Below the pieces are notes generated by a model. That model was not told the origin of the DNA. It did not search any database and saw nothing but the letters and a program-made list of their open reading frames with translations. Below, piece after piece: positions 1-64,000 of a stretch of DNA of 64,000 nt. Both the position numbers and the translations under genes were made by a program. Positions within the stretch are counted from its first letter, which is position 1; every line of letters begins with the position of its first letter. The DNA comes from Chitinophagaceae bacterium (GTDB lineage Bacteria; Bacteroidota; Bacteroidia; Chitinophagales; Chitinophagaceae): NCBI GenBank assembly GCA_019638615.1, contig JAHBTL010000009.1, positions 62,001 through 126,000 of the forward strand, given 5' to 3'.

Positions 1-1119
1 AAGATATCCTAATGAAATGCGATACCCGGATCTTTCTCCTCTTGAAGAAACGCTAAGCTGATGCTCATTGGATGTTGCGCCGCCCCAAAGATAATCCTGC
101 ATGGTTCCCGGGAAGAAGGCAAAGTCTTTTACATCGGTAAAAAAACCGGTATTAGATAAGCCAAGCCCGGATAACGCGTCCGCGGCTTCTGTGTTGGTTA
201 AAACGGTTTTACCATTTTGGGTTGCATATTCCATCAGTTTTCCATAACGATACCACAGGTCAGTAGCTGCAAAGCCGTCTGTTGTTCTGACTTCTGCCAT
301 CATCGGCCCCCAGCCATATACATCGGTAAGCTTAGGTTGCAGGCCAATTATTTTTTTAGATACTGATCCGTTGTATTCAATTACGGCGCGGCCCGATTTG
401 GCTCTTTTGGTGGTGATTATCACCACCCCACCTGCTGCCCTTGCTCCATAGATTGAGGAAGCGGCGGCATCTTTCAAAAAAGAAATATTATCAATATCGG
501 CAGGGTTGAATGAGTTTAGTGCAGAAGAATTTGGCAGGGTCAATCCATCTACGATCACCAATGGTTCCGCACCATTTACTGATGAATTACCGCGCACCAG
601 GAAATTCCATGCTTCCCTTCCCGGCTGTGATGAGCTGCGCGTAATGGTAACACCCGGCACCTGTCCCTGCAGGGCAGCAACAGGACTCGCAATGGGACCG
701 CGATTCTGGAAGGTTTTGGCATCAACAGTAGATATCGCTCCTGTGAGCGATCCTTTTTTGCGGGTTCCAAACCCAACCACTACCACATCACTCAATTGCG
801 TTCCTTCATTCTCCAGTTTAATATCTATTTCATTTTGGGCGCCTGTTTTCACTTCTAATGTTTTGTAGCCGATGCTACTGATAACCAGTATTGCATTACT
901 TCCAGCCCCAATTGAAAATTTTCCCTGGTCGTTGGCAGTTGTTGAAGTTCGTGTACCCTTAACTGAAATAGTGGCGCCCGGCAAAGGCGCAGACGTTTTG
1001 GAATCAGTAACGGCGCCCGAAACTGTTCTGGTTTGGGCAAAAATCGCATTGGCAGACAGCAGGAATATTGCAGTTGCAAGCACTGCTATTCCTCCCGGCA
1101 GTCGTTTAAACCTTCTCAT
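1..1119 (-). CDS. SusC/RagA-type TonB-dependent receptor, N-terminal part (runs off the window)
   Basis: Outer-membrane receptor for oligosaccharide import. Reading leftward from the ATG at 1117-1119, one open frame of 373 codons continues to base 1. Residues 1-29 are a signal peptide ending in AIFAQ. A carboxypeptidase-D-like regulatory domain follows (GAVTDSKTSAPLPGATISVKG, about 33-110), then the SusC signature VVVVGFGTRKKGSLTGAIS and the plug with LVIVDGL and the SIYGARAAGGVVIITTK motif. There is no STN domain, so this is not an ECF sigma/FecR-signalling receptor, unlike the SusC at 12825. The LacI-family gene at 1176 lies 57 bp upstream in the same direction and is the obvious candidate regulator. 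The barrel lies outside the window. Confidence 0.93.
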   Translation of the reverse strand, partial: MRRFKRLPGGIAVLATAIFLLSANAIFAQTRTVSGAVTDSKTSAPLPGATISVKGTRTSTTANDQGKFSIGAGSNAILVISSIGYKTLEVKTGAQNEIDIKLENEGTQLSDVVVVGFGTRKKGSLTGAISTVDAKTFQNRGPIASPVAALQGQVPGVTITRSSSQPGREAWNFLVRGNSSVNGAEPLVIVDGLTLPNSSALNSFNPADIDNISFLKDAAASSIYGARAAGGVVIITTKRAKSGRAVIEYNGSVSKKIIGLQPKLTDVYGWGPMMAEVRTTDGFAATDLWYRYGKLMEYATQNGKTVLTNTEAADALSGLGLSNTGFFTDVKDFAFFPGTMQDYLWGGATSNEHQLSVSSRGERSGYRISLGYL

Positions 1120-1175
1120 ACCTGTTAGTTTTAAATGATAAAAAATGTTGAATGGCATATAGAGTATTTTTGCTT

Positions 1176-2192
1176 TTATGATTTTATTGATGACTTTCTT
1201 ATGATGAGGTCTGTAGATAATATAATTGTTTGAGGTTTATTCAATTTACCATCGCCGGAAAGAAGACCAAGCAACAGCGTAGTTACATTTTCGGAGATTG
1301 CTTTAACCGGTTGCGATACTGCTGTAATAGAAGGGCTGAATAACGCAAAATTGGTGTTGTCATCAAAACCTACAACACCAATATCATGGGGAATATGCAA
1401 ACCCAACTCCTGGATTGCTTTAATTCCGCTTACAGCCAGGTAATTGGTAGCAAAAAGAATTGCATCTGTTTTATCCTCCATAATGAATTTCTTTACTAAT
1501 TCAGTTATTTCTTCCGGCGCTGTTTTATAATGTATCTTTAAACAACGCTTTACAAAACCTGCTTCTTTAATTGCTTTGTTATACCCTTTTAAGCGGTCTT
1601 TCATTTGACCCTGCTCAGAATTAAGCGTAACTAAGGCTATACTTGCAAACCCGTTTTCAACAAGATGCCTGGTGGCCTTGTATGCACCTTCTTTATTATC
1701 AACAATCACATTGGTAGTAGGAACTCCGGGAAAAAAGCGATCAAAAACAATCACAGGTTTTGATTCCTGCAATAGTTCGGATATTTCAGTTTCTGTTTCC
1801 GGGGCAGGCGCTATAATGTAGCCGTCAACTTGCCTTTCGTGAAATATTCTAAGTAATTCTTTTGCCTTTTCAGTATTGTTATCTGTGCTGGAATGAAAGA
1901 TTTTGTAGCCTTTTTTGTAAAGATTGTCCTCAACTATCCTGGCTATGCTGGAAAAAAAAGGATCTGATATATCTTCAACAAGCATTCCTATAATCATGCT
2001 CTTGCCTGTTCGCAGGCTTTGCGCAATCTGGTTTGGACGATAGCCTGTTTTTTTTACATGAGAGAGAATGCGCTGTTCAAGCTTTTGACTGATTTTTTGT
2101 TCTTCTGCTTTTCCATTCAGTACAAATGAAACCGCAGTGGCGGAAACATCAAGCTGACGGGCAATATCGCGTATAGATACTTTCTTTTTCAT
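1176..2192 (-). CDS. LacI-family transcriptional regulator
   Basis: DNA-binding sugar-responsive repressor, 338 residues, the usual family length. Residues 4-50 form the LacI helix-turn-helix (VSIRDIARQLDVSATAVSFVLNG), followed by the hinge YRPNQIAQSLRTGKS and a periplasmic-binding-protein-like effector domain (IGMLVEDISDPFFSSIARIVE, VIVFDRFFPGVPTTNVIVDN, GVVGFDDNTNFALFSPSITAV). It reads toward the SusC gene at 1-1119 and is divergent from a second LacI-type gene at 2382. The 190 bp between the two regulators carries two operator-like palindromes. Ligand unknown; control of the SusC neighbour is inferred from position. Confidence 0.93.
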   Translation of the reverse strand: MKKKVSIRDIARQLDVSATAVSFVLNGKAEEQKISQKLEQRILSHVKKTGYRPNQIAQSLRTGKSMIIGMLVEDISDPFFSSIARIVEDNLYKKGYKIFHSSTDNNTEKAKELLRIFHERQVDGYIIAPAPETETEISELLQESKPVIVFDRFFPGVPTTNVIVDNKEGAYKATRHLVENGFASIALVTLNSEQGQMKDRLKGYNKAIKEAGFVKRCLKIHYKTAPEEITELVKKFIMEDKTDAILFATNYLAVSGIKAIQELGLHIPHDIGVVGFDDNTNFALFSPSITAVSQPVKAISENVTTLLLGLLSGDGKLNKPQTIILSTDLIIRKSSIKS

Positions 2193-2289
2193 ACCGGCAA
2201 AACAATCTTAAATCTTTAATGCCTCTAAAGCATTTCAAAAAATTAATCGTTATTTCGACACTTAATTTTTAACAAAACTATATTTCTAA

Positions 2290-2307
2290 AACTAAATCGG
2301 TTTAGTT
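2290..2307. promoter_or_regulatory. LacI-type operator candidate, 18-bp palindrome
   Basis: AACTAAATCGGTTTAGTT is a dyad with 8 of 9 base pairs matched and a central CG, the hallmark of LacI-family operators. It sits between two divergent LacI-family genes. Which of the two proteins binds it is not visible. Confidence 0.55.
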
Positions 2308-2312
2308 ATTTG

Positions 2313-2326
2313 TGCAAACGTTGGCA
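2313..2326. promoter_or_regulatory. Second LacI/CcpA-like operator candidate
   Basis: TGCAAACGTTGGCA fits the cre-type consensus TGNAANCGNTNNCA exactly and has a central CG. It lies 5 bp after the 18-bp palindrome and about 55 bp before the start of the regulator at 2382, a position suited to autoregulation. Confidence 0.45.
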
Positions 2327-2381
2327 TTACATGAAAAGGGTTTACCTTAGAATGAATATTATTATAAGGAATTATGCCATA

Positions 2382-3431
2382 ATGAAATCAGAATCAATTA
2401 CCATTAAAGACATTGCCAAAGCATTAAACCTTTCGTTCTCTACTGTATCGAGGGCTTTAAAAGACAGCTATAAGATCAGTGAGCCTATCCGCAGGAAAGT
2501 GCGGGAATATGCAAATGAGCATCATTATAAACCTAATCTGCTTGCGCAAAGCCTTCGTGGTAATAAAGGCAGGAGCATTGGCTTGCTGTTGCCTGCCATA
2601 CCAAACAGTTTTTTTTCGGAAGTGATCAGTGGCATTGAATCTGTAGCCAATGAAAAAGATTATAAGCTTATCATTACCCAAAGTCTTGAATCGTACGACA
2701 AAGAGGTAAGGAGCTTGTCTTATCTCTCCTGGCATTCAATAGACGGGCTTATTGTTTCTGTTGCTGCTGAAACAACCAGCTTTGAACATTTCAAAGCTTT
2801 ACAGGAAAAAGGAACGCCGGTTGTATTTTTTGACCGGATAGCAAATGATATCAATACTCATTCCGTAACTACAGATAACAGGGGGGGCGCTTATAAGGCT
2901 ACTAAACATTTAATTGAACAGGGATACAGGAGGATCGCCCAGATTACAAGCCCTCCCGCTCTCTTTATTACCACTGAACGACTTGCCGGATATAAGGAAG
3001 CCCTGCAGGAAGCCGGAATAGCATTCAATGAAAATTATATTAAGTATTGTGATCATGGCGGTATGGATTTTAATGAAATACAAACCGCAACCGAAGCCTT
3101 GCTGGCAGCAACACCTGCACCTGATGCAATTTTTACCGCATCAGACAGAATCACCATCGGAACATTAACTGTTTTGCATAAACGAAAAATGAAGATCCCT
3201 GAAGATATTGCAGTTATCGGCTTTTCAAATTTCAGCGCCCCGGAAATTTTTAATCCGCCGCTGACTACAATAAAACAGCCTGCATTCGAGATGGGCAGAC
3301 AGGCTATTGAACTACTCCTGCAATTGATTGAAAGCAAAAGGCCAATCAAGCAGTTTGAGAAAAGGGTGCTTTCGGCAGAATTGATCGTCAGGGAATCCAC
3401 CGGAAAAAATAAAAGATTTTACACTGGTTAA
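2382..3431 (+). CDS. LacI-family transcriptional regulator
   Basis: Second LacI-family repressor, 349 residues from the ATG at 2382 (KSESITIKDIAKALNLSFSTVSRALKD is the helix-turn-helix). The open frame extends upstream to a TTG at 2310, but that extension has no domain content and would overlap the operator-like sites, so the ATG is preferred. The effector domain shows SIGLLLPAIPNSFFSEVISGIE, VVFFDRIANDINTHSVTTDN and AVIGFSNFSAPEIFNPPLTTI. It is divergent from the LacI-type gene at 1176; the two are paralogues but clearly different, so they probably sense different sugars. No metabolic gene follows it downstream. Confidence 0.92.
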   Translation: MKSESITIKDIAKALNLSFSTVSRALKDSYKISEPIRRKVREYANEHHYKPNLLAQSLRGNKGRSIGLLLPAIPNSFFSEVISGIESVANEKDYKLIITQSLESYDKEVRSLSYLSWHSIDGLIVSVAAETTSFEHFKALQEKGTPVVFFDRIANDINTHSVTTDNRGGAYKATKHLIEQGYRRIAQITSPPALFITTERLAGYKEALQEAGIAFNENYIKYCDHGGMDFNEIQTATEALLAATPAPDAIFTASDRITIGTLTVLHKRKMKIPEDIAVIGFSNFSAPEIFNPPLTTIKQPAFEMGRQAIELLLQLIESKRPIKQFEKRVLSAELIVRESTGKNKRFYTG

Positions 3432-3734
3432 TGTGTTTGTTTGATGAGGACCATCGTGAACATGCGCAGTATATGACTTATGTTTTCTGTTTCATATAGT
3501 TTGATGATACGAAAAGTTCATAGGTATTCACATTCTATATCGCTATTTTCAGTATAAATTCTCCTTTGAATGTCCATCTGCTGTAGCTTTCATAGATCTG
3601 AATCTTATTCTGTATGAGGCTGGGGTTGGATACTAACTTCCCGTTCTCTGTTCATCGCCTGTTGCGACGCAATCCGTTCATCGTTCCTGTCGCTATGGAG
3701 CATTTACCTTTTGATTTTACTTGCAGGCGCAGTC

Positions 3735-3960
3735 CCACAAGTGTTCGAAACCTGAAATTTACTCAAGAGGTGCAGCGCACCTTAATCTTTGTAGCTGATT
3801 ATCATGAACGTTTTTTAGCCGCAGAGCGGCGAAATATTTTTACCCACTAAAATGATATTCCGGTGCGCTGCACCTTGCATCCACGGAATCAATTGTCTAC
3901 AAATATACCGCCGCGCTGCGGCTGAAAGCGGTTATTGTGAAAGGTTTCGAACACTTGTGG
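3735..3960. repeat. 226-bp segment bounded by a perfect 19-bp inverted repeat
   Basis: The 19 bp at 3735-3753 (CCACAAGTGTTCGAAACCT) recur exactly inverted at 3942-3960. Just outside, GCAGGC at about 3723 and its complement at about 3971 extend the ends imperfectly. The interior contains only REP-like palindromes and no credible gene. It resembles a non-autonomous (MITE-like) element or a large cruciform. The rest of 3432-4191 shows nothing recognisable. Confidence 0.6.
3768..3930. repeat. REP-like palindrome cluster
   Basis: Four variants of one unit occur: a GC-rich palindrome followed by a motif close to ATATTTGTAG. They are AGGTGC-AGC-GCACCT with CTTTGTAG (3769-3793, plus), GCCGCAGAGCGGC with AAATATTTTTAC (3818-3842, plus), GGTGCAGCGCACC with a degenerate tail (3874-3850, minus) and GCCGCAGCGCGGCGG with ATATTTGTAG (about 3922-3897, minus). 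The same unit recurs at 40.6-40.9 kb next to a transposase relic. Confidence 0.6.
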
Positions 3961-4191
3961 CGCAGTCCTTCTGCCTGCGTTGAGCCACTGCACCCGGACT
4001 TATTGCGGATAAAGATCAGGCAGGTGTAATTGTAATCTGTTTGGTATATCGGTAATTACTCCTGCCTGAACATTATCCGGGTGTCCATTCTTTGATTATT
4101 GTTATTCATTATACCTGGTGACGGACATCGAAGATATTGCCTTATACACACCAATGCATCTCTGTTCCCGGTGCAAGCATAGCATCGTTCG

Positions 4192-4761
4192 TTAGCCCTT
4201 TTTCATAAAAAACAACTCATACCCCAGGTCAATCTTATCGTATATTTTAAACCCAAACTTTTCGTACCAGGGAAGATTCCGGGTAGTTGATGTTTCCAAA
4301 CATATTGTTCTCTCTAAATCGTTTGCTCTTTTTATAAGTTGCTTTAACATTGTACTGCCAATTCCCGTTCCTTGTGCTTCTTGTGCTGCACCAATAAACC
4401 ACAGGTAATATAATAGTGAATCCGGCTGCGTCTTCTTCACAATCGACTCTCTTTTCATTACCATTGAAATCTTTGCTAACCCTATTACTTTAATTACGAG
4501 TTTAATATCCAACCAAATAGTATGAAGGTTCGTTTTCTTTTTTTCAGGAAGCAACACAAGTGCGCAGCCTTTCTTATCTTCAGAAATAAATACTTCGCCG
4601 TAATGGTAGCACATTTCAAAAGAGTAGTTCATTAGCGATTTGATTCTTTTATTCCTTTTGAAATCTTGCCTGACTATATAATTAACACTCTTATTGTTTT
4701 CAAATGATTTAAAAAGCAGATTGACTACTGCTGCTTTATCCATTAATGTGGCTCTATTCAT
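4192..4761 (-). CDS. GNAT-family N-acetyltransferase
   Basis: Acetyl-CoA-dependent acetyltransferase of 189 residues. The acetyl-CoA pyrophosphate-binding loop is AQGTGIGSTMLKQLI (residues 129-143), matching the family Q/R-x-x-G-x-G/A pattern, and the C-terminal strand-loop NLPWYEKFGFKIYDK (162-176) is typical of the fold. Substrate cannot be deduced. It is monocistronic. The putative small RNA at 4883-4953 ends about 120 bp upstream on the same strand, so a leader or attenuator relationship is possible but unproven. Confidence 0.88.
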   Translation of the reverse strand: MNRATLMDKAAVVNLLFKSFENNKSVNYIVRQDFKRNKRIKSLMNYSFEMCYHYGEVFISEDKKGCALVLLPEKKKTNLHTIWLDIKLVIKVIGLAKISMVMKRESIVKKTQPDSLLYYLWFIGAAQEAQGTGIGSTMLKQLIKRANDLERTICLETSTTRNLPWYEKFGFKIYDKIDLGYELFFMKKG

Positions 4762-4882
4762 TCAAGCAAATTATGCTGACAGGTATCTGTATATAAGCTC
4801 TCCTGCAACATGCCTGCCAAATACCCCTTTTGTTTAGTATTTCCTATACAGAATAATGACAGGCTGGTTAGAAAGTATACAA

Positions 4883-4953
4883 TTACAAAATCAGCCCCTG
4901 TAGAAACAGGAGCTGATACCAAAACTAACTGCTTATGAAAAACTTATTGATTG
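4883..4953 (-). ncRNA. Putative small RNA, copy 1 of a duplicated element
   Basis: On the minus strand a TATCTTTG promoter box (4966-4959) is followed by about 70 nt and ends in a hairpin (4893-4914: AGCTCCTGT-TTCT-ACAGGGGCT) with a U-rich tail. The RNA contains CATAAGCAGTTAGTTTTGG, which recurs identically in a second element at 56.1 kb with the same layout and a different but still pairing terminator. A stable rho-independent end plus conserved core argues for a non-coding RNA. No open frame spans it. An attenuator for the GNAT gene is the alternative. Confidence 0.55.
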
Positions 4954-4958
4954 AGCAA

Positions 4959-5005
4959 CAAAGATAACATAACATACACCCTTACCATTTACTATTTTGG
5001 TAAAT
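4959..5005 (-). promoter_or_regulatory. Promoter and 19-bp palindromic operator of small RNA copy 1
   Basis: The -7 element TATCTTTG (4966-4959) matches the Bacteroidota TAnnTTTG consensus. ATTTACCAAAATAGTAAAT, read on the minus strand, lies at 5005-4987, exactly 20 bp upstream of the -7 box, covering the -33 region. The same palindrome occurs at the same spacing in copy 2. Its form (TACTATTTTGGTA core) resembles HxlR/YodB-type boxes, which is only a suggestion. Confidence 0.55.
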
Positions 5006-5202
5006 ACATCTACCTCTACCTGTGTTTATATTTACCGGGTTGCTTATAATCCTTTTTTCCCTTCTGCACAGTAGGGTTCGGTTTTTATCTGTTTCCCTAT
5101 TTATACAATTCATTAATCCTATAGCGGTTTCATCGCCGAACACAAAGTGATGCCTGAAAGCCGGCAATACCGCTTTTATCCTTCGCGCATTTTCAATCAT
5201 CT

Positions 5203-8106
5203 CTATTTAATATTTTCTAAACCAATAAGAGAGATTGTTTTTTCGATATCGCTCAAATATTTCTCCAGCACATTTTTGTCTACTTTTCCGTCTGCCAGCA
5301 AAACAGACAACTTGTTTTCTATTGCTGAGTCTATCAGTTCGTCATAAGGCTTTCCAACACCAAGTTTCACGGGCCATAATTCGGATTCTGCTATCTTTCC
5401 TTTCGCAACCTGATATTTTCTTTTTCTTATCGCCTTTACGGCCAGCATCAGTTTTGTTTTCCGGTAAAGTTCCCGTCCTATCTGCGCGCCCTCAAACGGC
5501 AGAATCTCAACATTATTCAGTACAGACTCCGCCTGCTCATATTCATTATTAGCTATCAGGATTTTGGCATAGATGATTGCCGACAAGTAATGGTTTTTGT
5601 GCTGCTTATAAAAAGGCGTTATTACATTCCGGGCATTCTTATGTTCTCCGGCTTGCATATAAGTTTCCGCCAAGCGATGAACATACCTCCATTCCGCAGG
5701 CGCTAAGGCAATCGCTTTGTTCAGATCTTCTATTCTGCTCTTTTCGAACAGTTGTGAACGAAGCGCGTAAAACGGGGCGAAGGCGGGATTTTCATCATCA
5801 ATGGACAATATCAACTCCTTAGCCATACCAATATTATTGCGGAACAGGTGAATCAATGACATAAAATATACCGCTTTCCAATCCCGTTTTGTTGTATTGG
5901 CCCATTGAAAAACCTCCATGCTTTCTTCCCTGAAAGGGAACACAAAATGGGGGTCGGATTTTTGAGCTTCATGCAACAGGTACATCGCATTTTCCGATCT
6001 TCGCTCAATAAAAGCAAGCCAGTAGCGGCATTCAGGGTTACCCGGGGACACCCGGAGTAAACCGGAGCTTCTTTCAGGGAACCCGAGTGTGTAGTACCAG
6101 ATGCCAAGTTCCAGGTATACCTGTTCAGGCATTTCCTTCTTTATAAGATTGCTGAAGTCTTTTAATTTTTCAGCATTTTTTTGCATAAAATAATCTTCAA
6201 ACAGGAGAAAATAGTTGAGCGGATCGAGCTCCTTTATCTGCTTCTTTATGGCTTCCTTCTTTTGCTCATGCCCTGAAACATCGTACAACAAAAAGATCAA
6301 CTGTAATCCTTCTATATTGTACCTATTGTTAACCATACTTTTCTCCGCATATTCAATCGCTTTGGCATACTTCTTATGACGGAGATAGATCCTGCTTATC
6401 TCGGTGAACGCAGCGCTTCTGGCTGAAGGAGTAAGTGCCGCTATCTCGAAGCCATCGAGTGCATCGGCAATCTTACCTGTTTTGAGCGCCGAACGTCCAT
6501 ATTCAAAATTAGCTTCAGGATCATAGGTGTCGATAGACAATGCCCTTTTCGCATAGATAAACGCGGAGTCATAATTCATACGATGATATTGCAGGCGAGC
6601 CATCTCCGTGAGTGCGGGTACAAAAAGGGGGTCTTTCGTTAAAGATTCCTTCATTGCCGCTTCACTCTGTTCATACAGCCGCATACCCGACAAATCCCGT
6701 CCCTTCAAATAAAGACCGTACGAACTGCTTGGGTCAAACAAACTGTCTGTTTTTACTGGTCGTTGCAAAACATCATCTTCCTTACTCCATATTTCCGACT
6801 GACCTAATAGAATGCGATGAACAGGCGCTGAGTCGCTTTTACGCTTTGTTATAGAATAGGGAATGGCGATATCCAACGACACGGCTTCACTGAACAACTC
6901 ATTACCGCTTTTGTCAAATCCCTTCAGTGTGTCTGTGATTTTTTGTAACGGAGAGATAAAAATACTCACTATACTTTCTTCCTCTTTCAGGTTTACAACC
7001 CCCTCTAAGCACACATGTCCAACACCTCCTGTTTGTTTGAACGGAAACCAGTATTCATTCCATGTATCGGTTGCGTAAGGAACAAACCCTATTTGTTTAA
7101 AAGGGGTAAGACTGCTGACAGGATAATTTTGGTTGAACAACCTGCCGCTTTGAATTTCCACATATTGTTCGCCTTTATCGGATAAAAGGTCTTTCCATAT
7201 TTCTCCCTGCCCGGAAGAAGCCCAGAGAAATATTTTCCTGCCTGGCTTTTCATCCCTGTTGGTGTATTGCATTACGCCAAAATTCTCTGTGGGCCAAAAA
7301 GCACCGAAATAAGGTGTTCTGCGCCCTAATACATGATAAGACTTATCCTCTCCGAAATCATTGCCTGCAACCAATGACAAGTCTTTATTCCTTTTTATAT
7401 CAAAGGGCCAGTCATAAGCCGAACCATCATGTTCAAGAGAATGCGTTCCCCTGTTTACGAGTGAAAGGTCATTGGTACGCAATACGCCGGCATTCACCCA
7501 GTTGTAATAGGGTTGTGTGCCGGAAGTCTTATTATGCCAGAAGGATCGTGTGGTAAACCATCCCTTATCTTTAGGCAGGTTGATTTCTACGGTCCAGGAT
7601 GTTCTTGTGAGTAAATCCAGATCGTTTATGAAACAGCTTACGCTGCCGTCCTCATTCGCCCTTGTTAAATAATTCACGGGGAATGCACAGCTTGGTGCAT
7701 GCCCCATAACGCCGTAATTAAATTCAATCCCCCCGGAAGTCCATGGACCCCGCAAGGAAATATCCCTGAATTTTACCACATTGTTGCCGTAAAACAGTTC
7801 TTTCCCGCTGGTTTTGTCAATAACAGACCATATCTTACCTCCGATTTCAGGAAATATCTTTATGATCAGAAAATCATTCTCCAACTCTGCCACCGTCCAT
7901 GTTTTTTCGTTGGCTTTATTTGAAAAGCCATCATAACGATAATAGGGATAAATACTACCAAAAACAGGAACCGGATCCGGATCAGAAAAAGCATAGGTCT
8001 TATACGCTGTCTGACTTATCTTTACCCGGGCGTTATTCTGAGCGCTCAACAGGAATGGGAATATAAGTCCCGGCAGTGATAATAATATTCTTGTTTTAAT
8101 ATTCAT
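5203..8106 (-). CDS. DUF5107 domain and tetratricopeptide repeat protein, exported
   Basis: Large exported protein of 967 residues. A signal peptide (1-22, ending LLSAQ) is followed by a DUF5107 domain (about 40-340; FEIGGKIWSVIDK-like stretch FPEIGGKIWSVIDKTSGKELFY, GGIEFNYGVMGHAP). This region has the look of a galactose-mutarotase-like beta-sandwich that handles sugars, which is family knowledge rather than something shown here. From about 470 to 750 there are tandem TPR units (AMKESLTKDPLFVPALTEMARLQYHR, AFIYAKRALSIDTYDPEANFEYG, AIEYAEKSMVNNRYNIEG) and a degenerate helical tail. It is the last gene of the sigma/FecR-SusCD locus and probably acts in the periplasm or at the cell surface on the imported glycan. 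Confidence 0.85.
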   Translation of the reverse strand: MNIKTRILLSLPGLIFPFLLSAQNNARVKISQTAYKTYAFSDPDPVPVFGSIYPYYRYDGFSNKANEKTWTVAELENDFLIIKIFPEIGGKIWSVIDKTSGKELFYGNNVVKFRDISLRGPWTSGGIEFNYGVMGHAPSCAFPVNYLTRANEDGSVSCFINDLDLLTRTSWTVEINLPKDKGWFTTRSFWHNKTSGTQPYYNWVNAGVLRTNDLSLVNRGTHSLEHDGSAYDWPFDIKRNKDLSLVAGNDFGEDKSYHVLGRRTPYFGAFWPTENFGVMQYTNRDEKPGRKIFLWASSGQGEIWKDLLSDKGEQYVEIQSGRLFNQNYPVSSLTPFKQIGFVPYATDTWNEYWFPFKQTGGVGHVCLEGVVNLKEEESIVSIFISPLQKITDTLKGFDKSGNELFSEAVSLDIAIPYSITKRKSDSAPVHRILLGQSEIWSKEDDVLQRPVKTDSLFDPSSSYGLYLKGRDLSGMRLYEQSEAAMKESLTKDPLFVPALTEMARLQYHRMNYDSAFIYAKRALSIDTYDPEANFEYGRSALKTGKIADALDGFEIAALTPSARSAAFTEISRIYLRHKKYAKAIEYAEKSMVNNRYNIEGLQLIFLLYDVSGHEQKKEAIKKQIKELDPLNYFLLFEDYFMQKNAEKLKDFSNLIKKEMPEQVYLELGIWYYTLGFPERSSGLLRVSPGNPECRYWLAFIERRSENAMYLLHEAQKSDPHFVFPFREESMEVFQWANTTKRDWKAVYFMSLIHLFRNNIGMAKELILSIDDENPAFAPFYALRSQLFEKSRIEDLNKAIALAPAEWRYVHRLAETYMQAGEHKNARNVITPFYKQHKNHYLSAIIYAKILIANNEYEQAESVLNNVEILPFEGAQIGRELYRKTKLMLAVKAIRKRKYQVAKGKIAESELWPVKLGVGKPYDELIDSAIENKLSVLLADGKVDKNVLEKYLSDIEKTISLIGLENIK

Positions 8107-8192
8107 AGTATAATGCTTGATAGAGCTTCCTTCTTTTCATCCGTCTTAAGCACGACATTCTGTATTTGAATTGCACCGGCAACCAGATTTTC

Positions 8193-8939
8193 TTATTTAC
8201 TTTCCTTTTCCAGAAGGTCAGCCAATACTGCAGGCATTGTCATTTGCGGGTTATGGTCTGCCTGCATGGTAACCACCTTCCATCCCCGTTGCTTTGCCCG
8301 TTGGGCAAAAAAGTAAAAATGGTCTTTCTCCGGGTGCCTTAGGTCATCTGCTGTGAAGATATAGGTAGCAGGCAGTGCCAGGGCAAGCGAGTTTCTCCAT
8401 TTTACCGGGGTGGTGAAGGTTTTGAGCGATTGGGGTACGTCATGAGGCAACGGATCGTCTTTACTGATCCAGTTGGGAATTACGAAACCGTCTGTTGATT
8501 CATGCTCAGGCCCTTTTTTGCCATCCGTGCGGGAGGTGATCACGCTTTCCCCGTCATTGGGTACAATAGCATCGAGGTAAATCAATTGTTTGATCCGCCC
8601 GGGAATGCTGTCTGCAACGCCGGTAATTACTGCTCCGCCAAAACTATGCCCTACCAGGATGATATTGTGGAGGTCTTCATAAAGCACCGTATTAACTACA
8701 TCCAGAACGTTGGTTTGGATCGTGATATCCGGGGAGCCTAAATGCGAGCGCTCACCTAACCCGGTAAGTGTTACGCGATAAACATTATTGCCCTTTGCCC
8801 TCATAATGGAATCTACTTTTTTAAAAGACCATCCGCCGCCCCAGGCGCCATGCACAAAAACATAGGTGTTTTGCTGTGCAAAGATTGTTACACTTAAAAG
8901 CGTTACGAGTATGGTAAGAAGGAAATATATTTTTTTCAT
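8193..8939 (-). CDS. Exported alpha/beta hydrolase (esterase-like)
   Basis: Serine hydrolase of 248 residues with a signal peptide (1-21, ending TIFAQ). The oxyanion segment is FVHGAWGGGWS (28-38), the nucleophile elbow GHSFGG (97-102, Ser99) and the catalytic histidine His229 in QADHNPQM; the acid is probably in TADD (197-199). The pattern is that of pyrethroid hydrolase/EstC-like small esterases. It lies 86 bp upstream of the DUF5107-TPR gene and 90 bp downstream of the DUF4091 gene, all in one direction, consistent with de-esterification of the locus substrate. A 36-bp relic of a very similar gene lies at 45379-45414. Confidence 0.9.
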   Translation of the reverse strand: MKKIYFLLTILVTLLSVTIFAQQNTYVFVHGAWGGGWSFKKVDSIMRAKGNNVYRVTLTGLGERSHLGSPDITIQTNVLDVVNTVLYEDLHNIILVGHSFGGAVITGVADSIPGRIKQLIYLDAIVPNDGESVITSRTDGKKGPEHESTDGFVIPNWISKDDPLPHDVPQSLKTFTTPVKWRNSLALALPATYIFTADDLRHPEKDHFYFFAQRAKQRGWKVVTMQADHNPQMTMPAVLADLLEKESK

Positions 8940-9029
8940 TGTTCAGCTATTTTCAAAAAATTCATTTTTTTCAACAATTACATCGTCTGTGTGTGTGCTG
9001 ACCCGGGTTTGAAGATCAGGAATACCTGG

Positions 9030-10706
9030 TTAATTCTCTTCCAGCGCTGTTAATATCTCTTTTCTGGTTTTTCTGAAATTCCAGATGCTTGTATCATAGA
9101 GATCGAATTTATATACCATCACGTCAATGATCTTTTTTGCCAGCGTAGGATTTTTTGCTTCCAGCATTTTTAGCAATGTATAGTCATTGATACCATCGCG
9201 CATGGCTTCCAGCCGGATTGAGCTATATAATTTGTGATCGCCGGGATATACGATCCACGAATCGCCGGCCGGCAACAGGTTACCGGTAGGACTGTTGATG
9301 AAGGTGGTTTCCGCAAAAGGGTCGTCTGTCCACCAGTTGAAGCCCCAATGCAGATACCCGTCAATATCGTATTTATAATTGATCCAGTGCAGGAGCCTTG
9401 TTTTAATAAGCGGAAGGTCGATAAAACGATTGGCATAATTGCCCCTGGGCCACAAACAGGTATAGAACCAGACCTCATTGCCTGCCTTCTTGCGTTCCTG
9501 GTAAAAATCATAGTCTTTGTTCAGCAGGTCCAACTGCGGCACCCACAAGTCGAGTGTTTCTGCAAGATCTGTATTGTGGCATGCGTCAGCGATCCGGATA
9601 TCGGGCACAAGAGATTTAACATAGGTGGCAATGTCTATATACGATTGTCTGTTTTGCTCAATGGGCTCATCGGCAATATGCTGGTAATATGTATTCCACC
9701 AGCCTTTTTTCTTCAAATGTGGCACCAAAGCCCTGAAGAACTGCGCATAGAAGTTTTTGGCGCGCATATCCTGGATAGGCAGGCGCAAAAAGGTAGTGGT
9801 GTCCCGTCCCGGTTCCGGCACCAGCACTATATAATTGCTCGTCCAGTCTGTGGAGTGCCATCCGATCCACGCACCTTCCAGCATGGCAGACACACCGGCA
9901 TTTTTGAAGATCTCAACCGTCTTATCGAAGCGGGAAAAATCAAAGGTATATTGATCTCCCTTTTTTTGGTAGATGGCCAATTCCAATGGTGATGCCAGGG
10001 CAACATTCGACCCGTAAGCTGCCATTTTTTCGGCCAATACTTTCAGTAATTTCCAGTACAGCTCACTATAGAGTTCTACAGCCTTCCCATTGTTCATCAG
10101 CCGAAGCTCTTTCGCTTCGAATGTGTACCAGTTTGCTATCTTCAGCCTTTGTTTTTCCAGTTTAACATTGTGCACATGAATGAGAAACGACTTTTTAAGG
10201 ATTTCGTTACCGGTATTAATGCTGATATTGACCGGGTACGTGCCGGCTTTAGCCTGTTGGGGGATAGTAACTGAAATGTAGCAGGCTTGTGTCTGCCCGG
10301 ATTGAAGCCTGATCGGATGCCCATCCAGGATCGGATCGGCATAAAAGCCAGAATTGGAAACAAGTCTGTCGAATGCCTGCTGGCTGTATTCTCTTCCTGC
10401 GCGTACATAGCCAACAGGAGCATACGAGACAATCGCATCAGGTAACCCCGGTACTTCCACCGCTAACTTTACTTCATCTTTATTTTGCACACTTCGTAAT
10501 ACCAACTGTGTGCCGGCTACTTCTCCTTTGGCCACATCAATCTCTTTAAAGGTTTCAACCGGAATAAACGTTTCCGGGAAAACTTTTTCTAAAGGGTCTG
10601 TCAGGATGGCTGATACCTGCGCATACGCGAATGAAAAAGGAAGTTGTCCGATTAACAGCAACAAAAGAGTGCCGATGTTTCCTTTCATGATGTGTTTTAC
10701 TTTCAT
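9030..10706 (-). CDS. DUF4091 glycoside-hydrolase-like protein
   Basis: Exported protein of 558 residues with the layout of DUF4091 proteins: signal peptide (about 1-30, ending FAYAQ), an N-terminal beta-sandwich, then a TIM-barrel-like region with acidic loops (AWIGWHSTDW, HIADEPIEQNRQ, GYLHWGFNWWTDDPF) and the C-terminal DUF4091 signature YPG..LYSSIRLEAMRDGINDYTLLKML at 487-516. DUF4091 proteins are generally regarded as glycosidases of unresolved specificity; HIADEP is a plausible acid/base loop. A second in-frame ATG at 10688 (MKGN) is an alternative start. It sits downstream of SusC/SusD and is probably the main hydrolase of this locus. Confidence 0.86.
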   Translation of the reverse strand: MKVKHIMKGNIGTLLLLLIGQLPFSFAYAQVSAILTDPLEKVFPETFIPVETFKEIDVAKGEVAGTQLVLRSVQNKDEVKLAVEVPGLPDAIVSYAPVGYVRAGREYSQQAFDRLVSNSGFYADPILDGHPIRLQSGQTQACYISVTIPQQAKAGTYPVNISINTGNEILKKSFLIHVHNVKLEKQRLKIANWYTFEAKELRLMNNGKAVELYSELYWKLLKVLAEKMAAYGSNVALASPLELAIYQKKGDQYTFDFSRFDKTVEIFKNAGVSAMLEGAWIGWHSTDWTSNYIVLVPEPGRDTTTFLRLPIQDMRAKNFYAQFFRALVPHLKKKGWWNTYYQHIADEPIEQNRQSYIDIATYVKSLVPDIRIADACHNTDLAETLDLWVPQLDLLNKDYDFYQERKKAGNEVWFYTCLWPRGNYANRFIDLPLIKTRLLHWINYKYDIDGYLHWGFNWWTDDPFAETTFINSPTGNLLPAGDSWIVYPGDHKLYSSIRLEAMRDGINDYTLLKMLEAKNPTLAKKIIDVMVYKFDLYDTSIWNFRKTRKEILTALEEN

Positions 10707-10733
10707 TATATTTTATATTTATTATTTCCTTTG

Positions 10734-10888
10734 CTACTTTAAAAGATTATCTAAAAAACCTAAAGATTTCGCATAATTTTTCGGTGTAAAGAATTGACCT
10801 GTACCATGACCTGCGCCTTCAAGTTAAAAGCGATTAGGATTGCTAAAAAGGCAACAGTTCCGGTCTCAATAATGTGTGCGATCTTCAT
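10734..10888 (-). pseudogene. Internally deleted esterase relic
   Basis: Reading minus, 10823-10737 encodes LEGAGHGTGQFFTPKNYAK followed by SLGFLDNLLK and a TAG. This matches the C-terminus of the intact esterase at 45430 (LMEGTGHGTEQFFTEENYTK, then TFDFLDKVFK), including the catalytic-histidine GHGT motif. Just upstream, in another frame, the ATG at 10888 opens a signal-peptide-like MKIAHIIETGTVAFLAILIA ending FNLKAQ. The simplest reading is one esterase gene that lost its middle. The remaining 10889-11131 shows nothing recognisable. Confidence 0.75.
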
Positions 10889-11131
10889 TATCCATTTTTA
10901 ATTTTAGAATGACATCCGGGAATTCCAATACAAAGTATCAGGTATCAGCCTCGTCCGGAGCCTGATCATGCAACCTGGTTAACCCACTCAACCAATAGAT
11001 GGTCTGCATTATCTACAGATCTCCGGATATAGGAGGATGGGGATCGCATTCCAGGCGCGCAGCACGGAAGAATAGCGAAAACCTGAAATGCGCCACGGAT
11101 CTCGTTTTAAAACCAGGATATGTAGTTAATA

Positions 11132-12811
11132 TTAATAGCCTTTTTTCTCCTGCGCATCTTTTAACAGTTCATTATTATCAATAGCAGATTGAGGATACGG
11201 CAGTTTAACAAACTTTGACTGCCACACTCTTGTTTGAGCAACCTCATTCGAAATTGATATTTCTGTTTTCATAACATCTTCCGCAATATTCCAACGCCTG
11301 ATATCAAAATAACGCTGTCCCTCACCGGCAAGCTCTATTCTTCTTTCATTTCGTATTAAATCTCTCAGTTTTTCTTTGGTATTATAAGTAGCCTGATCAA
11401 CAGAAGGCATCCCGGCCCTGTCTCTTATTTCGTTTAACGCGTTGTAAATACTTACATCCGGCCCGTCGGCTTCATTTTTTGCCTCAGCATAAGTAAGCAA
11501 TACTTCGGCATACCTGAAGAGCGGAAAACTCTGCCCCCCGACAAACTCAGGGAATTCATTGTACGCCGGATCTACCAATTTCCTCATATCATAACCGCTC
11601 GGAGAATTATCACCGCCACCGCTTTGCCAGCTATGTACATAGCTGGCGTTATACTCTTTCCAAAAATTTCCCGGGAAAAATATGGAAGCATATAATCTTG
11701 GATCCCTGTTTTTAAACTCGTTATAATAGGCGGGTTTGGGGTTATTGGGAAAGTCAAAATTTTCAGCTCTCGTTGCGGCGTTAAGTACCGGCGTCTTTGA
11801 ACCATCCCACATCCAGTAAGCATCAACCAACGACTGAGTGGGTGCAAGTGAACTCCAGCCTCCCAGGGCAGGGGGTAAACAAAGGGTATTCATGCCATTC
11901 GTTTTCTCCTGGGAATATTGATAATTGGCAATAGCCTGGTATTGGGTTACCCAGATCAACTCGGGGTTGGCCGACTCTACAGCTTTATAATACATTTTCT
12001 GATAGCTACGCAAACCTTTGTAAAACCGCTCTCTCGCTGCGTTATCTGCAAAGGTTACAAATGTGCTGTAATCGTCATCATAATCGCCGGCGCTTAATGA
12101 ACTTACTTTAAAGAGAGAATAATTCATATTCATGATGGTTTGCGCGGTAGCAGCGGCTTCTGTCCATTTATTGTAATATAATTGCACCCTTGCTTTAAGC
12201 GCTAAAGCGGCGCCTTTTGAAACCCGGGATATATCTGCAGCTATTTCCGGCAGATCCGGAATGGCAAGATCTAACTCTGCTACTATAAAATTAGTAATAA
12301 CTTCTTCCTTTTCGGGAGCCAGATTTATTGCAGCTTTATCAGTTGACGTAACCAATGGAACATCGCCAAACATCCCGGTCAACAAAAAATAATTAAAGGC
12401 CCGCAGGAACCTTGCTTCTGCTTTGTGCTGCTTTTTTAAAGCATCGCCCATTGAAACATTATCAATGTTCTCAATTAATGTGTTGAACCGATTAATATAT
12501 TGATAGTTATAATCGCCAAAAATACCGTTGACCAATTCCGCATTGATTGCCCCCATAGAAATGTTGGTTGCACTGCTTTCCCAGGGGTACTGGCAAATTA
12601 TATTATCACTGGCCCCATCGAAATACCAATAATCATAAGCAAAGTATTGCGAGGCATGATAACAACCCATTAATGCTAAATCCGCATCACTCTGGCTTTT
12701 CCAAAACGTGGGAACCGATACTTTGTCTAAAGGATATTGGTCAAGATTTTTGGCACATCCTCCTAACAGGGATACGCTCAGTAACAAGCATACATATCTG
12801 ATATATTTCAT
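11132..12811 (-). CDS. SusD/RagB-family nutrient-binding outer-membrane lipoprotein
   Basis: Surface glycan-binding partner of SusC, 559 residues. Lipobox SLLGGC puts the lipidated cysteine at residue 19. The N-terminal SusD-like region has LDQYPLDKVSVPTFWKSQSD and the TPR-like helices (HKAEARFLRAFNYFLLTGMFGDVPLV); the C-terminal SusD signature is FRYAEVLLTYAEAKNEADG followed by YNALNEIRDRAGMP and RNERRIELAGEGQRYFDIRRW. The start lies 13 bp after the stop of the SusC gene at 12825, so the two are co-transcribed and form one complex. Confidence 0.95.
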   Translation of the reverse strand: MKYIRYVCLLLSVSLLGGCAKNLDQYPLDKVSVPTFWKSQSDADLALMGCYHASQYFAYDYWYFDGASDNIICQYPWESSATNISMGAINAELVNGIFGDYNYQYINRFNTLIENIDNVSMGDALKKQHKAEARFLRAFNYFLLTGMFGDVPLVTSTDKAAINLAPEKEEVITNFIVAELDLAIPDLPEIAADISRVSKGAALALKARVQLYYNKWTEAAATAQTIMNMNYSLFKVSSLSAGDYDDDYSTFVTFADNAARERFYKGLRSYQKMYYKAVESANPELIWVTQYQAIANYQYSQEKTNGMNTLCLPPALGGWSSLAPTQSLVDAYWMWDGSKTPVLNAATRAENFDFPNNPKPAYYNEFKNRDPRLYASIFFPGNFWKEYNASYVHSWQSGGGDNSPSGYDMRKLVDPAYNEFPEFVGGQSFPLFRYAEVLLTYAEAKNEADGPDVSIYNALNEIRDRAGMPSVDQATYNTKEKLRDLIRNERRIELAGEGQRYFDIRRWNIAEDVMKTEISISNEVAQTRVWQSKFVKLPYPQSAIDNNELLKDAQEKKGY

Positions 12812-12824
12812 TTCAATTATATTT

Positions 12825-15800
12825 TTAGAATTTTAGATTCAGACCACCGGAAATTGTTTTTATGCCGGGATAGAAATCGCCTCTTGAGCTGGGCGATTCC
12901 GGATCAAAATCTTTCATTCTTTTGTCTCCCCGGATGGTAAATAAATTATTGGACGATAAATAAATGCGCAAGCCTTTAATGTGAAGCTTTTCAATCAGGT
13001 GTTCCGGAAACGAGTATCCTATTGTTATGGTTTTTACTCTGAAATAATCTGCATTGAATAGCCAGAAGTCAGACACCGCAAGGTTTTGAGTATTATTAGC
13101 ACTAACTAAGACTCTGGGATATACTGCGTGTGGATCAGGGTTTTGAATGGTCCAACGTCCTTTTACATATTCTTTTACTCCTCCGCTATTAAAGAAAGCC
13201 TGTGATGCTTCCATTTCTAAATACACTTTAACATTGCTTACTCCCTGGCCAAAAGCTGATACATCAAAGTTCCGATAGCTTAAATTTATTCCTACTCCAT
13301 ATGTTGTATAAGGTACATCGTTTCCCACAGTGGTTCTGTCTAAAGCATTTACCACTTCATCCGGCACTCCTTTAGGTCCGCTCACGTCTGCGTATTTAAT
13401 ATCGCCGGGACCTGGTGCACCAATAGCGGATTGATCGGGCGAATTGGTAATATCTTCAGCGTTGGCAAATAATCCCAGGGATCTGTACATATAAAAATCG
13501 CCTACAGAACCGCCTACCTTGTATATGAATTTACCGTCTGGTTTATTGTCCAGTCCGCCCATATCCAAAATTTTATTTCGGATCGTGCTGAAGTTACCTG
13601 TTACAGTATAGCTAAGCCTGCCTATCTTATCGCTATAGTTCAATTGCGTTTCTATGCCCTTATTTGATATTTTCCCCACATTAACAAAAGGGGATGAAGT
13701 GTACCCTAATTCAACAGGGTTGGGTAACTGCAATAAAGCATCATATGTTAACTTGCCAAAAATGTCTATCTGCCCATATATTTTATTTTTGAAAAACGAG
13801 AAGTCAAGTCCCAGATTCTTTGTATCCACTTTTTCCCAGGTTAAAGTAGGATTAGGTGGCTGGCCGGGCCATATTCCTGTAACAAATACCCCGCCTATAG
13901 TAGCGGCAATACCTGTGGTCATAGCATCTAAATAATCGTAATAGCCAATATTGCTTATATCGCCTGTTCTGCCCCAGGATGCTCTGATCTTTAAAGTATT
14001 GATCCAATCGGCATTTTTTAAAAACCCTTCCTCAGATGCTACCCAGCTTAAGCCTACGGAAGGGAAATAACCCCAACGATGCCCTGGAGCGAACTGAGAA
14101 GACGCGTCGGCTCTGAATGATGCTTCTAATAAATATTTATCTTGGTAGGAATAATTCAAACGCGCAAAATCCGACAAAAATACCCTGCGCAATTTATTAC
14201 CTCCGTTTGTTAAATCCGGGTTTACACTACCCCCTCCAATCACCCCCACGCTATTTGACGGGAAATCTGTACGATACCCACGCAATGAATTACTCCTGTT
14301 ATCTTCATAGGATGCTCCCACCATTAGTTTAGCAAAATGATCACCCACTCGTTTCTCATAGGAGCCATATAGTTGTGACATCAAAAGAGAGGTATTCAGC
14401 CAGTTTTCATCAAGGCTGTTTTGTTGGGCTGAACTGACAATCGGCTCTTTTGTAAAAAAATTAATAACGGGATCCATGCGATTTTTGAACAGTTGATTTT
14501 CCCCATTTGCAAAATTGTAGGTGAGGGATCCGTTAAATTCCAATCCGGGTATGGGCTGCAATACTCCTTTAAGTGTACCATAAAACCTGTTGGTCATATC
14601 TTTTGACCATCCGCCTTCTTCCAGTTGCCTTATTGGGTTCCCGGCGGCATGTGTAGTGTTGATAGCTCCGCTTGTAATTGAGCCCCAGGCGCCATCGCTT
14701 TGCCTGATAACGGTTAAAGGTAATTTTCTATTTAGTTCCTGCCAGTTGAGGCTGCCACCATCGCTTTGTATTTCATCTCTTACCAGAGAAATGTTGGTTC
14801 CCACTTTAAATATCCTACTGACGCGGGTTTCCGTATTCGCTCTTAAAGAGTAGCGGTCAAGCCTTTTTCCGGGCAGCAGGGATCCCTGTTTCATATACCC
14901 GCCCGATAAAAAATACTTTGTTTTGCCGCCTCCCGAAACACTGAGCTCAGCCTGGTACAATGGTGCACTATGCCTTAATGTTTTCTTATACCAATTATTG
15001 TCAGGATACAGGTCAGGGTCTGATCCATTCTGAATTAATCTTAATTGTTCGTCGGTAAAAGGATGAGACTGGCCTGCATTGACAGCAGCTTCATTCCTTA
15101 AAATTGCATAATCATAAGAACCTACATACCTGGGTATTAACAAAGCTTTTTGAGAGCCGTAAGAAACATCGAAATCTATGACCATTTTTTCCCCTTGTCC
15201 TGTTTTGGTCGTTACCAAAACCACTCCGTAAGCTGCTCTTGATCCATATATAGCTGCAGCTGCATCTTTAAATACTGAAATACTTGCAACATCATTAGGC
15301 CTTATCCTCGCAAAATCCGAGGCGCTGACGGGTACCCCGTCTACAATATATAAGGGAGAAGATGTTCCAAAATTGCCCCTTCCTCTAATGTTGATACTAC
15401 CGATATCATTTCCCACGTCCCCGGGTCTTGCAATAACAGCCATGCCAGGTACCATGCCCTGTAAGGTATTGGTTAAAGAGCTAGACGGCCGGTTCACAAT
15501 TTTTTTTGTATCTATTGTTGATATTGCCCCGGTAAGATTGGCTCTTTTTTGTGTTCCATATCCTACCACTACTACCTCTTCATTTTGTGTAGCAGCAATT
15601 TTAAGAATGATGGTAAGAGATGACTCAGATCCAATTACTATTTCCTCTGCTGTATACCCTATTGCAGATATTTTCAATGTATCCCCTTCAACAGCTTCAA
15701 TCAAAAAAACGCCCTGCACATCAGAAATTACTCCCCTCGCTGTACCTTTTATATTTACAGAAGCGCCGGATATTGGCTCTCCGAACTCATTTTGTACAGC

Positions 15801-16208
15801 TCCCTTTATCTGCTTATAGTTTTTCGATGTAGTATAGGGTTCATCAGATACGGATATTATCACCTTATTATTTCTTACAATTTTCCATTTTAAGTTAATT
15901 CCATTAAAAAGTTGAGACAATGTTTGATTAATACCCGCGTTAACGACGTTAATGGAAAATTTTTCCTGCAATGGAATATCATCACTGCTGTAATAAAAAT
16001 GATATCCCGCCTGCTTCTCTATTTGTGTAAAAATCTCCTGAATGCTTATTTTATCAGCCTTCAAATTGATAACACCCTGCGCATAGTTATTAATAGCAGA
16101 TACTTGTAATGAAAGCAGTAGTAATGCGATCGATAGTTTCATAATCAGTAGAGGTTTCCGCAGGTACACATAAGGTCCTGCAGGAAAAATGCTAACGCTT
16201 TTTCCCAT
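12825..16208 (-). CDS. SusC/RagA TonB-dependent receptor with STN signalling domain
   Basis: Outer-membrane receptor of about 1127 residues. After a signal peptide (MKLSIALLLLSLQVSA) comes an STN domain (LKADKISIQEIFTQIEKQAGYHF to KVIISVS), the part that talks to FecR-type anti-sigma factors, then a carboxypeptidase-D-like domain, the EEVVVVGYGTQKRANLTGAIS plug signature and a complete barrel ending in GLNLKF. The ATG at 16208 is preferred; the frame also opens at a TTG at 16238, and those ten codons lie inside a duplicated leader. The presence of STN fits control by the sigma gene at 16472 and FecR at 17242. SusD follows after 13 bp. Confidence 0.94.
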   Translation of the reverse strand: MGKSVSIFPAGPYVYLRKPLLIMKLSIALLLLSLQVSAINNYAQGVINLKADKISIQEIFTQIEKQAGYHFYYSSDDIPLQEKFSINVVNAGINQTLSQLFNGINLKWKIVRNNKVIISVSDEPYTTSKNYKQIKGAVQNEFGEPISGASVNIKGTARGVISDVQGVFLIEAVEGDTLKISAIGYTAEEIVIGSESSLTIILKIAATQNEEVVVVGYGTQKRANLTGAISTIDTKKIVNRPSSSLTNTLQGMVPGMAVIARPGDVGNDIGSINIRGRGNFGTSSPLYIVDGVPVSASDFARIRPNDVASISVFKDAAAAIYGSRAAYGVVLVTTKTGQGEKMVIDFDVSYGSQKALLIPRYVGSYDYAILRNEAAVNAGQSHPFTDEQLRLIQNGSDPDLYPDNNWYKKTLRHSAPLYQAELSVSGGGKTKYFLSGGYMKQGSLLPGKRLDRYSLRANTETRVSRIFKVGTNISLVRDEIQSDGGSLNWQELNRKLPLTVIRQSDGAWGSITSGAINTTHAAGNPIRQLEEGGWSKDMTNRFYGTLKGVLQPIPGLEFNGSLTYNFANGENQLFKNRMDPVINFFTKEPIVSSAQQNSLDENWLNTSLLMSQLYGSYEKRVGDHFAKLMVGASYEDNRSNSLRGYRTDFPSNSVGVIGGGSVNPDLTNGGNKLRRVFLSDFARLNYSYQDKYLLEASFRADASSQFAPGHRWGYFPSVGLSWVASEEGFLKNADWINTLKIRASWGRTGDISNIGYYDYLDAMTTGIAATIGGVFVTGIWPGQPPNPTLTWEKVDTKNLGLDFSFFKNKIYGQIDIFGKLTYDALLQLPNPVELGYTSSPFVNVGKISNKGIETQLNYSDKIGRLSYTVTGNFSTIRNKILDMGGLDNKPDGKFIYKVGGSVGDFYMYRSLGLFANAEDITNSPDQSAIGAPGPGDIKYADVSGPKGVPDEVVNALDRTTVGNDVPYTTYGVGINLSYRNFDVSAFGQGVSNVKVYLEMEASQAFFNSGGVKEYVKGRWTIQNPDPHAVYPRVLVSANNTQNLAVSDFWLFNADYFRVKTITIGYSFPEHLIEKLHIKGLRIYLSSNNLFTIRGDKRMKDFDPESPSSRGDFYPGIKTISGGLNLKF

Positions 16209-16365
16209 AAATATGCAAGGTTTTAAGCAAGTGATCAAATGAGTTTAGAAATGATTATATGGAGTATGTGTCCGCATTCTCCATTTTAGTGAATAGGGTT
16301 TTAAGTCATCGGAAAATATTTAATCGTTAATAGATAATACAGCTTTTCTTCTTGTATTTTAATAT
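16179..16365 (-). repeat. Duplicated FecR-end/SusC-start junction, copy 1
   Basis: This stretch matches 17095-17280 along nearly its whole length: end of a FecR gene, a hairpin (16259-16284, 9 of 10 pairs, loop TGTCCG), the conserved leader (GTTTTAAGCAAGTGATCAAA on plus) and the first codons of SusC. Copy 1 leads into the intact SusC gene. Confidence 0.8.
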
Positions 16366-16377
16366 TTAATCTGCAAA
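16327..16377 (-). pseudogene. Relic of the 3' end of a FecR gene
   Basis: Minus-strand reading ends KYKKKSCIIY-stop, aligned with the end of the intact FecR (KYKYEEKNYIIY-stop), with the same downstream hairpin. Farther upstream the similarity fades before the sigma stop codon at 16472. It marks a deleted second FecR gene between sigma and SusC. Confidence 0.6.
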
Positions 16378-16471
16378 GCTGGTGCTTGTTAACAGAGCAA
16401 CGTTTTTTATCATCTTCTCATTTATTAATGACGCCCAAAAAAGGATTTACCGTGAAAAGGATTTTTCCGGA

Positions 16472-17029
16472 TCAGGAAAGATAAACCCTCAGGACTTCAC
16501 GCAATTTCTTAAACGCAATGCGCATATGTGTTTCAACTGTATTAAGCGAGATATCCAAAATTTCAGCCGTCTGCTTATAGGTAAAACCATGTTCCCTGAT
16601 AAGCCTGAACACCAGTTTACATTGAACGGGCAGCTTCTCAATAGCCTGCTGAATGCTTTTATCAAGTTCAACAGCGGCATATTGTTCTTCTGGAAAAACA
16701 GGGCTGTATCCGGAAACGTTCTCTTCATTTATTTCTTCAGTTGAAATATTCCGGCTTCTCTTTCTCAGTACATCGTAAGCCCTGTTTTGGGCAGACTTAT
16801 AAAGATATAAAGTAAGGTTTTCAATATAATTAATTTGATTGCCCATTGTCCATACTTTCAATAATACATCAGATACCACCTCTTCAGCGTCTTCCTTATC
16901 ATGTAAAATATGGGAACAAAAATTTAATAATAAAGGGTAGTAATGGAAAAATATCTTCCTGTAAGACTCTTCATCCTGTAAGTAAGCAAACCTGTTTTGC
17001 AAAAATAATATTTCATTATTGGTACTCAA
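16472..17029 (-). CDS. RNA polymerase ECF sigma-70 factor
   Basis: Extracytoplasmic-function sigma factor of 185 residues. Region 2 (about 22-95) contains YRKIFFHYYPLLLNFCSHIL and DKEDAEEVVSDVLLKVW; region 4 (about 120-180) contains IEKLPVQCKLVFRLIREHGF and the helix-turn-helix YKQTAEILDISLNTVETHM. A TAA lies six codons upstream in frame and no ATG precedes the conserved core, so the TTG at 17029 is taken as the start. It lies between FecR and SusC, an unusual order: normally sigma precedes FecR. It should direct transcription of the SusCD locus when released by FecR. Confidence 0.92.
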   Translation of the reverse strand: MSTNNEILFLQNRFAYLQDEESYRKIFFHYYPLLLNFCSHILHDKEDAEEVVSDVLLKVWTMGNQINYIENLTLYLYKSAQNRAYDVLRKRSRNISTEEINEENVSGYSPVFPEEQYAAVELDKSIQQAIEKLPVQCKLVFRLIREHGFTYKQTAEILDISLNTVETHMRIAFKKLREVLRVYLS

Positions 17030-17094
17030 GGCAAGAACATGTGCAAATTATAAAATGAAGCAGGTTTAGATAAATTTGTACAAACGATTGTATA

Positions 17095-17280
17095 TGTAGG
17101 AAAAATACTGGTGGTTTTTCCATACATTTGTGAGGTTTTAAGCAAGTGATCAAACAAGTTTAAAACCCCTTAATGGAGAATGTGTCCGCATTCTCCATTT
17201 TTTGTAAATGATATTTTAAGTCATCGGCGAATATTTCATTATTAATAAATAATATAGTTTTTCTCTTCGTATTTATATTT
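17095..17280 (-). repeat. Duplicated FecR-end/SusC-start junction, copy 2 (SusC 5' relic)
   Basis: The counterpart of 16179-16365. It contains the real end of FecR (stop at 17242), a perfect 11-bp stem (17172-17199, AATGGAGAATG/CATTCTCCATT, loop TGTCCG), the conserved leader and an ATG at 17123 equivalent to the SusC start. Homology ends about ten codons into SusC (ATGGAAAAACC, then frame lost). Nothing of the SusC body remains; the sigma gene begins 65 bp later. Confidence 0.8.
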
Positions 17281-18291
17281 AAAAGGTTTTACCATTTGCA
17301 GTATATCCAATATCGTATTTACTTCCGTATCATCAAAAACCCCTGTATATTTATAGGTCTTTAATTTGGGATTTTTAATACTTATAGTCACTCCATACCT
17401 GTTTTCTAACTGGGACGCAATATCAGAAAGGGGCTTATCTATAAATGCTATCTTTCCCTCCACCCATGAAGTTTCCACTATAACACTATCAGCAACGCCG
17501 ATGTTTGTTAACTGAACAGCATTCTTCATCGGCGGTCCCGGATCATCTGTTTTTAAAGTTCCTTTATCAATGATGATTTTCTCTGTCGGTTTTAGGTGTA
17601 TGATTTTGGTATCATCTTTTAGCAATTTTACTTCTATGCTGCCCTTTAGCAGGGCCGCCTCCATCTGAGGCTCATTGACATAATCGCGAACATTAAATAC
17701 TGTCCCCAGTACTTTAATGCTTGCTTCTGACGTATGCACAACAAACGGAAGCTTCTCATTGTGCGTTACATCAAAATACGCCTCTCCGGTTAACCATATG
17801 TCCCTGTTCGTCCTTCCAAAAGATTTATCATACCTTAAATTACTCTTAGAGTTCAGGTAAACAACGCTGCCGTCAGGCAAGGTCATTTTTGATTTGGAGC
17901 CTGCATCTGTAGCGGCAGTAGTTTCTACAACATTTTTTTCTAATGTGTTCCTGCCTATTAAAGACCAGATAAATGCAATAGCCAATACCGCAGCCGCGGC
18001 AAAGGATAATTTTACAAAAAGCTTACGGGCATGTCCCCTGACAGTAATTTTAGCCTGGCTTATACTTTTTGCGTGGTCGGCCATTTTTATAGAATGAGCC
18101 AGGTATGCTCCCTGCAACTCTTCCTCATCACATTTTATGTCAGTTCTTTTAAAAACCCAATCGTGCAGAAATTGTAATTCATTATTTTCGGTTAACAGCC
18201 GGCGCAATTCTATCAACTCGTCCTTATCGGCCTCTCCCGAGAGCTTGCGGCCAAGCAGATCATAAAATCTTTTTTCTGAATAAGTGTTCAT
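17242..18291 (-). CDS. FecR-family anti-sigma factor
   Basis: Inner-membrane anti-sigma factor of 349 residues. A cytoplasmic N-terminal region (1-88) is followed by one membrane segment (about 92-112), the FecR domain (about 125-220: KMTLPDGSVVYLNSKSNLRY, REVWLTGEAYFDV-type DIWLTGEAYFDVTHNEKLPF, FVVHTSEASIKVLGTVFNV) and a C-terminal DUF4974 domain (about 278-349) that contacts the STN domain of SusC. It lies upstream of the sigma gene, with a 212-bp gap holding a SusC relic. It should couple substrate binding by the SusC at 12825 to sigma release. Confidence 0.94.
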   Translation of the reverse strand: MNTYSEKRFYDLLGRKLSGEADKDELIELRRLLTENNELQFLHDWVFKRTDIKCDEEELQGAYLAHSIKMADHAKSISQAKITVRGHARKLFVKLSFAAAAVLAIAFIWSLIGRNTLEKNVVETTAATDAGSKSKMTLPDGSVVYLNSKSNLRYDKSFGRTNRDIWLTGEAYFDVTHNEKLPFVVHTSEASIKVLGTVFNVRDYVNEPQMEAALLKGSIEVKLLKDDTKIIHLKPTEKIIIDKGTLKTDDPGPPMKNAVQLTNIGVADSVIVETSWVEGKIAFIDKPLSDIASQLENRYGVTISIKNPKLKTYKYTGVFDDTEVNTILDILQMVKPFKYKYEEKNYIIY

Positions 18292-18302
18292 ATACCTTCT
18301 TA

Positions 18303-18767
18303 TTAGGTAAGACGTATAAAAACTGTTCTACCGTGAAAAAAGTTCTTTTTTATCAGACTTCTTTTTTGCACCCTCCTTTTCCTCCTTAGCCGAATTCCTG
18401 CCTGAATGATTTGATCAGGCAAAGAATACACTGATATACCTGCGCGGCGGCTTATATTCCAATCTGCCTGCACATAAATAAAATAAGTGAGCATATCATC
18501 TGCATCCTTGTTATGATGTGGTATGCAACATTTCCATTCCTCCACCCATGCAAAGATTGCATAATCTGCAGGATCCCATTTACGAAATTGGATTTCTCTT
18601 ATATGGGAAACGATCTTTTTTATATAAAGTATGAAGCAAAATTGCCTTGATGGTAAATATTTTCCGTTGATGGTAACTCTTTTTGTACTTCGGCACCCGT
18701 TATACCAATGTTTTCCGCATTGGGTAAATATTTTTCCCGAAAGAGTATAATGCGAAATTTCCTTCAT
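18303..18767 (-). pseudogene. Possible decayed ECF sigma gene
   Basis: A 154-codon frame with no intact domain ends 11 bp before FecR. Its middle reads HNKDADDMLTYFIYV and ISRRAGISVYSL, which lines up with HDKEDAEEVVSDVLLKV and INYIENLTLYLY in region 2 of the sigma factor at 16472. The rest shows no similarity and lacks region 4. In the usual sigma-FecR order this is exactly where a sigma gene should be. Chance similarity cannot be excluded. Confidence 0.33.
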
Positions 18768-18811
18768 GGTATCTTTTCAAATTACTTACTGCTCAACAAA
18801 ACATATGCAAC

Positions 18812-19141
18812 ATGTGCGAGTTCAGAAAAATTATTGTTACAGAAACGGGGCACGTGGCACAATGCCCGTTCTGCCATACCATAGAGATCGTTTACGGAAC
18901 GTCTGTGATCTACATCGGCTCTTTAGACTGGGCGAGCTTTAAAGAATATCTTACCTCCGTACAGCAAAACTGCCGTGCTTCGGGAAACAGGAACACGAAA
19001 AGTATCATGCTGCATTTCGGTGGGAACGGTCCATTACAAATGTTCCTGACAGCAGATGAGTTAAACGAATTTTTTGGACTGGTAGACCGGGCAGACAGCG
19101 AAATGAATGCCCGGCATTTGATGGAGCTTTTCAATGATTAA
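18812..19141 (+). CDS. Small DUF6686-like protein
   Basis: Cytoplasmic protein of 109 residues without a signal peptide. It has a CPFC pair (Cys18, Cys21) in HVAQCPFCHTIEIVYGTSVIYI and a C-terminal segment IMLHFGGNGPLQMFLTADELNEFFGLVD that matches the paralogue at 39971 (SVMIETPCNGLMLLITPDELDRLQKML). I associate it with the DUF6686 family from memory; the family has no known function, but members sit beside TonB receptor genes as here. The CxxC could hold a metal or be redox-active. It is divergent from the FecR/sigma locus and leads the receptor operon. Confidence 0.7.
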   Translation: MCEFRKIIVTETGHVAQCPFCHTIEIVYGTSVIYIGSLDWASFKEYLTSVQQNCRASGNRNTKSIMLHFGGNGPLQMFLTADELNEFFGLVDRADSEMNARHLMELFND

Positions 19142-19182
19142 ACTTACCCTGTTGTAATAGTTTTGTCAGACAATTGTCATCT

Positions 19183-19262
19183 TTATTTTCCGCTGATGAT
19201 ACATTTTTCTCCTTTAGTGGTCGTTGCCGGTAAAGAATTTTGCAGGTGAATGAAAACAGCAT
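19183..19262 (-). other. Short conserved C-terminal peptide, copy A (gene relic or shared regulatory DNA)
   Basis: On the minus strand the sequence reads HLQNSLPATTTKGEKCIISGK-stop. A matching peptide, HLQNFVHNMTREGKKCIIN followed by EKQL and stop, lies at 35364-35440. DNA similarity covers about 65 bp in both. It lies in front of the TonB receptor gene at 19302 on the other strand. It could be the end of a lost gene or a shared promoter-region element; I do not recognise the peptide. Confidence 0.4.
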
Positions 19263-19301
19263 GCAGGCGTACTGTCTGTTCATGCAAATCAGGAGGAAGA
19301 G

Positions 19302-21713
19302 ATGATGAGACATCAGCTATCCATTTTACTTATTTTTTTTATCGCCGGCTGCCTTCCGGCAACAGCGCAGGAAAACCTGTCGTTTGTTAGCGGAACGATC
19401 AGGGATGCGAACGGTAATCCCGTAAAAGGTGTTACCGTTTTCGCTGATCACAGGCAGGAGCATGCCGTTGTAACCGATGAAAATGGCCATTATAAACTGA
19501 CGCTGCCTCCCGGCGCATGGAAAATAATATTCCGGCATGTGGGGTATGCCGGCCAGTCAAAAAATATCCACTTAGAGGAGAGCGAAGAAAAAAAGCAGGA
19601 TATAATATTTGATACCGATATAAAACAGCTCGAAGAAGTGGCCGTTGTAGGTAAGTCGGCACTGAAGCAGGTAAAAGAGCTTGCCTACAATGTGGATGTG
19701 GTGAATGCCAAAAGCCTGCACAATACCACGCTTGATCTTGCAGGAACGCTGGATCGTATATCAGGCATAAGAGTACGCTCGGCGGGAGGCCTGGGTTCCA
19801 ATACCAGCTTTTCCATGAACGGCTTTACCGGTAACCAGGTTAAGTTTTTTATTGACGGCGTTCCGATGGATGTATTCGGCAGCACCTTCCAGATCAATAA
19901 TATTCCTGTTAATATTGCCGACCGCATAGAATTATATAAAGGCGTTGCGCCCGTAAGCCTCGGGGCAGACGCCCTGGGCGGTGTGGTGAATATCATTACC
20001 ACCCAAAACAAAGGGAGCTGGTTGGATGCTTCTTATTCGTACGGCTCTTTCAATACCCATAAAACCTATATCAATGCCGGCTATACCGGTAATAACGGTT
20101 TTACGGCAAGTGTGAACCTTTTTCAAAACTATTCCGATAACGATTATTGGGTAGATGCCCGCATACTCAACCTGCAGACCAGCATGTATGAGCCGGGCAC
20201 CGCAAGGGTAAGGCGTTTTCATGATGCCTACCATAATGAAACCATTATAGCAAAAGCCGGCGTGGTCAACAAAAGCTATGCAGACCAGTTGCTGCTGGGA
20301 TTGAACACAGGCAATGAAAGATCGCAGGATCAGGCAGGCACACAGATGCAGTTTGTATACGGGCAGCGTCACCGCAAGGCCAATACCGTCACGCCTTTTT
20401 TGGTGTATAGCAAAAAGAATCTTTTTATAAAAGGACTGGATATACGGTTAACGGCCAATTACAACTTTGGATATTCGAGATTTATTGATACAGCAAAAGT
20501 TCGTTATAACTGGCTGGGGCAATCGGCGCCAAAGCTGTCGCCGGGGGAATTCAGGTATTCTTCTGCAAAATATTATAACAATGATGCCAATATCACCTTC
20601 AATGCAGATTACAAGCTAAGCGACCGGCATTCTTTTTCACTCAGCAATATACTTTCCCTGTTCAACAGGAAAGGCAAAGACCCCTTTAATTATTCTGAGG
20701 AGTCTCACATGATCGGCGCGCCTAAGAAAAACACCAAAAATATTACCGGGCTGGCGTACAGGTTTGCTTACAATGACTCCTGGAATACTTCCATGTTCAT
20801 AAAAAATTATGTGCAAACCAATAAAGGGCCGTTCAATACTTCCACAGGCGCTAATCCGCGCACCTACGAAATGAGGCAACACAGCTATTCGCTGATCGGG
20901 TATGGTGTGGCATCCACTTACTTTTTGAAAAAGTTTCAGTTCAAAGCATCTTATGAAAAAACATACCGGCTGCCTTCTACCACAGAAATTTTTGGTGATG
21001 AAAGTTTTAATGCGGGTAACGTTAACCTCAGGCCGGAATCCAGTAACAATTACAACCTGAATATCATATACGATGCCTCCGTTAATAGCGACAATCAAAT
21101 GGAAGTTTCCATAGGAGGTTTATTCAGGCGTACAAAGGATTATATCATCCGCACCGTCGGCGGAACAGCGCAGGCTCCGGCTACTTTCGCCAACCAGGGG
21201 CTGGTACATAATAAAGGCATTAATGCCGAGGTAAAATATTTTTATAAAAAGCTGCTGAACGCAGGTGTCAGCTTTACCTTCCAGGATCTCCGGTTCAAAA
21301 ACAAATATGAGCCCGGCGATTCGGGAGATAAGGTGAGCCTGTATTACAATACCCGCGTGCCTAATACGCCGTATGTTTTCGGCAACGGGTATATTACCTG
21401 CACTTTCAGGAATGTGCCGGGAAAAAATACCCTAAGCGTTGGTTACAATACGCTGTATGTACATAAGTTTCCTTTATATACCTATGTATCCAATGCAAGG
21501 GATTTTGCAGTTATTCCCAGCCAGTTTACCCACAGCGTAACGGTTACCTATAGTATTACTTCCGCAGGAATAAGCCTGTCAGCAGAAGGATGGAATATCA
21601 CTGATGAAAAAGTATATGATGACTTCAGCCTGCAAAAGCCGGGCAGGAGCTTTTCTTTTAAGATCAGGTATGTATTGCCTGGCAAAACAATAAAAAACAA
21701 AAGTCATGTATAG
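19302..21713 (+). CDS. TonB-dependent outer-membrane receptor (iron/siderophore type)
   Basis: Receptor of 803 residues. Signal peptide 1-23 (ending LPATAQ), carboxypeptidase-D-like domain (about 28-110: SGTIRDANGNPVKGVTVFADH, GHYKLTLPPGAWKIIFRHVGY), plug (about 113-230: LEEVAVVGKSALKQVKELAYNV, ISGIRVRSAGG, FIDGVPMDVFG, VELYKGVAP-like IELYKGVAPVSLGADALGGVVNII) and a 22-strand barrel ending FSFKIRYVLPG. A second ATG at 19305 is equally possible. Its stop overlaps the start of the DUF4374 lipoprotein gene by 8 bp, showing tight coupling. The DUF4374 partner suggests an iron-complex substrate; this is context, not proof. Confidence 0.92.
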   Translation: MMRHQLSILLIFFIAGCLPATAQENLSFVSGTIRDANGNPVKGVTVFADHRQEHAVVTDENGHYKLTLPPGAWKIIFRHVGYAGQSKNIHLEESEEKKQDIIFDTDIKQLEEVAVVGKSALKQVKELAYNVDVVNAKSLHNTTLDLAGTLDRISGIRVRSAGGLGSNTSFSMNGFTGNQVKFFIDGVPMDVFGSTFQINNIPVNIADRIELYKGVAPVSLGADALGGVVNIITTQNKGSWLDASYSYGSFNTHKTYINAGYTGNNGFTASVNLFQNYSDNDYWVDARILNLQTSMYEPGTARVRRFHDAYHNETIIAKAGVVNKSYADQLLLGLNTGNERSQDQAGTQMQFVYGQRHRKANTVTPFLVYSKKNLFIKGLDIRLTANYNFGYSRFIDTAKVRYNWLGQSAPKLSPGEFRYSSAKYYNNDANITFNADYKLSDRHSFSLSNILSLFNRKGKDPFNYSEESHMIGAPKKNTKNITGLAYRFAYNDSWNTSMFIKNYVQTNKGPFNTSTGANPRTYEMRQHSYSLIGYGVASTYFLKKFQFKASYEKTYRLPSTTEIFGDESFNAGNVNLRPESSNNYNLNIIYDASVNSDNQMEVSIGGLFRRTKDYIIRTVGGTAQAPATFANQGLVHNKGINAEVKYFYKKLLNAGVSFTFQDLRFKNKYEPGDSGDKVSLYYNTRVPNTPYVFGNGYITCTFRNVPGKNTLSVGYNTLYVHKFPLYTYVSNARDFAVIPSQFTHSVTVTYSITSAGISLSAEGWNITDEKVYDDFSLQKPGRSFSFKIRYVLPGKTIKNKSHV

Positions 21714-22980
21714 ATCCGTAAAATATTTTATAGCAATCATATGTATGGCGCTTATGGTGGTTGCCTGTAAAAAAAATAACCCTGTAAATCCGGATCCAGA
21801 CCCTGATCCCACTGATACAACCAAGCCGGTAGATCCTGTTGATCCGGATCCTAATCTTGACTATGTATTTGTGCTTACTGCCCGGCAAAGTTCGGCCAAT
21901 GTGCAAGGCCCATCCTATTTATTGCAAACAAGCCAGGTAACAAAAAACGCCATATCATTATCAGCCAACGGCTGGCAGGCTGATCAGAATGGTGGCACGG
22001 CCGATGGTTCAATATGGTTTTACCCGGGCAATAAAGCTGCTTATCATTTTGTATACAGGCAGGGGCCTTCCGATGTAACATCTTACTATTTAGGAAACGA
22101 TGGAAAATTACAAAAGCAGGGAGAAGAATACCAGATAGAAAACGGCAGCGGCACTTTCGGCACTTTTGGCAATAAAATGGTTACCATCACCAATCACACT
22201 TTGGACGGCCAACTATATTCCGATTTTAATTTCTTCGATCCGGGAACTAAAAGCATCTCTACAAAATCCATGCTTACACAAAATATTACAGGAAGCAATG
22301 AAACCGGTCAGCATTATTTTGCAGGAGTAACAGGCGTAGGAAATAAATTCTACTCTTCCATTTGTATTTCAGGCCGCAAGGACAGTGTGTGGGTTGTTGA
22401 ATTTGACGAGAATTTAAACTATACTATTATCCGCGATGATCGCATCAGCTATTCTGCAGGCCGTTTCCGTTCCATTTATTTAAGCCAGATGGACACAGAT
22501 GACAACGGTAACCTCTATGTCTTTTCATCATCATTTGAGCCGGGCACGGAAAAGCCATCGGGTGCTTTACGGATTAACAAGGGAGAAAGCCGGTTTGACC
22601 CTGACTACTATTTCAATATAGAAGCGCTTACGGGAGGCCGCGCCGTGTACAAAGTGTGGCATGTAACAGGCAATTATTTTCTTATACAAACCTATACCGG
22701 TACAGAAAAAAGCCTGGGAAGCCCCGATGTTAAAAAGCTGGCCATCGCTGATATGGAAGCCAAAACACTGAAATGGGTGGATGGCATACCGGCAGACTAC
22801 CTGGTGACGCGTATTGCCAACACGCCTTGTGCGCACGAAAAGAAGATACTTGTTTCTATAACAACCGCCGACGACTACCCCTACATATATACCATTGACC
22901 CTGCTACAGCCACGGCCACAAAGGGGCTGAAAGTGATAGCAGGAGATGTGATTTCAATAGGAAAGCTGAATAAAAAATGA
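21706..22980 (+). CDS. DUF4374-type lipoprotein
   Basis: Exported lipoprotein of 424 residues: lipobox MALMVVAC (Cys21), then a low-complexity Asp-Pro linker (PDPDPDPTDTTKPVDPVDPD) and a propeller-like domain with repeated short strands (YVFVLTARQSS, FYSSICISGRKDSVWVVEF, NLYVFSSSFEPGTEKPSGALRI, YFLIQTYTGTEKS, ILVSITTADDYPYIYTIDP). The pattern fits DUF4374, a family found beside siderophore or haem TonB receptors and thought to bind or sense the ligand at the surface. It overlaps the preceding receptor gene and is followed after 15 bp by a second receptor gene. Confidence 0.8.
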   Translation: MYRSVKYFIAIICMALMVVACKKNNPVNPDPDPDPTDTTKPVDPVDPDPNLDYVFVLTARQSSANVQGPSYLLQTSQVTKNAISLSANGWQADQNGGTADGSIWFYPGNKAAYHFVYRQGPSDVTSYYLGNDGKLQKQGEEYQIENGSGTFGTFGNKMVTITNHTLDGQLYSDFNFFDPGTKSISTKSMLTQNITGSNETGQHYFAGVTGVGNKFYSSICISGRKDSVWVVEFDENLNYTIIRDDRISYSAGRFRSIYLSQMDTDDNGNLYVFSSSFEPGTEKPSGALRINKGESRFDPDYYFNIEALTGGRAVYKVWHVTGNYFLIQTYTGTEKSLGSPDVKKLAIADMEAKTLKWVDGIPADYLVTRIANTPCAHEKKILVSITTADDYPYIYTIDPATATATKGLKVIAGDVISIGKLNKK

Positions 22981-22995
22981 TCATGAATAAATACA

Positions 22996-25900
22996 ATGTA
23001 CAAGACTAATTATAATATAAATTATCTGAAAGGGTTACTGACCCTCCTTCTGATCATATCCGGGCTGCTGGCAGAAGCCCAGACAACTACCGTTACCGGC
23101 AAAGTACTTGACGCGGGGAGCGGTAAACCCATAACCGATGTTAATATTTCGGTGAAAGGAAGCCGGAGCATAGCTGTTTCAGCTAACGACGGCAGCTTTA
23201 CGATCGCTGTTCCGGCCGGAGGTGCTATCATTATACTGAGCCATGTGCTGTATGAGAAAAAAGAAATAAAAGTAACAGACGCTAAAACGTTTACTGTTTA
23301 TCTCAACCAGGCCAGCACCAGCCTTGCCGAAGTGGTGGTGCAGGTAAGAAAAAGAGTTAATACGGAAATAGCCGTGCTGGACGAACGCCGCCGGTCTGCC
23401 GTTGTTCAGGATGCCATTTCTGCTCAGCAAATTGAACGCACCGCCAGCATTACCACCACACAGGCTTTACAGCGGGTGACCGGTGTAACCGTTACCGATG
23501 ATAAATATGTAGCTATAAGAGGGCTGGGTGACCGCAGCGTTATCGGGCAGATCAACGGGGTAAGGCTTGCTTCTTCCAACCCTGATCGCAGCGCTATCCC
23601 GTTGGATCTTATACCGGCTTCCCTGCTGGATAATATCACTGTATATAAAACATTCACGCCTGATAAACCAGCTGATGCAGCGGCAGGCATCGTGGAGCTG
23701 AAAACAAAATCCATTCCCGATAAACAAACACTGGAGATCATAGCGCAAACAGGCTTTAATTCTACTATAGGAATGGGAGGTAGTTATAACAGTTTCCCAA
23801 ACAGCAAGATGGGTATTGCGGGAACACGCATCAACAGGAAAGATCTCTCCCGGGAATTCCTGGATCTTTCTGCTCAATACCCTGATGGGCTGGGCTCCAT
23901 TCAGAAGCTGATCGCCAATGGTAATCTCAGTTTGGATAATACAAAGGAAGTAAACCGGATCAATGATATGATGCAGGGCTTTGACCAGACACTTACAACC
24001 AGCTATAAAAAAGCCCCATTGAACCAGTTGTATTCCATTTCGTATGGCAACAACTATAAGGTATTCAGGAAACATACCATAGGGTTAATTCTGGGCGGCA
24101 ATTACTACCGGCGCTACACCGATGTTTACCAGGGCGAACTAACCCAGTACAGTGTATACCAGGGCGTGCTTACAGGAAATACTGATATCTACAGCCAGCG
24201 TAATATTCCCAACTTTATCACCCCCAATAACCTGAACCTGGGGAAATACCAGACTTATAAAGAAAATACCGGCACAGAGATATTGAATTATGGTGTATTA
24301 GGCGGGCTTGCATACCGTTTTTCGCCACGCCATGAGGTCAGCGTCCAGTTCATGGGAAGCTGGGGCGGAGAGAACCAGGCGTCTAATATGGTGGGCGCCT
24401 ATGAATATACGGGACTGCCGGGCCAGGTACAAAGCATCATCAACTCCCTGAAGCAAACCTACCGGAAGCTGTACACCTATAACATGCAGGGAGAACATAA
24501 ATTCCGGGCGAATGAATATTCACCGCGGTTATCGTGGAACGCGTCTTCTTCTACGGCTACCCATAATGACCCCGATTACCGGTTCACCTCTTTAGCCATC
24601 TATACACCCAACGATACCACTCAATCCAGGAAATATGCGCTTACTTCCGGCTACGTAAATGGTTATGGTCCTTACGGTATTATACAGGCCGAGCCAAACG
24701 GCAGGCGTTGGCGTCATCTTGAAGAACAGAACTATAATTATAAAGCAGACCTGAGCATACCGTTTGCTTTTCTTCACAATAAACAGGAATTAAAGCTCGG
24801 TGTGAATTATTTATTCCGCGACCGTAATTACAGCGAAAACCACCTGTTCATTCCCGGGGCCAACTTTACCAAAAACGGTAATGAATTTTTGTACGATGTG
24901 CAGGGAGATATCAACAGGCTGGTAAGTAATGAATTTATTGGTATTAATGCTGATGCAGTAATAGGTGAAGGCGGTGTGCCGGTGAACGGCTTCCTGTACA
25001 ATATCTTAAAATCACCCAATAACTATAAAGGCTATTACGAAACCAATGCCCTCTACGCCATGCTTGATCTGAAGCTGAAAGACAGGTGGCGATTTAGCGG
25101 AGGGGTACGTTTTGAAAGCACCGATATTGGTTCCAAAGTAGATACGTCGGGTATCTTCCTGGATCCATCCCTTACACAAACCGCAGATGATGGCACCAAA
25201 CTGCCGTTGCTACTTATTGAGCCCAACTCCCGTTATAAAACAGGGTACAAACCTTATTATTCTGTAAACCTGACTTATTCGCTGAATCAAAAAATGAATT
25301 TCAGGTTTGGATATAACACCACTTTGGCAAGACCTGAACTCCGTGAGATCACCAATGTATTTGAATACGATCCTTTTCAATTAGGATTGGTGGTTGGCAA
25401 TCCCAACCTGGTAAATCAGAAAACGCATAACCTCGATTTCCGTTGGGAATGGTTCACGGCTCCCGGCGAAGTACTGGCTGTGTCGGCTTTCGGAAAGCAG
25501 ATACAGCACCAACTGGTAAAAGTATTCAGTTTAAAAACAGACGGGCTTGCTGCTACTTATCCCGAATACCCTGTAATACGATTTGAGAACGAACCGAACA
25601 CCGGTAAGGTATGGGGGCTTGAATTTGAAGTGGTAAAGAACCTGGGAACCCTCTGGGAGCCATTGAGTGGTTTTTTCATAGGCAGTAACCTGATGATAGC
25701 GCAAAGCGATATTATGAAAAGTGAAGAACGCTATAAAGCCGGGCATACTCTGGACAGGAACGCTCCCAAAAACAGCCCGCTGTTTGAACAGGCGCCTTAT
25801 TCCGTCAACGCATGGCTGAACTATACCAACAAAAAATGGGGCACTGACCTTACCGCCACTTTTAATATGGTGGGTGAACGTTTAGTGCAGATCAACCTGT

Positions 25901-26136
25901 TAGGTGAGCCTGACTTATACAGCCAGCCCTTACCCATGCTGGATTTTGTTTTCAGCCAGCGTGTACACAAAAGAATTATCATAAAAGGGTTTGCTAAAAA
26001 TATACTGGATGCAGCCATAAAAACAGTGTACGCCAATCCCGGCACCGGTGGTAAATGGTATGGCAATGAATACGTGCAGCGTAGTTATAAACGGGGCACT
26101 GAATTTATGTTAGGCGTCACCTATAACGTATTTTAA
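22996..26136 (+). CDS. Large TonB-dependent receptor
   Basis: Receptor of 1046 residues. Signal peptide 1-29 (ending GLLAEAQ), carboxypeptidase-D-like domain (about 34-105: VTGKVLDAGSGKPITDVNISVKG), a plug with long linker (VVVQVRKRVNTEIAVLDERR, ALQRVTGVTVTDDKYVAIRGLGDR, AGIVELKTKSIPDKQ) and a large barrel ending EFMLGVTYNVF. The AIRGLGDR/RYV-type plug marks the group of receptors that lack a SusD partner. Six lipoprotein genes follow with gaps of 2 to 40 bp, so the receptor is the core of a cassette whose surface parts are those lipoproteins. Substrate unknown. Confidence 0.9.
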   Translation: MYKTNYNINYLKGLLTLLLIISGLLAEAQTTTVTGKVLDAGSGKPITDVNISVKGSRSIAVSANDGSFTIAVPAGGAIIILSHVLYEKKEIKVTDAKTFTVYLNQASTSLAEVVVQVRKRVNTEIAVLDERRRSAVVQDAISAQQIERTASITTTQALQRVTGVTVTDDKYVAIRGLGDRSVIGQINGVRLASSNPDRSAIPLDLIPASLLDNITVYKTFTPDKPADAAAGIVELKTKSIPDKQTLEIIAQTGFNSTIGMGGSYNSFPNSKMGIAGTRINRKDLSREFLDLSAQYPDGLGSIQKLIANGNLSLDNTKEVNRINDMMQGFDQTLTTSYKKAPLNQLYSISYGNNYKVFRKHTIGLILGGNYYRRYTDVYQGELTQYSVYQGVLTGNTDIYSQRNIPNFITPNNLNLGKYQTYKENTGTEILNYGVLGGLAYRFSPRHEVSVQFMGSWGGENQASNMVGAYEYTGLPGQVQSIINSLKQTYRKLYTYNMQGEHKFRANEYSPRLSWNASSSTATHNDPDYRFTSLAIYTPNDTTQSRKYALTSGYVNGYGPYGIIQAEPNGRRWRHLEEQNYNYKADLSIPFAFLHNKQELKLGVNYLFRDRNYSENHLFIPGANFTKNGNEFLYDVQGDINRLVSNEFIGINADAVIGEGGVPVNGFLYNILKSPNNYKGYYETNALYAMLDLKLKDRWRFSGGVRFESTDIGSKVDTSGIFLDPSLTQTADDGTKLPLLLIEPNSRYKTGYKPYYSVNLTYSLNQKMNFRFGYNTTLARPELREITNVFEYDPFQLGLVVGNPNLVNQKTHNLDFRWEWFTAPGEVLAVSAFGKQIQHQLVKVFSLKTDGLAATYPEYPVIRFENEPNTGKVWGLEFEVVKNLGTLWEPLSGFFIGSNLMIAQSDIMKSEERYKAGHTLDRNAPKNSPLFEQAPYSVNAWLNYTNKKWGTDLTATFNMVGERLVQINLLGEPDLYSQPLPMLDFVFSQRVHKRIIIKGFAKNILDAAIKTVYANPGTGGKWYGNEYVQRSYKRGTEFMLGVTYNVF

Positions 26137-26138
26137 CA

Positions 26139-27578
26139 ATGAGGAAGATCACTACAAATAGTATCCTGCTTATAGCGCTCAATCTTTTTTGGCTGCTCTC
26201 CGGCTCCTGCAAAAAAGACAAGATAGATTATAATGCCCCCGTTGAAGAAAAACCGGACACACCGGCATCCTCCGTATCAGGGCCATCGCAGGCAGCCAAT
26301 TTTAAGATACGGGTTGTGAATGTAATGGAAAGAACGGTTGAACAGTTACAATGGACTGACCCGAATGACCCGAATAATGCATGGAGCTCACCGCTTGAAA
26401 ATCTTTTGGGAGCGGCAACGCTTGCCTATGCGGATGGTACGCCGGTAAGCGATGAAACCAGTAACATACAGGCAGGCGATTCATCTGCTTATATTGAGTT
26501 GCCTTACGGAACCTACCAGTTCAGGGTATTAACGGAAGACGGGCGGCAGATCCCGGCTATGGGTAGTGGTCCTTTGGATCCTGCAACATCCAGGATGCCG
26601 GTATTCAATTCACCTGCCACTGCATCGGGTATTACTTACGCCCCTGTAATTACCTGTCAGCCGGGAGGCGCATACAGCATTGAAGTGGCTCCCAACCCGT
26701 TTATTTATTTTGTTCCGCCACCCGGAGAATATTTTGGAAATACACAAAACCAGTTCAGTATAAAAAAAGACAACCCGGAAGTTCCCAATACCCAATTCGG
26801 CAGGGTGCAGGCAGTGAACGCATTGCCGGATCAGCAAAAGATCAGCTTCCGCGTTAACGGGGAAATATTTGACGAAGAACTGTCTTATGGCACTGCTTCC
26901 GGATACAAAATATTAAAAGCAGGAAGCTATACCATCGAGGCGTTGGATGCTGACGGAAATGTACTGGCAACAACAGGATCGGAAATAAGCGGCGGACAAA
27001 ATCACAGTGTATGGCTTTGGCAGGACAAAGACGGTAAGCCACAGTTGCTGCCGGTGTTTAACGACCTCAGCTCCACCTATTATTATCATCAGAACGATGA
27101 ATATGGAGCGGAGAACAGAACGGCTGATAACCTCCCCGCCGGTATCCGCTTTCTGAACCTGTGCCCTGATGAGCCCTATATCAGCTTTACGGTGGATGAC
27201 GGGCAGGATGCCCGGGAAAGCGCTGTAGCATGGAACGGGAATTATGAAAAACCCGGGGATGATGCTTTGTATAACCTGCAGCCGGGGTTGCCGGCTACGC
27301 GTTTCCCCTATACGCGGTGGATAACCAACCACAATTCAGTTTTTAAATTCATGGCATATCGTTCCAAACCGGGCATTACACCCGGAACCTGGGTCTCGGA
27401 TATTCCCGGGCTGAGCACCTATTATTTTGTGGCCAACCCCAACCTGTATACCGATGTTGTACGCAGTGTACCTGTTATAGAGCCGGGAATATACACCGTA
27501 ACCCTGACAGGGCGTACAGGAAATGCAGCCAACGGGCTCAACAATGCCAGAATGATCATTATAAAACACAACAAATAG
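26139..27578 (+). CDS. Lipoprotein with DUF4397-like repeats
   Basis: Exported lipoprotein of 479 residues starting 2 bp after the receptor stop. Lipobox WLLSGSC (Cys24). At least two DUF4397-like immunoglobulin-type units are visible: GRVQAVNALPDQQKISFRVNG with DGNVLATTGSEISGGQNHSVWLW, and AGIRFLNLCPDEPYISFTVDD with a tail ending IIKHNK; an N-terminal unit begins FKIRVVNVMERTVEQLQW. Such domains occur in surface-binding proteins. First of six lipoproteins in the cassette; likely a receptor-associated surface component. Confidence 0.75.
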   Translation: MRKITTNSILLIALNLFWLLSGSCKKDKIDYNAPVEEKPDTPASSVSGPSQAANFKIRVVNVMERTVEQLQWTDPNDPNNAWSSPLENLLGAATLAYADGTPVSDETSNIQAGDSSAYIELPYGTYQFRVLTEDGRQIPAMGSGPLDPATSRMPVFNSPATASGITYAPVITCQPGGAYSIEVAPNPFIYFVPPPGEYFGNTQNQFSIKKDNPEVPNTQFGRVQAVNALPDQQKISFRVNGEIFDEELSYGTASGYKILKAGSYTIEALDADGNVLATTGSEISGGQNHSVWLWQDKDGKPQLLPVFNDLSSTYYYHQNDEYGAENRTADNLPAGIRFLNLCPDEPYISFTVDDGQDARESAVAWNGNYEKPGDDALYNLQPGLPATRFPYTRWITNHNSVFKFMAYRSKPGITPGTWVSDIPGLSTYYFVANPNLYTDVVRSVPVIEPGIYTVTLTGRTGNAANGLNNARMIIIKHNK

Positions 27579-27609
27579 TAATGAGTAATCAGATAAATGC
27601 AGAAGTGAA

Positions 27610-29031
27610 ATGACAAAATACAGTTTCATACAGAGGAGGAAAGATTTTTTTATCCGGGGCCGGCAGCTTAAAGGGATGATCCGGATAACTACCGGTCTAT
27701 TACTGGTGGCAGGCGGTTTTATGAGTTGCCAGAAAGTAGAATACGAAACCATCGAAAACCCTGCCTATATACGGATATTCAATAGCCTGAATGACCGTCA
27801 GGTAATGGGTGGAGCTGAAGAGTCAGCGGCGTACCTGTGTCTGCTTATTAACCCCGAGCTGAACGCCAGTGGTATACCGGTAAGCGCAGAGGTGGTAGGT
27901 GATTTCCTGGACAAAAGAGAGAATTATGCACCGCCATACCCTGTTCATATAGGCGTAAGCACTAGCAGCAACAATGTAGAGTATCCGGGCAAGGAAGTTG
28001 TGCCGGTAGGCCCGGTGCTGAACGGGTTTGATCTCAGCAGTTGGGCGCAGATCCGGTCAGGGCAAATTCATGTGATGTTCATGTACCGGCCCAGGAACAA
28101 CACAGCTTTTTTTGATCTGCCCGAACAATACAAAAATAATATTGCTGCCGATACTACTTTCAACCTTGAAGCAGGCGAAGTATATACCATGCAGGCGCTG
28201 ATGGTTGATTTTATCAGCAAACAGAAAGGCGTTGTTTTACGCAAAGAAACCTTTCATAAGCAGCCTTTTTCCGATGAACGCGTATATGTGAATTTTTATA
28301 ACTACAGCGCCAAAGGCTTCTGGCAGGCGCCGGATGAGCAAAAGAAACCTTCGCCTTCCCCGTCTGCTAATTACGAATACCTGTTCCAGGTAGGTATAAG
28401 AGATACGATGGATGTATATGTTACGCTGCATACAGGCGAACCGGCATATATTCCAGTATCCATCGCTTACAATTATAAAGACCATCCTTTCTGGGGGCTC
28501 AGCTTCCCTGTTCCGCCGGGCGGTGATAGCTGGGATCGCCCTGTTCCCGATGGCGACCCGGGTTATGACAAAAAATATCTCACAACGGTACGGCATGATC
28601 ATTTCAGCGGCGAAATAATGCCTTATGTCAGTTTTCCGCTCTGGTTACCGTCAGATACTACCGGTAAAATATATACCGACCAGTGGCAGCGTTTTTTCTT
28701 CCTGGCGCCCGGGCTGGACATCAGGAATGTTTCTTACAGTGAAAGAGGGCTTTGGCCCGCATGCGGATCGCCGGAATGTATTACCGGGATAGCTGAAAAT
28801 CCCCGGGGGAATTTTGCTGTTATGAATTGCCTTTTTTATGACAAGAGAATATTATATCAACTCGGGTTCGGACCGTATAATGCCGGGGTAAATATGCCCA
28901 ACCTGGTAGTGAATACGCATTCAGGCGTGTATAACCCCCGCTCATTTGCTACGGTGAATACGGTGGAAGTGATTAACGGTAATGTGTACCTGATGACCAT
29001 ACAAAGAAAATATGATCCGCCGGTTTATTGA
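27610..29031 (+). CDS. Lipoprotein of unknown function in receptor cassette
   Basis: Protein of 473 residues from the ATG at 27610, or 451 from the ATG at 27676, which gives the more standard lipoprotein signal MIRITTGLLLVAGGFMSC. After the lipidated cysteine come YIRIFNSLNDRQVMGG, rich in beta-strand patterns, and a middle rich in Pro and aromatic residues (FFDLPEQYKNN, FWGLSFPVPPGGDSWDRP). Two cysteines in PACGSPECITG could form a disulfide. I do not recognise a named family, although the RIFNSLND opening resembles DUF4397-like strands of the preceding protein. Third gene after the DUF4374 lipoprotein. Confidence 0.75.
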   Translation: MTKYSFIQRRKDFFIRGRQLKGMIRITTGLLLVAGGFMSCQKVEYETIENPAYIRIFNSLNDRQVMGGAEESAAYLCLLINPELNASGIPVSAEVVGDFLDKRENYAPPYPVHIGVSTSSNNVEYPGKEVVPVGPVLNGFDLSSWAQIRSGQIHVMFMYRPRNNTAFFDLPEQYKNNIAADTTFNLEAGEVYTMQALMVDFISKQKGVVLRKETFHKQPFSDERVYVNFYNYSAKGFWQAPDEQKKPSPSPSANYEYLFQVGIRDTMDVYVTLHTGEPAYIPVSIAYNYKDHPFWGLSFPVPPGGDSWDRPVPDGDPGYDKKYLTTVRHDHFSGEIMPYVSFPLWLPSDTTGKIYTDQWQRFFFLAPGLDIRNVSYSERGLWPACGSPECITGIAENPRGNFAVMNCLFYDKRILYQLGFGPYNAGVNMPNLVVNTHSGVYNPRSFATVNTVEVINGNVYLMTIQRKYDPPVY

Positions 29032-29047
29032 AAATGGAAAACTATTT

Positions 29048-30331
29048 ATGGCGACACGATATTTAATTATTATAGCTGCAACAATGCTCTTGCTGAATGC
29101 CTGCAAGCATGACGACATTTTACTAAACAAGCCCAATAACAATGAAGCGCTGCGCAGCGTAGGCGGGTATATCAGCAATAACTACGATTATTCACTGTTG
29201 GCGGCTGCCCTCGATTACACCGGGCTGCTCGACTCCCTTACACGCGGCCGGGGACCTTATACGCTGCTGGCACCGGGCAATGAGGCCTTTCAATCCATTG
29301 GCGTAAACTCCGAAAATGATATCCGCCGGCTGAACAAAGACAGCCTGCGGGAAACATTGCTTTTTCATATTTTGCCCACTCGGCTCTTGCAGGCAGGCAT
29401 CCCGGTAAACCAGCATAATACGGCGATGCCTACCCTGCAAGGAAAGGACCTGCTGGTGAGCCGCTGCCTCTGGTCTCCCACTTCAACACATTACCTCACT
29501 TCCTTTTCGGGAGCAGAGCTTAGAAAACAGGGAGACCGCTATTTGCTTACACCCTCTGATCCCGTCTTTACAATGGATGTAGCCGATTATCCGGAAGCAG
29601 AACTGACCAATGGCGTGATACAACGGATTGACCGTCCGTTAAGACCTCATTTTTCGCAAACCGTTCAGGAGTATTTAAGCAGTCAGCCTGACTATAGCAT
29701 TTTTGTAGCTGGTCTGAAAAAATTCGGGTTGTGGGATGCGCTTTCTGCCGAAGGTTCTTTCACCATTTTTGCTCCCAACGATGCCACATTTATCAAGTAC
29801 GGCATTACCAGGGATGCGATTGATGCAATGGATCCATCAGCATATACAGGCGCCCTTTTGTTCGGAGCTTATATTGTTTACGATCAGCAATTCCTGATCA
29901 GCGATTTTGATTTTTTCTTCAGCACCCGTGAGCAGAATATTTACCAGGATGTACTGAGAGGCGCCCCGGAATATTTCCGTTTCCTTGCCGGACCGGGAAT
30001 GACCTATTACCCGGATGACTACTACCATTTTGGCAATACTATATTCGGAAGGAACAGGAAGCTTGGCTGGGCTTACAGCATTGCCATCAGTAAAGAAAAT
30101 AAACCCTGGGGATACCTCCGCTACACCGTGGATGAAAGTGAAGCGGCAGTGCTGGGAACAAACGACTATACGCCCCCCGGAGCTTCAGACAGGATATTCT
30201 ATTATTTAAACGGAGCATTTGACAGGCTGCCGATGGGCATCGACAGGAACAGGTGCAACAATCTTTGCAGCAACGGAGTAGTACATTCCTTTCATGCGCT
30301 GGCAGTATTGCCGGATGAAGCAAAGAGATAA
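29048..30331 (+). CDS. Fasciclin-domain lipoprotein 1
   Basis: Lipoprotein of 427 residues from the ATG at 29048 (MATRYLIIIAATMLLLNAC, Cys19). An upstream start at 29012 would overlap the previous gene and spoil the signal peptide. Two fasciclin (FAS1) domains: the first about 35-200 (YSLLAAALDYTGLLDSL, GPYTLLAPGNEAFQSIG), the second about 205-420 (YSIFVAGLKKFGLWDALSAEG, SFTIFAPNDATFIKYG, ending NGVVHSFHALAVLP). FAS1 domains mediate adhesion or ligand binding. Followed by two more FAS1 lipoproteins, an unusual run. Confidence 0.85.
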   Translation: MATRYLIIIAATMLLLNACKHDDILLNKPNNNEALRSVGGYISNNYDYSLLAAALDYTGLLDSLTRGRGPYTLLAPGNEAFQSIGVNSENDIRRLNKDSLRETLLFHILPTRLLQAGIPVNQHNTAMPTLQGKDLLVSRCLWSPTSTHYLTSFSGAELRKQGDRYLLTPSDPVFTMDVADYPEAELTNGVIQRIDRPLRPHFSQTVQEYLSSQPDYSIFVAGLKKFGLWDALSAEGSFTIFAPNDATFIKYGITRDAIDAMDPSAYTGALLFGAYIVYDQQFLISDFDFFFSTREQNIYQDVLRGAPEYFRFLAGPGMTYYPDDYYHFGNTIFGRNRKLGWAYSIAISKENKPWGYLRYTVDESEAAVLGTNDYTPPGASDRIFYYLNGAFDRLPMGIDRNRCNNLCSNGVVHSFHALAVLPDEAKR

Positions 30332-30351
30332 CAATTAATGAATAATGATCA

Positions 30352-31761
30352 ATGAAACTGAAAGTATTTAAATACATAAGCATAGCCTTCACGGCATCGG
30401 CGTTCTTCATCCTGTGGGGATGCACGAAAAAAGAGTACATGCCGCCGGAAGTAGGTGAAAAAATCCCCTACAATGATACGGTGTACGCCAAATTTGATGA
30501 TGTACTGGAAACATCACCCTATACCCTTTTTTACCAGGCATGGACGCGCAGCAATATGGAACAGCGCTTATCATCCGGGGAAAATGCAAACAGGACTTTT
30601 ACCTTTCTTGTTCCCGGTAATGAAGCATTTACCGCAGCCGGCTGGGACGCCGGTCGCATAGCTAATGCCTTGCCACCGGCGCTCGATACCCTGCTGATGC
30701 GTTATGTATTGCAGCAGGACATAAGCCCGGAAGATCTTAGCAACAGGTCTTCCAGTCAAATCATATCTTCCTTCTTGTCTTTTCCCGGTGTTCGTTACAG
30801 CGATGGCAACCTTTACTTTTTAAAAGCAGCCTTAGCGCTGGATGGGGGCACATTGGTACTAAACGGCAAAAAAACCGGCGCCGCCCAGTCTTTGGCTACA
30901 GACAGAGGTCATATATGGCCCATACAGGATACCCTGGCATTTATACCCCGTTCCGCCTGGGAAGTGCTCAAAACAGACGGACGATTCAGCCTCTACACCC
31001 GGATCATTGAATATACAGACTCCGTATATAATGATATTTTTTATAAAGCCAACGGCTACCGGCCTGAAACCGCCGACAGCCGGTATTTTGTAGCCAAAAC
31101 CTATTATCGCAATACCCCGAGGCAGCAGGGCATGGCGTTATACAGAACAGACTATGACGACGACCTGCACATGGAGAACCTGAATACCTGGTTCATTCCC
31201 ACCGATGAAGCTTTTCATAAAGCCGGCTTTCATACCCTGCAGGACTTGGTAACCTTTAACGAACAAAGAGGCATACCGGATACGGTTCGCTTTTCCTATA
31301 TAAGAGGACATGGGGAAACAGGCAACGACTGGCAGGACGCATTTTATGCCATCAACGGCTTTTTTGCCACCGACAGCATACTGGACTATCACAGTTTTTG
31401 GGGCATGAGGAACGGGACCTCTACTTACTGGGCTTCCGGCGAAGCCCCCTCTATATTTTACAGGAGCAACGGATACCCATACTGGCAGGGTCGCAACAGC
31501 CTGATCATTTTCAGCAATGACTTCGTTAACCTGCTGCGGCCCGATCTCAATATCGCCTCGTATTACTACCAGTGGACTTATAGCTTATCATTAAAAGATA
31601 CTTATAAGCATGATGCTCCTCTGGTAGCGTCATCAGCCGGTAAAGTACAGGTACCGGGGCTGGAGGTAAACGAAGTCACTATTTCCGGCCCGGATATGTA
31701 TACACTGAATGGTGTAATACATGTAGTGGATAACCTTTTTCAACCCAGCATTATTCCATAA
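30352..31761 (+). CDS. Fasciclin-domain lipoprotein 2
   Basis: Lipoprotein of 469 residues, lipobox FFILWGC (Cys24). FAS1-like pieces are TFTFLVPGNEAFTAAGWDAGR (about 80-100) and NTWFIPTDEAFHKAGFHTLQD (about 278-298), with the closing strand YTLNGVIHVVDNLFQPSIIP at the C-terminus. A long insert rich in Tyr and Trp (YYRNTPRQQGMALYRTDYDDD, STYWASGEAPSIFYRSNG) separates the core motifs, more diverged than in the flanking genes. It starts 20 bp after the preceding stop and ends 4 bp before the next start. Confidence 0.8.
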   Translation: MKLKVFKYISIAFTASAFFILWGCTKKEYMPPEVGEKIPYNDTVYAKFDDVLETSPYTLFYQAWTRSNMEQRLSSGENANRTFTFLVPGNEAFTAAGWDAGRIANALPPALDTLLMRYVLQQDISPEDLSNRSSSQIISSFLSFPGVRYSDGNLYFLKAALALDGGTLVLNGKKTGAAQSLATDRGHIWPIQDTLAFIPRSAWEVLKTDGRFSLYTRIIEYTDSVYNDIFYKANGYRPETADSRYFVAKTYYRNTPRQQGMALYRTDYDDDLHMENLNTWFIPTDEAFHKAGFHTLQDLVTFNEQRGIPDTVRFSYIRGHGETGNDWQDAFYAINGFFATDSILDYHSFWGMRNGTSTYWASGEAPSIFYRSNGYPYWQGRNSLIIFSNDFVNLLRPDLNIASYYYQWTYSLSLKDTYKHDAPLVASSAGKVQVPGLEVNEVTISGPDMYTLNGVIHVVDNLFQPSIIP

Positions 31762-31765
31762 AACA

Positions 31766-32878
31766 ATGAAGATTGACATACATATCATAAAACTCATTTG
31801 GTTATACCTTCTTTTAACAACTGCATTATTCTTTTCTGCATGCAGCTCCAAAGACGATGTATATGCCGATATTGACTACAGGCGACTGGCTTACCTTATA
31901 GAAGATAACCAGGGCATGACCTTTTTCTCACAAGCCCTGAAACAAACGGGTAAAAGCCAGACCTTGCTGGACGCCGGTCCCTATACCGTTCTCGCCCCCA
32001 ACGATAACAGCTTTACATCAAAAGGATACGACCTGGCCTACCTGGTATCTTCCGAAAACAGGGATTGGGTATCTCACTTTGTTGATTACAGCATTGCGGA
32101 TGGGAATTATGACCTGGAGCAAATGCCTTTCCGGCTGAATACAGGCATCCGTTCGCGTAACGGGCATTATGTATTTGTGAGCCACTGGCTGCAGGATGCA
32201 GATACCATTCTTACCGTTAACGGTGTAAGGGTACTGAAAACGAATATCAAAGGCACCAATGGTTTTGTGCATGTAGTGGATGGATTGGTGACTATTAACG
32301 ATTATGATAACCTCGCCGATCATGTTGCAAGCATCAATAATCTCACCCTTTTTTCACACGCCATCAAAATGTCAGGACTGGAAAACATACTCGCCGCTCC
32401 CGGCGCCTACACGTTATTCGCGCCGGATAACAATGCCATGAAAGCTTATGGCTTTTACAATATACAGGATGTGGAAGTAACACCTCCCGACACACTGGCA
32501 AAGCTGGTATTAAGACATACACTGCAGGGCATCCGGTTCCGCAATGATTACAAGCTGCTGATGCCTTACTCCGAAACAGCAAACCCCGGCACAGGAACCT
32601 ATTTTGACGTTGATTATTATAACCCGGCAACAGGTTCCATTAACGTTGAAAAAACCTATGTACGGGGCTTCAGGGGATCGCTCAATACAACCATGATGGC
32701 AGGTAATGAAGTGAAGTTTACCTACACCTATGGCGACTCTTATAATGAACTGGTTAACCTGGACCGCCTGACATTAACAACAGGATCGGTTACCGCCAAC
32801 GCATTGGCAAATATGCGCGACAATATAGCGGATAATGGTGTACTGCATATCATCAATACAGTACTGCCGGCAAATTAA
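31766..32878 (+). CDS. Fasciclin-domain lipoprotein 3
   Basis: Lipoprotein of 370 residues, lipobox ALFFSAC (Cys26). Two clear FAS1 domains: first about 35-170 (MTFFSQALKQTGKSQTLLDAG, PYTVLAPNDNSFTSKGYD, closing GFVHVVDGLVTIND), second about 178-370 (LTLFSHAIKMSGLENILAAPG, AYTLFAPDNNAMKAYGFYN, closing NGVLHIINTVLPAN). It is the most canonical of the three FAS1 proteins. Likely anchored at the surface as a binding module for the receptor at 22996. Confidence 0.87.
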   Translation: MKIDIHIIKLIWLYLLLTTALFFSACSSKDDVYADIDYRRLAYLIEDNQGMTFFSQALKQTGKSQTLLDAGPYTVLAPNDNSFTSKGYDLAYLVSSENRDWVSHFVDYSIADGNYDLEQMPFRLNTGIRSRNGHYVFVSHWLQDADTILTVNGVRVLKTNIKGTNGFVHVVDGLVTINDYDNLADHVASINNLTLFSHAIKMSGLENILAAPGAYTLFAPDNNAMKAYGFYNIQDVEVTPPDTLAKLVLRHTLQGIRFRNDYKLLMPYSETANPGTGTYFDVDYYNPATGSINVEKTYVRGFRGSLNTTMMAGNEVKFTYTYGDSYNELVNLDRLTLTTGSVTANALANMRDNIADNGVLHIINTVLPAN

Positions 32879-32903
32879 AAGATATGACAACAATAAATTG
32901 AAA

Positions 32904-34079
32904 ATGGAAAAAAAATGGTATGTATTTGCGGGAATAGCCGGTTACCTGTTGCTTACAGGATGGTATAAGAATCTTGTCCATTCGGTGTTATTTGCAGGAA
33001 TAGCCGGCTACATGCTGATTACAGCAGGTTGTAATAAAGATAAAGATCCGGAAAAAAACACAGCGGTTATTGTTAGCTCATTTTATCCTGACAGTGGTAA
33101 ATCTCATACACTGGTTACCATTGAAGGAAGTGGCTTTAACAATGACTATATTAAAAATGAAATAAGCTTTAACGATGTTCCGGCAGAAGTAGTAAGCGTG
33201 ACAACAACCCGGCTTGTTGTGCGGGCGCCTGAAGGAGGTTCTACCGGCATTATAAGGCTGAATGCAAACGGGCAGACGCTGGAGGTGGGAACTTTTACTT
33301 ACCAGGACCTCGGTATCGAGAGTGTTACACCGCTCAGGGCGGTAGCCAATGATATCGTGCATATTAAAGGTTATGGCTTTGAAGGTGATGCCCATTTGCC
33401 TGAGGTAACCCTAAGCAATAGCGTTGCAAAGATTGTATCCATATCAGATACTTTACTGGAAGTAGCCGTGCCAGCTAACGGCATAGGATATGGGCCGGTA
33501 AAAATTTCCATAGGGAATAAACAGGTAACCGGTCCTGAGTTTACTATAGTAAGGGTACTGGATTATTTTCCCAAAGCTGGTTTTCCGGGAACAGAAATCA
33601 ATATTGTAGGCAGTGGGTTTTCGACTGAGCTTAAAGGCAACCGCATATTGTATTCTTTCGATACCCTCGAAATGATCAGGGCTACAAGAGATACGCTGGT
33701 AGCCCGGTTCCAGGAAAAAATAACGACGACCACTTCTTTTATATATGTTCAGACAGAAGGCATAGCGCAAACACTGAAGTCCGCTGACCGCCCTATATTT
33801 TATTTACTGGCAAACCCTTCCATAACAAGGTTGAGCGCATCATCGCTCACACCTGGTAGTTCCCTATTCATATATGGCACCAATTTCACCACAAGAATTG
33901 ACAGTTTGCGTACGCAGGTGTTTATAGGCCCGGATGAGATACCGTCAGAAAATATAGCATCAGCATCAAACACAAATATTTATATAAGCAGCATTCCGGA
34001 AGGGATGCAGGGCGGGATAGTGAAAGTGATTGCTAACGGAAGAGCTGCCGAAGGGCCGTACCTGGCAATAGTACCCTGA
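32904..34079 (+). CDS. IPT/TIG-domain lipoprotein with duplicated signal segment
   Basis: Protein of 391 residues from the ATG at 32904; the frame is open upstream to 32835 but that would overlap the previous gene. Four TIG (immunoglobulin-like) domains follow: VSSFYPDSGKSHTLVTIEGSGF, ESVTPLRAVANDIVHIKGYGF, DYFPKAGFPGTEINIVGSGF and LSASSLTPGSSLFIYGTNF. TIG lipoproteins are common last genes of SusCD-type operons and bind glycan at the surface. The hydrophobic leader is duplicated: VFAGIAGYLLLTG and LFAGIAGYMLITAGC, so only the second copy carries the lipobox. Last gene of the cassette; a hairpin at 34085-34115 follows 5 bp later. Confidence 0.85.
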   Translation: MEKKWYVFAGIAGYLLLTGWYKNLVHSVLFAGIAGYMLITAGCNKDKDPEKNTAVIVSSFYPDSGKSHTLVTIEGSGFNNDYIKNEISFNDVPAEVVSVTTTRLVVRAPEGGSTGIIRLNANGQTLEVGTFTYQDLGIESVTPLRAVANDIVHIKGYGFEGDAHLPEVTLSNSVAKIVSISDTLLEVAVPANGIGYGPVKISIGNKQVTGPEFTIVRVLDYFPKAGFPGTEINIVGSGFSTELKGNRILYSFDTLEMIRATRDTLVARFQEKITTTTSFIYVQTEGIAQTLKSADRPIFYLLANPSITRLSASSLTPGSSLFIYGTNFTTRIDSLRTQVFIGPDEIPSENIASASNTNIYISSIPEGMQGGIVKVIANGRAAEGPYLAIVP

Positions 34080-34080
34080 T

Positions 34081-34123
34081 CCCGGGGTTGCCAGCCTTCA
34101 AAAGGTCGGCAACCCTCATCTAA
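34081..34123. repeat. Hairpin direct repeat, left copy
   Basis: A 43-bp sequence containing the dyad GGGTTGCCA-GCCTT...AAAGG-TCGGCAACCC (34085-34115). It recurs as a direct repeat at 35261-35303 with two or three substitutions. The pair brackets the Rpn-family gene. The hairpin also sits 5 bp after the operon stop codon and may act as its terminator, though no T-run follows. Confidence 0.75.
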
Positions 34124-34268
34124 CGGTCTATCATTATAGAATATCCTGTTGTATTTTGGGAAATGAGATCCGTATTTGTATATATGCGGCATAAAAGCAG
34201 GTTGTTATGTCGTATTAGTATGGCAATTACAATATCACTGCGGTTCGTAGTGCCTTCGGACAGGAAAG

Positions 34269-35207
34269 CTATTTCTTTTTCTGTAGCGCTGCCCGTACTT
34301 TCTTTACAAAAGATTCGGTTACCCCCGCAAAACCGGCTATTTCAGACAGGCTGAACTTACCCGCAGCCAAAAGGTTTTGTACTACCTGTTCCCTGCCTTT
34401 TTCAATACCTTTTTCAATACCTTTTCCGATACCTTCTTTGATACCTTCTTTCCGTCCCCTTTCAATATAAATATCTAATGTGCTCATGATTGTTTTTTTT
34501 ATGGGTTCAGGCAACGAATTTAATACTTTTTTTTCTTCCAGCTTCCCCCTGCTGTACAGGTAAATGATAAACCCTTTTTGCAGTTCCTTCGGACCTGCTG
34601 ATGCTAACAGCAATAAATTCACCGCATTACGCCCCAGCCATTCCTTTTCAAAGCCATGCTTTAAAGCCAGGAACGAGGCAGCCAAAAATTTATTATTCAG
34701 CCTTTCTACTTCTGCATCAGTTAATGCCCCTAAATTGTTATAGATATATTCGAAATCCGGTATGTATTGCTTCCAGTCTTCCTCTATATTTTCAAAAAGA
34801 CCAGCCAGGGTACGGTATTGCCACTTTCCTTTACCGTGATACAACAGCACGGGAATAACAAGCGACAACGGCTCTTTGTTTTGTACCTGCTTCTGCAATG
34901 CCGAGAAGATGTAACCGCCTATTTGTACAGGAGTGTATTTATCCGGGTAGCTTTTATGCTCTACCAGCAGGCATACTTTTACGGAACCCCTGCCGTCTTT
35001 TCTGTCGCAGCCATACACAACGTCCGACATGGACTTCTTCAAATCATCAGAGAGATAAGTATCGGGCAGTTGAGCCAGGGTGGAAAAGTTTAATTTTTTA
35101 CTTACGGACGCAGGCAGGTACTTGATAAAATAATCCCGGGCTATTTTTTTATTAGCCAGAATATTGCGTATAAAACTGTCGTGCACGGTAGTGTCGCTGC
35201 TCATCAC
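34269..35207 (-). CDS. Rpn-family recombination-promoting nuclease / putative transposase
   Basis: PD-(D/E)XK-type nuclease of 312 residues (YhgA/Rpn family). The N-terminus has VHDSFIRNILANKKIARDYFIKYLP, then the nuclease core SDVVYGCDRKDGRG and VCLLVEHKSYPDKYTPVQIGGYIF (Asp and Glu-x-Lys catalytic set), a linker typical of the family (RGRKEGIKEGIGKGIEKGIEKG, encoded by short tandem repeats) and a short C-terminal helical domain (SLSEIAGFAGVTESFVKKVRA). Rpn proteins cut DNA and promote RecA-independent recombination. It stands alone between plus-strand genes and between two direct copies of a hairpin repeat, suggesting insertion as a unit. Confidence 0.88.
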   Translation of the reverse strand: MMSSDTTVHDSFIRNILANKKIARDYFIKYLPASVSKKLNFSTLAQLPDTYLSDDLKKSMSDVVYGCDRKDGRGSVKVCLLVEHKSYPDKYTPVQIGGYIFSALQKQVQNKEPLSLVIPVLLYHGKGKWQYRTLAGLFENIEEDWKQYIPDFEYIYNNLGALTDAEVERLNNKFLAASFLALKHGFEKEWLGRNAVNLLLLASAGPKELQKGFIIYLYSRGKLEEKKVLNSLPEPIKKTIMSTLDIYIERGRKEGIKEGIGKGIEKGIEKGREQVVQNLLAAGKFSLSEIAGFAGVTESFVKKVRAALQKKK

Positions 35208-35260
35208 AGGGTAAAGATAAGGCGTTTTGCAGCAGCCGGAAACAGATTGGTTTATTTTTA

Positions 35261-35303
35261 CCCGGGGTTGCCAGCCTTCGAAAGGTTGGCAACCCTCATC
35301 TAA
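35261..35303. repeat. Hairpin direct repeat, right copy
   Basis: Right-hand copy of the 43-bp hairpin sequence (dyad at 35265-35295, GGGTTGCCA-GCCTTCGAAAGG-TTGGCAACCC). It is 1180 bp from the left copy and in the same orientation, the layout expected of a REP-type repeat pair or of a target duplication around the Rpn gene. Confidence 0.75.
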
Positions 35304-35363
35304 GCTATCGGGTTGGTTTTCATCTTTTTACCTTTTGCCCGGGCTTCAATTGTCATAAAACTA

Positions 35364-35470
35364 TCATAGTTGTTTTTCGTTAATGATACATTTTTTTCCC
35401 TCTCTGGTCATGTTATGTACGAAATTTTGTAAATGAGAAATAAGGCAAAAGACAGACCGTAAACCGCAGG
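35364..35470 (-). other. Short conserved C-terminal peptide, copy B
   Basis: Minus-strand reading LRSVFCLISHLQNFVHNM, then TREGKKCIINEKQL and stop, resembles the copy at 19183-19262. Of 22 aligned codons from HLQN to the end, several differences are synonymous (cat/cac, tta/ctg, att/atc), which hints at former coding. The remainder of 35208-35607 holds only the hairpin repeat at 35261 and the leader of the gene at 35608. Confidence 0.4.
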
Positions 35471-35607
35471 CCCGGCCCCAGAAGAAGGCGATGCCGGGAA
35501 AGCTAAAATATAAACATCCTTGAATAACCAACCTGCCCTTACATAAAGGCAAGGCACGGGTAATGATACCCGGCTGTTTTATAAATTTTTTTAAACCAGT
35601 TACAAAA

Positions 35608-38600
35608 ATGAAAACATTTATTACACTGATCGCTCTTGTGATTGCGCATTTCGCAGGCATGGCGCAAACCAAAATAACCGGCTGGCATTTTGATATACAA
35701 CAGCCCACCGGAACTCCTGCGCTATTGCAGCATACAGCGGAAGACGGATTGCCGGGCATTTTATATCTCGATGGTACCAATGGCTCCTCGGCTTTTATAC
35801 CTGCTACCGATCCGGTGGCATTAGGCTCACCCGTTACGGGTGAAGTAGCTAATTTTAGCGGCGGAGGTCCCGAAAGCGATGACAGGGAAAAACCATACAG
35901 CGGCAGCCCCGGTTTGCAGGTAACCTATATGGAAGCTGAAGCCACCAATGGCAAAAGCATGGTATTTACCCTGCCTTCTACAGGGTACAGCGATCTCATA
36001 CTTAATTATTATCACAGCCCTAATCCTGTAGGATTTTCAAACCATACCTGGGCATACAGCACAAACGGCACCGATTTTACCGACATAACAACTATTAACA
36101 CCACAAGCAGCGGTGTACAAACAGTAGACCTTAGTACTTTTTCAGTGCTTAATAATATACCGAAAGTATATTTACGCCTTACGTTGAGCGGCGCAAGCAA
36201 CAGGATTGTTGGACCTTACACATTACCTGGCCAGAGCAGCATTGATAATGTGTCTGTAACAGGCATGCCCCTGCCTTCAAATAAGCAAAAAATAGCCGCG
36301 TGGTATTTCGATACAGATTACGGAGCCCCGTCAGCGCCCGGTTGGGAATTTCCGGCAGAATTTGGCAATGCAACACTCTATGCCAATGGAACCAATGGCT
36401 CCTCCTCTTTTGACGATGCCAATGGTACTAATCTGGTACAGTTTGAAGGTATGATCACCAATAACGACCGTCAGCCGGCAGAAAAAACCCTTTCCTTTAG
36501 TGTACATAATCTGGATAGGGTATCAGAGATTATAGAAGAGCGCAGAAAATCGGTGGTTTTTAAATTTTCGGCAGCAGGCTACAGGGATATGCAGCTTAGC
36601 TATGCTGCTTATCAACCAACCTCTTATAGAGCACATAACTGGGCATACAGCACAGACGGAGTGAACTTTACCCCTATAGGCACCAGTTTCCAGGTAACAT
36701 CAGGCAAAAAAATAATAGACCTTAGCTCTTATTCAGCTCTCAACAATTCACCCGAAATTTATTTAAGACTCAGGTTTGAATATTTAGAGGGTGCAGGTGG
36801 ACTTGATCAGGGCGAAACTGTCGTAGATAACGTAATCATTGCTGGCGCGGAAATACCTCCACCGCCTGCACCGCGGGTTAAAATGGTAGGCTGGCATTTT
36901 GATAAAACATTAGACCCCATACCGCTGAAATACGAAGCCGAAGATGGTTTGGGCACACTTTATGCCGACGGCACCAACGGATCCTCGTTGTTTATTGCTT
37001 CCAGCGAGCTGGCCAAAGACAACAGCCATAATGGCGTCAACTATACAGACGACAGACCCATGAAGCAGTTCGGTACCGATAATTTTTTAAGAGTAAACAA
37101 CTATACCGAAAGCGGGAATACCAGCAGCGGCAAATCGCTGGTGCTTACCTTTTCTACCCTTGGTTATGAAAACCTGGGATTAAAATATTACGGGGCGGCG
37201 CTTGCGGCCGGCCTGAAGATACATACCTGGGAGTACAGCACTAATGGTACGGATTTTTACCCGGCAGGCGATCCTATAAACGTAGAAGTAGCCAACTGGT
37301 CTATTTCAAACCCACCCGACCGCATCCTGGACCTCAGCGCCATTACAGCGCTCAACAATATGCCCAAAGTATATCTAAGGCTTACGATCAGCGGCGATGA
37401 AAATCTTGCCGCCGGTGAGTTTTTGCGGATGGATGATTTTATCGTAAAAGGTTCGCCCACATCAACCCCTTCCATAATTTCCACCTGGTATTTTGATAAA
37501 TCTGTGTACCAGCTCGAAAAATGGCCCGCTACTACAGGCAACGGAACTCTGTACGCCGACGGTACTAACGGCTCCTCAACCTTTACTCCTCATACAGAAA
37601 TAGACCAGTCTACCTGGGATCCGGGGCTTGCTTTTAATGATAACAGGCCCACGCCCAATAAAAGCCATTACCTGTCTGTAAAGGGCCTGTCATTACTCTC
37701 GGAAGAATTAAGCGGAAGAAGAAAATCCGTGGTGTTTACGTTCAATGCCACGGCGTATAAAGATCTGTTGCTTACCTACGGAGCCTATAACATTCCTGAT
37801 TTTGAAAGAAACCATACCTGGGCGTACAGCACAGACGGGGTGAACTTTACCGATATCAGCACCCTGCGCATTACCGCTGGTAAGCGGGTAGTTGACCTTA
37901 GCCCTTATACCGCGCTTAACAATAATACAACAGTGTATTTAAGGCTCAGGTTCGAGGCAGGAGATATGAACTCCGATGAATGGGGTGGAGACATGCTGGA
38001 CAATGTGGTTATTTCGGGCACGCATATACCGGGCATAGAAATACCGGCAGCGCCCTTAAAAGCATTGCCGATCGCCGGCTGGCATTTTGATAAAGCATCT
38101 GGTTCTGCTCCATACCCTAAAACCTACGAGGCGGAAGATGGCTCGGGCACATTATATGTGGATGGCACCAACGGCTCTTCTGTATTTACAGACGATGAAG
38201 AATTTGCGCTAAATGCCCCCGGTGAGTATGACGACAGGGAGAAATCTTATGAGTATAATGGCGGTGGTATATCAATAACTCCTGTAGAGGGCGTTACCAT
38301 TAATAAAACAATGGTTTTTAAAGTGTCCGCTACCGGGTATAAAGACCTGGTGTTAACTTATTACGGTTTTACTCCCTACAAACTGAACGACCATGTCTGG
38401 GCTTACAGCCTCGATGGCTCCGGCTATACCGATATTGGCAGCATTTCTGTGAACACACTTACACCAGACGGTAGTTCTATTCCTTTAAGAGGATTGGATT
38501 TGAGCGCTATTACCGCTCTTAACAACGCCCCGCAGGTTTACCTGAGGTTAACGCTGGCCGGCGAGGGAGACCCCGATGACCCCAATTATTACGAAGACGC

Positions 38601-39780
38601 GCTGTATATGGATAATATGGTAATAGAAGGCACACCCGTAGAAACCTTACCTAAAATAGCCGCCTGGTATTTTGATGAGTTTCTGGGACCCTTTACAATT
38701 CCCGGCCGGGAATACCCGGCAAGTATTGGCAATGCCACCCTGTATGCCAATGGCACCAACGGCTCATCCACCTTCGGGGGCGGCGATGCCACTTCTTTGG
38801 ATCACGGCGTCAATATGCTAACCAACGACGACCGGGCAAATATGCCGGCCGAGAGTTTTGGTGTTTCAGTTTTAAATATGGCTTCTATGTCAACAAACAT
38901 AGAAGAGCGCAGAAAATCGGTTGTATTCAAATTCCCGGCAACAGGCTATAAAGATATGCAGTTGAGCTATGTCCTTTACAGCCATCCTAATATTGGGCGT
39001 AACCACAACTGGGCGTACAGTACAGACGGTGTGAACTTCACGCCTATACGCAGCTTCCCGGCAACATCGGGCAGGAAAACAATTGACCTCAGCGGCATTA
39101 CGGCCCTTAACGGTGCACCCGAAGTATATTTAAGGCTCAGGTTTGAGGCAACAAACAACGCGACAGATAATGGCTCGCTCGGTGTAAACACAGTAGATAA
39201 TGTGATCATTTCGGGCAGGCTTGCTTCCGCACTGCCGGTTTCGCTCACCACGTTTACCGCCAGGAAGGTAAGTGATGGAGTGACGCTTGAGTGGACAACC
39301 GCCTCCGAGCAGAATAATGCCTACTTTGAAGTGCTGCGCTCCGCCGATAGCAGGAACTTCAGCGTTATAGGCAGGGTGGAAGGAGCAGGCACCACCAGCG
39401 CTACTAATCATTATACCTTAACAGATCATGCTCCTCTTACCGGGACGAATTATTACCGGTTGAAACAAACAGATTATGACGGAAAAACCACCTATAGCGA
39501 TATTGTTACCGTGCGGTATATGTTAGATGCAGGGAATGTTTCCGCCACCGTTTACAGCAACGGCTCGTCCGTTAACCTGCGCTTCAGCAGTCCCGTGAGC
39601 GGTGCATCTGCCGTAAATATTTACGACATGCAGGGCAGGCTTTTAAGCAGGGGCAATTACAGGTATACAGCAGGGCAAAATACCATCAGCATTCCTGCAA
39701 ACCTTGCATCAGGAGTATATGTGCTCACCTTTGAAAGCAGCCATATTATCTTCACGAAAAAATTTGCAGCGTTGAGATAA
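35608..39780 (+). CDS. Type IX secretion substrate with six repeated domains in three A-B pairs
   Basis: Secreted protein of 1390 residues; the ATG at 35608 opens a good signal peptide (MKTFITLIALVIAHFAGMAQ). Six domains of about 200 residues begin at Trp26, 232, 429, 627, 825 and 1020. Odd domains start GWHFD, even ones WYFD; even ones carry ERRKSVVFKF and YSTDGVNFT, odd ones YSTNGTDF and EDG-x-GTLY. All share DGTNGSS or ANGTNGSS, HTWAYST and ALNN..VYLRL. Then comes the usual pre-sorting segment (LPVSLTTFTARKVSDGVTLEW) and a type A sorting domain (VNIYDMQGRLL, ASGVYVLTFES) ending KKFAALR. No catalytic motif is recognised; an adhesin or binding protein is likely. Confidence 0.85.
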   Translation: MKTFITLIALVIAHFAGMAQTKITGWHFDIQQPTGTPALLQHTAEDGLPGILYLDGTNGSSAFIPATDPVALGSPVTGEVANFSGGGPESDDREKPYSGSPGLQVTYMEAEATNGKSMVFTLPSTGYSDLILNYYHSPNPVGFSNHTWAYSTNGTDFTDITTINTTSSGVQTVDLSTFSVLNNIPKVYLRLTLSGASNRIVGPYTLPGQSSIDNVSVTGMPLPSNKQKIAAWYFDTDYGAPSAPGWEFPAEFGNATLYANGTNGSSSFDDANGTNLVQFEGMITNNDRQPAEKTLSFSVHNLDRVSEIIEERRKSVVFKFSAAGYRDMQLSYAAYQPTSYRAHNWAYSTDGVNFTPIGTSFQVTSGKKIIDLSSYSALNNSPEIYLRLRFEYLEGAGGLDQGETVVDNVIIAGAEIPPPPAPRVKMVGWHFDKTLDPIPLKYEAEDGLGTLYADGTNGSSLFIASSELAKDNSHNGVNYTDDRPMKQFGTDNFLRVNNYTESGNTSSGKSLVLTFSTLGYENLGLKYYGAALAAGLKIHTWEYSTNGTDFYPAGDPINVEVANWSISNPPDRILDLSAITALNNMPKVYLRLTISGDENLAAGEFLRMDDFIVKGSPTSTPSIISTWYFDKSVYQLEKWPATTGNGTLYADGTNGSSTFTPHTEIDQSTWDPGLAFNDNRPTPNKSHYLSVKGLSLLSEELSGRRKSVVFTFNATAYKDLLLTYGAYNIPDFERNHTWAYSTDGVNFTDISTLRITAGKRVVDLSPYTALNNNTTVYLRLRFEAGDMNSDEWGGDMLDNVVISGTHIPGIEIPAAPLKALPIAGWHFDKASGSAPYPKTYEAEDGSGTLYVDGTNGSSVFTDDEEFALNAPGEYDDREKSYEYNGGGISITPVEGVTINKTMVFKVSATGYKDLVLTYYGFTPYKLNDHVWAYSLDGSGYTDIGSISVNTLTPDGSSIPLRGLDLSAITALNNAPQVYLRLTLAGEGDPDDPNYYEDALYMDNMVIEGTPVETLPKIAAWYFDEFLGPFTIPGREYPASIGNATLYANGTNGSSTFGGGDATSLDHGVNMLTNDDRANMPAESFGVSVLNMASMSTNIEERRKSVVFKFPATGYKDMQLSYVLYSHPNIGRNHNWAYSTDGVNFTPIRSFPATSGRKTIDLSGITALNGAPEVYLRLRFEATNNATDNGSLGVNTVDNVIISGRLASALPVSLTTFTARKVSDGVTLEWTTASEQNNAYFEVLRSADSRNFSVIGRVEGAGTTSATNHYTLTDHAPLTGTNYYRLKQTDYDGKTTYSDIVTVRYMLDAGNVSATVYSNGSSVNLRFSSPVSGASAVNIYDMQGRLLSRGNYRYTAGQNTISIPANLASGVYVLTFESSHIIFTKKFAALR

Positions 39781-39841
39781 TATACAGCCATCGGTCCCTT
39801 TTTATGATCCGGTATCTGAACCTTGTGTTTGCTTAATGAAA

Positions 39842-39869
39842 ATGTACGGGGTGAAAACACCCCGTACAT
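39842..39869 (+). terminator. Strong hairpin after the secreted-protein gene
   Basis: Perfect 12-bp stem ATGTACGGGGTG / CACCCCGTACAT with an AAAA loop, 62 bp after the stop at 39780. A weak AT-rich tail follows (ATATATTTATC), so factor-independent termination is plausible. Confidence 0.65.
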
Positions 39870-39970
39870 ATATTTATCATCATTCCCGGTAATAATGCGG
39901 GAATGGTTGTGAGGCGCAAACCCTGGCAGGCATTCAATAAAATACAAACCTTTTTAAAACCATTATTGCC

Positions 39971-40369
39971 ATGATGAACAATTTCCTTGAGCTCTACCAT
40001 GATCCCCGGTTTGATGATGTGGTGTTTATGGAAAACAACCACCGCGTAGGTATCGGGTTTCGTAAGATGCTGTTATTCCTGGATAAAGAAAGCTTTTATG
40101 CTTTTTTGCTACAGGTGAGGCAAACCAGCGAAAACAACCATATCTGGAATGATCCGCAGGTACAATCTGTAATGATAGAGACCCCTTGTAACGGTTTAAT
40201 GTTGCTGATAACACCGGATGAACTGGACCGGTTGCAGAAAATGCTGGAAACCGCGAATGATCTTTTAAACGGTATCCCGGAATGGCAAAATCCTGCAATC
40301 ACCACTGCATACGCTACGACAGCATACCGGAACGCAGCAGGTGCAATGAATGCTGTTTCGATGAATTAG
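39971..40369 (+). CDS. Small DUF6686-like protein, paralogue of 18812
   Basis: Cytoplasmic protein of 132 residues. The core aligns with the protein at 18812: HRVGIGFRKMLLFLDKESFYAFLLQVRQTS and SVMIETPCNGLMLLITPDELDRLQKMLETA. It lacks the CPFC pair present there and has an unrelated Ala/Thr-rich tail (ITTAYATTAYRNAAGAMNAVS). A second ATG follows immediately at 39974. It lies between the secreted-protein gene and a gene desert; the nearest receptor genes are the siderophore pair at 41396-45021 on the other strand. Function unknown. Confidence 0.68.
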   Translation: MMNNFLELYHDPRFDDVVFMENNHRVGIGFRKMLLFLDKESFYAFLLQVRQTSENNHIWNDPQVQSVMIETPCNGLMLLITPDELDRLQKMLETANDLLNGIPEWQNPAITTAYATTAYRNAAGAMNAVSMN

Positions 40370-40609
40370 GAGGAGGTGTAGGGTATAAGGCGTGGGGTAT
40401 AAGGTATAAGGTGCCGCTATTTTCATTGCCGTAAGCAATTTTTTTTGTTCAACTATTGATTCATTGTATCATTGGTATATCCTTTCTGCATCCAAATCGC
40501 ATCTTGCGTCCACCCGGGGTCTGGCGTAGCCGATCCGGGGATCGCAGGAGCCTGATTAACTGCTCTAATCTCCTAATTTAACAGCATTGCGGTATCTATG
40601 ACCTGCTTT

Positions 40610-40910
40610 ATGCGCAGGCGCATCGCGCCAAAATATTTGTAGCTATAAAAGTTTTCAACACATTTTCTCCAAGCCGCAGCGCGGCGCAATATTAAATTAT
40701 TCGATCGCAAAAAAACCTTTAAAGAAGAATATCTTGATTTCCTGGACAAATACGGCGTAGAATATAAAAAGGAATATCTGTTTGACTTTTTTGATAAGGA
40801 ATGATAGCCGGCCTCTATGAAAGCGGCTTTCATATTACGGCGCTATGCGCCTTTTTTACCTTTCCCTGTTTTTCCTACAAATATGATTGCTGCTACGCAG
40901 CTTATCTGCC
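40610..40910. repeat. REP-like palindrome cluster around a transposase relic
   Basis: Three copies of the REP unit: GGCGCATCGCGCC with ATATTTGTAG (40613-40642, plus), GCCGCAGCGCGGC with CAATATTA (40673-40694, plus) and GCTGCGTAGCAGC with ATATTTGTAG (about 40897-40875, minus). The unit is the same as at 3.8 kb. The flanking 40370-40609 has no gene; it starts with a short tandem GGTATAAGG repeat (40381-40410). Confidence 0.6.
40688..40804 (+). pseudogene. C-terminal relic of a REP-associated tyrosine transposase
   Basis: The plus strand reads NIKLFDRKKTFKEEYLDFL, DKYGVEYKKEYLFDFFDKE and stop. FKEEYL-x-FL-x-KY...YLF is how the IS200-like (RAYT) transposases of Bacteroidota typically end. The catalytic HUH and Tyr regions are gone; a REP palindrome now lies where the body should be. 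Its presence among REP units identifies it as the probable source of those repeats. Confidence 0.6.
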
Positions 40911-41163
40911 GGGTATCTTTGTTGTGTTGTAACGCCTTACTGCCATACGGGACAGATCACTGCGCAACCCTCTATTTCTATAATTGATTGCACAAAGAGT
41001 CATCCCCGGAGGGCAATACCATGCTGCCATAGCACATTTACCAGGCGCAGCCTTCGGATTTGTAAGCATCTTAAGTCGCGGCTAAGCTATCAGGGCCTGG
41101 TGCACAAGCTGTATCACAATTATCAAAAGGATATTCCTTCTTTATGGAATATCTTTTATTTAT

Positions 41164-41379
41164 TTGGGAAAGGCGGCAAAAGAAAACGAGGGCCGGCTTA
41201 TTTCTACCGAGTGTTTACCCCACAAAGTAAGAATGGCAAGACAGCAAGTGGACGATGTTGTAGGATTCCAGCCCTCTATGCAGGATTATCTCAATTATGT
41301 TCGTGATCCCGGTAACGGGTATCTTTCAACGACCATTTATCCCAAAAAAGGAATGGAGCTGACTATAAAGGTGAGATAG
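41164..41379 (+). pseudogene. C-terminal gene fragment, possibly O-methyltransferase-like
   Basis: A plus-strand frame ends in MQDYLNYVRDPGNGYLSTTI, YPKKGMELTIKVR and stop. The ending, a strand-turn-strand with GKGMEL-T-K at the C-terminus, looks like the last strands of class I SAM-dependent O-methyltransferases, but this is a weak match from memory. Upstream the frame has no methyltransferase motif and no plausible start. It ends 16 bp before the convergent PepSY gene. A short genuine gene is less likely. The stretch 40911-41163 shows nothing recognisable. Confidence 0.3.
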
Positions 41380-41395
41380 AGAAGGAAACCATGAC

Positions 41396-42571
41396 TTAAG
41401 CCTGGGGAAGCAATTCCTGTTTGAGCACAGGTTTCTTTTGTATCGGCTTTTTCTTTTTTCTCCCCCTGTGCCACCATATCAGGAAGCCGGTAATGGGAAG
41501 CGATGTACAAATAAGCCCGCAAATAAATGTAAACAGCTTGCCCACCGGGCCCATCCATGTTCCCATGTGCAGTTGCCATACCACGTTCTCAATATACTCG
41601 CCTTTCAGGCTTTTTTCAGGGATTTGAATATCTTCTCCCGTGTATTTATCAATGAAGGCCATTTGAGGGTTCTCCGCACTTTTCAGTCCCAGGTTGGATG
41701 CCGTGGTCACCGAATAAAAACCCGATGAGTCCAGGTTGTACAGCCATATCTGCCCCATTGTTTGTTGAGGATGCCTCTTAAACTCCTGCTCAAAAACAGC
41801 GTTGATAGCATAAGCTGGTTTTGCAGGATCGCCTTTGGGTATTTCTTTCTGCCAGTCTGTTTCATGATCGCCACCAAAGAGCTCTATCGTAGATTCGGCC
41901 AGCGGGTGGAATGCAATAAGCAAACCGGTGACAGTCAGTATAAGGGCAAGAATGGAAGAATAAAAGCCCAATACGTTATGCAAATCGTAATTAACGCGCC
42001 TGAACCTGGCTTTCCATTTTATTTTGAAGCTGGCATCACGTGTATGCTTGTTCCATTTAGCAGGCCACCAAAGTATAATGCCTGAAATAAGTTCGATCAA
42101 AAAAATAATGGTGGCGATATCCACGATCCATTCACCCGGTCCGTGCCACAAAAAGGAGGCATGCAGGTGCGCCATGATGTAAAAGAAGTTAGCAGTTTTG
42201 TCATACTTCAATACTTCACCGGTATAAGGGTCTGCATAAGCAAAAGCCAGGCCTTTGCCCGGGGCAAAAACCCTGAAGCGTACTGTTCTTTCCGGATCTT
42301 TATGCACCGTTACCTCCGAAAGCCTTGCCTGTGGATATGCTTTCTTTACATTGTCCATGAGAGTTTCAACCGGCAGCCGTTCAGATTTTACCTGCTCCAC
42401 ATAACGGACCTTCCCTGCCGACCATTCAATGATCTCATCGCCATACACAACGATTGTACCTGTTAAAGCCACAAAAACAAGGATGATGCCGGCGAATATT
42501 CCGGTCCAGAGATGCAGCCATGCATTGATCCGGCTAAACAGTGATTTATTCGACTTTTTTCCTTTGTTCAT
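41396..42571 (-). CDS. PepSY-associated transmembrane protein
   Basis: Inner-membrane protein of 391 residues from the ATG at 42571 (MNKGKKSNKSLFSRINAWLHLWTG); upstream in-frame ATGs at 42592 and 42598 add nothing conserved. Four membrane helices: GIFAGIILVFVALTGTIVVYG, IATIIFLIELISGIILWWP, VLGFYSSILALILTVTGLLIA and LFTFICGLICTSLPITGFLIWW, with periplasmic PepSY-like stretches between (AYPQARLSEVTVHKDPERTVRF). Histidines in HLWTG, AHLHASFLWH and DLHNVLG could bind haem. The family is implicated in reductive release of iron from siderophores. It follows the siderophore receptor gene by 65 bp in the same operon. Confidence 0.9.
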   Translation of the reverse strand: MNKGKKSNKSLFSRINAWLHLWTGIFAGIILVFVALTGTIVVYGDEIIEWSAGKVRYVEQVKSERLPVETLMDNVKKAYPQARLSEVTVHKDPERTVRFRVFAPGKGLAFAYADPYTGEVLKYDKTANFFYIMAHLHASFLWHGPGEWIVDIATIIFLIELISGIILWWPAKWNKHTRDASFKIKWKARFRRVNYDLHNVLGFYSSILALILTVTGLLIAFHPLAESTIELFGGDHETDWQKEIPKGDPAKPAYAINAVFEQEFKRHPQQTMGQIWLYNLDSSGFYSVTTASNLGLKSAENPQMAFIDKYTGEDIQIPEKSLKGEYIENVVWQLHMGTWMGPVGKLFTFICGLICTSLPITGFLIWWHRGRKKKKPIQKKPVLKQELLPQA

Positions 42572-42636
42572 ACAATGTTTCTTAAACAGCATAAGCACAA
42601 CCAGGGGCTGTGCTTATACCGGAATATTTTAATTTT

Positions 42637-45021
42637 TTAGAACCGGTAGGTAATGTTGAAAGCCAGCATTCTCGGCTGCCCGGGGAACAGCCAGGAATTA
42701 TAAGTATAATACTTTTTATTGCCGATATTATCTATTTTAGCGCTGATCCTGAATTTAAGCGCGTTGTAAAACACGCTGGCCCCATATACATAAAACCCAT
42801 CCAATGTAATGGTGTTCTGGAAATTGGCAAACGAGCTGCTTTGCCCGTTTCCACCGGCTCCTATACCAAAGCCTTTCAGCTTTCCGGAAGTGAACTGGTA
42901 CGTGCCCCATATATTTCCTGCATGATAAGGTGCGCTTTCCACCCGGTTATTCAAAAACCCTGCATTGCCTTTATCTTCTGTATAACGGATATCGTTATAA
43001 CCGTAACCCACCGCGATATTAAGACCTGCTACGGGGTTAGCAAGGATATCCACATCTATACCGCGGCTTCTCTGCGTATTGTCCTGTACGTAGTAGATGG
43101 TACCGGGTATCTGCCTGGCAATGTTTTTAACTTTGATGTCGTACACGCTCACGGTGGTGGCTAAACGATGCTGAAATACATTGAATTTCACGCCACCTTC
43201 CAACTGGTTGGCATATTGCGGTTTCAGCAGGTTGCCGTCAGCATCTGTATAGCTAACATTGTTATAACCGTTGTTGTAATTTCCATAAACGGAAATGGCA
43301 TTTTTAATGATCTCATAGGAAATGCCGAGCTTGGGAGACCAGGAAGTCTGCTTGTAATCACCGCTTACCGCCACAAACCTGTTGACGCGCAGGCTTCCCA
43401 TCAACAGCAGCCTGTCTGTAACATTCAGCACTTCGGAAATATAGGCGCCGTAGCTGTCGTTGATATCCCTGCCGCCACTATAATTTGCTCTTACCGCAAG
43501 GCTGTCAACCCTGGAACCTCTGATCAGCAATTGCGCAGGTGTAGCCGTAATGGGTATCTTATCATAAGCAACAGAACCCCTGAATGAAGCTACATCGGTT
43601 CTGAAATAATCAAGTCCCACCAGTAACCTGTTGCGCAGCGTGCCGATCTTGAAATCCCCGATAAAATTCTGCTGGAACTGTTGAGTGTACAACTGGCTGT
43701 AAGGCATATCCAGCACGTTCCTTGATATAATGGTCGTGTCTGCCGCAGATGCTTTGTTTGCCAGAAGTGAAATATATCTCGTGTTGTTATTGCTCCTGGC
43801 TATGGAATAGTTGGTTTGCGAAAGCCATTGTTCAGACAGCTTGTATTCAGCCTGTCCGGTAACCGCCCATGTTTGCTGCTTGCTGTTGAAATCAGCAGTG
43901 AAATAAGGATTTTTAGGGTCCAGGCCCAGTTCCGATACATTGCCGGAATAAGTGCTGTTTCCACCAATGCCTCCGGGAGGGGGTGTAAAACCAAACAAAT
44001 AGATCGGGCGTTCACTTTTATAGTAATAACCGTCAAAATGCAGGGTGAGCCTGTCGTTGGCTTTGATCAGCAACGAAGGTGCAAAGCCTACGGAATGCTG
44101 TGCAAGTTGCTGGAACGTATTCCTGCTGTCGTACATAGCATCCACTCTCAGTAAAGCGGTTTTATCTTCATTCAAAGGTGTGTTGTAATCCACCGTGGTT
44201 CTTGCCAGCTCATAGCTGCCCGTTGTAAAAGAAACTTCACCACGTTTCACGTTCAGTGGCTTTTTGGTGATCAGGTTGTATACGCCACCATAGGATGCAC
44301 CCTGGTTGCCGCCGAACAAAGTAGCAGAAGGCCCCTTGATCGCTTCGATCCTGTCCACATTGAACAGGTCGGTCAGGGATACATATCCCGTAGACACGCC
44401 ATTCCTGTACATGATGGAACCACTTGAAAAACCCCGCGATTTGAACGTAAGCGTTGAACCGCCGCTTCCGCCGGCGATAGACAGATTGCTTACGCCCGGT
44501 ATATTGATCAGCGCCTGCTCAGTAGTAGTTACCAGTTGAGTTTGGAGCAACTCCTTGGGCACTACCGCATAGTTCTGTGGATTTTCAATATAAGTAAGCG
44601 GCAGCCTTGCTACCTGTGCGCTGTTTTTGTTTACGTGGCGGTAAGATGATGATACAATCACCCTTTCCAGAACTGTAGCGTTTTCCTTTAATTGAATATT
44701 GCCAACCGATGCTTTTTCAGTATTCAGCTCAACGGCAACAGGATTGGCTGTTACCCCCAACGACGAAACGGAAATAGTGTATTGTCCATAAGAAATATTC
44801 CTGAATTGAAAATAGCCATTGTCATCCGACATGGTTTGTTTTTCGGAAGGGGTCAGTATCACGATAACATTTTCTTCCGGCTGATTGTCGGCGTTCAATA
44901 TCCGGCCTTCAATAACCCCTGCCTGTTTTGCCTGGGCAAAAACCTGTGCTGTAAATGCTCCTGAAAATAATACAGTACTCAATAACGAAATAGAAAACCT
45001 GGTAAATTTTTGTTTCAACAT
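42637..45021 (-). CDS. TonB-dependent siderophore receptor
   Basis: Receptor of 794 residues. Signal peptide 1-30 (ending TAQVFAQ), carboxypeptidase-D-like domain (about 36-115: IEGRILNADNQPEENVIVIL), then the siderophore-receptor plug (VPKELLQTQLVTTTEQALINIPGVSNL, FKSRGFSSGSIMYRNGV, DRIEAIKGPSATLFGGNQGASYGGVYNLITKKP). The barrel ends PRMLAFNITYRF. The TTEQAL-x-NIPGV and IKGPSATLFG motifs are diagnostic of the ferric-siderophore group. Upstream is a TAGCTTTG promoter box and repeated TTACGAAATC motifs. Co-transcribed with the PepSY gene; together they form an iron-uptake unit. Confidence 0.93.
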   Translation of the reverse strand: MLKQKFTRFSISLLSTVLFSGAFTAQVFAQAKQAGVIEGRILNADNQPEENVIVILTPSEKQTMSDDNGYFQFRNISYGQYTISVSSLGVTANPVAVELNTEKASVGNIQLKENATVLERVIVSSSYRHVNKNSAQVARLPLTYIENPQNYAVVPKELLQTQLVTTTEQALINIPGVSNLSIAGGSGGSTLTFKSRGFSSGSIMYRNGVSTGYVSLTDLFNVDRIEAIKGPSATLFGGNQGASYGGVYNLITKKPLNVKRGEVSFTTGSYELARTTVDYNTPLNEDKTALLRVDAMYDSRNTFQQLAQHSVGFAPSLLIKANDRLTLHFDGYYYKSERPIYLFGFTPPPGGIGGNSTYSGNVSELGLDPKNPYFTADFNSKQQTWAVTGQAEYKLSEQWLSQTNYSIARSNNNTRYISLLANKASAADTTIISRNVLDMPYSQLYTQQFQQNFIGDFKIGTLRNRLLVGLDYFRTDVASFRGSVAYDKIPITATPAQLLIRGSRVDSLAVRANYSGGRDINDSYGAYISEVLNVTDRLLLMGSLRVNRFVAVSGDYKQTSWSPKLGISYEIIKNAISVYGNYNNGYNNVSYTDADGNLLKPQYANQLEGGVKFNVFQHRLATTVSVYDIKVKNIARQIPGTIYYVQDNTQRSRGIDVDILANPVAGLNIAVGYGYNDIRYTEDKGNAGFLNNRVESAPYHAGNIWGTYQFTSGKLKGFGIGAGGNGQSSSFANFQNTITLDGFYVYGASVFYNALKFRISAKIDNIGNKKYYTYNSWLFPGQPRMLAFNITYRF

Positions 45022-45066
45022 TGCACTTTCTTTTTATAAAACCTTAGCTGTTTGTTAAAGAAAATG

Positions 45067-45074
45067 CAAAGCTA
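45067..45074 (-). promoter_or_regulatory. Promoter -7 element of the siderophore receptor gene
   Basis: TAGCTTTG on the minus strand matches the TAnnTTTG consensus 46 bp upstream of the start codon at 45021. No TTTG is present at the expected -33 distance; instead the TTACGAAATCGGGAA motif lies about 23 bp upstream, suggesting an activator-dependent promoter. Confidence 0.5.
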
Positions 45075-45096
45075 AAAGCATAATAGATGTATATAA

Positions 45097-45111
45097 TTAC
45101 GAAATCGGGAA
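45097..45111. promoter_or_regulatory. TTACGAAATCGGGAA motif, proximal copy
   Basis: Near-exact direct repeat of 45229-45243 (14 of 15 bases identical). It sits just upstream of the -7 box of the siderophore receptor gene, the place for an activator such as an AraC-type protein. No regulator gene is adjacent. Confidence 0.45.
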
Positions 45112-45228
45112 ATACATATTTGTATTACAACGTTTTAATATATGGCGTTTATATAGATGTAATATCATTATAGTAACAGTATCATTTTTTTTAAGTCCGA
45201 AAAGAATAATATCCGGTAAAAATAATAC

Positions 45229-45243
45229 TTACGAAATCAGGAA
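45229..45243. promoter_or_regulatory. TTACGAAATCAGGAA motif, distal copy
   Basis: Second copy of the motif, 132 bp upstream of the first in the same orientation. Apart from these two sites and the esterase relic at 45379, the gap 45022-45429 holds nothing recognisable. Confidence 0.4.
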
Positions 45244-45378
45244 TTAGTGATATGGCATTCAACGAACTAATATTTTCCATATCAGGAAAATACTTTCCGC
45301 AAGACTTCACGGCTAATCGCTTCATTCCCTTATGGTGGCATGCTGAACCGTGGTGCAACCCGTAAGTGCAGCGAGGGC

Positions 45379-45414
45379 TGCAAAAAATAAAAATGATCTT
45401 TTTCCGGGTGCCTT
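45379..45414 (-). pseudogene. Short relic of an esterase like the one at 8193
   Basis: Minus-strand reading RHPEKDHFYF is identical to residues 201-210 of the hydrolase at 8193, and the DNA matches 8304-8340 at about 33 of 36 positions with one base missing in the A-run, which shifts the frame. Neither side shows further similarity. It lies immediately downstream of the intact esterase gene at 45430. Confidence 0.55.
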
Positions 45415-45429
45415 CTTCTGAGTTTAGTT

Positions 45430-46389
45430 TTATCTTTTCTGCCTTTTAAAAACTTTATCCAGGAAATCAAATGTTTTCGTATAATTTTCTTCCGTAAAAA
45501 ATTGTTCTGTTCCATGTCCTGTGCCTTCCATCAGGTGCAGCGAAACTTTTCTGTTGCCCGGTATCTTCCTGAGCTTTATGGCAAATTCCTCTGATTGTTT
45601 CCAGGGCACATAATCATCCGCCAGCCCATGCTGTATATAGAAATAAGGATCGTCCTTTGTAATATATTGTTCGGGATTGCTTTGTAGCACCTGTTCCTGG
45701 ATCTGCTGAATAGGAGCTCCCATCAGCAGGGATTCAGGCGATTCAGGGTCATCGTGCCGCAGCCCGTGAACCGGGGCTGTACCGGTTTCTTTATTATGTG
45801 TATCCATGGTCAGGAAGTTGATAGGGCCATACCAATCCACCACCGCATATACGTTACTGTTATACTGCGCATACCCCATGGATTTATCCTCCAACTCCCG
45901 AACGTTGCCGGAAGTTCCGGCAAGGGCAGCCAGGTATCCGCCTGCGGACGTACCCCATACAGCTATTTTTGTTGTATCCAGATTGTAATCGGCTGCATGA
46001 GCCTTCACCCAGCGAATGGCTGTTTTTACATCCAGTATCTGCGCGGGGAACAGGGCTTCCTGGCTTAAGCGGTAATTGATGCAAACAACAGCATAGCCAT
46101 GCTTCAAACCATTTTTGTAAATAAAGCTTTCTTCTTTTTTATCTCCTGAAAGAAATGCGCCGCCATGAATACCGATGATCACGGGCAGGCGCGTTTCTTT
46201 TGACCTTGCAGGCAGGTAAACATCCAGCTTTTGCGCACCGGATTGATGAGCGTAGGCGATATCAAAAATCGCTGTGTCTTGTTGCAGGGTGGCTGCCGTT
46301 TGTCCCTCAGCCCGGGTGGATGTTCCGGGATAAAGGGATAAAACAGCGATTGCGTATCGTAATAATAAACTCATGTTACCGGTAGCCAT
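45430..46389 (-). CDS. Exported alpha/beta hydrolase, BD-FAE/carboxylesterase type
   Basis: Serine esterase of 319 residues. Signal peptide at the N-terminus (start at 46389 or at the second ATG, 46374). The family motifs are all present: oxyanion loop IIGIHGGAFLSGDK (about 92-105), nucleophile elbow VWGTSAGGYLAAL (about 153-165), acid in HGLADDYVPW and histidine in EGTGHGTEQFF. This is the hormone-sensitive-lipase-like group that includes bifunctional feruloyl/acetyl xylan esterases. The start follows the SusD stop by 5 bp, so it is part of the HTCS-controlled locus and probably removes acyl groups from its glycan. Confidence 0.9.
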   Translation of the reverse strand: MATGNMSLLLRYAIAVLSLYPGTSTRAEGQTAATLQQDTAIFDIAYAHQSGAQKLDVYLPARSKETRLPVIIGIHGGAFLSGDKKEESFIYKNGLKHGYAVVCINYRLSQEALFPAQILDVKTAIRWVKAHAADYNLDTTKIAVWGTSAGGYLAALAGTSGNVRELEDKSMGYAQYNSNVYAVVDWYGPINFLTMDTHNKETGTAPVHGLRHDDPESPESLLMGAPIQQIQEQVLQSNPEQYITKDDPYFYIQHGLADDYVPWKQSEEFAIKLRKIPGNRKVSLHLMEGTGHGTEQFFTEENYTKTFDFLDKVFKRQKR

Positions 46390-46394
46390 TTCTG

Positions 46395-47891
46395 TTAATC
46401 GTTCTGTGGAATGGGAGCCCAGTAATATGTGTGCGTAGCGTCGTCGGGCTGATTGATCAAGGGCACTTCAGACGGATCACGCAAAGCATTGGCCTGTGCA
46501 ACCGTTTCTGTTCTGATCAAATCGAACCACCGTACGCCGTTTTCCGCCGTAAACTCCCAGCCTTTTTCTTCTAGTACCGCATCTCTAAAGGCAGTTTGCG
46601 ATAACCCGGCCGGGAGGTCTGCCAACCCCGCTCTGTTCCTTACTTCATTTACTGCGGCATAAGCGCTCGCATCGGGACCAGCCGACATTGCCTGCGCTTC
46701 TGCGTATATCAATAAAACTTCCGCGTAACGAATAATAAATGTAGTAGCGCTGCTCCACCAGTCGTTAGCTGTATGTGTGCTCCAGTCAACATTTTCATCA
46801 TCACGATATTTCAGAAAATAAGGATGCTTTTGCAGCGTATGCTGCCAGTCAACCACTGTATTCGGATCGTTCTTAACAAAGTAGTCTTTTTGGTAAGTAG
46901 CGTCCTTGCGTGCTCCTGCCGGGAACCGGTTATAAAATGCTATTTCACCAAAGCCGTCTTCCCAGCCACCTTCTTCATAGTCGGGTGCAAAAGGAGCCGG
47001 CGCCATCATGTTACCGTTCTCCCAGTTCCATTCCGGAACATCATTGCTGTAATAACAGGCAAATACTGCCTCTTTATTATACTTATTACTTATTTTCCAA
47101 AGGTCGGCGAAATTGGTAAGCAAACCGTATCCCCAGGTAGCTTTGCCATCAATTACTTCTTTAGCTTTGGCTGCCGCCAGTGCATATTTATCTGTTTGCT
47201 TAAGGGGCCAGCCGGCCATTGTTAAATACACATTTGCCAGCAGCGATTTTGCAGAGCCGCGGGTAGCAAAAATATCAATGCCATTCTGAGATGCATTGCC
47301 GGTCCAGTGATCGGGTAGCATGGTTTCGGCCTTCTGCAGGTCTGCAACGATCAGGTCATATATTTCCTGCACGCTGGCTTTGGGCCGGTCAGCTTCCGGA
47401 ACAGCTTCTACAGGCATGGGCACTTCACCCCATGTTCTGGTAAGGTAAAAATAACTGATAGCCCGCATGAAATATGCATATCCGCCGGCATTGTTTCTTT
47501 CTTCTTCTGTTGCCGATACCGCGTTTTCATAATTGGCGATCAACGAGTTGGCAGATTTGATGGTTTTATAAAAATAGCCCCACCAGTCATTCATCCTGGC
47601 GTTAGAGGAATTAGCATTGAAAACATCAAAGTCAGAAAACTCAATTTTGTTTCCCGAGCGTTTGGAAGTAATATCATCTCCACCATAATGAACCCCTTCC
47701 ACAACATTAAACGCACCGTTAAGCTGCAGGGCTAATGCTGCTTCGGCCATAGCAAGGTCCTTAGATGTTTGATAAAAATTTCCCGGGGTTAAGCTTCCTT
47801 TCGGCTTTTCGTCAAGAAAGCTTTTGTTGCAGCTTGTTGTTAATAACATCATTACTGCCGCGCTGAATATATATATGTTGAATCTTTTCAT
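46395..47891 (-). CDS. SusD/RagB-family outer-membrane lipoprotein
   Basis: Glycan-binding partner of the SusC at 47916; 498 residues. Lipobox LLTTSC (Cys21) followed by NKSFLDEKPKGSLTPGNFYQTS. The SusD TPR-like helices (GGYAYFMRAISYFYLTRTWGEVPMP) and the C-terminal signature IRYAEVLLIYAEAQAMSAG, AVNEVRNRAGLADL and EKGWEFTAENGVRWFDLIR are clear. It starts 25 bp after SusC and ends 5 bp before the esterase gene. Confidence 0.95.
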   Translation of the reverse strand: MKRFNIYIFSAAVMMLLTTSCNKSFLDEKPKGSLTPGNFYQTSKDLAMAEAALALQLNGAFNVVEGVHYGGDDITSKRSGNKIEFSDFDVFNANSSNARMNDWWGYFYKTIKSANSLIANYENAVSATEEERNNAGGYAYFMRAISYFYLTRTWGEVPMPVEAVPEADRPKASVQEIYDLIVADLQKAETMLPDHWTGNASQNGIDIFATRGSAKSLLANVYLTMAGWPLKQTDKYALAAAKAKEVIDGKATWGYGLLTNFADLWKISNKYNKEAVFACYYSNDVPEWNWENGNMMAPAPFAPDYEEGGWEDGFGEIAFYNRFPAGARKDATYQKDYFVKNDPNTVVDWQHTLQKHPYFLKYRDDENVDWSTHTANDWWSSATTFIIRYAEVLLIYAEAQAMSAGPDASAYAAVNEVRNRAGLADLPAGLSQTAFRDAVLEEKGWEFTAENGVRWFDLIRTETVAQANALRDPSEVPLINQPDDATHTYYWAPIPQND

Positions 47892-47915
47892 GATAAATAT
47901 CTTTAAGAATAATAG

Positions 47916-50891
47916 TTAGAATCTTACCTGTAAGCCCACGGTAATGGTTTTGGGTGATGGATAAGCGCCGAGGTCTATGCCTGCATCGGTATCGCTGTTT
48001 GCTGCGGTAGACGTAGCTTCCGGATCAAATCCTTTGTACCTGGTAAGCGTTGCGATGTTTTGAGCGCTCACATATATTTTTGCTGACGCCAGCTTCAATA
48101 TATCCTTACTGATCTGGTAAGAAAGACTCACATTTTTTAAACGTACATAGCTGCCATCCTGTAAAAACTGCGTTGATTCCACCCAGCTTTTATTGGTGCT
48201 ACCCGGGTTAGCCCAGGTAGATGATGTGTTGGAAGGCGTCCAGTAATTAGCCGCATCGGCAAGGTTAATGAACTTTACATCACTGGTGGGTATGGCTGTG
48301 GCCGCGTATGTTGCATTGAATATTTTGTTGCCGTGACTGCCCTGTACAAAAATATTCAGCTCGAAGTTTTTATAGGTAAAATTGTTATTCAGGCCCCATT
48401 GTATTTTTGGCGTGGCCGATGCGGTGATCACCCTGTCTTCAAAGCCAACAGAGCCATTGCCGTCCACATCCCTGTACATAGCATCGCCCGCTTTGTAAAT
48501 TCCTTTGTCTGCCTGATAAACGCCTTCCCATGGAATAAGGTAAAAAGCGCCCAGCGGCTGACCTACTTTCACCACCTGTATACTGTTAGTGATGAGGCCT
48601 GCGCCTATCCATGACCTTTCAAGCATTGAATCTTCACCCAGATTTATTACTTTATTTTGATTGAAGGAAAAGGATGCCATCACGTTCCAGTTAAAGCTTT
48701 TGCCGGCAACAGGATTAGCGTCAATCATCAGTTCCCATCCCCTGTTGTTTACCTTGCCTATATTTTTCAGGTAAGATCCGCCGCCATCATAATTAGCGAT
48801 CCTCGTAAACAGCAGCAGGTCGCTGGTATTTTTGTTGTAGTAATCTGCGCTGATGTTAAGCCGATTATTTAAAAAGCCGAAATCAAGCCCAACATTCAAT
48901 TGCTTTGACGTTTCCCATTTTACATCGGGCGTAGCCGGGTTACCCAGTGTATATGCAGGGCTAAAGGTAGTGGTTCCATAGGAATAAGTGGTGGCGGCAA
49001 GCAGGCCCAGCGTGCTGTAAGGACCAACCGCCTGGTTACCTGTAATACCCCATCCGGCCCTCAGCTTAAGATTTGAAAAAATACCCAGTTCTTCAATGAA
49101 TTGCTCGTTGGATAATTTCCAGCCTGCGCTGAAGGATGGAAAATTACTCCATTTGTTATCGCCCTGGAATTTAGACGAACCATCACGCCGTACGGTGGCG
49201 GTAAGCAGGTACTTATCGTTGTAGTTATAAGCAATGCGCCCCATGTAAGACAATAAGGCCCAATTGGAATACCCGGATGAAATAGCTTGCGCAGTGTTCA
49301 AACCTAAATTGTAATACCCGTTTGATAATGATGCCAACCCCGAACCGGAAGCGCCGAAGCTGGAATAATTACTGGATGTTGATTCCATTAAAGCAGTTGC
49401 GGTAAGATCGTGGTTGCCGAATGCTTTATGGAAAGTGAGGATATTGCTATTCTGAAAAGTATAGCTTTCGGATGAACTCTGTCCTGAAGCATTATTGCCG
49501 GGGCTTATCCATTCATTGTTCAAAAATGCATATTTCGATATATTCATATCAAGCCCTGCATTAATGTTCAATGTTAACCAGTCGGTAATATTATACTTTA
49601 ATTTACCATTAAAAATGCCTACGTTAGAAAAATTGTTTCCCACTCTTTCTTTAATGATCATATACGGGTTCGACCAGATAGGTGAAATGCCGAAACGGTT
49701 GTATTCTCCGGGTGAATCGTAGACCTCTTCCGTAGGCGCCCATGTAAGCGCACTGGTAACGGGGTTGCCTTTCGACCCTATGTCGCCGTTATTGTGAGAG
49801 TTAATGCGGGCAGCATAAACATTAATGCCAAAGCTTAAACGTTTGGTAAGCTTTAGATCAATATTTGATCTTACACCAAATCTTTTCTGGTTGCTGTTAG
49901 CAAGAAGACCTTCCTGGTTTATATAGAAGCCGGATACATAGTATTTTGCATTTTCTGTACCCCCGTTTACCGACAGTTGATGACTTTGCGTAACTGAATT
50001 GGCAAAAATAAGATCCTGCCAGTTTGTAGTCTTCCCTGCATAGGAACCGGGGTTCGGAAATACATCAGCGCCGGCGGTAAGATTGGCCGTTTCAGCGTAA
50101 GTAACCGCATCCATCAGGTCGTATGTTTTCATGGGCTTATTAAAGCTCATAAAACCATTGTATTCAATTTTAGCCTCACCGGTAGCACCGCTTTTGGTGG
50201 TAATGAGCACTACACCGTTGGCTCCGCGTGACCCATACACGGCGGTAGCGGAAGCATCCTTCAGTATTTCCATGGAAGCAATGTCGTTCACATTAATATC
50301 TGCCAAACCGGTACTGCTAAGCGCAACCCCATCAACCACATACAAAGGATCGTTGCTGGCATTTACGGAATTAGCGCCGCGGATACGGATCTTCACCTCT
50401 CCGCCGGGCGCGCCTGAGTTATTGGTCACAGATACACCGGCAACCCGTCCCTGCAAAGCAGAAGATGCGTTTAAAACGGGTTGATCTTTATACGCTTTGG
50501 AAGAAAGCGTTGCAATAGAGCCGGTAAGGTCTTTTCGTTTTTGGGTACCATAGCCGATTACAACAATATCATCCAGCTGCCCCTCTTTATTTTTTAGCTG
50601 AACAGACAGAGGAGAGCTACCTGATAATGCCGCTTCCTGCGTTTCCATACCCGTAAATGAAAACACCAGCACCTTAGCTGTTGGGGGTACTTCTATAACA
50701 AATGAGCCATCATTTATGGTGAGGGCAGCGATACTTGTTCCTTTTACTGTAATGGTTACACCTTCTAATGGTGTTTGATCGGGGCCGGTAACCTTTCCGG
50801 TAATTTTTCTTACCTGGGAATAACTAAACGCGGTAATTAAGATTCCCAAAAACAGAAGAAATGGTTTTTTTTCAAATATGAGCATAAGCAA
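47916..50891 (-). CDS. SusC/RagA TonB-dependent receptor
   Basis: Outer-membrane transporter of 991 residues. Signal peptide ends AFSYSQ (about residue 26); no STN domain, consistent with HTCS rather than sigma/FecR control. Carboxypeptidase-D-like domain (ITGKVTGPDQTPLEGVTITVKG), plug signature LDDIVVIGYGTQKRKDLTGSI, PLYVVDGVALSSTG and TAVYGSRGANGVVLITTK, full barrel ending KTITVGLQVRF. It lies 263 bp downstream of the HTCS gene, and a 22-bp-spaced direct repeat in that gap is the likely HTCS operator. Confidence 0.95.
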   Translation of the reverse strand: MLMLIFEKKPFLLFLGILITAFSYSQVRKITGKVTGPDQTPLEGVTITVKGTSIAALTINDGSFVIEVPPTAKVLVFSFTGMETQEAALSGSSPLSVQLKNKEGQLDDIVVIGYGTQKRKDLTGSIATLSSKAYKDQPVLNASSALQGRVAGVSVTNNSGAPGGEVKIRIRGANSVNASNDPLYVVDGVALSSTGLADINVNDIASMEILKDASATAVYGSRGANGVVLITTKSGATGEAKIEYNGFMSFNKPMKTYDLMDAVTYAETANLTAGADVFPNPGSYAGKTTNWQDLIFANSVTQSHQLSVNGGTENAKYYVSGFYINQEGLLANSNQKRFGVRSNIDLKLTKRLSFGINVYAARINSHNNGDIGSKGNPVTSALTWAPTEEVYDSPGEYNRFGISPIWSNPYMIIKERVGNNFSNVGIFNGKLKYNITDWLTLNINAGLDMNISKYAFLNNEWISPGNNASGQSSSESYTFQNSNILTFHKAFGNHDLTATALMESTSSNYSSFGASGSGLASLSNGYYNLGLNTAQAISSGYSNWALLSYMGRIAYNYNDKYLLTATVRRDGSSKFQGDNKWSNFPSFSAGWKLSNEQFIEELGIFSNLKLRAGWGITGNQAVGPYSTLGLLAATTYSYGTTTFSPAYTLGNPATPDVKWETSKQLNVGLDFGFLNNRLNISADYYNKNTSDLLLFTRIANYDGGGSYLKNIGKVNNRGWELMIDANPVAGKSFNWNVMASFSFNQNKVINLGEDSMLERSWIGAGLITNSIQVVKVGQPLGAFYLIPWEGVYQADKGIYKAGDAMYRDVDGNGSVGFEDRVITASATPKIQWGLNNNFTYKNFELNIFVQGSHGNKIFNATYAATAIPTSDVKFINLADAANYWTPSNTSSTWANPGSTNKSWVESTQFLQDGSYVRLKNVSLSYQISKDILKLASAKIYVSAQNIATLTRYKGFDPEATSTAANSDTDAGIDLGAYPSPKTITVGLQVRF

Positions 50892-50933
50892 TAAGTTTTA
50901 GATATGTAATTTACTTATGCAAAATACCTGCCA

Positions 50934-50963
50934 GGGGGGATTAATTCGTACAATTGGGGGGAT
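50934..50963. promoter_or_regulatory. HTCS operator candidate: 8-bp direct repeat, 22-bp spacing
   Basis: GGGGGGAT occurs at 50934-50941 and again at 50956-50963, offset 22 bp (two helical turns), 43 bp upstream of the SusC start. AraC-type DNA-binding domains of HTCS proteins commonly use direct repeats at such spacing. G-tracts are rare in this AT-rich intergenic DNA. The remainder of 50892-51154 shows nothing else. Confidence 0.5.
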
Positions 50964-51154
50964 AAAATGGTAAATTAACTTATTGATTTTCAAATAAAAC
51001 AGAGAACCTGAGGCTATTGGCATTGCTGTAAGATAACCAGGATTAAGAAGTAAGTGAATACCGGTTACCGCCTCGAGGTTTTTCAGTTTACATACTTTTT
51101 TACCTCCTGATGCCAGGACACAATCCCTTCCACCGCCTGCCTCATTGCTTACTC

Positions 51155-54100
51155 TTAGGTTCTGCTCCGTAGTATTTCAGTTACATGAAATTCTTTATCA
51201 AATGAACTTTTATATCGCTTTACATATTCTGAAGGTGGCATTCCGAAAAGCCTGGCAAACTGCTGCCGAAAGTATTTTACATCAGAAAAGCCAACCTTAA
51301 AAGCCGCCTCGCCAATATTGATATCGCTGCTCAGCAGCAGTACCGCTGCCTTCCGCAGGCGGATGAGCCGTATAAAAGCATTCACTGATTCCCCGGAAAT
51401 GGCCTTCACCTTTTTATATAAACCTGAATGGCTCAGGTTCATTTCTTTCATCAGCATCTTTATGGTAAAATCTTCGTTATCAATATTCCTTTCCACCACA
51501 GCTATACATTTTTCTAAAAACTCTTTATGTATGCCCGATACCTTTGTATTGCTTTTCTGCAGGGTGATCCTGTCAAAAAAATATTGCTGCAGTGTACTGC
51601 GGCTTTTGAGTATATTATTAACCCGGGCTATTAAAAGATCTTTTTCAAAAGGTTTGGTAATATAATCGTCTGCCCCGCATTCTATTCCGTTCAGCTTTAT
51701 TTCCGACGACAGCGAGGCAGTAAGCAATATTACCGGTATATGTTTCAGGGAGGGAGCTTCTTTTATTTTCCTGCAAAATTCTATACCTGTTATTCCACCC
51801 ATAATAACATCGCTGATAATAATATCCGGCATATACTTTGTCGCCATATCCCATCCTGCTTCGGCAGATACAGCCTCATACACAATAAATTTCCCGCTGA
51901 AGATCTGTAAAAGGTATTGACGTATTTCATTATTATCATCTACTATCAATACCGTTTTTTTGTCAGAAAAAATACCCTGCCATTCGATTTCAGGTGTCCC
52001 GCTCTTTGCCGGAGTATCCATGTGTACCGATGCGCCTGTGAGCTCGTTAAGAAACAAAGCTTCTTCATTTATGTCTTCATAAATATACAGCCCGTTAAAA
52101 TGAGCCGTTCCTTTTTTAAGCGTAACCAAAAATTCTGTACCCCGCCCTTCCTCGCTTGTATAGCTTATTGCACCTTTATGCGCATCAATTAATTGCTTTG
52201 TAAGATACAGCCCGATACCAAAGCCGCTTTGCGAAGTCGTTTTTTTGCCGGGTTGCTGATAAAATCTTTCAAATACCCGGTTGCCTGCCTTACTGTCAAT
52301 CCCTGAGCCTGTGTCTTTTACAGACAGTCTTACCAGTTGATCATCTTCTTCAATGCTCACTGTAACTCCTCCGGTGTGGGGTGTGAACTTCAGCGCATTT
52401 GATATAAGGTTGAACAAAACGATCTCGATCTTTTCCCGGTCTATAGTCAATTCGATATCAGGGCTATCACAGATGAATTTGTATTGAATATTTTTGACCC
52501 TGGCGAGATAACTAAAGCATTCATATACTTCACGGCACAGGGCTGAAAAATTTTGCCGGGTAATTTTTAAGTCGCCTGTATCTGCATCTACTTTTTGAAA
52601 TAACAGCAACTGATCAACAAGACTCAGCAACCTCCTTGCATTGCAGTACACAATGCTAAGGTCTGCTACACCTGAATTTTTTTGAGGATTAAAGAGCAGC
52701 TCTTTCAAAGGGTTAATAATGAGGGTAAGGGGCGATCTGAACTCATGAGAAACATTGGTAAAAAACTGTAGTTTTTTATCGTTAAGCTCCTTCTCTTTCT
52801 CAGCTTCCTTTTTCGTCCATGCTACTTCGTAGGTCAGTCTTTCCTTATCTACCTTATACCTTACATACAGGTATATCAATGATGCTGCGGCACAGGCGTA
52901 CACGAGGTATGCCCACCAGCTTCTGTACCATGGCGGCATTACTATAATAGTAAGTTGTTGCTGTTGGTTATTCCACAATCCATCATTATTTGAAGATTTT
53001 ACTTTAAATGTATAAGTACCTTCATTAAGTCCTGAATAGTTTACTGTCCGCGTTTTACCGGTATAAATCCAGTCGTTATCTCTCCCTTCTAGGTAATAGG
53101 CATACTGTATCTTATCCGGCGATGAGTATTCAGGAGTAAGAAAATCTATAGATAAGCCGCCTTTATTGAAAGGAATTTTTATTTCCCGGATGCTGCGGGC
53201 ATCGTATTTACTAATATAGTTTTCAAGATTTTCAGTGGCTGTATTATTAACCCGTATAGAAGATATCAGTACCGGCGCTACCGTTTTATTAATATGTATG
53301 CTATCGGGATAAAAAATATTAAATCCTTTAATGCCGCCAAATAGCATTTCGCCCGATTGCAATTGAAGCGCGGCATTATAGATGAACTGATTGCTTTGAA
53401 GTCCGTCTGACTGGGAATAGTTGGTAAACTTCATCGTTACCGGATCTAACCGTGATATGCCGTTAAAGGTGCTGAGCCATAAATAGCCTGTGCCGTCTTC
53501 AACTATATTTAAAATAGCATTGCTGCATAATCCTTCCTTGTCAGTATATCTTTTAAAACTGCCATTGTTCCTGTTAAACAATAACAGTCCCCCGTCTTCT
53601 GTACCAATCCATAAGTTATTCTTTTTGTCCTCGTAAATTGCCCTTACCCTGCTGTCAACAAAATACCTTTCGTGTTTTTTATGTATGCTGTCAATTTTTA
53701 TAAGCGATTTACCGTCTCCCATCCAAAGTGTATTATTACGATCTTCCGTAATGCTGATCACTTCCGTCAGCTTGTCATCAAACAGCTCAAATGCACCTGT
53801 TTTTCTGTTGAACCTGTAAACGCTGCCCGGGCTAAAGGTAGAAGCCCATAAAACACCACTATGATCTTCATATATTTTCCAAACAGACTTCTCTTTCTGT
53901 CCGGTTACGGAGTTAAAGCAGTTAAATTTTTCGAACGAGCTGTTTCGGGGGTTAAAGCGGTTAATACCACCATCCCAGGTTGTAATCCACAGGTTTTTGC
54001 TCCTGTCAGTTATTATAGACGTGACCTGGTTTCCGCCGATTGAACGGGTATTACCATGCAGGTGCCGGTAGTTGATAAAATGGTTGGTTGCTCTGTTCCA

Positions 54101-55213
54101 GTAGCTCAATCCACTGCCATCCGTACCGATCCAGATATTATGATATTCATCTTCGCAAAAAGCGGAGACAAAATTACCGGGGATGCTGTTTTTACTGAAA
54201 GGATCGTGCCTGATGGTTTGAAAACGAGAAGCCCGGGGAGCTATAATATTTAACCCACCCCTGAGCGTACCGATCCACACACGATTTTCTTTATCCCGGT
54301 AAATATTATATACTGCCGTACTGGATATCTGTTGCTTTTGGTTATCCAGGGACTTTATTTCATTGGCATCTTTATCATACACTAAAACACCACTGCCATC
54401 TGATGCGATCCATACCTTCCGGTCGGGCATTATGGTGAGTTGAATAATTTTGTATGCGGTAGTGAATATTTTTTTTACGGAATTGCCGCTGATGCTGTAC
54501 CGGAACATACCGTTATCGGCTCCAATAAAAAGGTATCCGCTGCCATCTGCCTTAAGGCAGGTTCCATTGTTGAAATTATGGTTAACAACATTGATGGTAT
54601 TCGTTTTATAATCGTATTTACATAATCCCTCATTTTTTATGATCAGCCATACTGTTCCCTTATTGTCAAATTCAATAGCTGTTACTTCATAATTTGTTTG
54701 ACCCTTATAAGGAATTTGCTTTATTGTGCCGGTTGGTTTGCTATACAGTAATAACCCGTTTGCAGTGGTTGCTATAAATACATTGCCCGCTTCATCCGGC
54801 TTAATTGTATTCACTCTTTCAACCTGCTTTGGAGTTACGGCGCTGAACGGTATATAAAAAGCCGTGGTAAATTTGGCTGTTACCGGGTTAAAAATACTTA
54901 ATCCCTCCATGGTGCCTATCCACAACCTGTATTGCTGATCCTCCGCAATAGAGGTAATCCGGTTGTAATTCAAAGAATTGCTATCGCCCGGCTGCTTCCT
55001 GTAAATTTTAAATTCGTAACCATCATACCTGTTTAAGCCATCGTAAGTACCCAACCACATAAAACCGTTATGATCCTGGCAGATACTTGTAATGGAATTA
55101 TTCGACAATCCCTGGTCTATACCAAGGTATTTAATAGAAATGCTGTCTGTAGCAAGGCAGGCATGTACCGCAAAAAGCAAGGCTATGGGTATTAAAAGAA
55201 TTCTGCTTTTCAT
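51155..55213 (-). CDS. Hybrid two-component system regulator (HTCS)
   Basis: One-protein glycan sensor of 1352 residues. Signal peptide 1-22; periplasmic double propeller (about 27-690) with many reg_prop units such as WLGTYDGLNRYDGYEF, WIGTLRGGLNI, WIGTDGSGLSYW and WLSTFNGISRLDP; Y_Y_Y domain (about 700-760, YYLEGRDNDWIYTG); membrane helix (about 772-790); HisKA with His823 in NVSHEFRSPLTLI; HATPase (NLISNALKFTPHTGG, DTGSGID, GFGIGLYL); receiver with Asp1135 in IIISDVIMGG and Lys in DDYITKPF; C-terminal AraC-type helix-turn-helix (GEAAFKVGFSDVKYFRQQFARLFG). It should bind a breakdown product of the locus glycan and activate SusC at 47916. All catalytic residues appear intact. The 325 bp downstream of its start, 55214-55538, hold no recognisable gene. 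Confidence 0.96.
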   Translation of the reverse strand: MKSRILLIPIALLFAVHACLATDSISIKYLGIDQGLSNNSITSICQDHNGFMWLGTYDGLNRYDGYEFKIYRKQPGDSNSLNYNRITSIAEDQQYRLWIGTMEGLSIFNPVTAKFTTAFYIPFSAVTPKQVERVNTIKPDEAGNVFIATTANGLLLYSKPTGTIKQIPYKGQTNYEVTAIEFDNKGTVWLIIKNEGLCKYDYKTNTINVVNHNFNNGTCLKADGSGYLFIGADNGMFRYSISGNSVKKIFTTAYKIIQLTIMPDRKVWIASDGSGVLVYDKDANEIKSLDNQKQQISSTAVYNIYRDKENRVWIGTLRGGLNIIAPRASRFQTIRHDPFSKNSIPGNFVSAFCEDEYHNIWIGTDGSGLSYWNRATNHFINYRHLHGNTRSIGGNQVTSIITDRSKNLWITTWDGGINRFNPRNSSFEKFNCFNSVTGQKEKSVWKIYEDHSGVLWASTFSPGSVYRFNRKTGAFELFDDKLTEVISITEDRNNTLWMGDGKSLIKIDSIHKKHERYFVDSRVRAIYEDKKNNLWIGTEDGGLLLFNRNNGSFKRYTDKEGLCSNAILNIVEDGTGYLWLSTFNGISRLDPVTMKFTNYSQSDGLQSNQFIYNAALQLQSGEMLFGGIKGFNIFYPDSIHINKTVAPVLISSIRVNNTATENLENYISKYDARSIREIKIPFNKGGLSIDFLTPEYSSPDKIQYAYYLEGRDNDWIYTGKTRTVNYSGLNEGTYTFKVKSSNNDGLWNNQQQQLTIIVMPPWYRSWWAYLVYACAAASLIYLYVRYKVDKERLTYEVAWTKKEAEKEKELNDKKLQFFTNVSHEFRSPLTLIINPLKELLFNPQKNSGVADLSIVYCNARRLLSLVDQLLLFQKVDADTGDLKITRQNFSALCREVYECFSYLARVKNIQYKFICDSPDIELTIDREKIEIVLFNLISNALKFTPHTGGVTVSIEEDDQLVRLSVKDTGSGIDSKAGNRVFERFYQQPGKKTTSQSGFGIGLYLTKQLIDAHKGAISYTSEEGRGTEFLVTLKKGTAHFNGLYIYEDINEEALFLNELTGASVHMDTPAKSGTPEIEWQGIFSDKKTVLIVDDNNEIRQYLLQIFSGKFIVYEAVSAEAGWDMATKYMPDIIISDVIMGGITGIEFCRKIKEAPSLKHIPVILLTASLSSEIKLNGIECGADDYITKPFEKDLLIARVNNILKSRSTLQQYFFDRITLQKSNTKVSGIHKEFLEKCIAVVERNIDNEDFTIKMLMKEMNLSHSGLYKKVKAISGESVNAFIRLIRLRKAAVLLLSSDINIGEAAFKVGFSDVKYFRQQFARLFGMPPSEYVKRYKSSFDKEFHVTEILRSRT

Positions 55214-55538
55214 AAAACCTAACGCTATTTTCTCAGTACACAGTTTATATCAAAATATCTTAAAGCTAAGAATTCATTATAATATTAATGCCTTTTTAAT
55301 TATACATGGAAGTACGATCGGTTTGCCGCAAATTGTGAGTGAAATAATAAATGATCTGTTAGCTGTAGTAAAATCAACTTCATTATAAAAGACTTGTTTG
55401 TCTTTTATAATACAAATATTACAATTCAGCTATGGTGCGTATTAAAATATCAAATATTTTCGATGTGCCGTTCAGTCTGACATCATCAGGCGTAATTGAA
55501 CAGTCATTTATACTTTAATCTCCAAATAATTTATAAAA

Positions 55539-55838
55539 ATGAAAACAGGAACGACAGGTAAATTAAAAAGTGACCTGAATAAAGTAAGCTTGCCGGTAAA
55601 TGGAAAATACCGGCGGGAATTTGATATTCCGGGTACAGGGAAGCAAACGCTTGTCTTCTCTTTTACCGATAGCGTAATAAAAGTGGATATGACCGGCAAG
55701 GCGCTTACACGAAATTACGATCTGTCTGTCCTGTCGTATGATGGTAAAACGAACAAGATTCTCACCCAGGGAATGAATGGCGAAAAGAAAGATGTATTTG
55801 CCGCTATTTTTTTAAAGAGATCAGGGAAGAATCTGTGA
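55539..55838 (+). CDS. Small hypothetical protein
   Basis: Protein of 99 residues with no signal peptide or membrane segment; rich in Lys, Thr and alternating beta pattern (KYRREFDIPGTGKQTLVFSF, NYDLSVLSYDGKTNKIL). I do not recognise a family. The ATG at 55539 follows an A-rich leader typical of this genome. Its stop overlaps the ATG of a 42-codon frame (TGATG), suggesting translational coupling. Confidence 0.55.
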   Translation: MKTGTTGKLKSDLNKVSLPVNGKYRREFDIPGTGKQTLVFSFTDSVIKVDMTGKALTRNYDLSVLSYDGKTNKILTQGMNGEKKDVFAAIFLKRSGKNL

Positions 55839-55966
55839 TGATATTTAAAAAAGAGTTTCCAACACAGGCAGAAGCTGAATCTTTTGACTTACCACCGGCG
55901 GAAAGCACTGAAAGCCATGGGTGGAATAAATTCGATAAGATTAGTACCCGCAGAAGAAGGAATTGA
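55838..55966 (+). CDS. Very small hypothetical frame, coupled to the preceding gene
   Basis: 42 codons starting within the stop of the gene at 55539 (TGATG overlap): MIFKKEFPTQAEAESFDLPP followed by AESTESHGWNKFD and a basic tail ending RRRRN. The composition is protein-like at first, but the tail may be the result of a frameshift; another frame continues VPAEEGIEWNEG. It may be a small gene or a decayed one. 55967-56087 is otherwise empty. Confidence 0.3.
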   Translation: MIFKKEFPTQAEAESFDLPPAESTESHGWNKFDKISTRRRRN

Positions 55967-56087
55967 ATGGAATGAAGGGTGATATTACGGATCCATGACC
56001 CGGTTCGCCGGTTACAAGTACTAAAGGCAATTGATATTAGCAGTCAATGCACTTTCTTCACTCTTAAATTTTTCCCCGAATAAATCT

Positions 56088-56134
56088 ATTTACCAAAATA
56101 GTAAATGCTACGGTATGGTATCATGCTATCTTTG
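56088..56134 (+). promoter_or_regulatory. Promoter and 19-bp palindromic operator of small RNA copy 2
   Basis: ATTTACCAAAATAGTAAAT at 56088-56106 is identical to the palindrome at 4987-5005 and is followed, again after exactly 20 bp, by the -7 box TATCTTTG (56127-56134). The sequence between palindrome and box is not conserved, while both elements and the spacing are. Confidence 0.55.
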
Positions 56135-56139
56135 TTTCC

Positions 56140-56208
56140 CGATCAGTAATTTTTTTCATAAGCAGTTAGTTTTGGATAGTCCTCACCAGTCATGGTAAGG
56201 GCTTTTGC
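56140..56208 (+). ncRNA. Putative small RNA, copy 2
   Basis: Starts about 6 nt after the TATCTTTG box and contains CATAAGCAGTTAGTTTTGG, identical to copy 1 at 4.9 kb. It ends in a hairpin (56181-56200, CCTCACCA-GTCA-TGGTAAGG, extended by a G-U and a G-C pair) followed by GCTTTTG. The hairpin arms differ wholly from copy 1 yet still pair. The next gene on this strand begins over 1 kb away, so a leader role is unlikely here; a free small RNA fits better. Confidence 0.55.
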
Positions 56209-56318
56209 TCAACCTGTTATTGCTTTTAAAAGCCATGCTCAACCAGGTCAAGCACACATTCAAATCCAAAAACAATAAGTGCCATCTTTTTAATAACGTA
56301 TCGCTTAGAGCGGTTTCA

Positions 56319-56645
56319 TCAGCCCCGGATCATCGTTAACAGCATCTTGAATGCTGTTGTTGCATATACTGCATGAGGAATATTGGCTGGCAGAATGATC
56401 ATTTCTCCGGTTTGCAGCTCGTAAGGCTCACCGGCAATATGGATGACTGTCACACCATCTATTACCTGTACCAGGGCATCGAATGCAGCAGAGTGCTCGC
56501 TAAGCTGCTGTCCTTCATCAAATGCGAAGAGTGTAATATTCCCGGAAGGGTTTTTTAAAATTTGCTGGCTTACAATGCTGTCTTTGGCATAGGATATCTT
56601 TTCTGCAGGACAGAATATAGATGCTTTTGCTGTTGTTATTGGCAT
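56319..56645 (-). CDS. Cupin-domain protein
   Basis: Small cytoplasmic cupin of 108 residues. The two cupin motifs are visible as FAFDEGQQLSEHSAAFDALVQVIDG and PYELQTGEMIILPANIPHAVYAT (glycine-rich turn, final Pro-x-x-x-Pro-His). Metal ligands would be His61-type residues in SEHSA and PHAV, though the usual HxH of motif 1 is reduced to a single His. Such small cupins are often sensors or minor enzymes for phenolics or metals. It is convergent with the small RNA element at 56140. Confidence 0.85.
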   Translation of the reverse strand: MPITTAKASIFCPAEKISYAKDSIVSQQILKNPSGNITLFAFDEGQQLSEHSAAFDALVQVIDGVTVIHIAGEPYELQTGEMIILPANIPHAVYATTAFKMLLTMIRG

Positions 56646-56679
56646 ATTGATAAATAGTTAGTGTTAATAATAAATCTGT

Positions 56680-57246
56680 TTAACTGATCTTATGGCGTGT
56701 ATAAATAAGCACCTGTATCGGTAAGGGCAGCCCCGGGTTTACATTCAGGTTGTACCGCAAGGCTTTCTCTCCATCTTTTTCTGTCTCCTCGTATGTGCCG
56801 CTTATGCTGGACTGGCTGGACGCCATCCCGTTTTCCGCTCCGTCCGGCAATTGTATTCCCGGAATGAAATCATCAGGGTCTATTGCATTGCCATCCGGGG
56901 GATCTGCCCGGAAAATACCATCCTTACCTTCAAGTACAAGGGAGTTACCCGGGCCTTTTTTTACTGTCATTATAATATCAACCGTCATCATAAAAGGCAT
57001 AGGATCCTGCCGGAATTTTTCAAAGAACATACGGATCCGGCCATCTCCCAGGTCTTCAAAGCGGATTGGATGCTCACCAGTTGCAACCGGGTTTGTGCCC
57101 ATAAACGAAGGGGTGATCTGCGCCGAATAAGTACCGGCAATCTTGTACTGCTTAATCAGATCTGACGCACTTTCATTTTTATCTTTTTTGCAGGCGGCAA
57201 ACAGCAAGCCTGCGGAAAAGAAGGCTATCCAACAGATATATTTCAT
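56680..57246 (-). CDS. Lipoprotein, calycin-like
   Basis: Lipoprotein of 188 residues from the ATG at 57246 (MKYICWIAFFSAGLLFAAC, Cys19). The frame is open for 30 more codons to 57336 without a signal sequence, so the inner start is chosen. The mature part begins with a KYKIAGTYSAQI strand and has GTYEETEKDGEKALRYNLNV near the end, a small beta-barrel pattern like the calycin-like proteins found in Bacteroidota haem loci. It may belong to the operon at 58215-64000, from which a VapBC-type pair on the other strand separates it. Confidence 0.7.
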   Translation of the reverse strand: MKYICWIAFFSAGLLFAACKKDKNESASDLIKQYKIAGTYSAQITPSFMGTNPVATGEHPIRFEDLGDGRIRMFFEKFRQDPMPFMMTVDIIMTVKKGPGNSLVLEGKDGIFRADPPDGNAIDPDDFIPGIQLPDGAENGMASSQSSISGTYEETEKDGEKALRYNLNVNPGLPLPIQVLIYTRHKIS

Positions 57247-57391
57247 TAGCTTACCGCGGGCCGTCCCGGCTGGTGTTCCCACCAGAAGCCGATAATTTGG
57301 AATGCACCCGTTGTTGCTTTGTTCTTTATACTTCATATCGTATCTTTATTAGGTTAATTTAATGGCGAACTTTATAAAAAAATATTCTCTT

Positions 57392-57631
57392 ATGGAAAAT
57401 ATTCTTTTGACAGTACCTGACAGTACCGCCAAAAAGTGGCACCAGGCTTCGGAAAGCCTGAAAAAACAAGCGGTTGAAGCAGTAGAGCGAATGCTGGACA
57501 ATGCTCAGGTTACGGAATTGACTGGCGAAGGGAAGGAAGCCCGCTTGCAGGAAATCCGCAAACTTTTTAGTCGTTTTAACACTGATTTGTCGGACTTTAC
57601 TTTTGATCGGGAGGAAGCTAATGAACGGTAA
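57392..57631 (+). CDS. VapB-like antitoxin
   Basis: Protein of 79 residues from the ATG at 57392 (MENILLTVPDSTAKKWHQAS); ten more codons upstream to 57362 carry no conserved content. Short beta strand followed by helices, the layout of small ribbon-helix-helix antitoxins without a signature that I can name. Its stop overlaps the start of a PIN-domain toxin gene by 11 bp, the classical antitoxin-toxin arrangement. It should bind and repress the pair's promoter. Confidence 0.7.
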   Translation: MENILLTVPDSTAKKWHQASESLKKQAVEAVERMLDNAQVTELTGEGKEARLQEIRKLFSRFNTDLSDFTFDREEANER

Positions 57632-58025
57632 AATATTTTTGGATACGAATGTCTGTATATATCTTACAGATTTGATAGCGTCTCCTAAAAAAGAAACGGT
57701 GTCCTCATTGCTTTTGAGCAAACCGTTTATATCACCACAGGTTGTATTTGAGTGCATCAACGTATGCAGACGCAAGCTAAAATACGATGAGAAAGAGAGC
57801 ATTGTATTCGTCGAATACCTGCTTTCATGTTGAAGTATTGTCCCGGAGAATACCCGTGTAGTCAACGATGCACTGCATCTATGGCAAAAACACCAGTTCC
57901 AGCCCTTTGATGCCAAAATCGTAGCCACCGCTTTAGAAGCGGGTTGCCATACCTTGTATTCCGAAGATATGCAGCACGGGTTTGTAGTAAACAGATCGCT
58001 AACCATTGTCAACCCTTTTATTTAA
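57621..58025 (+). pseudogene. VapC-like PIN-domain toxin interrupted by a TGA codon
   Basis: From the ATG at 57621 the frame reads MNGKIFLDTNVCIYLTDLI, FISPQVVFECINVCRRKL and FVEYLLSC, then TGA at codon 71 (57831-57833). The same frame continues without shift as SIVPENTRVVNDALHLW, FDAKIVATALEAGCHTLYSE and DMQHGFVVNRSLTIVNPFI, stop at 58023. The full 134 codons match a PIN ribonuclease: Asp9 in DTN, Glu in FEC, Asp in FDAKI and in SEDMQHG. The nonsense codon removes the second half of the active site, so the toxin is probably dead. The stretch to 58214 is empty. Confidence 0.8.
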
Positions 58026-58214
58026 TTTTCAACGCTCTTGCTGGTGTTGTGGACGACAAGCCTACCACAACGAGGAATTATCCGGCAGCAGATATATAAT
58101 ACTTTTGTTTTCATCCGTATATTTTTAGTTTTTACATTTTGTCGGATGGAACTCCGCATATACATTTCCCTGTGTGAGAATATTATCATTGCTTCGTTTC
58201 ATGTTATTTATTTT

Positions 58215-59756
58215 CTACCATAGATTTCCAATATAAACATAGTCAGACAGCCATTCCGGGGCATTTACGATGGTACTGCCTTGTGGTAATATGATTGCTC
58301 CGTCATGTCCATTTACCGACATCATTCCTGCGGAGACAGCCTGCTCGGTAAGATTGGCCGGGAGCACTAATGTTACCGGTGTTGCCGAGCTTGTGTAAAC
58401 ACGCAGAAAATTAAGGTTCGTTAATTGGGTCAGGTCAAGTGTGGGATTCGCTGCGGTGATATCAAATCCAAAAAGATTCACCGTAGTTACAGCAGATGGC
58501 AGCCGGGGCATTTCGCTAAGGATGGGGCCACCATTTGTTTCAAAAGTTTTCAGGTTTGCAAGATAGCCGAAATCCATGCTTCCTGTTTTGTTGCCGTAAC
58601 CCAGCGTAAGTTGTTCTACGCTTTGGGGTAAAACGAGGCCGCTAACATCAAAACTGCCGTCTAACTGAGCTTTTTTCAAACCGCCGGCAGCGGATAAATC
58701 TTTATCAGATAATGAATACCCGTTTAAGGTTAACTCTTCCAAACCTGAGGGAAGCGTTGGTTTGGCGGTAAGCTGATTTCCGTTCAGGATAAGTTTTTTC
58801 AATCCTGCATTTAAGCTTAGTTTTTCTACCTGTTGCGTACCTACATCTAATTTCAGCAGATTTGAACCGGTCGCATCAAGGTGTGTGAGTGTATAAACGG
58901 TCGGATAAAGGCTCAGGTTCAGATTCAGGCTGTCTATATTCTGGGCTTTTAGTACCATATCTGTTCTGTCAGGTTTGGAGTATAGTATTTTTACATCATT
59001 TGCGGCCAATCCGTCCAGGCTTTCATTGGAATTAAATATGCCATACGTTAAAGTAAAAGTCTTTACTTTATTTGTTGGGAATTTCATATCGGCTATGTCT
59101 ATATAATTTAATGAAAGGGCCTCCAAATTACTGTTCTTTGAAAAATCTGCATCCAGCTTAGTGGGCGTTATTACATCTTCATCCGGGTAGGCTGCTTCCA
59201 TAATGCTGGTCATTATTTCCCAGTTAAAGGTTTTTAATTTGGGCATATATTCCAAGTCTTTCAAACCGGTGGCCAGGGAGTTTAGAAATCCTACGCTTTC
59301 TACATTCGGGAATATTTTAAAGCCTTGTAACATACCTCTTGAGTTGATGATGTTTCGCTGGTTTTGCAGGTCGAATGTGGTTGGTACAAAATTTATTGAC
59401 AAGCCCGTTTGTTCTGCGGGTCTGCCGGTGATGGATGGTATAAAATATAATGTATCATTTCCCGGCGTTACAAAATAGAGTGCTTCTTCGGATGCCCTTT
59501 TTCTGTACTCATTGTAAAGCGTCATTACTTCCGCTTTAATATCGGGATCAGTAATACGGTCTATGGTGTTGCCGAGCTTATCAAAACGATACAGTTTAAT
59601 AAAATTGATGGCACGCTCTGCCATATAGCGCTGGTACTGCGGAGAGTTTTCGTCCAGTTCCAGCGGCTCATTTACAGTAACTAATTTCTCTTTGGTGCAT
59701 GCCTGGAATAACGATAGCGCTGCGATCATGCACCATATTGTTAAAAGTTTTTTCAT
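58215..59756 (-). CDS. Leucine-rich-repeat lipoprotein
   Basis: Lipoprotein of 513 residues, lipobox LSLFQAC (Cys20). A helical N-terminal region (PQYQRYMAERAINFIKLYRFDKLG) is followed from about 120 by irregular leucine-rich repeats: NSNLEALSLNYIDIADM, QQVEKLSLNAGLKKLILNGN, PSGLEELTLNGYSLSDKDL, PQSVEQLTLGYGN, LTNLNFLRVYTSSATPV. LRR proteins of this kind are surface-exposed binders in Bacteroidota. Last gene of the minus-strand operon led by the haemin-type receptor at 63569. Confidence 0.82.
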   Translation of the reverse strand: MKKLLTIWCMIAALSLFQACTKEKLVTVNEPLELDENSPQYQRYMAERAINFIKLYRFDKLGNTIDRITDPDIKAEVMTLYNEYRKRASEEALYFVTPGNDTLYFIPSITGRPAEQTGLSINFVPTTFDLQNQRNIINSRGMLQGFKIFPNVESVGFLNSLATGLKDLEYMPKLKTFNWEIMTSIMEAAYPDEDVITPTKLDADFSKNSNLEALSLNYIDIADMKFPTNKVKTFTLTYGIFNSNESLDGLAANDVKILYSKPDRTDMVLKAQNIDSLNLNLSLYPTVYTLTHLDATGSNLLKLDVGTQQVEKLSLNAGLKKLILNGNQLTAKPTLPSGLEELTLNGYSLSDKDLSAAGGLKKAQLDGSFDVSGLVLPQSVEQLTLGYGNKTGSMDFGYLANLKTFETNGGPILSEMPRLPSAVTTVNLFGFDITAANPTLDLTQLTNLNFLRVYTSSATPVTLVLPANLTEQAVSAGMMSVNGHDGAIILPQGSTIVNAPEWLSDYVYIGNLW

Positions 59757-59796
59757 TTTTTATTCATTTATGTTCTAAACAAATGGTGGGTATTTA

Positions 59797-60951
59797 TCAA
59801 AACAGGTCTTTGATATTGATAGTACTACTGCTGTCAAATTCAGCTTTACTTAGAAATGTATATAAGACCGTAGATTGTGTTGTTATCCTTGCCCAAAAGC
59901 CTTTTTCATTGCGGGAGATCAGCTCTATACTGTAAAACTGTTTGGGCAGTATGCGAATGTTTTGTTTTGTTTTTGGAGTAATGCCCAGGGATATCAGATT
60001 GGCAACATGGCTTGAGAGCCCAAACAAACCTTCTCCTATTGACAGGAACATCTCTTCATCTGTCTCTATCAGTATCTTGTTTCCCTTCACCGACCAGGTG
60101 GCATTGGAAACTACAGTTTTATCTGTATCGAACTCGGAATTAAAGAAGTAATTATTTTGATAGTAAATATCCGCCTTCCCGCCATTTTTCAGGTTAAAGG
60201 TCATTCCATAGGCGAACGAGGGCGTTTGAGTTAACAGGTCTTCTACATAGGCAATACGCTTCAGACCTTCTGTAGGGAAATCCGGGCTGGAGAAAGTTTT
60301 CCCGTCAACATCGCCTGTTGGTATAGACCAGGCTCCAACAAAATCTTCCGCTTTTAACGGCGTTGCCTGGATCTCCTGGGAAGCAAACCAGTTATAATCT
60401 ATAGCAGATACAAAAGCAGGACTGTTCATATCATATGTATACGGTGATTCATTGATCAGGTTCACCTTTAATAACCTGTCGCCGAAATCAATCGAAACCT
60501 CCGCGACACTGAGATTGTCCTTTGCCTCCATATTAAGCACTTTTATTTTCCCGGTTACACTCGAAACAGGCGTTTTTGTGCTTAATATAATTGTGTTTTC
60601 CTCTTCCGTGGATACCTGCCAGTTTCCCTTACAATGAATAGCTGTGCTTGCAATAAAAGGAGGTAGATAAACCATATTGCTGGTGCCGTCCCTGTACAGG
60701 GTAATGCTTGCCCATGCGGCATTGTACAGCAGGCTGGAAACATAGTCTGCCGGTTTGAGAATATTATTCTGGCTTGTCCATTGTTCGGTGAGGGAAAGCC
60801 CTTCCTTGTACCATACAACATTAGTAAGCTTTTGAATAATCGGGTTGCTGAGATCAGGTGTGTTTTGCGTGTTATAAACTATAATTTCTTCTTTTTTACA
60901 ACCTGTCATCAGCAACAGGGAGAAAGAGAAGATAATGAGCGTATGTTTCAT
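59797..60951 (-). CDS. Lipoprotein of unknown function
   Basis: Lipoprotein of 384 residues, lipobox LLLMTGC (Cys18). The mature part has short beta strands with repeated W/G patterns (NVVWYKEGLSLTEQWTSQNN, CKGNWQVSTEEENTIILST, FVGAWSIPTGDVDGKTFSSP, NATWSVKGNKILIETDEEMF), suggesting two lipocalin-like halves. I do not recognise a named family. It lies 40 bp upstream of the LRR lipoprotein and 39 bp downstream of the lipoprotein at 60991. Confidence 0.72.
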   Translation of the reverse strand: MKHTLIIFSFSLLLMTGCKKEEIIVYNTQNTPDLSNPIIQKLTNVVWYKEGLSLTEQWTSQNNILKPADYVSSLLYNAAWASITLYRDGTSNMVYLPPFIASTAIHCKGNWQVSTEEENTIILSTKTPVSSVTGKIKVLNMEAKDNLSVAEVSIDFGDRLLKVNLINESPYTYDMNSPAFVSAIDYNWFASQEIQATPLKAEDFVGAWSIPTGDVDGKTFSSPDFPTEGLKRIAYVEDLLTQTPSFAYGMTFNLKNGGKADIYYQNNYFFNSEFDTDKTVVSNATWSVKGNKILIETDEEMFLSIGEGLFGLSSHVANLISLGITPKTKQNIRILPKQFYSIELISRNEKGFWARITTQSTVLYTFLSKAEFDSSSTINIKDLF

Positions 60952-60990
60952 AATATATACTTTTATTGTAGTCTGTATCTTTGATTACAG

Positions 60991-62001
60991 TTATTGTGCT
61001 GTAAGTGTGATGGGGGCTCTGAGATATTCATGATAATTCGTTTCATAACCGGGCTCGCCATAGCCTGATACATACAGGAATGGATGCATGTACAGCATCA
61101 TATGAGGATTGGATAAAACAAGCTGGTTATCCTTTAATTCATAATCAAATTCCTGGCACCATTCCCGGTTGAATTTCATATCCCCCGGATTGGGGCTGCT
61201 CTCCAGGTAGAAATAAAAGAGTATTTTATTGCCATACACTGTAAAGCTCGTCGGAGCGAGCAAAGTAGGAGCAATATCCCTTGTATACTCAACAGATTCG
61301 TCTCTGACCATGAGTCCGCGTTCTGAGGTAACCAGTGGGAAAAAGTAAAAATCAACAATATCGAGATTGCCTTTATCCTTTAACGTGAAGTTGTACTTTA
61401 ATATGAAAAACTTTGTCATGTCCGGCGAGATCATGAATGTTTGTGCATTCCAGCTTTTGTTCAACAGGTTTTCATCCACTGTTTGAGCGGATTTAAAATC
61501 ACTGATCCTTTTATCAAAGAAAGCAGTTGCTTCTGCTACCTTTTCTTCAAATTTGGCCAGCTTATCACCCCGGCGCAACTGCTGGGGTATTTCCCCCAGG
61601 AGCGATTTATTGAACAGCGTATTATCAAACTTTGCCTTGTAAATATCGAAAAGAGAACTGGGTACTGTAGCTGCCCTGGCTTTTTCAAATGTAGTGTTCA
61701 GCCGTATGGCCAGGTCTGTGAACGTATTGCGCATACGAACGTCATTGTCCACAACGAAATTTTGAGTTTCGGTAAGAAGCTCAGTGGTGTAAAACTGGTA
61801 ATAATCCACTTCGGCTTTTGCAGGATCCGTAAATGCTAAATCGTAGAGATCATCCAGCTTTGCCATTTTATCCTGTTTCTCTAACTGGATTTTGATCTCA
61901 TCATCCAGATCCAGCTCCTTTTTGCAGGAACTGAATACCGACATAGAGAGACCCGTCAGCAGCAGGGCATATACATAAGCTTTAATTGTATTCATGGTCA
62001 T
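60991..62001 (-). CDS. Lipoprotein of unknown function, putative zinc-protease-like helical part
   Basis: Lipoprotein of 336 residues, lipobox MSVFSSC (Cys26). A helical N-terminal half (LEKQDKMAKLDDLYDLAFTDP, FDKRISDFKSAQTVDEN) precedes a beta-rich C-terminal half (SWNAQTFMISPDMTKFFILKYNF, YGNKILFYFYLESSPNPGD). No zinc motif (HExxH) is present, so the protease comparison is only to the general helical layout of such lipoproteins in haem loci. Function unknown. Part of the receptor operon; 20 bp separate it from the upstream gene. Confidence 0.68.
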   Translation of the reverse strand: MTMNTIKAYVYALLLTGLSMSVFSSCKKELDLDDEIKIQLEKQDKMAKLDDLYDLAFTDPAKAEVDYYQFYTTELLTETQNFVVDNDVRMRNTFTDLAIRLNTTFEKARAATVPSSLFDIYKAKFDNTLFNKSLLGEIPQQLRRGDKLAKFEEKVAEATAFFDKRISDFKSAQTVDENLLNKSWNAQTFMISPDMTKFFILKYNFTLKDKGNLDIVDFYFFPLVTSERGLMVRDESVEYTRDIAPTLLAPTSFTVYGNKILFYFYLESSPNPGDMKFNREWCQEFDYELKDNQLVLSNPHMMLYMHPFLYVSGYGEPGYETNYHEYLRAPITLTAQ

Positions 62002-62021
62002 TTATTTATTACTTTAAATTT

Positions 62022-62783
62022 TTACTCTTTTATAAGACTGATGATAAATACTCCGTCGGCTATGTCAGCGATCACTCTACATTTATCCTGCATTAATTCC
62101 TGGATGCGGATGTTATTGATCTGCATCGGCCCGAGCGGAATAGTGGTACTAATGCCCAGGATATGCTGATCATTGATCGTCCAGCTTCCCTTTTCATCTG
62201 TAAACTGTAAAGGACTGGTTACGGTAAAGTAAAAAGCGCCACTTTCCTTAAACTCAAAATACTTCTGGGCTACCAGCACGAACATATCATAGGGAGGCGT
62301 TGGGTTGCTTTGCTTTATGATCAGTCGCGATGTATTCTGATCCGATTTCCAGCGATGGGCCTGCAGAAATTGCTTTATATCATCGTTGGTCAGCTCCAAC
62401 GATCTTTCCCGGGGAGGAATATCGGAAAGCAGCGCTTCGGCAGATACCTTTTCGTTATTAGTTTCACTTGTAGTATACACGGCTAACCGTTGTGTATAGC
62501 CATTCAAAAGATCTATTGTTAACGTAAAATTCCCCTGCGCATCGGTTTTCCCGGCTTGTGCCAATCCTCCCAGTTCACCCTGGTATTTCAATTGTACCGG
62601 CACATTGGAGTCGGCTTTGCCGGTAATAACAGCCTGGCTTTTTTCCTGATCAACGGTTACATGCAACTGTGCAGGTGTAATGAGTTCCGTTTGTTCCGGC
62701 TCGCTGCCGGGATTATCTTTTTTACAGGCGTATTGAGCGGCTGTTAAAAAGAGGAATAGCAATAAAAGCCAATTTGAGCGCAT
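62022..62783 (-). CDS. Lipoprotein with an immunoglobulin-like domain
   Basis: Lipoprotein of 253 residues from the ATG at 62783 (MRSNWLLLLFLFLTAAQYAC, Cys20). The open frame extends to 62861 but the extra 26 residues are basic and not a signal. The first mature half resembles an immunoglobulin-like carrier domain (VTVDQEKSQAVITGKADSNV, KTDAQGNFTLTIDLLNG); the second has NDDIKQFLQAHRWKSD and a strand-rich tail (FKESGAFYFTVTSPLQFTDE). No family recognised. Operon neighbour of the other lipoproteins here. Confidence 0.7.
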   Translation of the reverse strand: MRSNWLLLLFLFLTAAQYACKKDNPGSEPEQTELITPAQLHVTVDQEKSQAVITGKADSNVPVQLKYQGELGGLAQAGKTDAQGNFTLTIDLLNGYTQRLAVYTTSETNNEKVSAEALLSDIPPRERSLELTNDDIKQFLQAHRWKSDQNTSRLIIKQSNPTPPYDMFVLVAQKYFEFKESGAFYFTVTSPLQFTDEKGSWTINDQHILGISTTIPLGPMQINNIRIQELMQDKCRVIADIADGVFIISLIKE

Positions 62784-62910
62784 ACCCCCAAAACCTGTAT
62801 TGAGTTTCCGTCGCGTTTGTATTAGCCGGTGTATTTGCAGACCTGTTTTTACTTTATCCATACTAATGCATTTACTATTTTTAATGGGTTCTTTTAAATT
62901 TAAAGTGCTC

Positions 62911-63507
62911 TTAATTTTTCAGGAGCAGGTCCTCGCTCATGGTGTACATGGTTAAAGTCCTGCCGTTGTAATTACTTTCCGTATTTACTTCCAGCGTAAG
63001 CCCTATATCTTTGAATACAACACGTTCCAATTGTAAAGTAAAAGCCCTTTCGCAGCGACCGCGCTGACCTGCATCTGCTATCAGCTCGCATCCTTCCTTC
63101 TGTTTTCTTCCAAAGCTGTATACTATATCAGCGGGCAGATCCTCACCGGTTGCGATGTCCAACGGGTAGTTCAGTATGGTAAGCTCTCCTTTATTTTCGT
63201 TGTACTCATATAATCTTCCTCTAAGATCAATCCGCTTGTAACGGTCCACACCGTTCAACTGGAAAGTATGCCCGAGGAATGGACTGGAAAAATTGGCTAT
63301 CTCGTTGCGGATGTCAAACCACAGGTAAGCGCCCCCGTTTTCAAACTGGAATATTTTAGTGAACAGAAGCGTGTTATCACCAAATACTTTTGCAGGTTCA
63401 TTCAATGTAAAATCCGCATCATGATCAAACTCACGCTCACAGGATGTCGTAAGCATTCCCATGAGCAATATGCTGAGATATATGGTTGTGCTATGGAGTC
63501 TTTTCAT
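62911..63507 (-). CDS. Small lipoprotein next to haemin-type receptor (HmuY-like position)
   Basis: Lipoprotein of 198 residues from the ATG at 63507 (MKRLHSTTIYLSILLMGMLTTSC); the frame is open to 63558. The mature part is beta-rich (AYLWFDIRNEIANFSSPFLG, YKRIDLRGRLYEYNENKGEL), with a Cys pair in KEGCELIADAGQRGRCER likely to form a disulfide. It is the first lipoprotein after the TonB receptor, the place of HmuY in hmu loci, but sequence identity to HmuY is not visible to me. Haem binding is therefore a guess from context. Confidence 0.65.
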   Translation of the reverse strand: MKRLHSTTIYLSILLMGMLTTSCEREFDHDADFTLNEPAKVFGDNTLLFTKIFQFENGGAYLWFDIRNEIANFSSPFLGHTFQLNGVDRYKRIDLRGRLYEYNENKGELTILNYPLDIATGEDLPADIVYSFGRKQKEGCELIADAGQRGRCERAFTLQLERVVFKDIGLTLEVNTESNYNGRTLTMYTMSEDLLLKN

Positions 63508-63568
63508 TTTCTTTTTATAATTGTTGATATCACTAATGTTAAGCCATTCACCATTCACTATTCACCAT

Positions 63569-64000
63569 TCACCATCTCACTTCCAAAGCCGCACTGAAAT
63601 ATCTTTTAGGCTGTGAAAACCTTGATATCGTATTTACACCTTCCCTGAAGAAATTTTCAATGTAGGGCAACAGCGCAGGATTGGTCAACTGGCGCAGATC
63701 GTCCCATCGCCAGTATTGCTGATTAAGTATATTATATACGCCAGCCCTTATAGTGATCTTCCGGGTTATATTGTAATAGCCGAGCAAATCGAAAGTGGTA
63801 GCATCCTGCAAAAACAATGAAGGAAATGACCGTTGCACTTCGCGGGTAGGCGTTTTTTCAATAAAGCGGGTTTCCGCTCTTTTCTTGGCGCTAAACATAT
63901 TGGCCTTGAAGCTGGCGCTCCATTTTTCATTTTTTGAGAGATAGTCCAATCCTGCAAAACCTGTTAAGGGCTGCACACCTAACATGCTGGTGCCATAAGA
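63569..64000 (-). CDS. TonB-dependent receptor, haemin/haemoglobin type, C-terminal end
   Basis: The last 144 codons of a barrel that continues past the window edge. Typical strands: GFAGLDYLSKNEKWSASFKANMF, FDLLGYYNITRKITIRAGVYN, then ILNQQYWRWDDLRQ and the terminal PKRYFSAALEVRW ending in an aromatic residue for BAM recognition. The NQQYW-x-WDDLR and PKRYF signatures are those of haemoglobin/transferrin/lactoferrin or haemin receptors (HmuR/HasR group). It heads the operon of five lipoproteins. Confidence 0.85.
   Translation of the reverse strand, partial: SYGTSMLGVQPLTGFAGLDYLSKNEKWSASFKANMFSAKKRAETRFIEKTPTREVQRSFPSLFLQDATTFDLLGYYNITRKITIRAGVYNILNQQYWRWDDLRQLTNPALLPYIENFFREGVNTISRFSQPKRYFSAALEVRW

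Follow-up and report, generated by a model that had tools for sequence, protein, structure and literature searches.

In enterobacteria, MicA and RybB are envelope-stress sRNAs directed against porins. Each is a short transcript that depends on a stress sigma factor and turns a fixed seed on outer-membrane protein mRNAs, and the elements described here are likened to them by that description, across a difference of phylum and of sigma class. Within the Bacteroidota, a SusC-type target has been shown experimentally for the sRNAs FopS and GibS of Bacteroides, and the FopS structure is said to have been deposited in Rfam (PMC11697453). Rfp18 of Flavobacterium is likewise a conserved Bacteroidota sRNA with predicted mRNA targets; it is set apart by its description as aimed at metalloprotease mRNAs via a stem-loop (PMC9723704).

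We analyzed a window of 64,000 nucleotides from a Chitinophagaceae bacterium (assembly GCA_019638615.1, contig JAHBTL010000009.1) that contains two copies of a short element with a fixed core. Several traits of this element match the FopS/GibS system (PMC11697453). FopS and GibS (the latter Rfam RF04182) are multicopy paralogs, and seven exact cores occur in the genome studied here. In both systems, a 5' seed starting near TTTTTCAT is followed by an intrinsic terminator, and the hairpin that follows the seed is supported here by covariation in 57 of 72 aligned members. Primary-sigma promoters are common to both, being found here at the palindrome-bearing copies, and the resemblance extends to one 3'-UTR-derived member and to presence in phage. 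The seed of FopS and GibS is aimed at the start regions of SusC mRNAs, to which the seed here is complementary, and FopS and GibS are bound by the RRM-1 protein RbpB, to which four RRM_1 matches in the present genome may be compared. The systems differ in that many copies here carry sigma54-like motifs instead.

Layout of the two window copies

Copy 1 spans 4883-5005 on the minus strand and copy 2 spans 56088-56209 on the plus strand. The preliminary description had claimed that two loci on opposite strands share one order of features, and we located palindrome, box, core, and hairpin in both. Each copy begins with a 19-bp palindrome, followed by a gap, the box TATCTTTG, a short leader, the core, and the hairpin. 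In copy 1 (all minus strand), the palindrome ATTTACCAAAATAGTAAAT, an exact match and a putative regulator site, lies at 4987..5005, and the -7 box TATCTTTG at 4959..4966. This box is of the Bacteroidota primary-sigma type, for which the consensus is TAnnTTTG at -12 to -5 (PMC9723704). A transcript of ~71 nt is predicted at 4884..4954, its start placed from the box and its end from the hairpin. The core CATAAGCAGTTAGTTTTGG, a putative seed recovered by pattern searches of the window, genomes, and viral contigs, occupies 4919..4937, and a terminator-like hairpin, supported by covariation and fold, occupies 4890..4917 (arms 4907-4917 and 4890-4900).

In copy 2 (all plus strand), the palindrome (56088..56106) is again exact, the box TATCTTTG lies at 56127..56134, the predicted transcript, also ~71 nt, covers 56139..56209, and the pattern search places the core at 56157..56175. 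Its hairpin (56178..56203; arms 56178-56188 and 56193-56203) is atypical by model score and fold, with a weak T-run. By these coordinates, the unconserved gap between palindrome and box, described earlier as 20 bp, measures 20 nt in both copies. The identical blocks, TATTTACCAAAATAGTAAATG and TTTTT plus core (24 nt), are as first described except that they prove slightly longer. With up to three mismatches, the core has three matches in the window (two exact) against 0.04 by chance, and the palindrome has two, both exact, against 0.14.

A family in Chitinophagaceae

The two window copies had been taken for a duplicated element; they are two of seven exact cores in the 7.18-Mb genome, and belong to a large family. 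Across 98 genomes, the core occurs with at most one mismatch at 101 places in 44 genomes, against three for the reversed pattern; by hand count, 80 of these places are exact and 21 carry one change. The matches concentrate in the same family (43 of 59 genomes, own genome included), as against one of 39 other genomes of the order, and a search of related genomes, which the preliminary description had proposed, finds the element present. A covariance model scores copy 1 at 74.8 bits and copy 2 at 38.5 bits and adds a few degenerate matches in the own genome, one of them in tandem with another copy. In one same-family genome (G015), it finds seven matches, four of them at 65 bits or more. When this model was run class-wide on 295 genomes, all matches of at least 65 bits were confined to the same family. 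Eleven genomes of other families gave 27-31 bits, all of which we take as noise; in the five inspected by eye, no hairpin follows the core-like stretch.

Beyond these genome sets, named genomes carry the exact core on at least 117 stretches, contigs of Terrimonas ferruginea and Niabella drilacis among them, and it occurs on 25 viral-contig stretches, 23 of them distinct. Among the core-bearing matches listed, titles that name a family or genus mostly give Chitinophagaceae or one of its genera; many say merely Bacteroidetes, Chitinophagales, or Sphingobacteriales, and a few carry odd labels (MAGs called Williamsia and Sphingobacterium). A search of named phages and plasmids with a 60-nt consensus gave no match. 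Rfam 15 returned no match at gathering thresholds over the whole window; at permissive thresholds, copy 1 drew five matches and a single one of ten loci drew two, none of them anywhere near its gathering score. Among the matches listed in a mainly open-access literature search, we found no Chitinophagaceae sRNA or sigma54-driven Bacteroidota sRNA of such kind. The earlier statement that no described family has this core thus agrees with Rfam 15, with the qualification that the kind of RNA is known from FopS and GibS. Judged from sequence, the elements very probably constitute a real sRNA family that lies outside the Rfam copy searched.

Hairpin covariation and predicted fold

To build the alignment, 177 core places were reduced to 117 by removing similar ones, 72 of these were aligned, and 57 were kept; the 15 dropped, window copy 2 among them, had hairpins that looked offset or irregular. 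The core is invariant in both the 72- and the 57-sequence alignment as a consequence of how the loci were picked, and the fairer measure of its conservation is the 80 exact places among 101. The strongly conserved stretch, TTTTCT plus CATAAGCAGTTAGTTTTGG, lies ahead of the terminator-like hairpin. In the 57 kept members (56 distinct; the 15 irregular ones of 72 left out), 99.8% of hairpin cells are paired, with 88 double changes against 20.9 in shuffles (0/500 shuffles reach this), and all eight hairpin pairs show double changes. The full 72-sequence alignment shows compensation in nine of 16 predicted pairs.

The earlier observation that the hairpin arms differ yet still pair is thus upheld at the family level, as is, from covariation, the likely nature of the element as a short RNA whose core is fixed and whose terminator hairpin shows compensation. 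The arms pair in both window copies, with one mismatch and a weak T-run in copy 2, whose hairpin is the weaker of the two. The hairpin is kept in both predicted folds, with fold z scores of -4.26 for copy 1 and -2.06 for copy 2. Among the four loci folded, the core is unpaired in the centroid fold of copy 1 and one further locus (L002), and partly paired in copy 2 and in L007.

Palindrome and other upstream motifs

We counted promoter motifs in 131 host and 23 viral upstream sequences after removal of near-duplicates. A sigma54-like motif, TGGCA-N6-TTG, occurs in 49 of the 131 host upstreams against 0.175 in shuffles, and in none of the 23 viral ones; 48 of these 49 motifs begin 45-73 nt before the core. 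An ECF-like motif, AAC-N15-17-CGTC, is present in seven of 131 host upstreams (0.9 in shuffles, at most 3), and the palindrome in five. The three classes never co-occur, and 70 of the 131 host upstreams have none of them. In Flavobacterium psychrophilum, sigma54 promoters drive genes for protein quality control and envelope stress, and the CGT box is the mark of ECF-type promoters (PMC9723704).

In the own genome, the palindrome with 0-2 mismatches is found at four of the seven copies (exactly at three, with one change at the fourth) and solely beside cores. Allowing three mismatches raises the count to 11, against 21 for the reversed control, and we take the seven matches at three mismatches as noise. 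Across 12 genomes of the genus, at most one mismatch gives seven palindrome matches against 11 for the reversed control, so the count is uninformative by itself and placement alone carries weight: six of the seven adjoin cores, and the seventh (G005, one mismatch) does not. The exact palindromes of two genus genomes (G008 and G002) lie within ~60 nt of a core, and a named Chitinophagaceae contig (L167) has an exact palindrome upstream of its core. We also considered whether the palindrome serves more widely as an operator, such as that of an iron regulator, an idea that arose from a siderophore gene adjoining the third palindrome copy (L007), and set this aside for the own genome since its sites at 0-2 mismatches all lie beside cores.

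The palindrome is centered at about -42 from the predicted start in the window copies, a position compatible with activation and repression alike. One repressor for both copies had been proposed; the confinement of the palindrome to core sites in the own genome (0-2 mismatches) backs this in part, while its presence at four of seven copies and a position equally suited to an activator weaken the claim. The neighbors of L007 hint at a nutrient signal for this putative regulator.

Two further sequences recur just upstream of the core in host copies: AGTCAATTTTCT in 52 of 149 (and in none of 23 viral copies) and AAGCAGTC in 27 of 149. Together they look like an imperfect repeat of the core. Such core-like repeats, the strong conservation of the core, and the four RRM_1 matches in the own genome would all suit a sponge or decoy whose core binds and titrates an RNA-binding protein, for instance an RRM-1 protein. 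We regard this explanation as improbable; it does not predict the complementarity to SusC messages described below.

Gene neighborhood in hosts and viral contigs

Copy 1 lies between a DUF5107/TPR gene and a GNAT gene, with GH123 and LacI-type genes nearby. Copy 2 adjoins a hybrid two-component regulator and a cupin gene, and a SusC gene is 5.3 kb away. The third palindrome copy, L007 (region L233, on the same contig at C87:126001-146000), is flanked by siderophore-interacting-protein and esterase genes, with AraC-type and TonB-receptor genes at 4-8 kb. ORFs and their starts were called mechanically in these neighborhood counts and in the target tests.

Copy 1 is upstream of its GNAT gene on the same strand, and in 42 of 149 host copies the ORF downstream likewise shares the strand of the element, as it would for a leader or attenuator of the following gene. 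In 105 of the 149, however, copy 2 and L007 among them, the following ORF runs on the opposite strand (none was found for the remaining two), and the family is therefore not a set of leaders. The view that the element is not an attenuator consequently holds for the family; copy 1, lying 5' of a same-strand GNAT gene, keeps the feature that first raised the matter, and we consider a leader function very improbable.

Upstream genes raise a different question. A same-strand ORF precedes 105 of the 142 host copies that have an upstream ORF, by mechanical calls, and 12 of 23 viral copies have their core starting 7-13 nt past the stop codon of such an ORF. The genes upstream of viral copies include those for two portal proteins (with a head/protease gene downstream) and for a tail spike/fiber-like protein; many have no PHROG match. 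This placement would suit a 3'-end module, that is, an intrinsic terminator preceded by a site for protein binding or processing, which would end or protect mRNAs and exert no regulation in trans. We think this rather unlikely: the sigma54-like motifs 45-73 nt before the core (48 of 131) are too near to serve the upstream gene, the 19-24 conserved nucleotides would presumably be needless for a terminator, and complementarity to SusC mRNAs would be unexpected.

Core complementarity to SusC messages

The third core match in the window, at 50883..50901 (minus strand), was considered as a further copy and rejected; it faces the start region of a SusC gene in antisense and is instead a putative target site, CTAAAACTTATTGCTTATG, by core match and duplex energy. 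The gene, at 47916..50891 on the minus strand, encodes a SusC/RagA-type TonB-dependent transporter according to Pfam (Plug, TonB_dep_Rec_b-barrel, CarbopepD_reg_2) and a TIGR04056 match (G000:C87:109919-112810), and is a putative target. As DNA, site and core differ by three mismatches; as RNA, these become one mismatch and two G-U pairs, with a predicted duplex energy of -19.9 kcal/mol.

We computed the duplex energy of a 24-nt seed against gene starts and ranked SusC genes against other ORFs, with dinucleotide shuffles and shuffles keeping TTTTTCATA as control seeds; numbers of controls are given below in that order. The own-genome set comprised 868 ORFs from 1.26 of 7.18 Mb, 23 of them SusC-like. 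Here, the SusC class reached an AUC of 0.797, against 0.485 for dinucleotide shuffles and 0.465 with TTTTTCATA kept (reached by 0/80 and 0/80 controls). In G015 (311 ORFs, 34 SusC), the AUC was 0.629 (0/100 and 1/100), and in G029 (294 ORFs, 22 SusC) 0.670 (0/100 and 0/100). For G055, assessed by mean energy alone on 15 SusC genes, the value was -14.2 against -11.7 and -12.1 (0/100 and 1/100).

Pooling four genomes gave 90 SusC genes, namely the best 30 of 56 matches from the own genome, 30 of 55 from G015, 15 of 53 from G029, and 15 of 54 from G055, a set that overlaps largely with the genes of the single-genome tests. In it, 48 of 90 genes pair at -14 kcal/mol or lower, against 20-21 in controls. 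Pairing of this strength falls on the start codon in 16 of 90, against 1.9 (dinucleotide) and 4.4 (TTTTTCATA kept), reached by 0/200 of each. Start regions such as CTAAAACGATTGCTATATGAAA mirror the core. The SusC genes are related and hence not independent in these tests. In those with a long N-terminus, most of the pairing occurs 40-80 nt into the coding region, and a conserved peptide there, KTLLxMKLT, could account for it.

In genomes other than the own one, the target effect is modest. Of 100 controls in each set, 6 and 13 equaled the mean SusC energy of G015, and 5 and 12 that of G029; the count of two G015 SusC genes at -17 or lower was equaled by 22 and 26 of 100. In the own genome, 20 ORF starts pair at -18 or lower, a number within the ordinary range (12 and 17 of 80 controls attain it), and the majority are not SusC-like. 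Some of these 20 seem, from their sequence, to be an ECF sigma factor and FecR-type anti-sigma proteins. That most of the strongest duplexes are not SusC-like would be expected of a base-pairing sRNA whose main targets are other than SusC. Such a reading seems distinctly unlikely to us, given that the SusC class, the sole class tested, beats shuffled seeds in all three genomes with a background set. A search for mRNAs complementary to the core had been suggested at the outset, and in it SusC-type start regions stand out against shuffled seeds. As far as predicted duplexes can tell, complementarity of the core to SusC/TonB-receptor mRNAs exceeds that of shuffled seeds in four genomes and often falls on the start codon.

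Proposed role

We infer that the elements are probably regulated sRNAs that act as a brake on the synthesis of SusC-type importers. Each would be an sRNA gene, some 70-90 nt long, from a Chitinophagaceae family of such genes. Its core would serve as a seed that pairs over or shortly after the start codon of mRNAs for SusC-type TonB-dependent transporters, and this pairing would lower their translation. Sigma54- or ECF-type factors may turn on individual copies under different conditions, and at the window copies a putative regulator at the palindrome may switch the copy on. The outcome would be that outer-membrane importer synthesis is held down.

If this is correct, control of glycan importers at the RNA level, known from gut Bacteroides, would extend to Bacteroidota of the environment and operate there through another seed, suited to local SusC start sequences. 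Its tie to alternative sigma factors would make it a possible Bacteroidota counterpart of the enterobacterial envelope-stress sRNAs.

Relation to FopS and GibS

We compared the FopS seed (R1/R1') with the core. Beyond TTTTTCATA, similarity is at chance level, with 912 of 5000 shuffles reaching it; 76 of 5000 full dinucleotide shuffles reach the overall similarity. The GibS covariance model gave 14.8 bits against a cut-off of 115, with no match in seven same-family genomes. Bacteroidales loci found by this model mostly read TGTTTTTCATRGTATTAGATTTAAGG before the hairpin, and the Bacteroidales seed shows no fit to the SusC genes analyzed here, of which three of 90 pair with it at -14 or lower. 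With TTTTTCATA as all that the two seeds share, neither homology to FopS nor membership in its family was established. The elements appear to work like FopS in layout and target type.

Viral and tandem copies

In some phages, this RNA would form the 3' end of a gene's transcript. We tentatively suggest, as a possibility well short of an even chance, that Chitinophagaceae phages took up the host anti-transporter sRNA as the 3' end of virion-gene transcripts (e.g., between portal and capsid genes), and that its release by late transcription would silence the synthesis of TonB-dependent surface receptors. If so, superinfection may be limited or nutrient uptake of the infected cell reprogrammed. 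The family supplies ready targets and controls and raises the question of why phages carry the element.

In two viral contigs (L046 and L052), the element has a portal gene on one side and a head/protease gene on the other; in a third (L044), it lies just 5' of a head/protease gene, and the upstream ORF has no PHROG match. The three share a recurrent niche in the phage structural-gene cluster.

Tandem arrangements were also seen. One locus (L165) has two cores 164 nt apart that have the core in common and differ in hairpin and upstream sequence, and the own genome holds tandem copies at C76:168-226 and C76:334-392, the second of which is degenerate.
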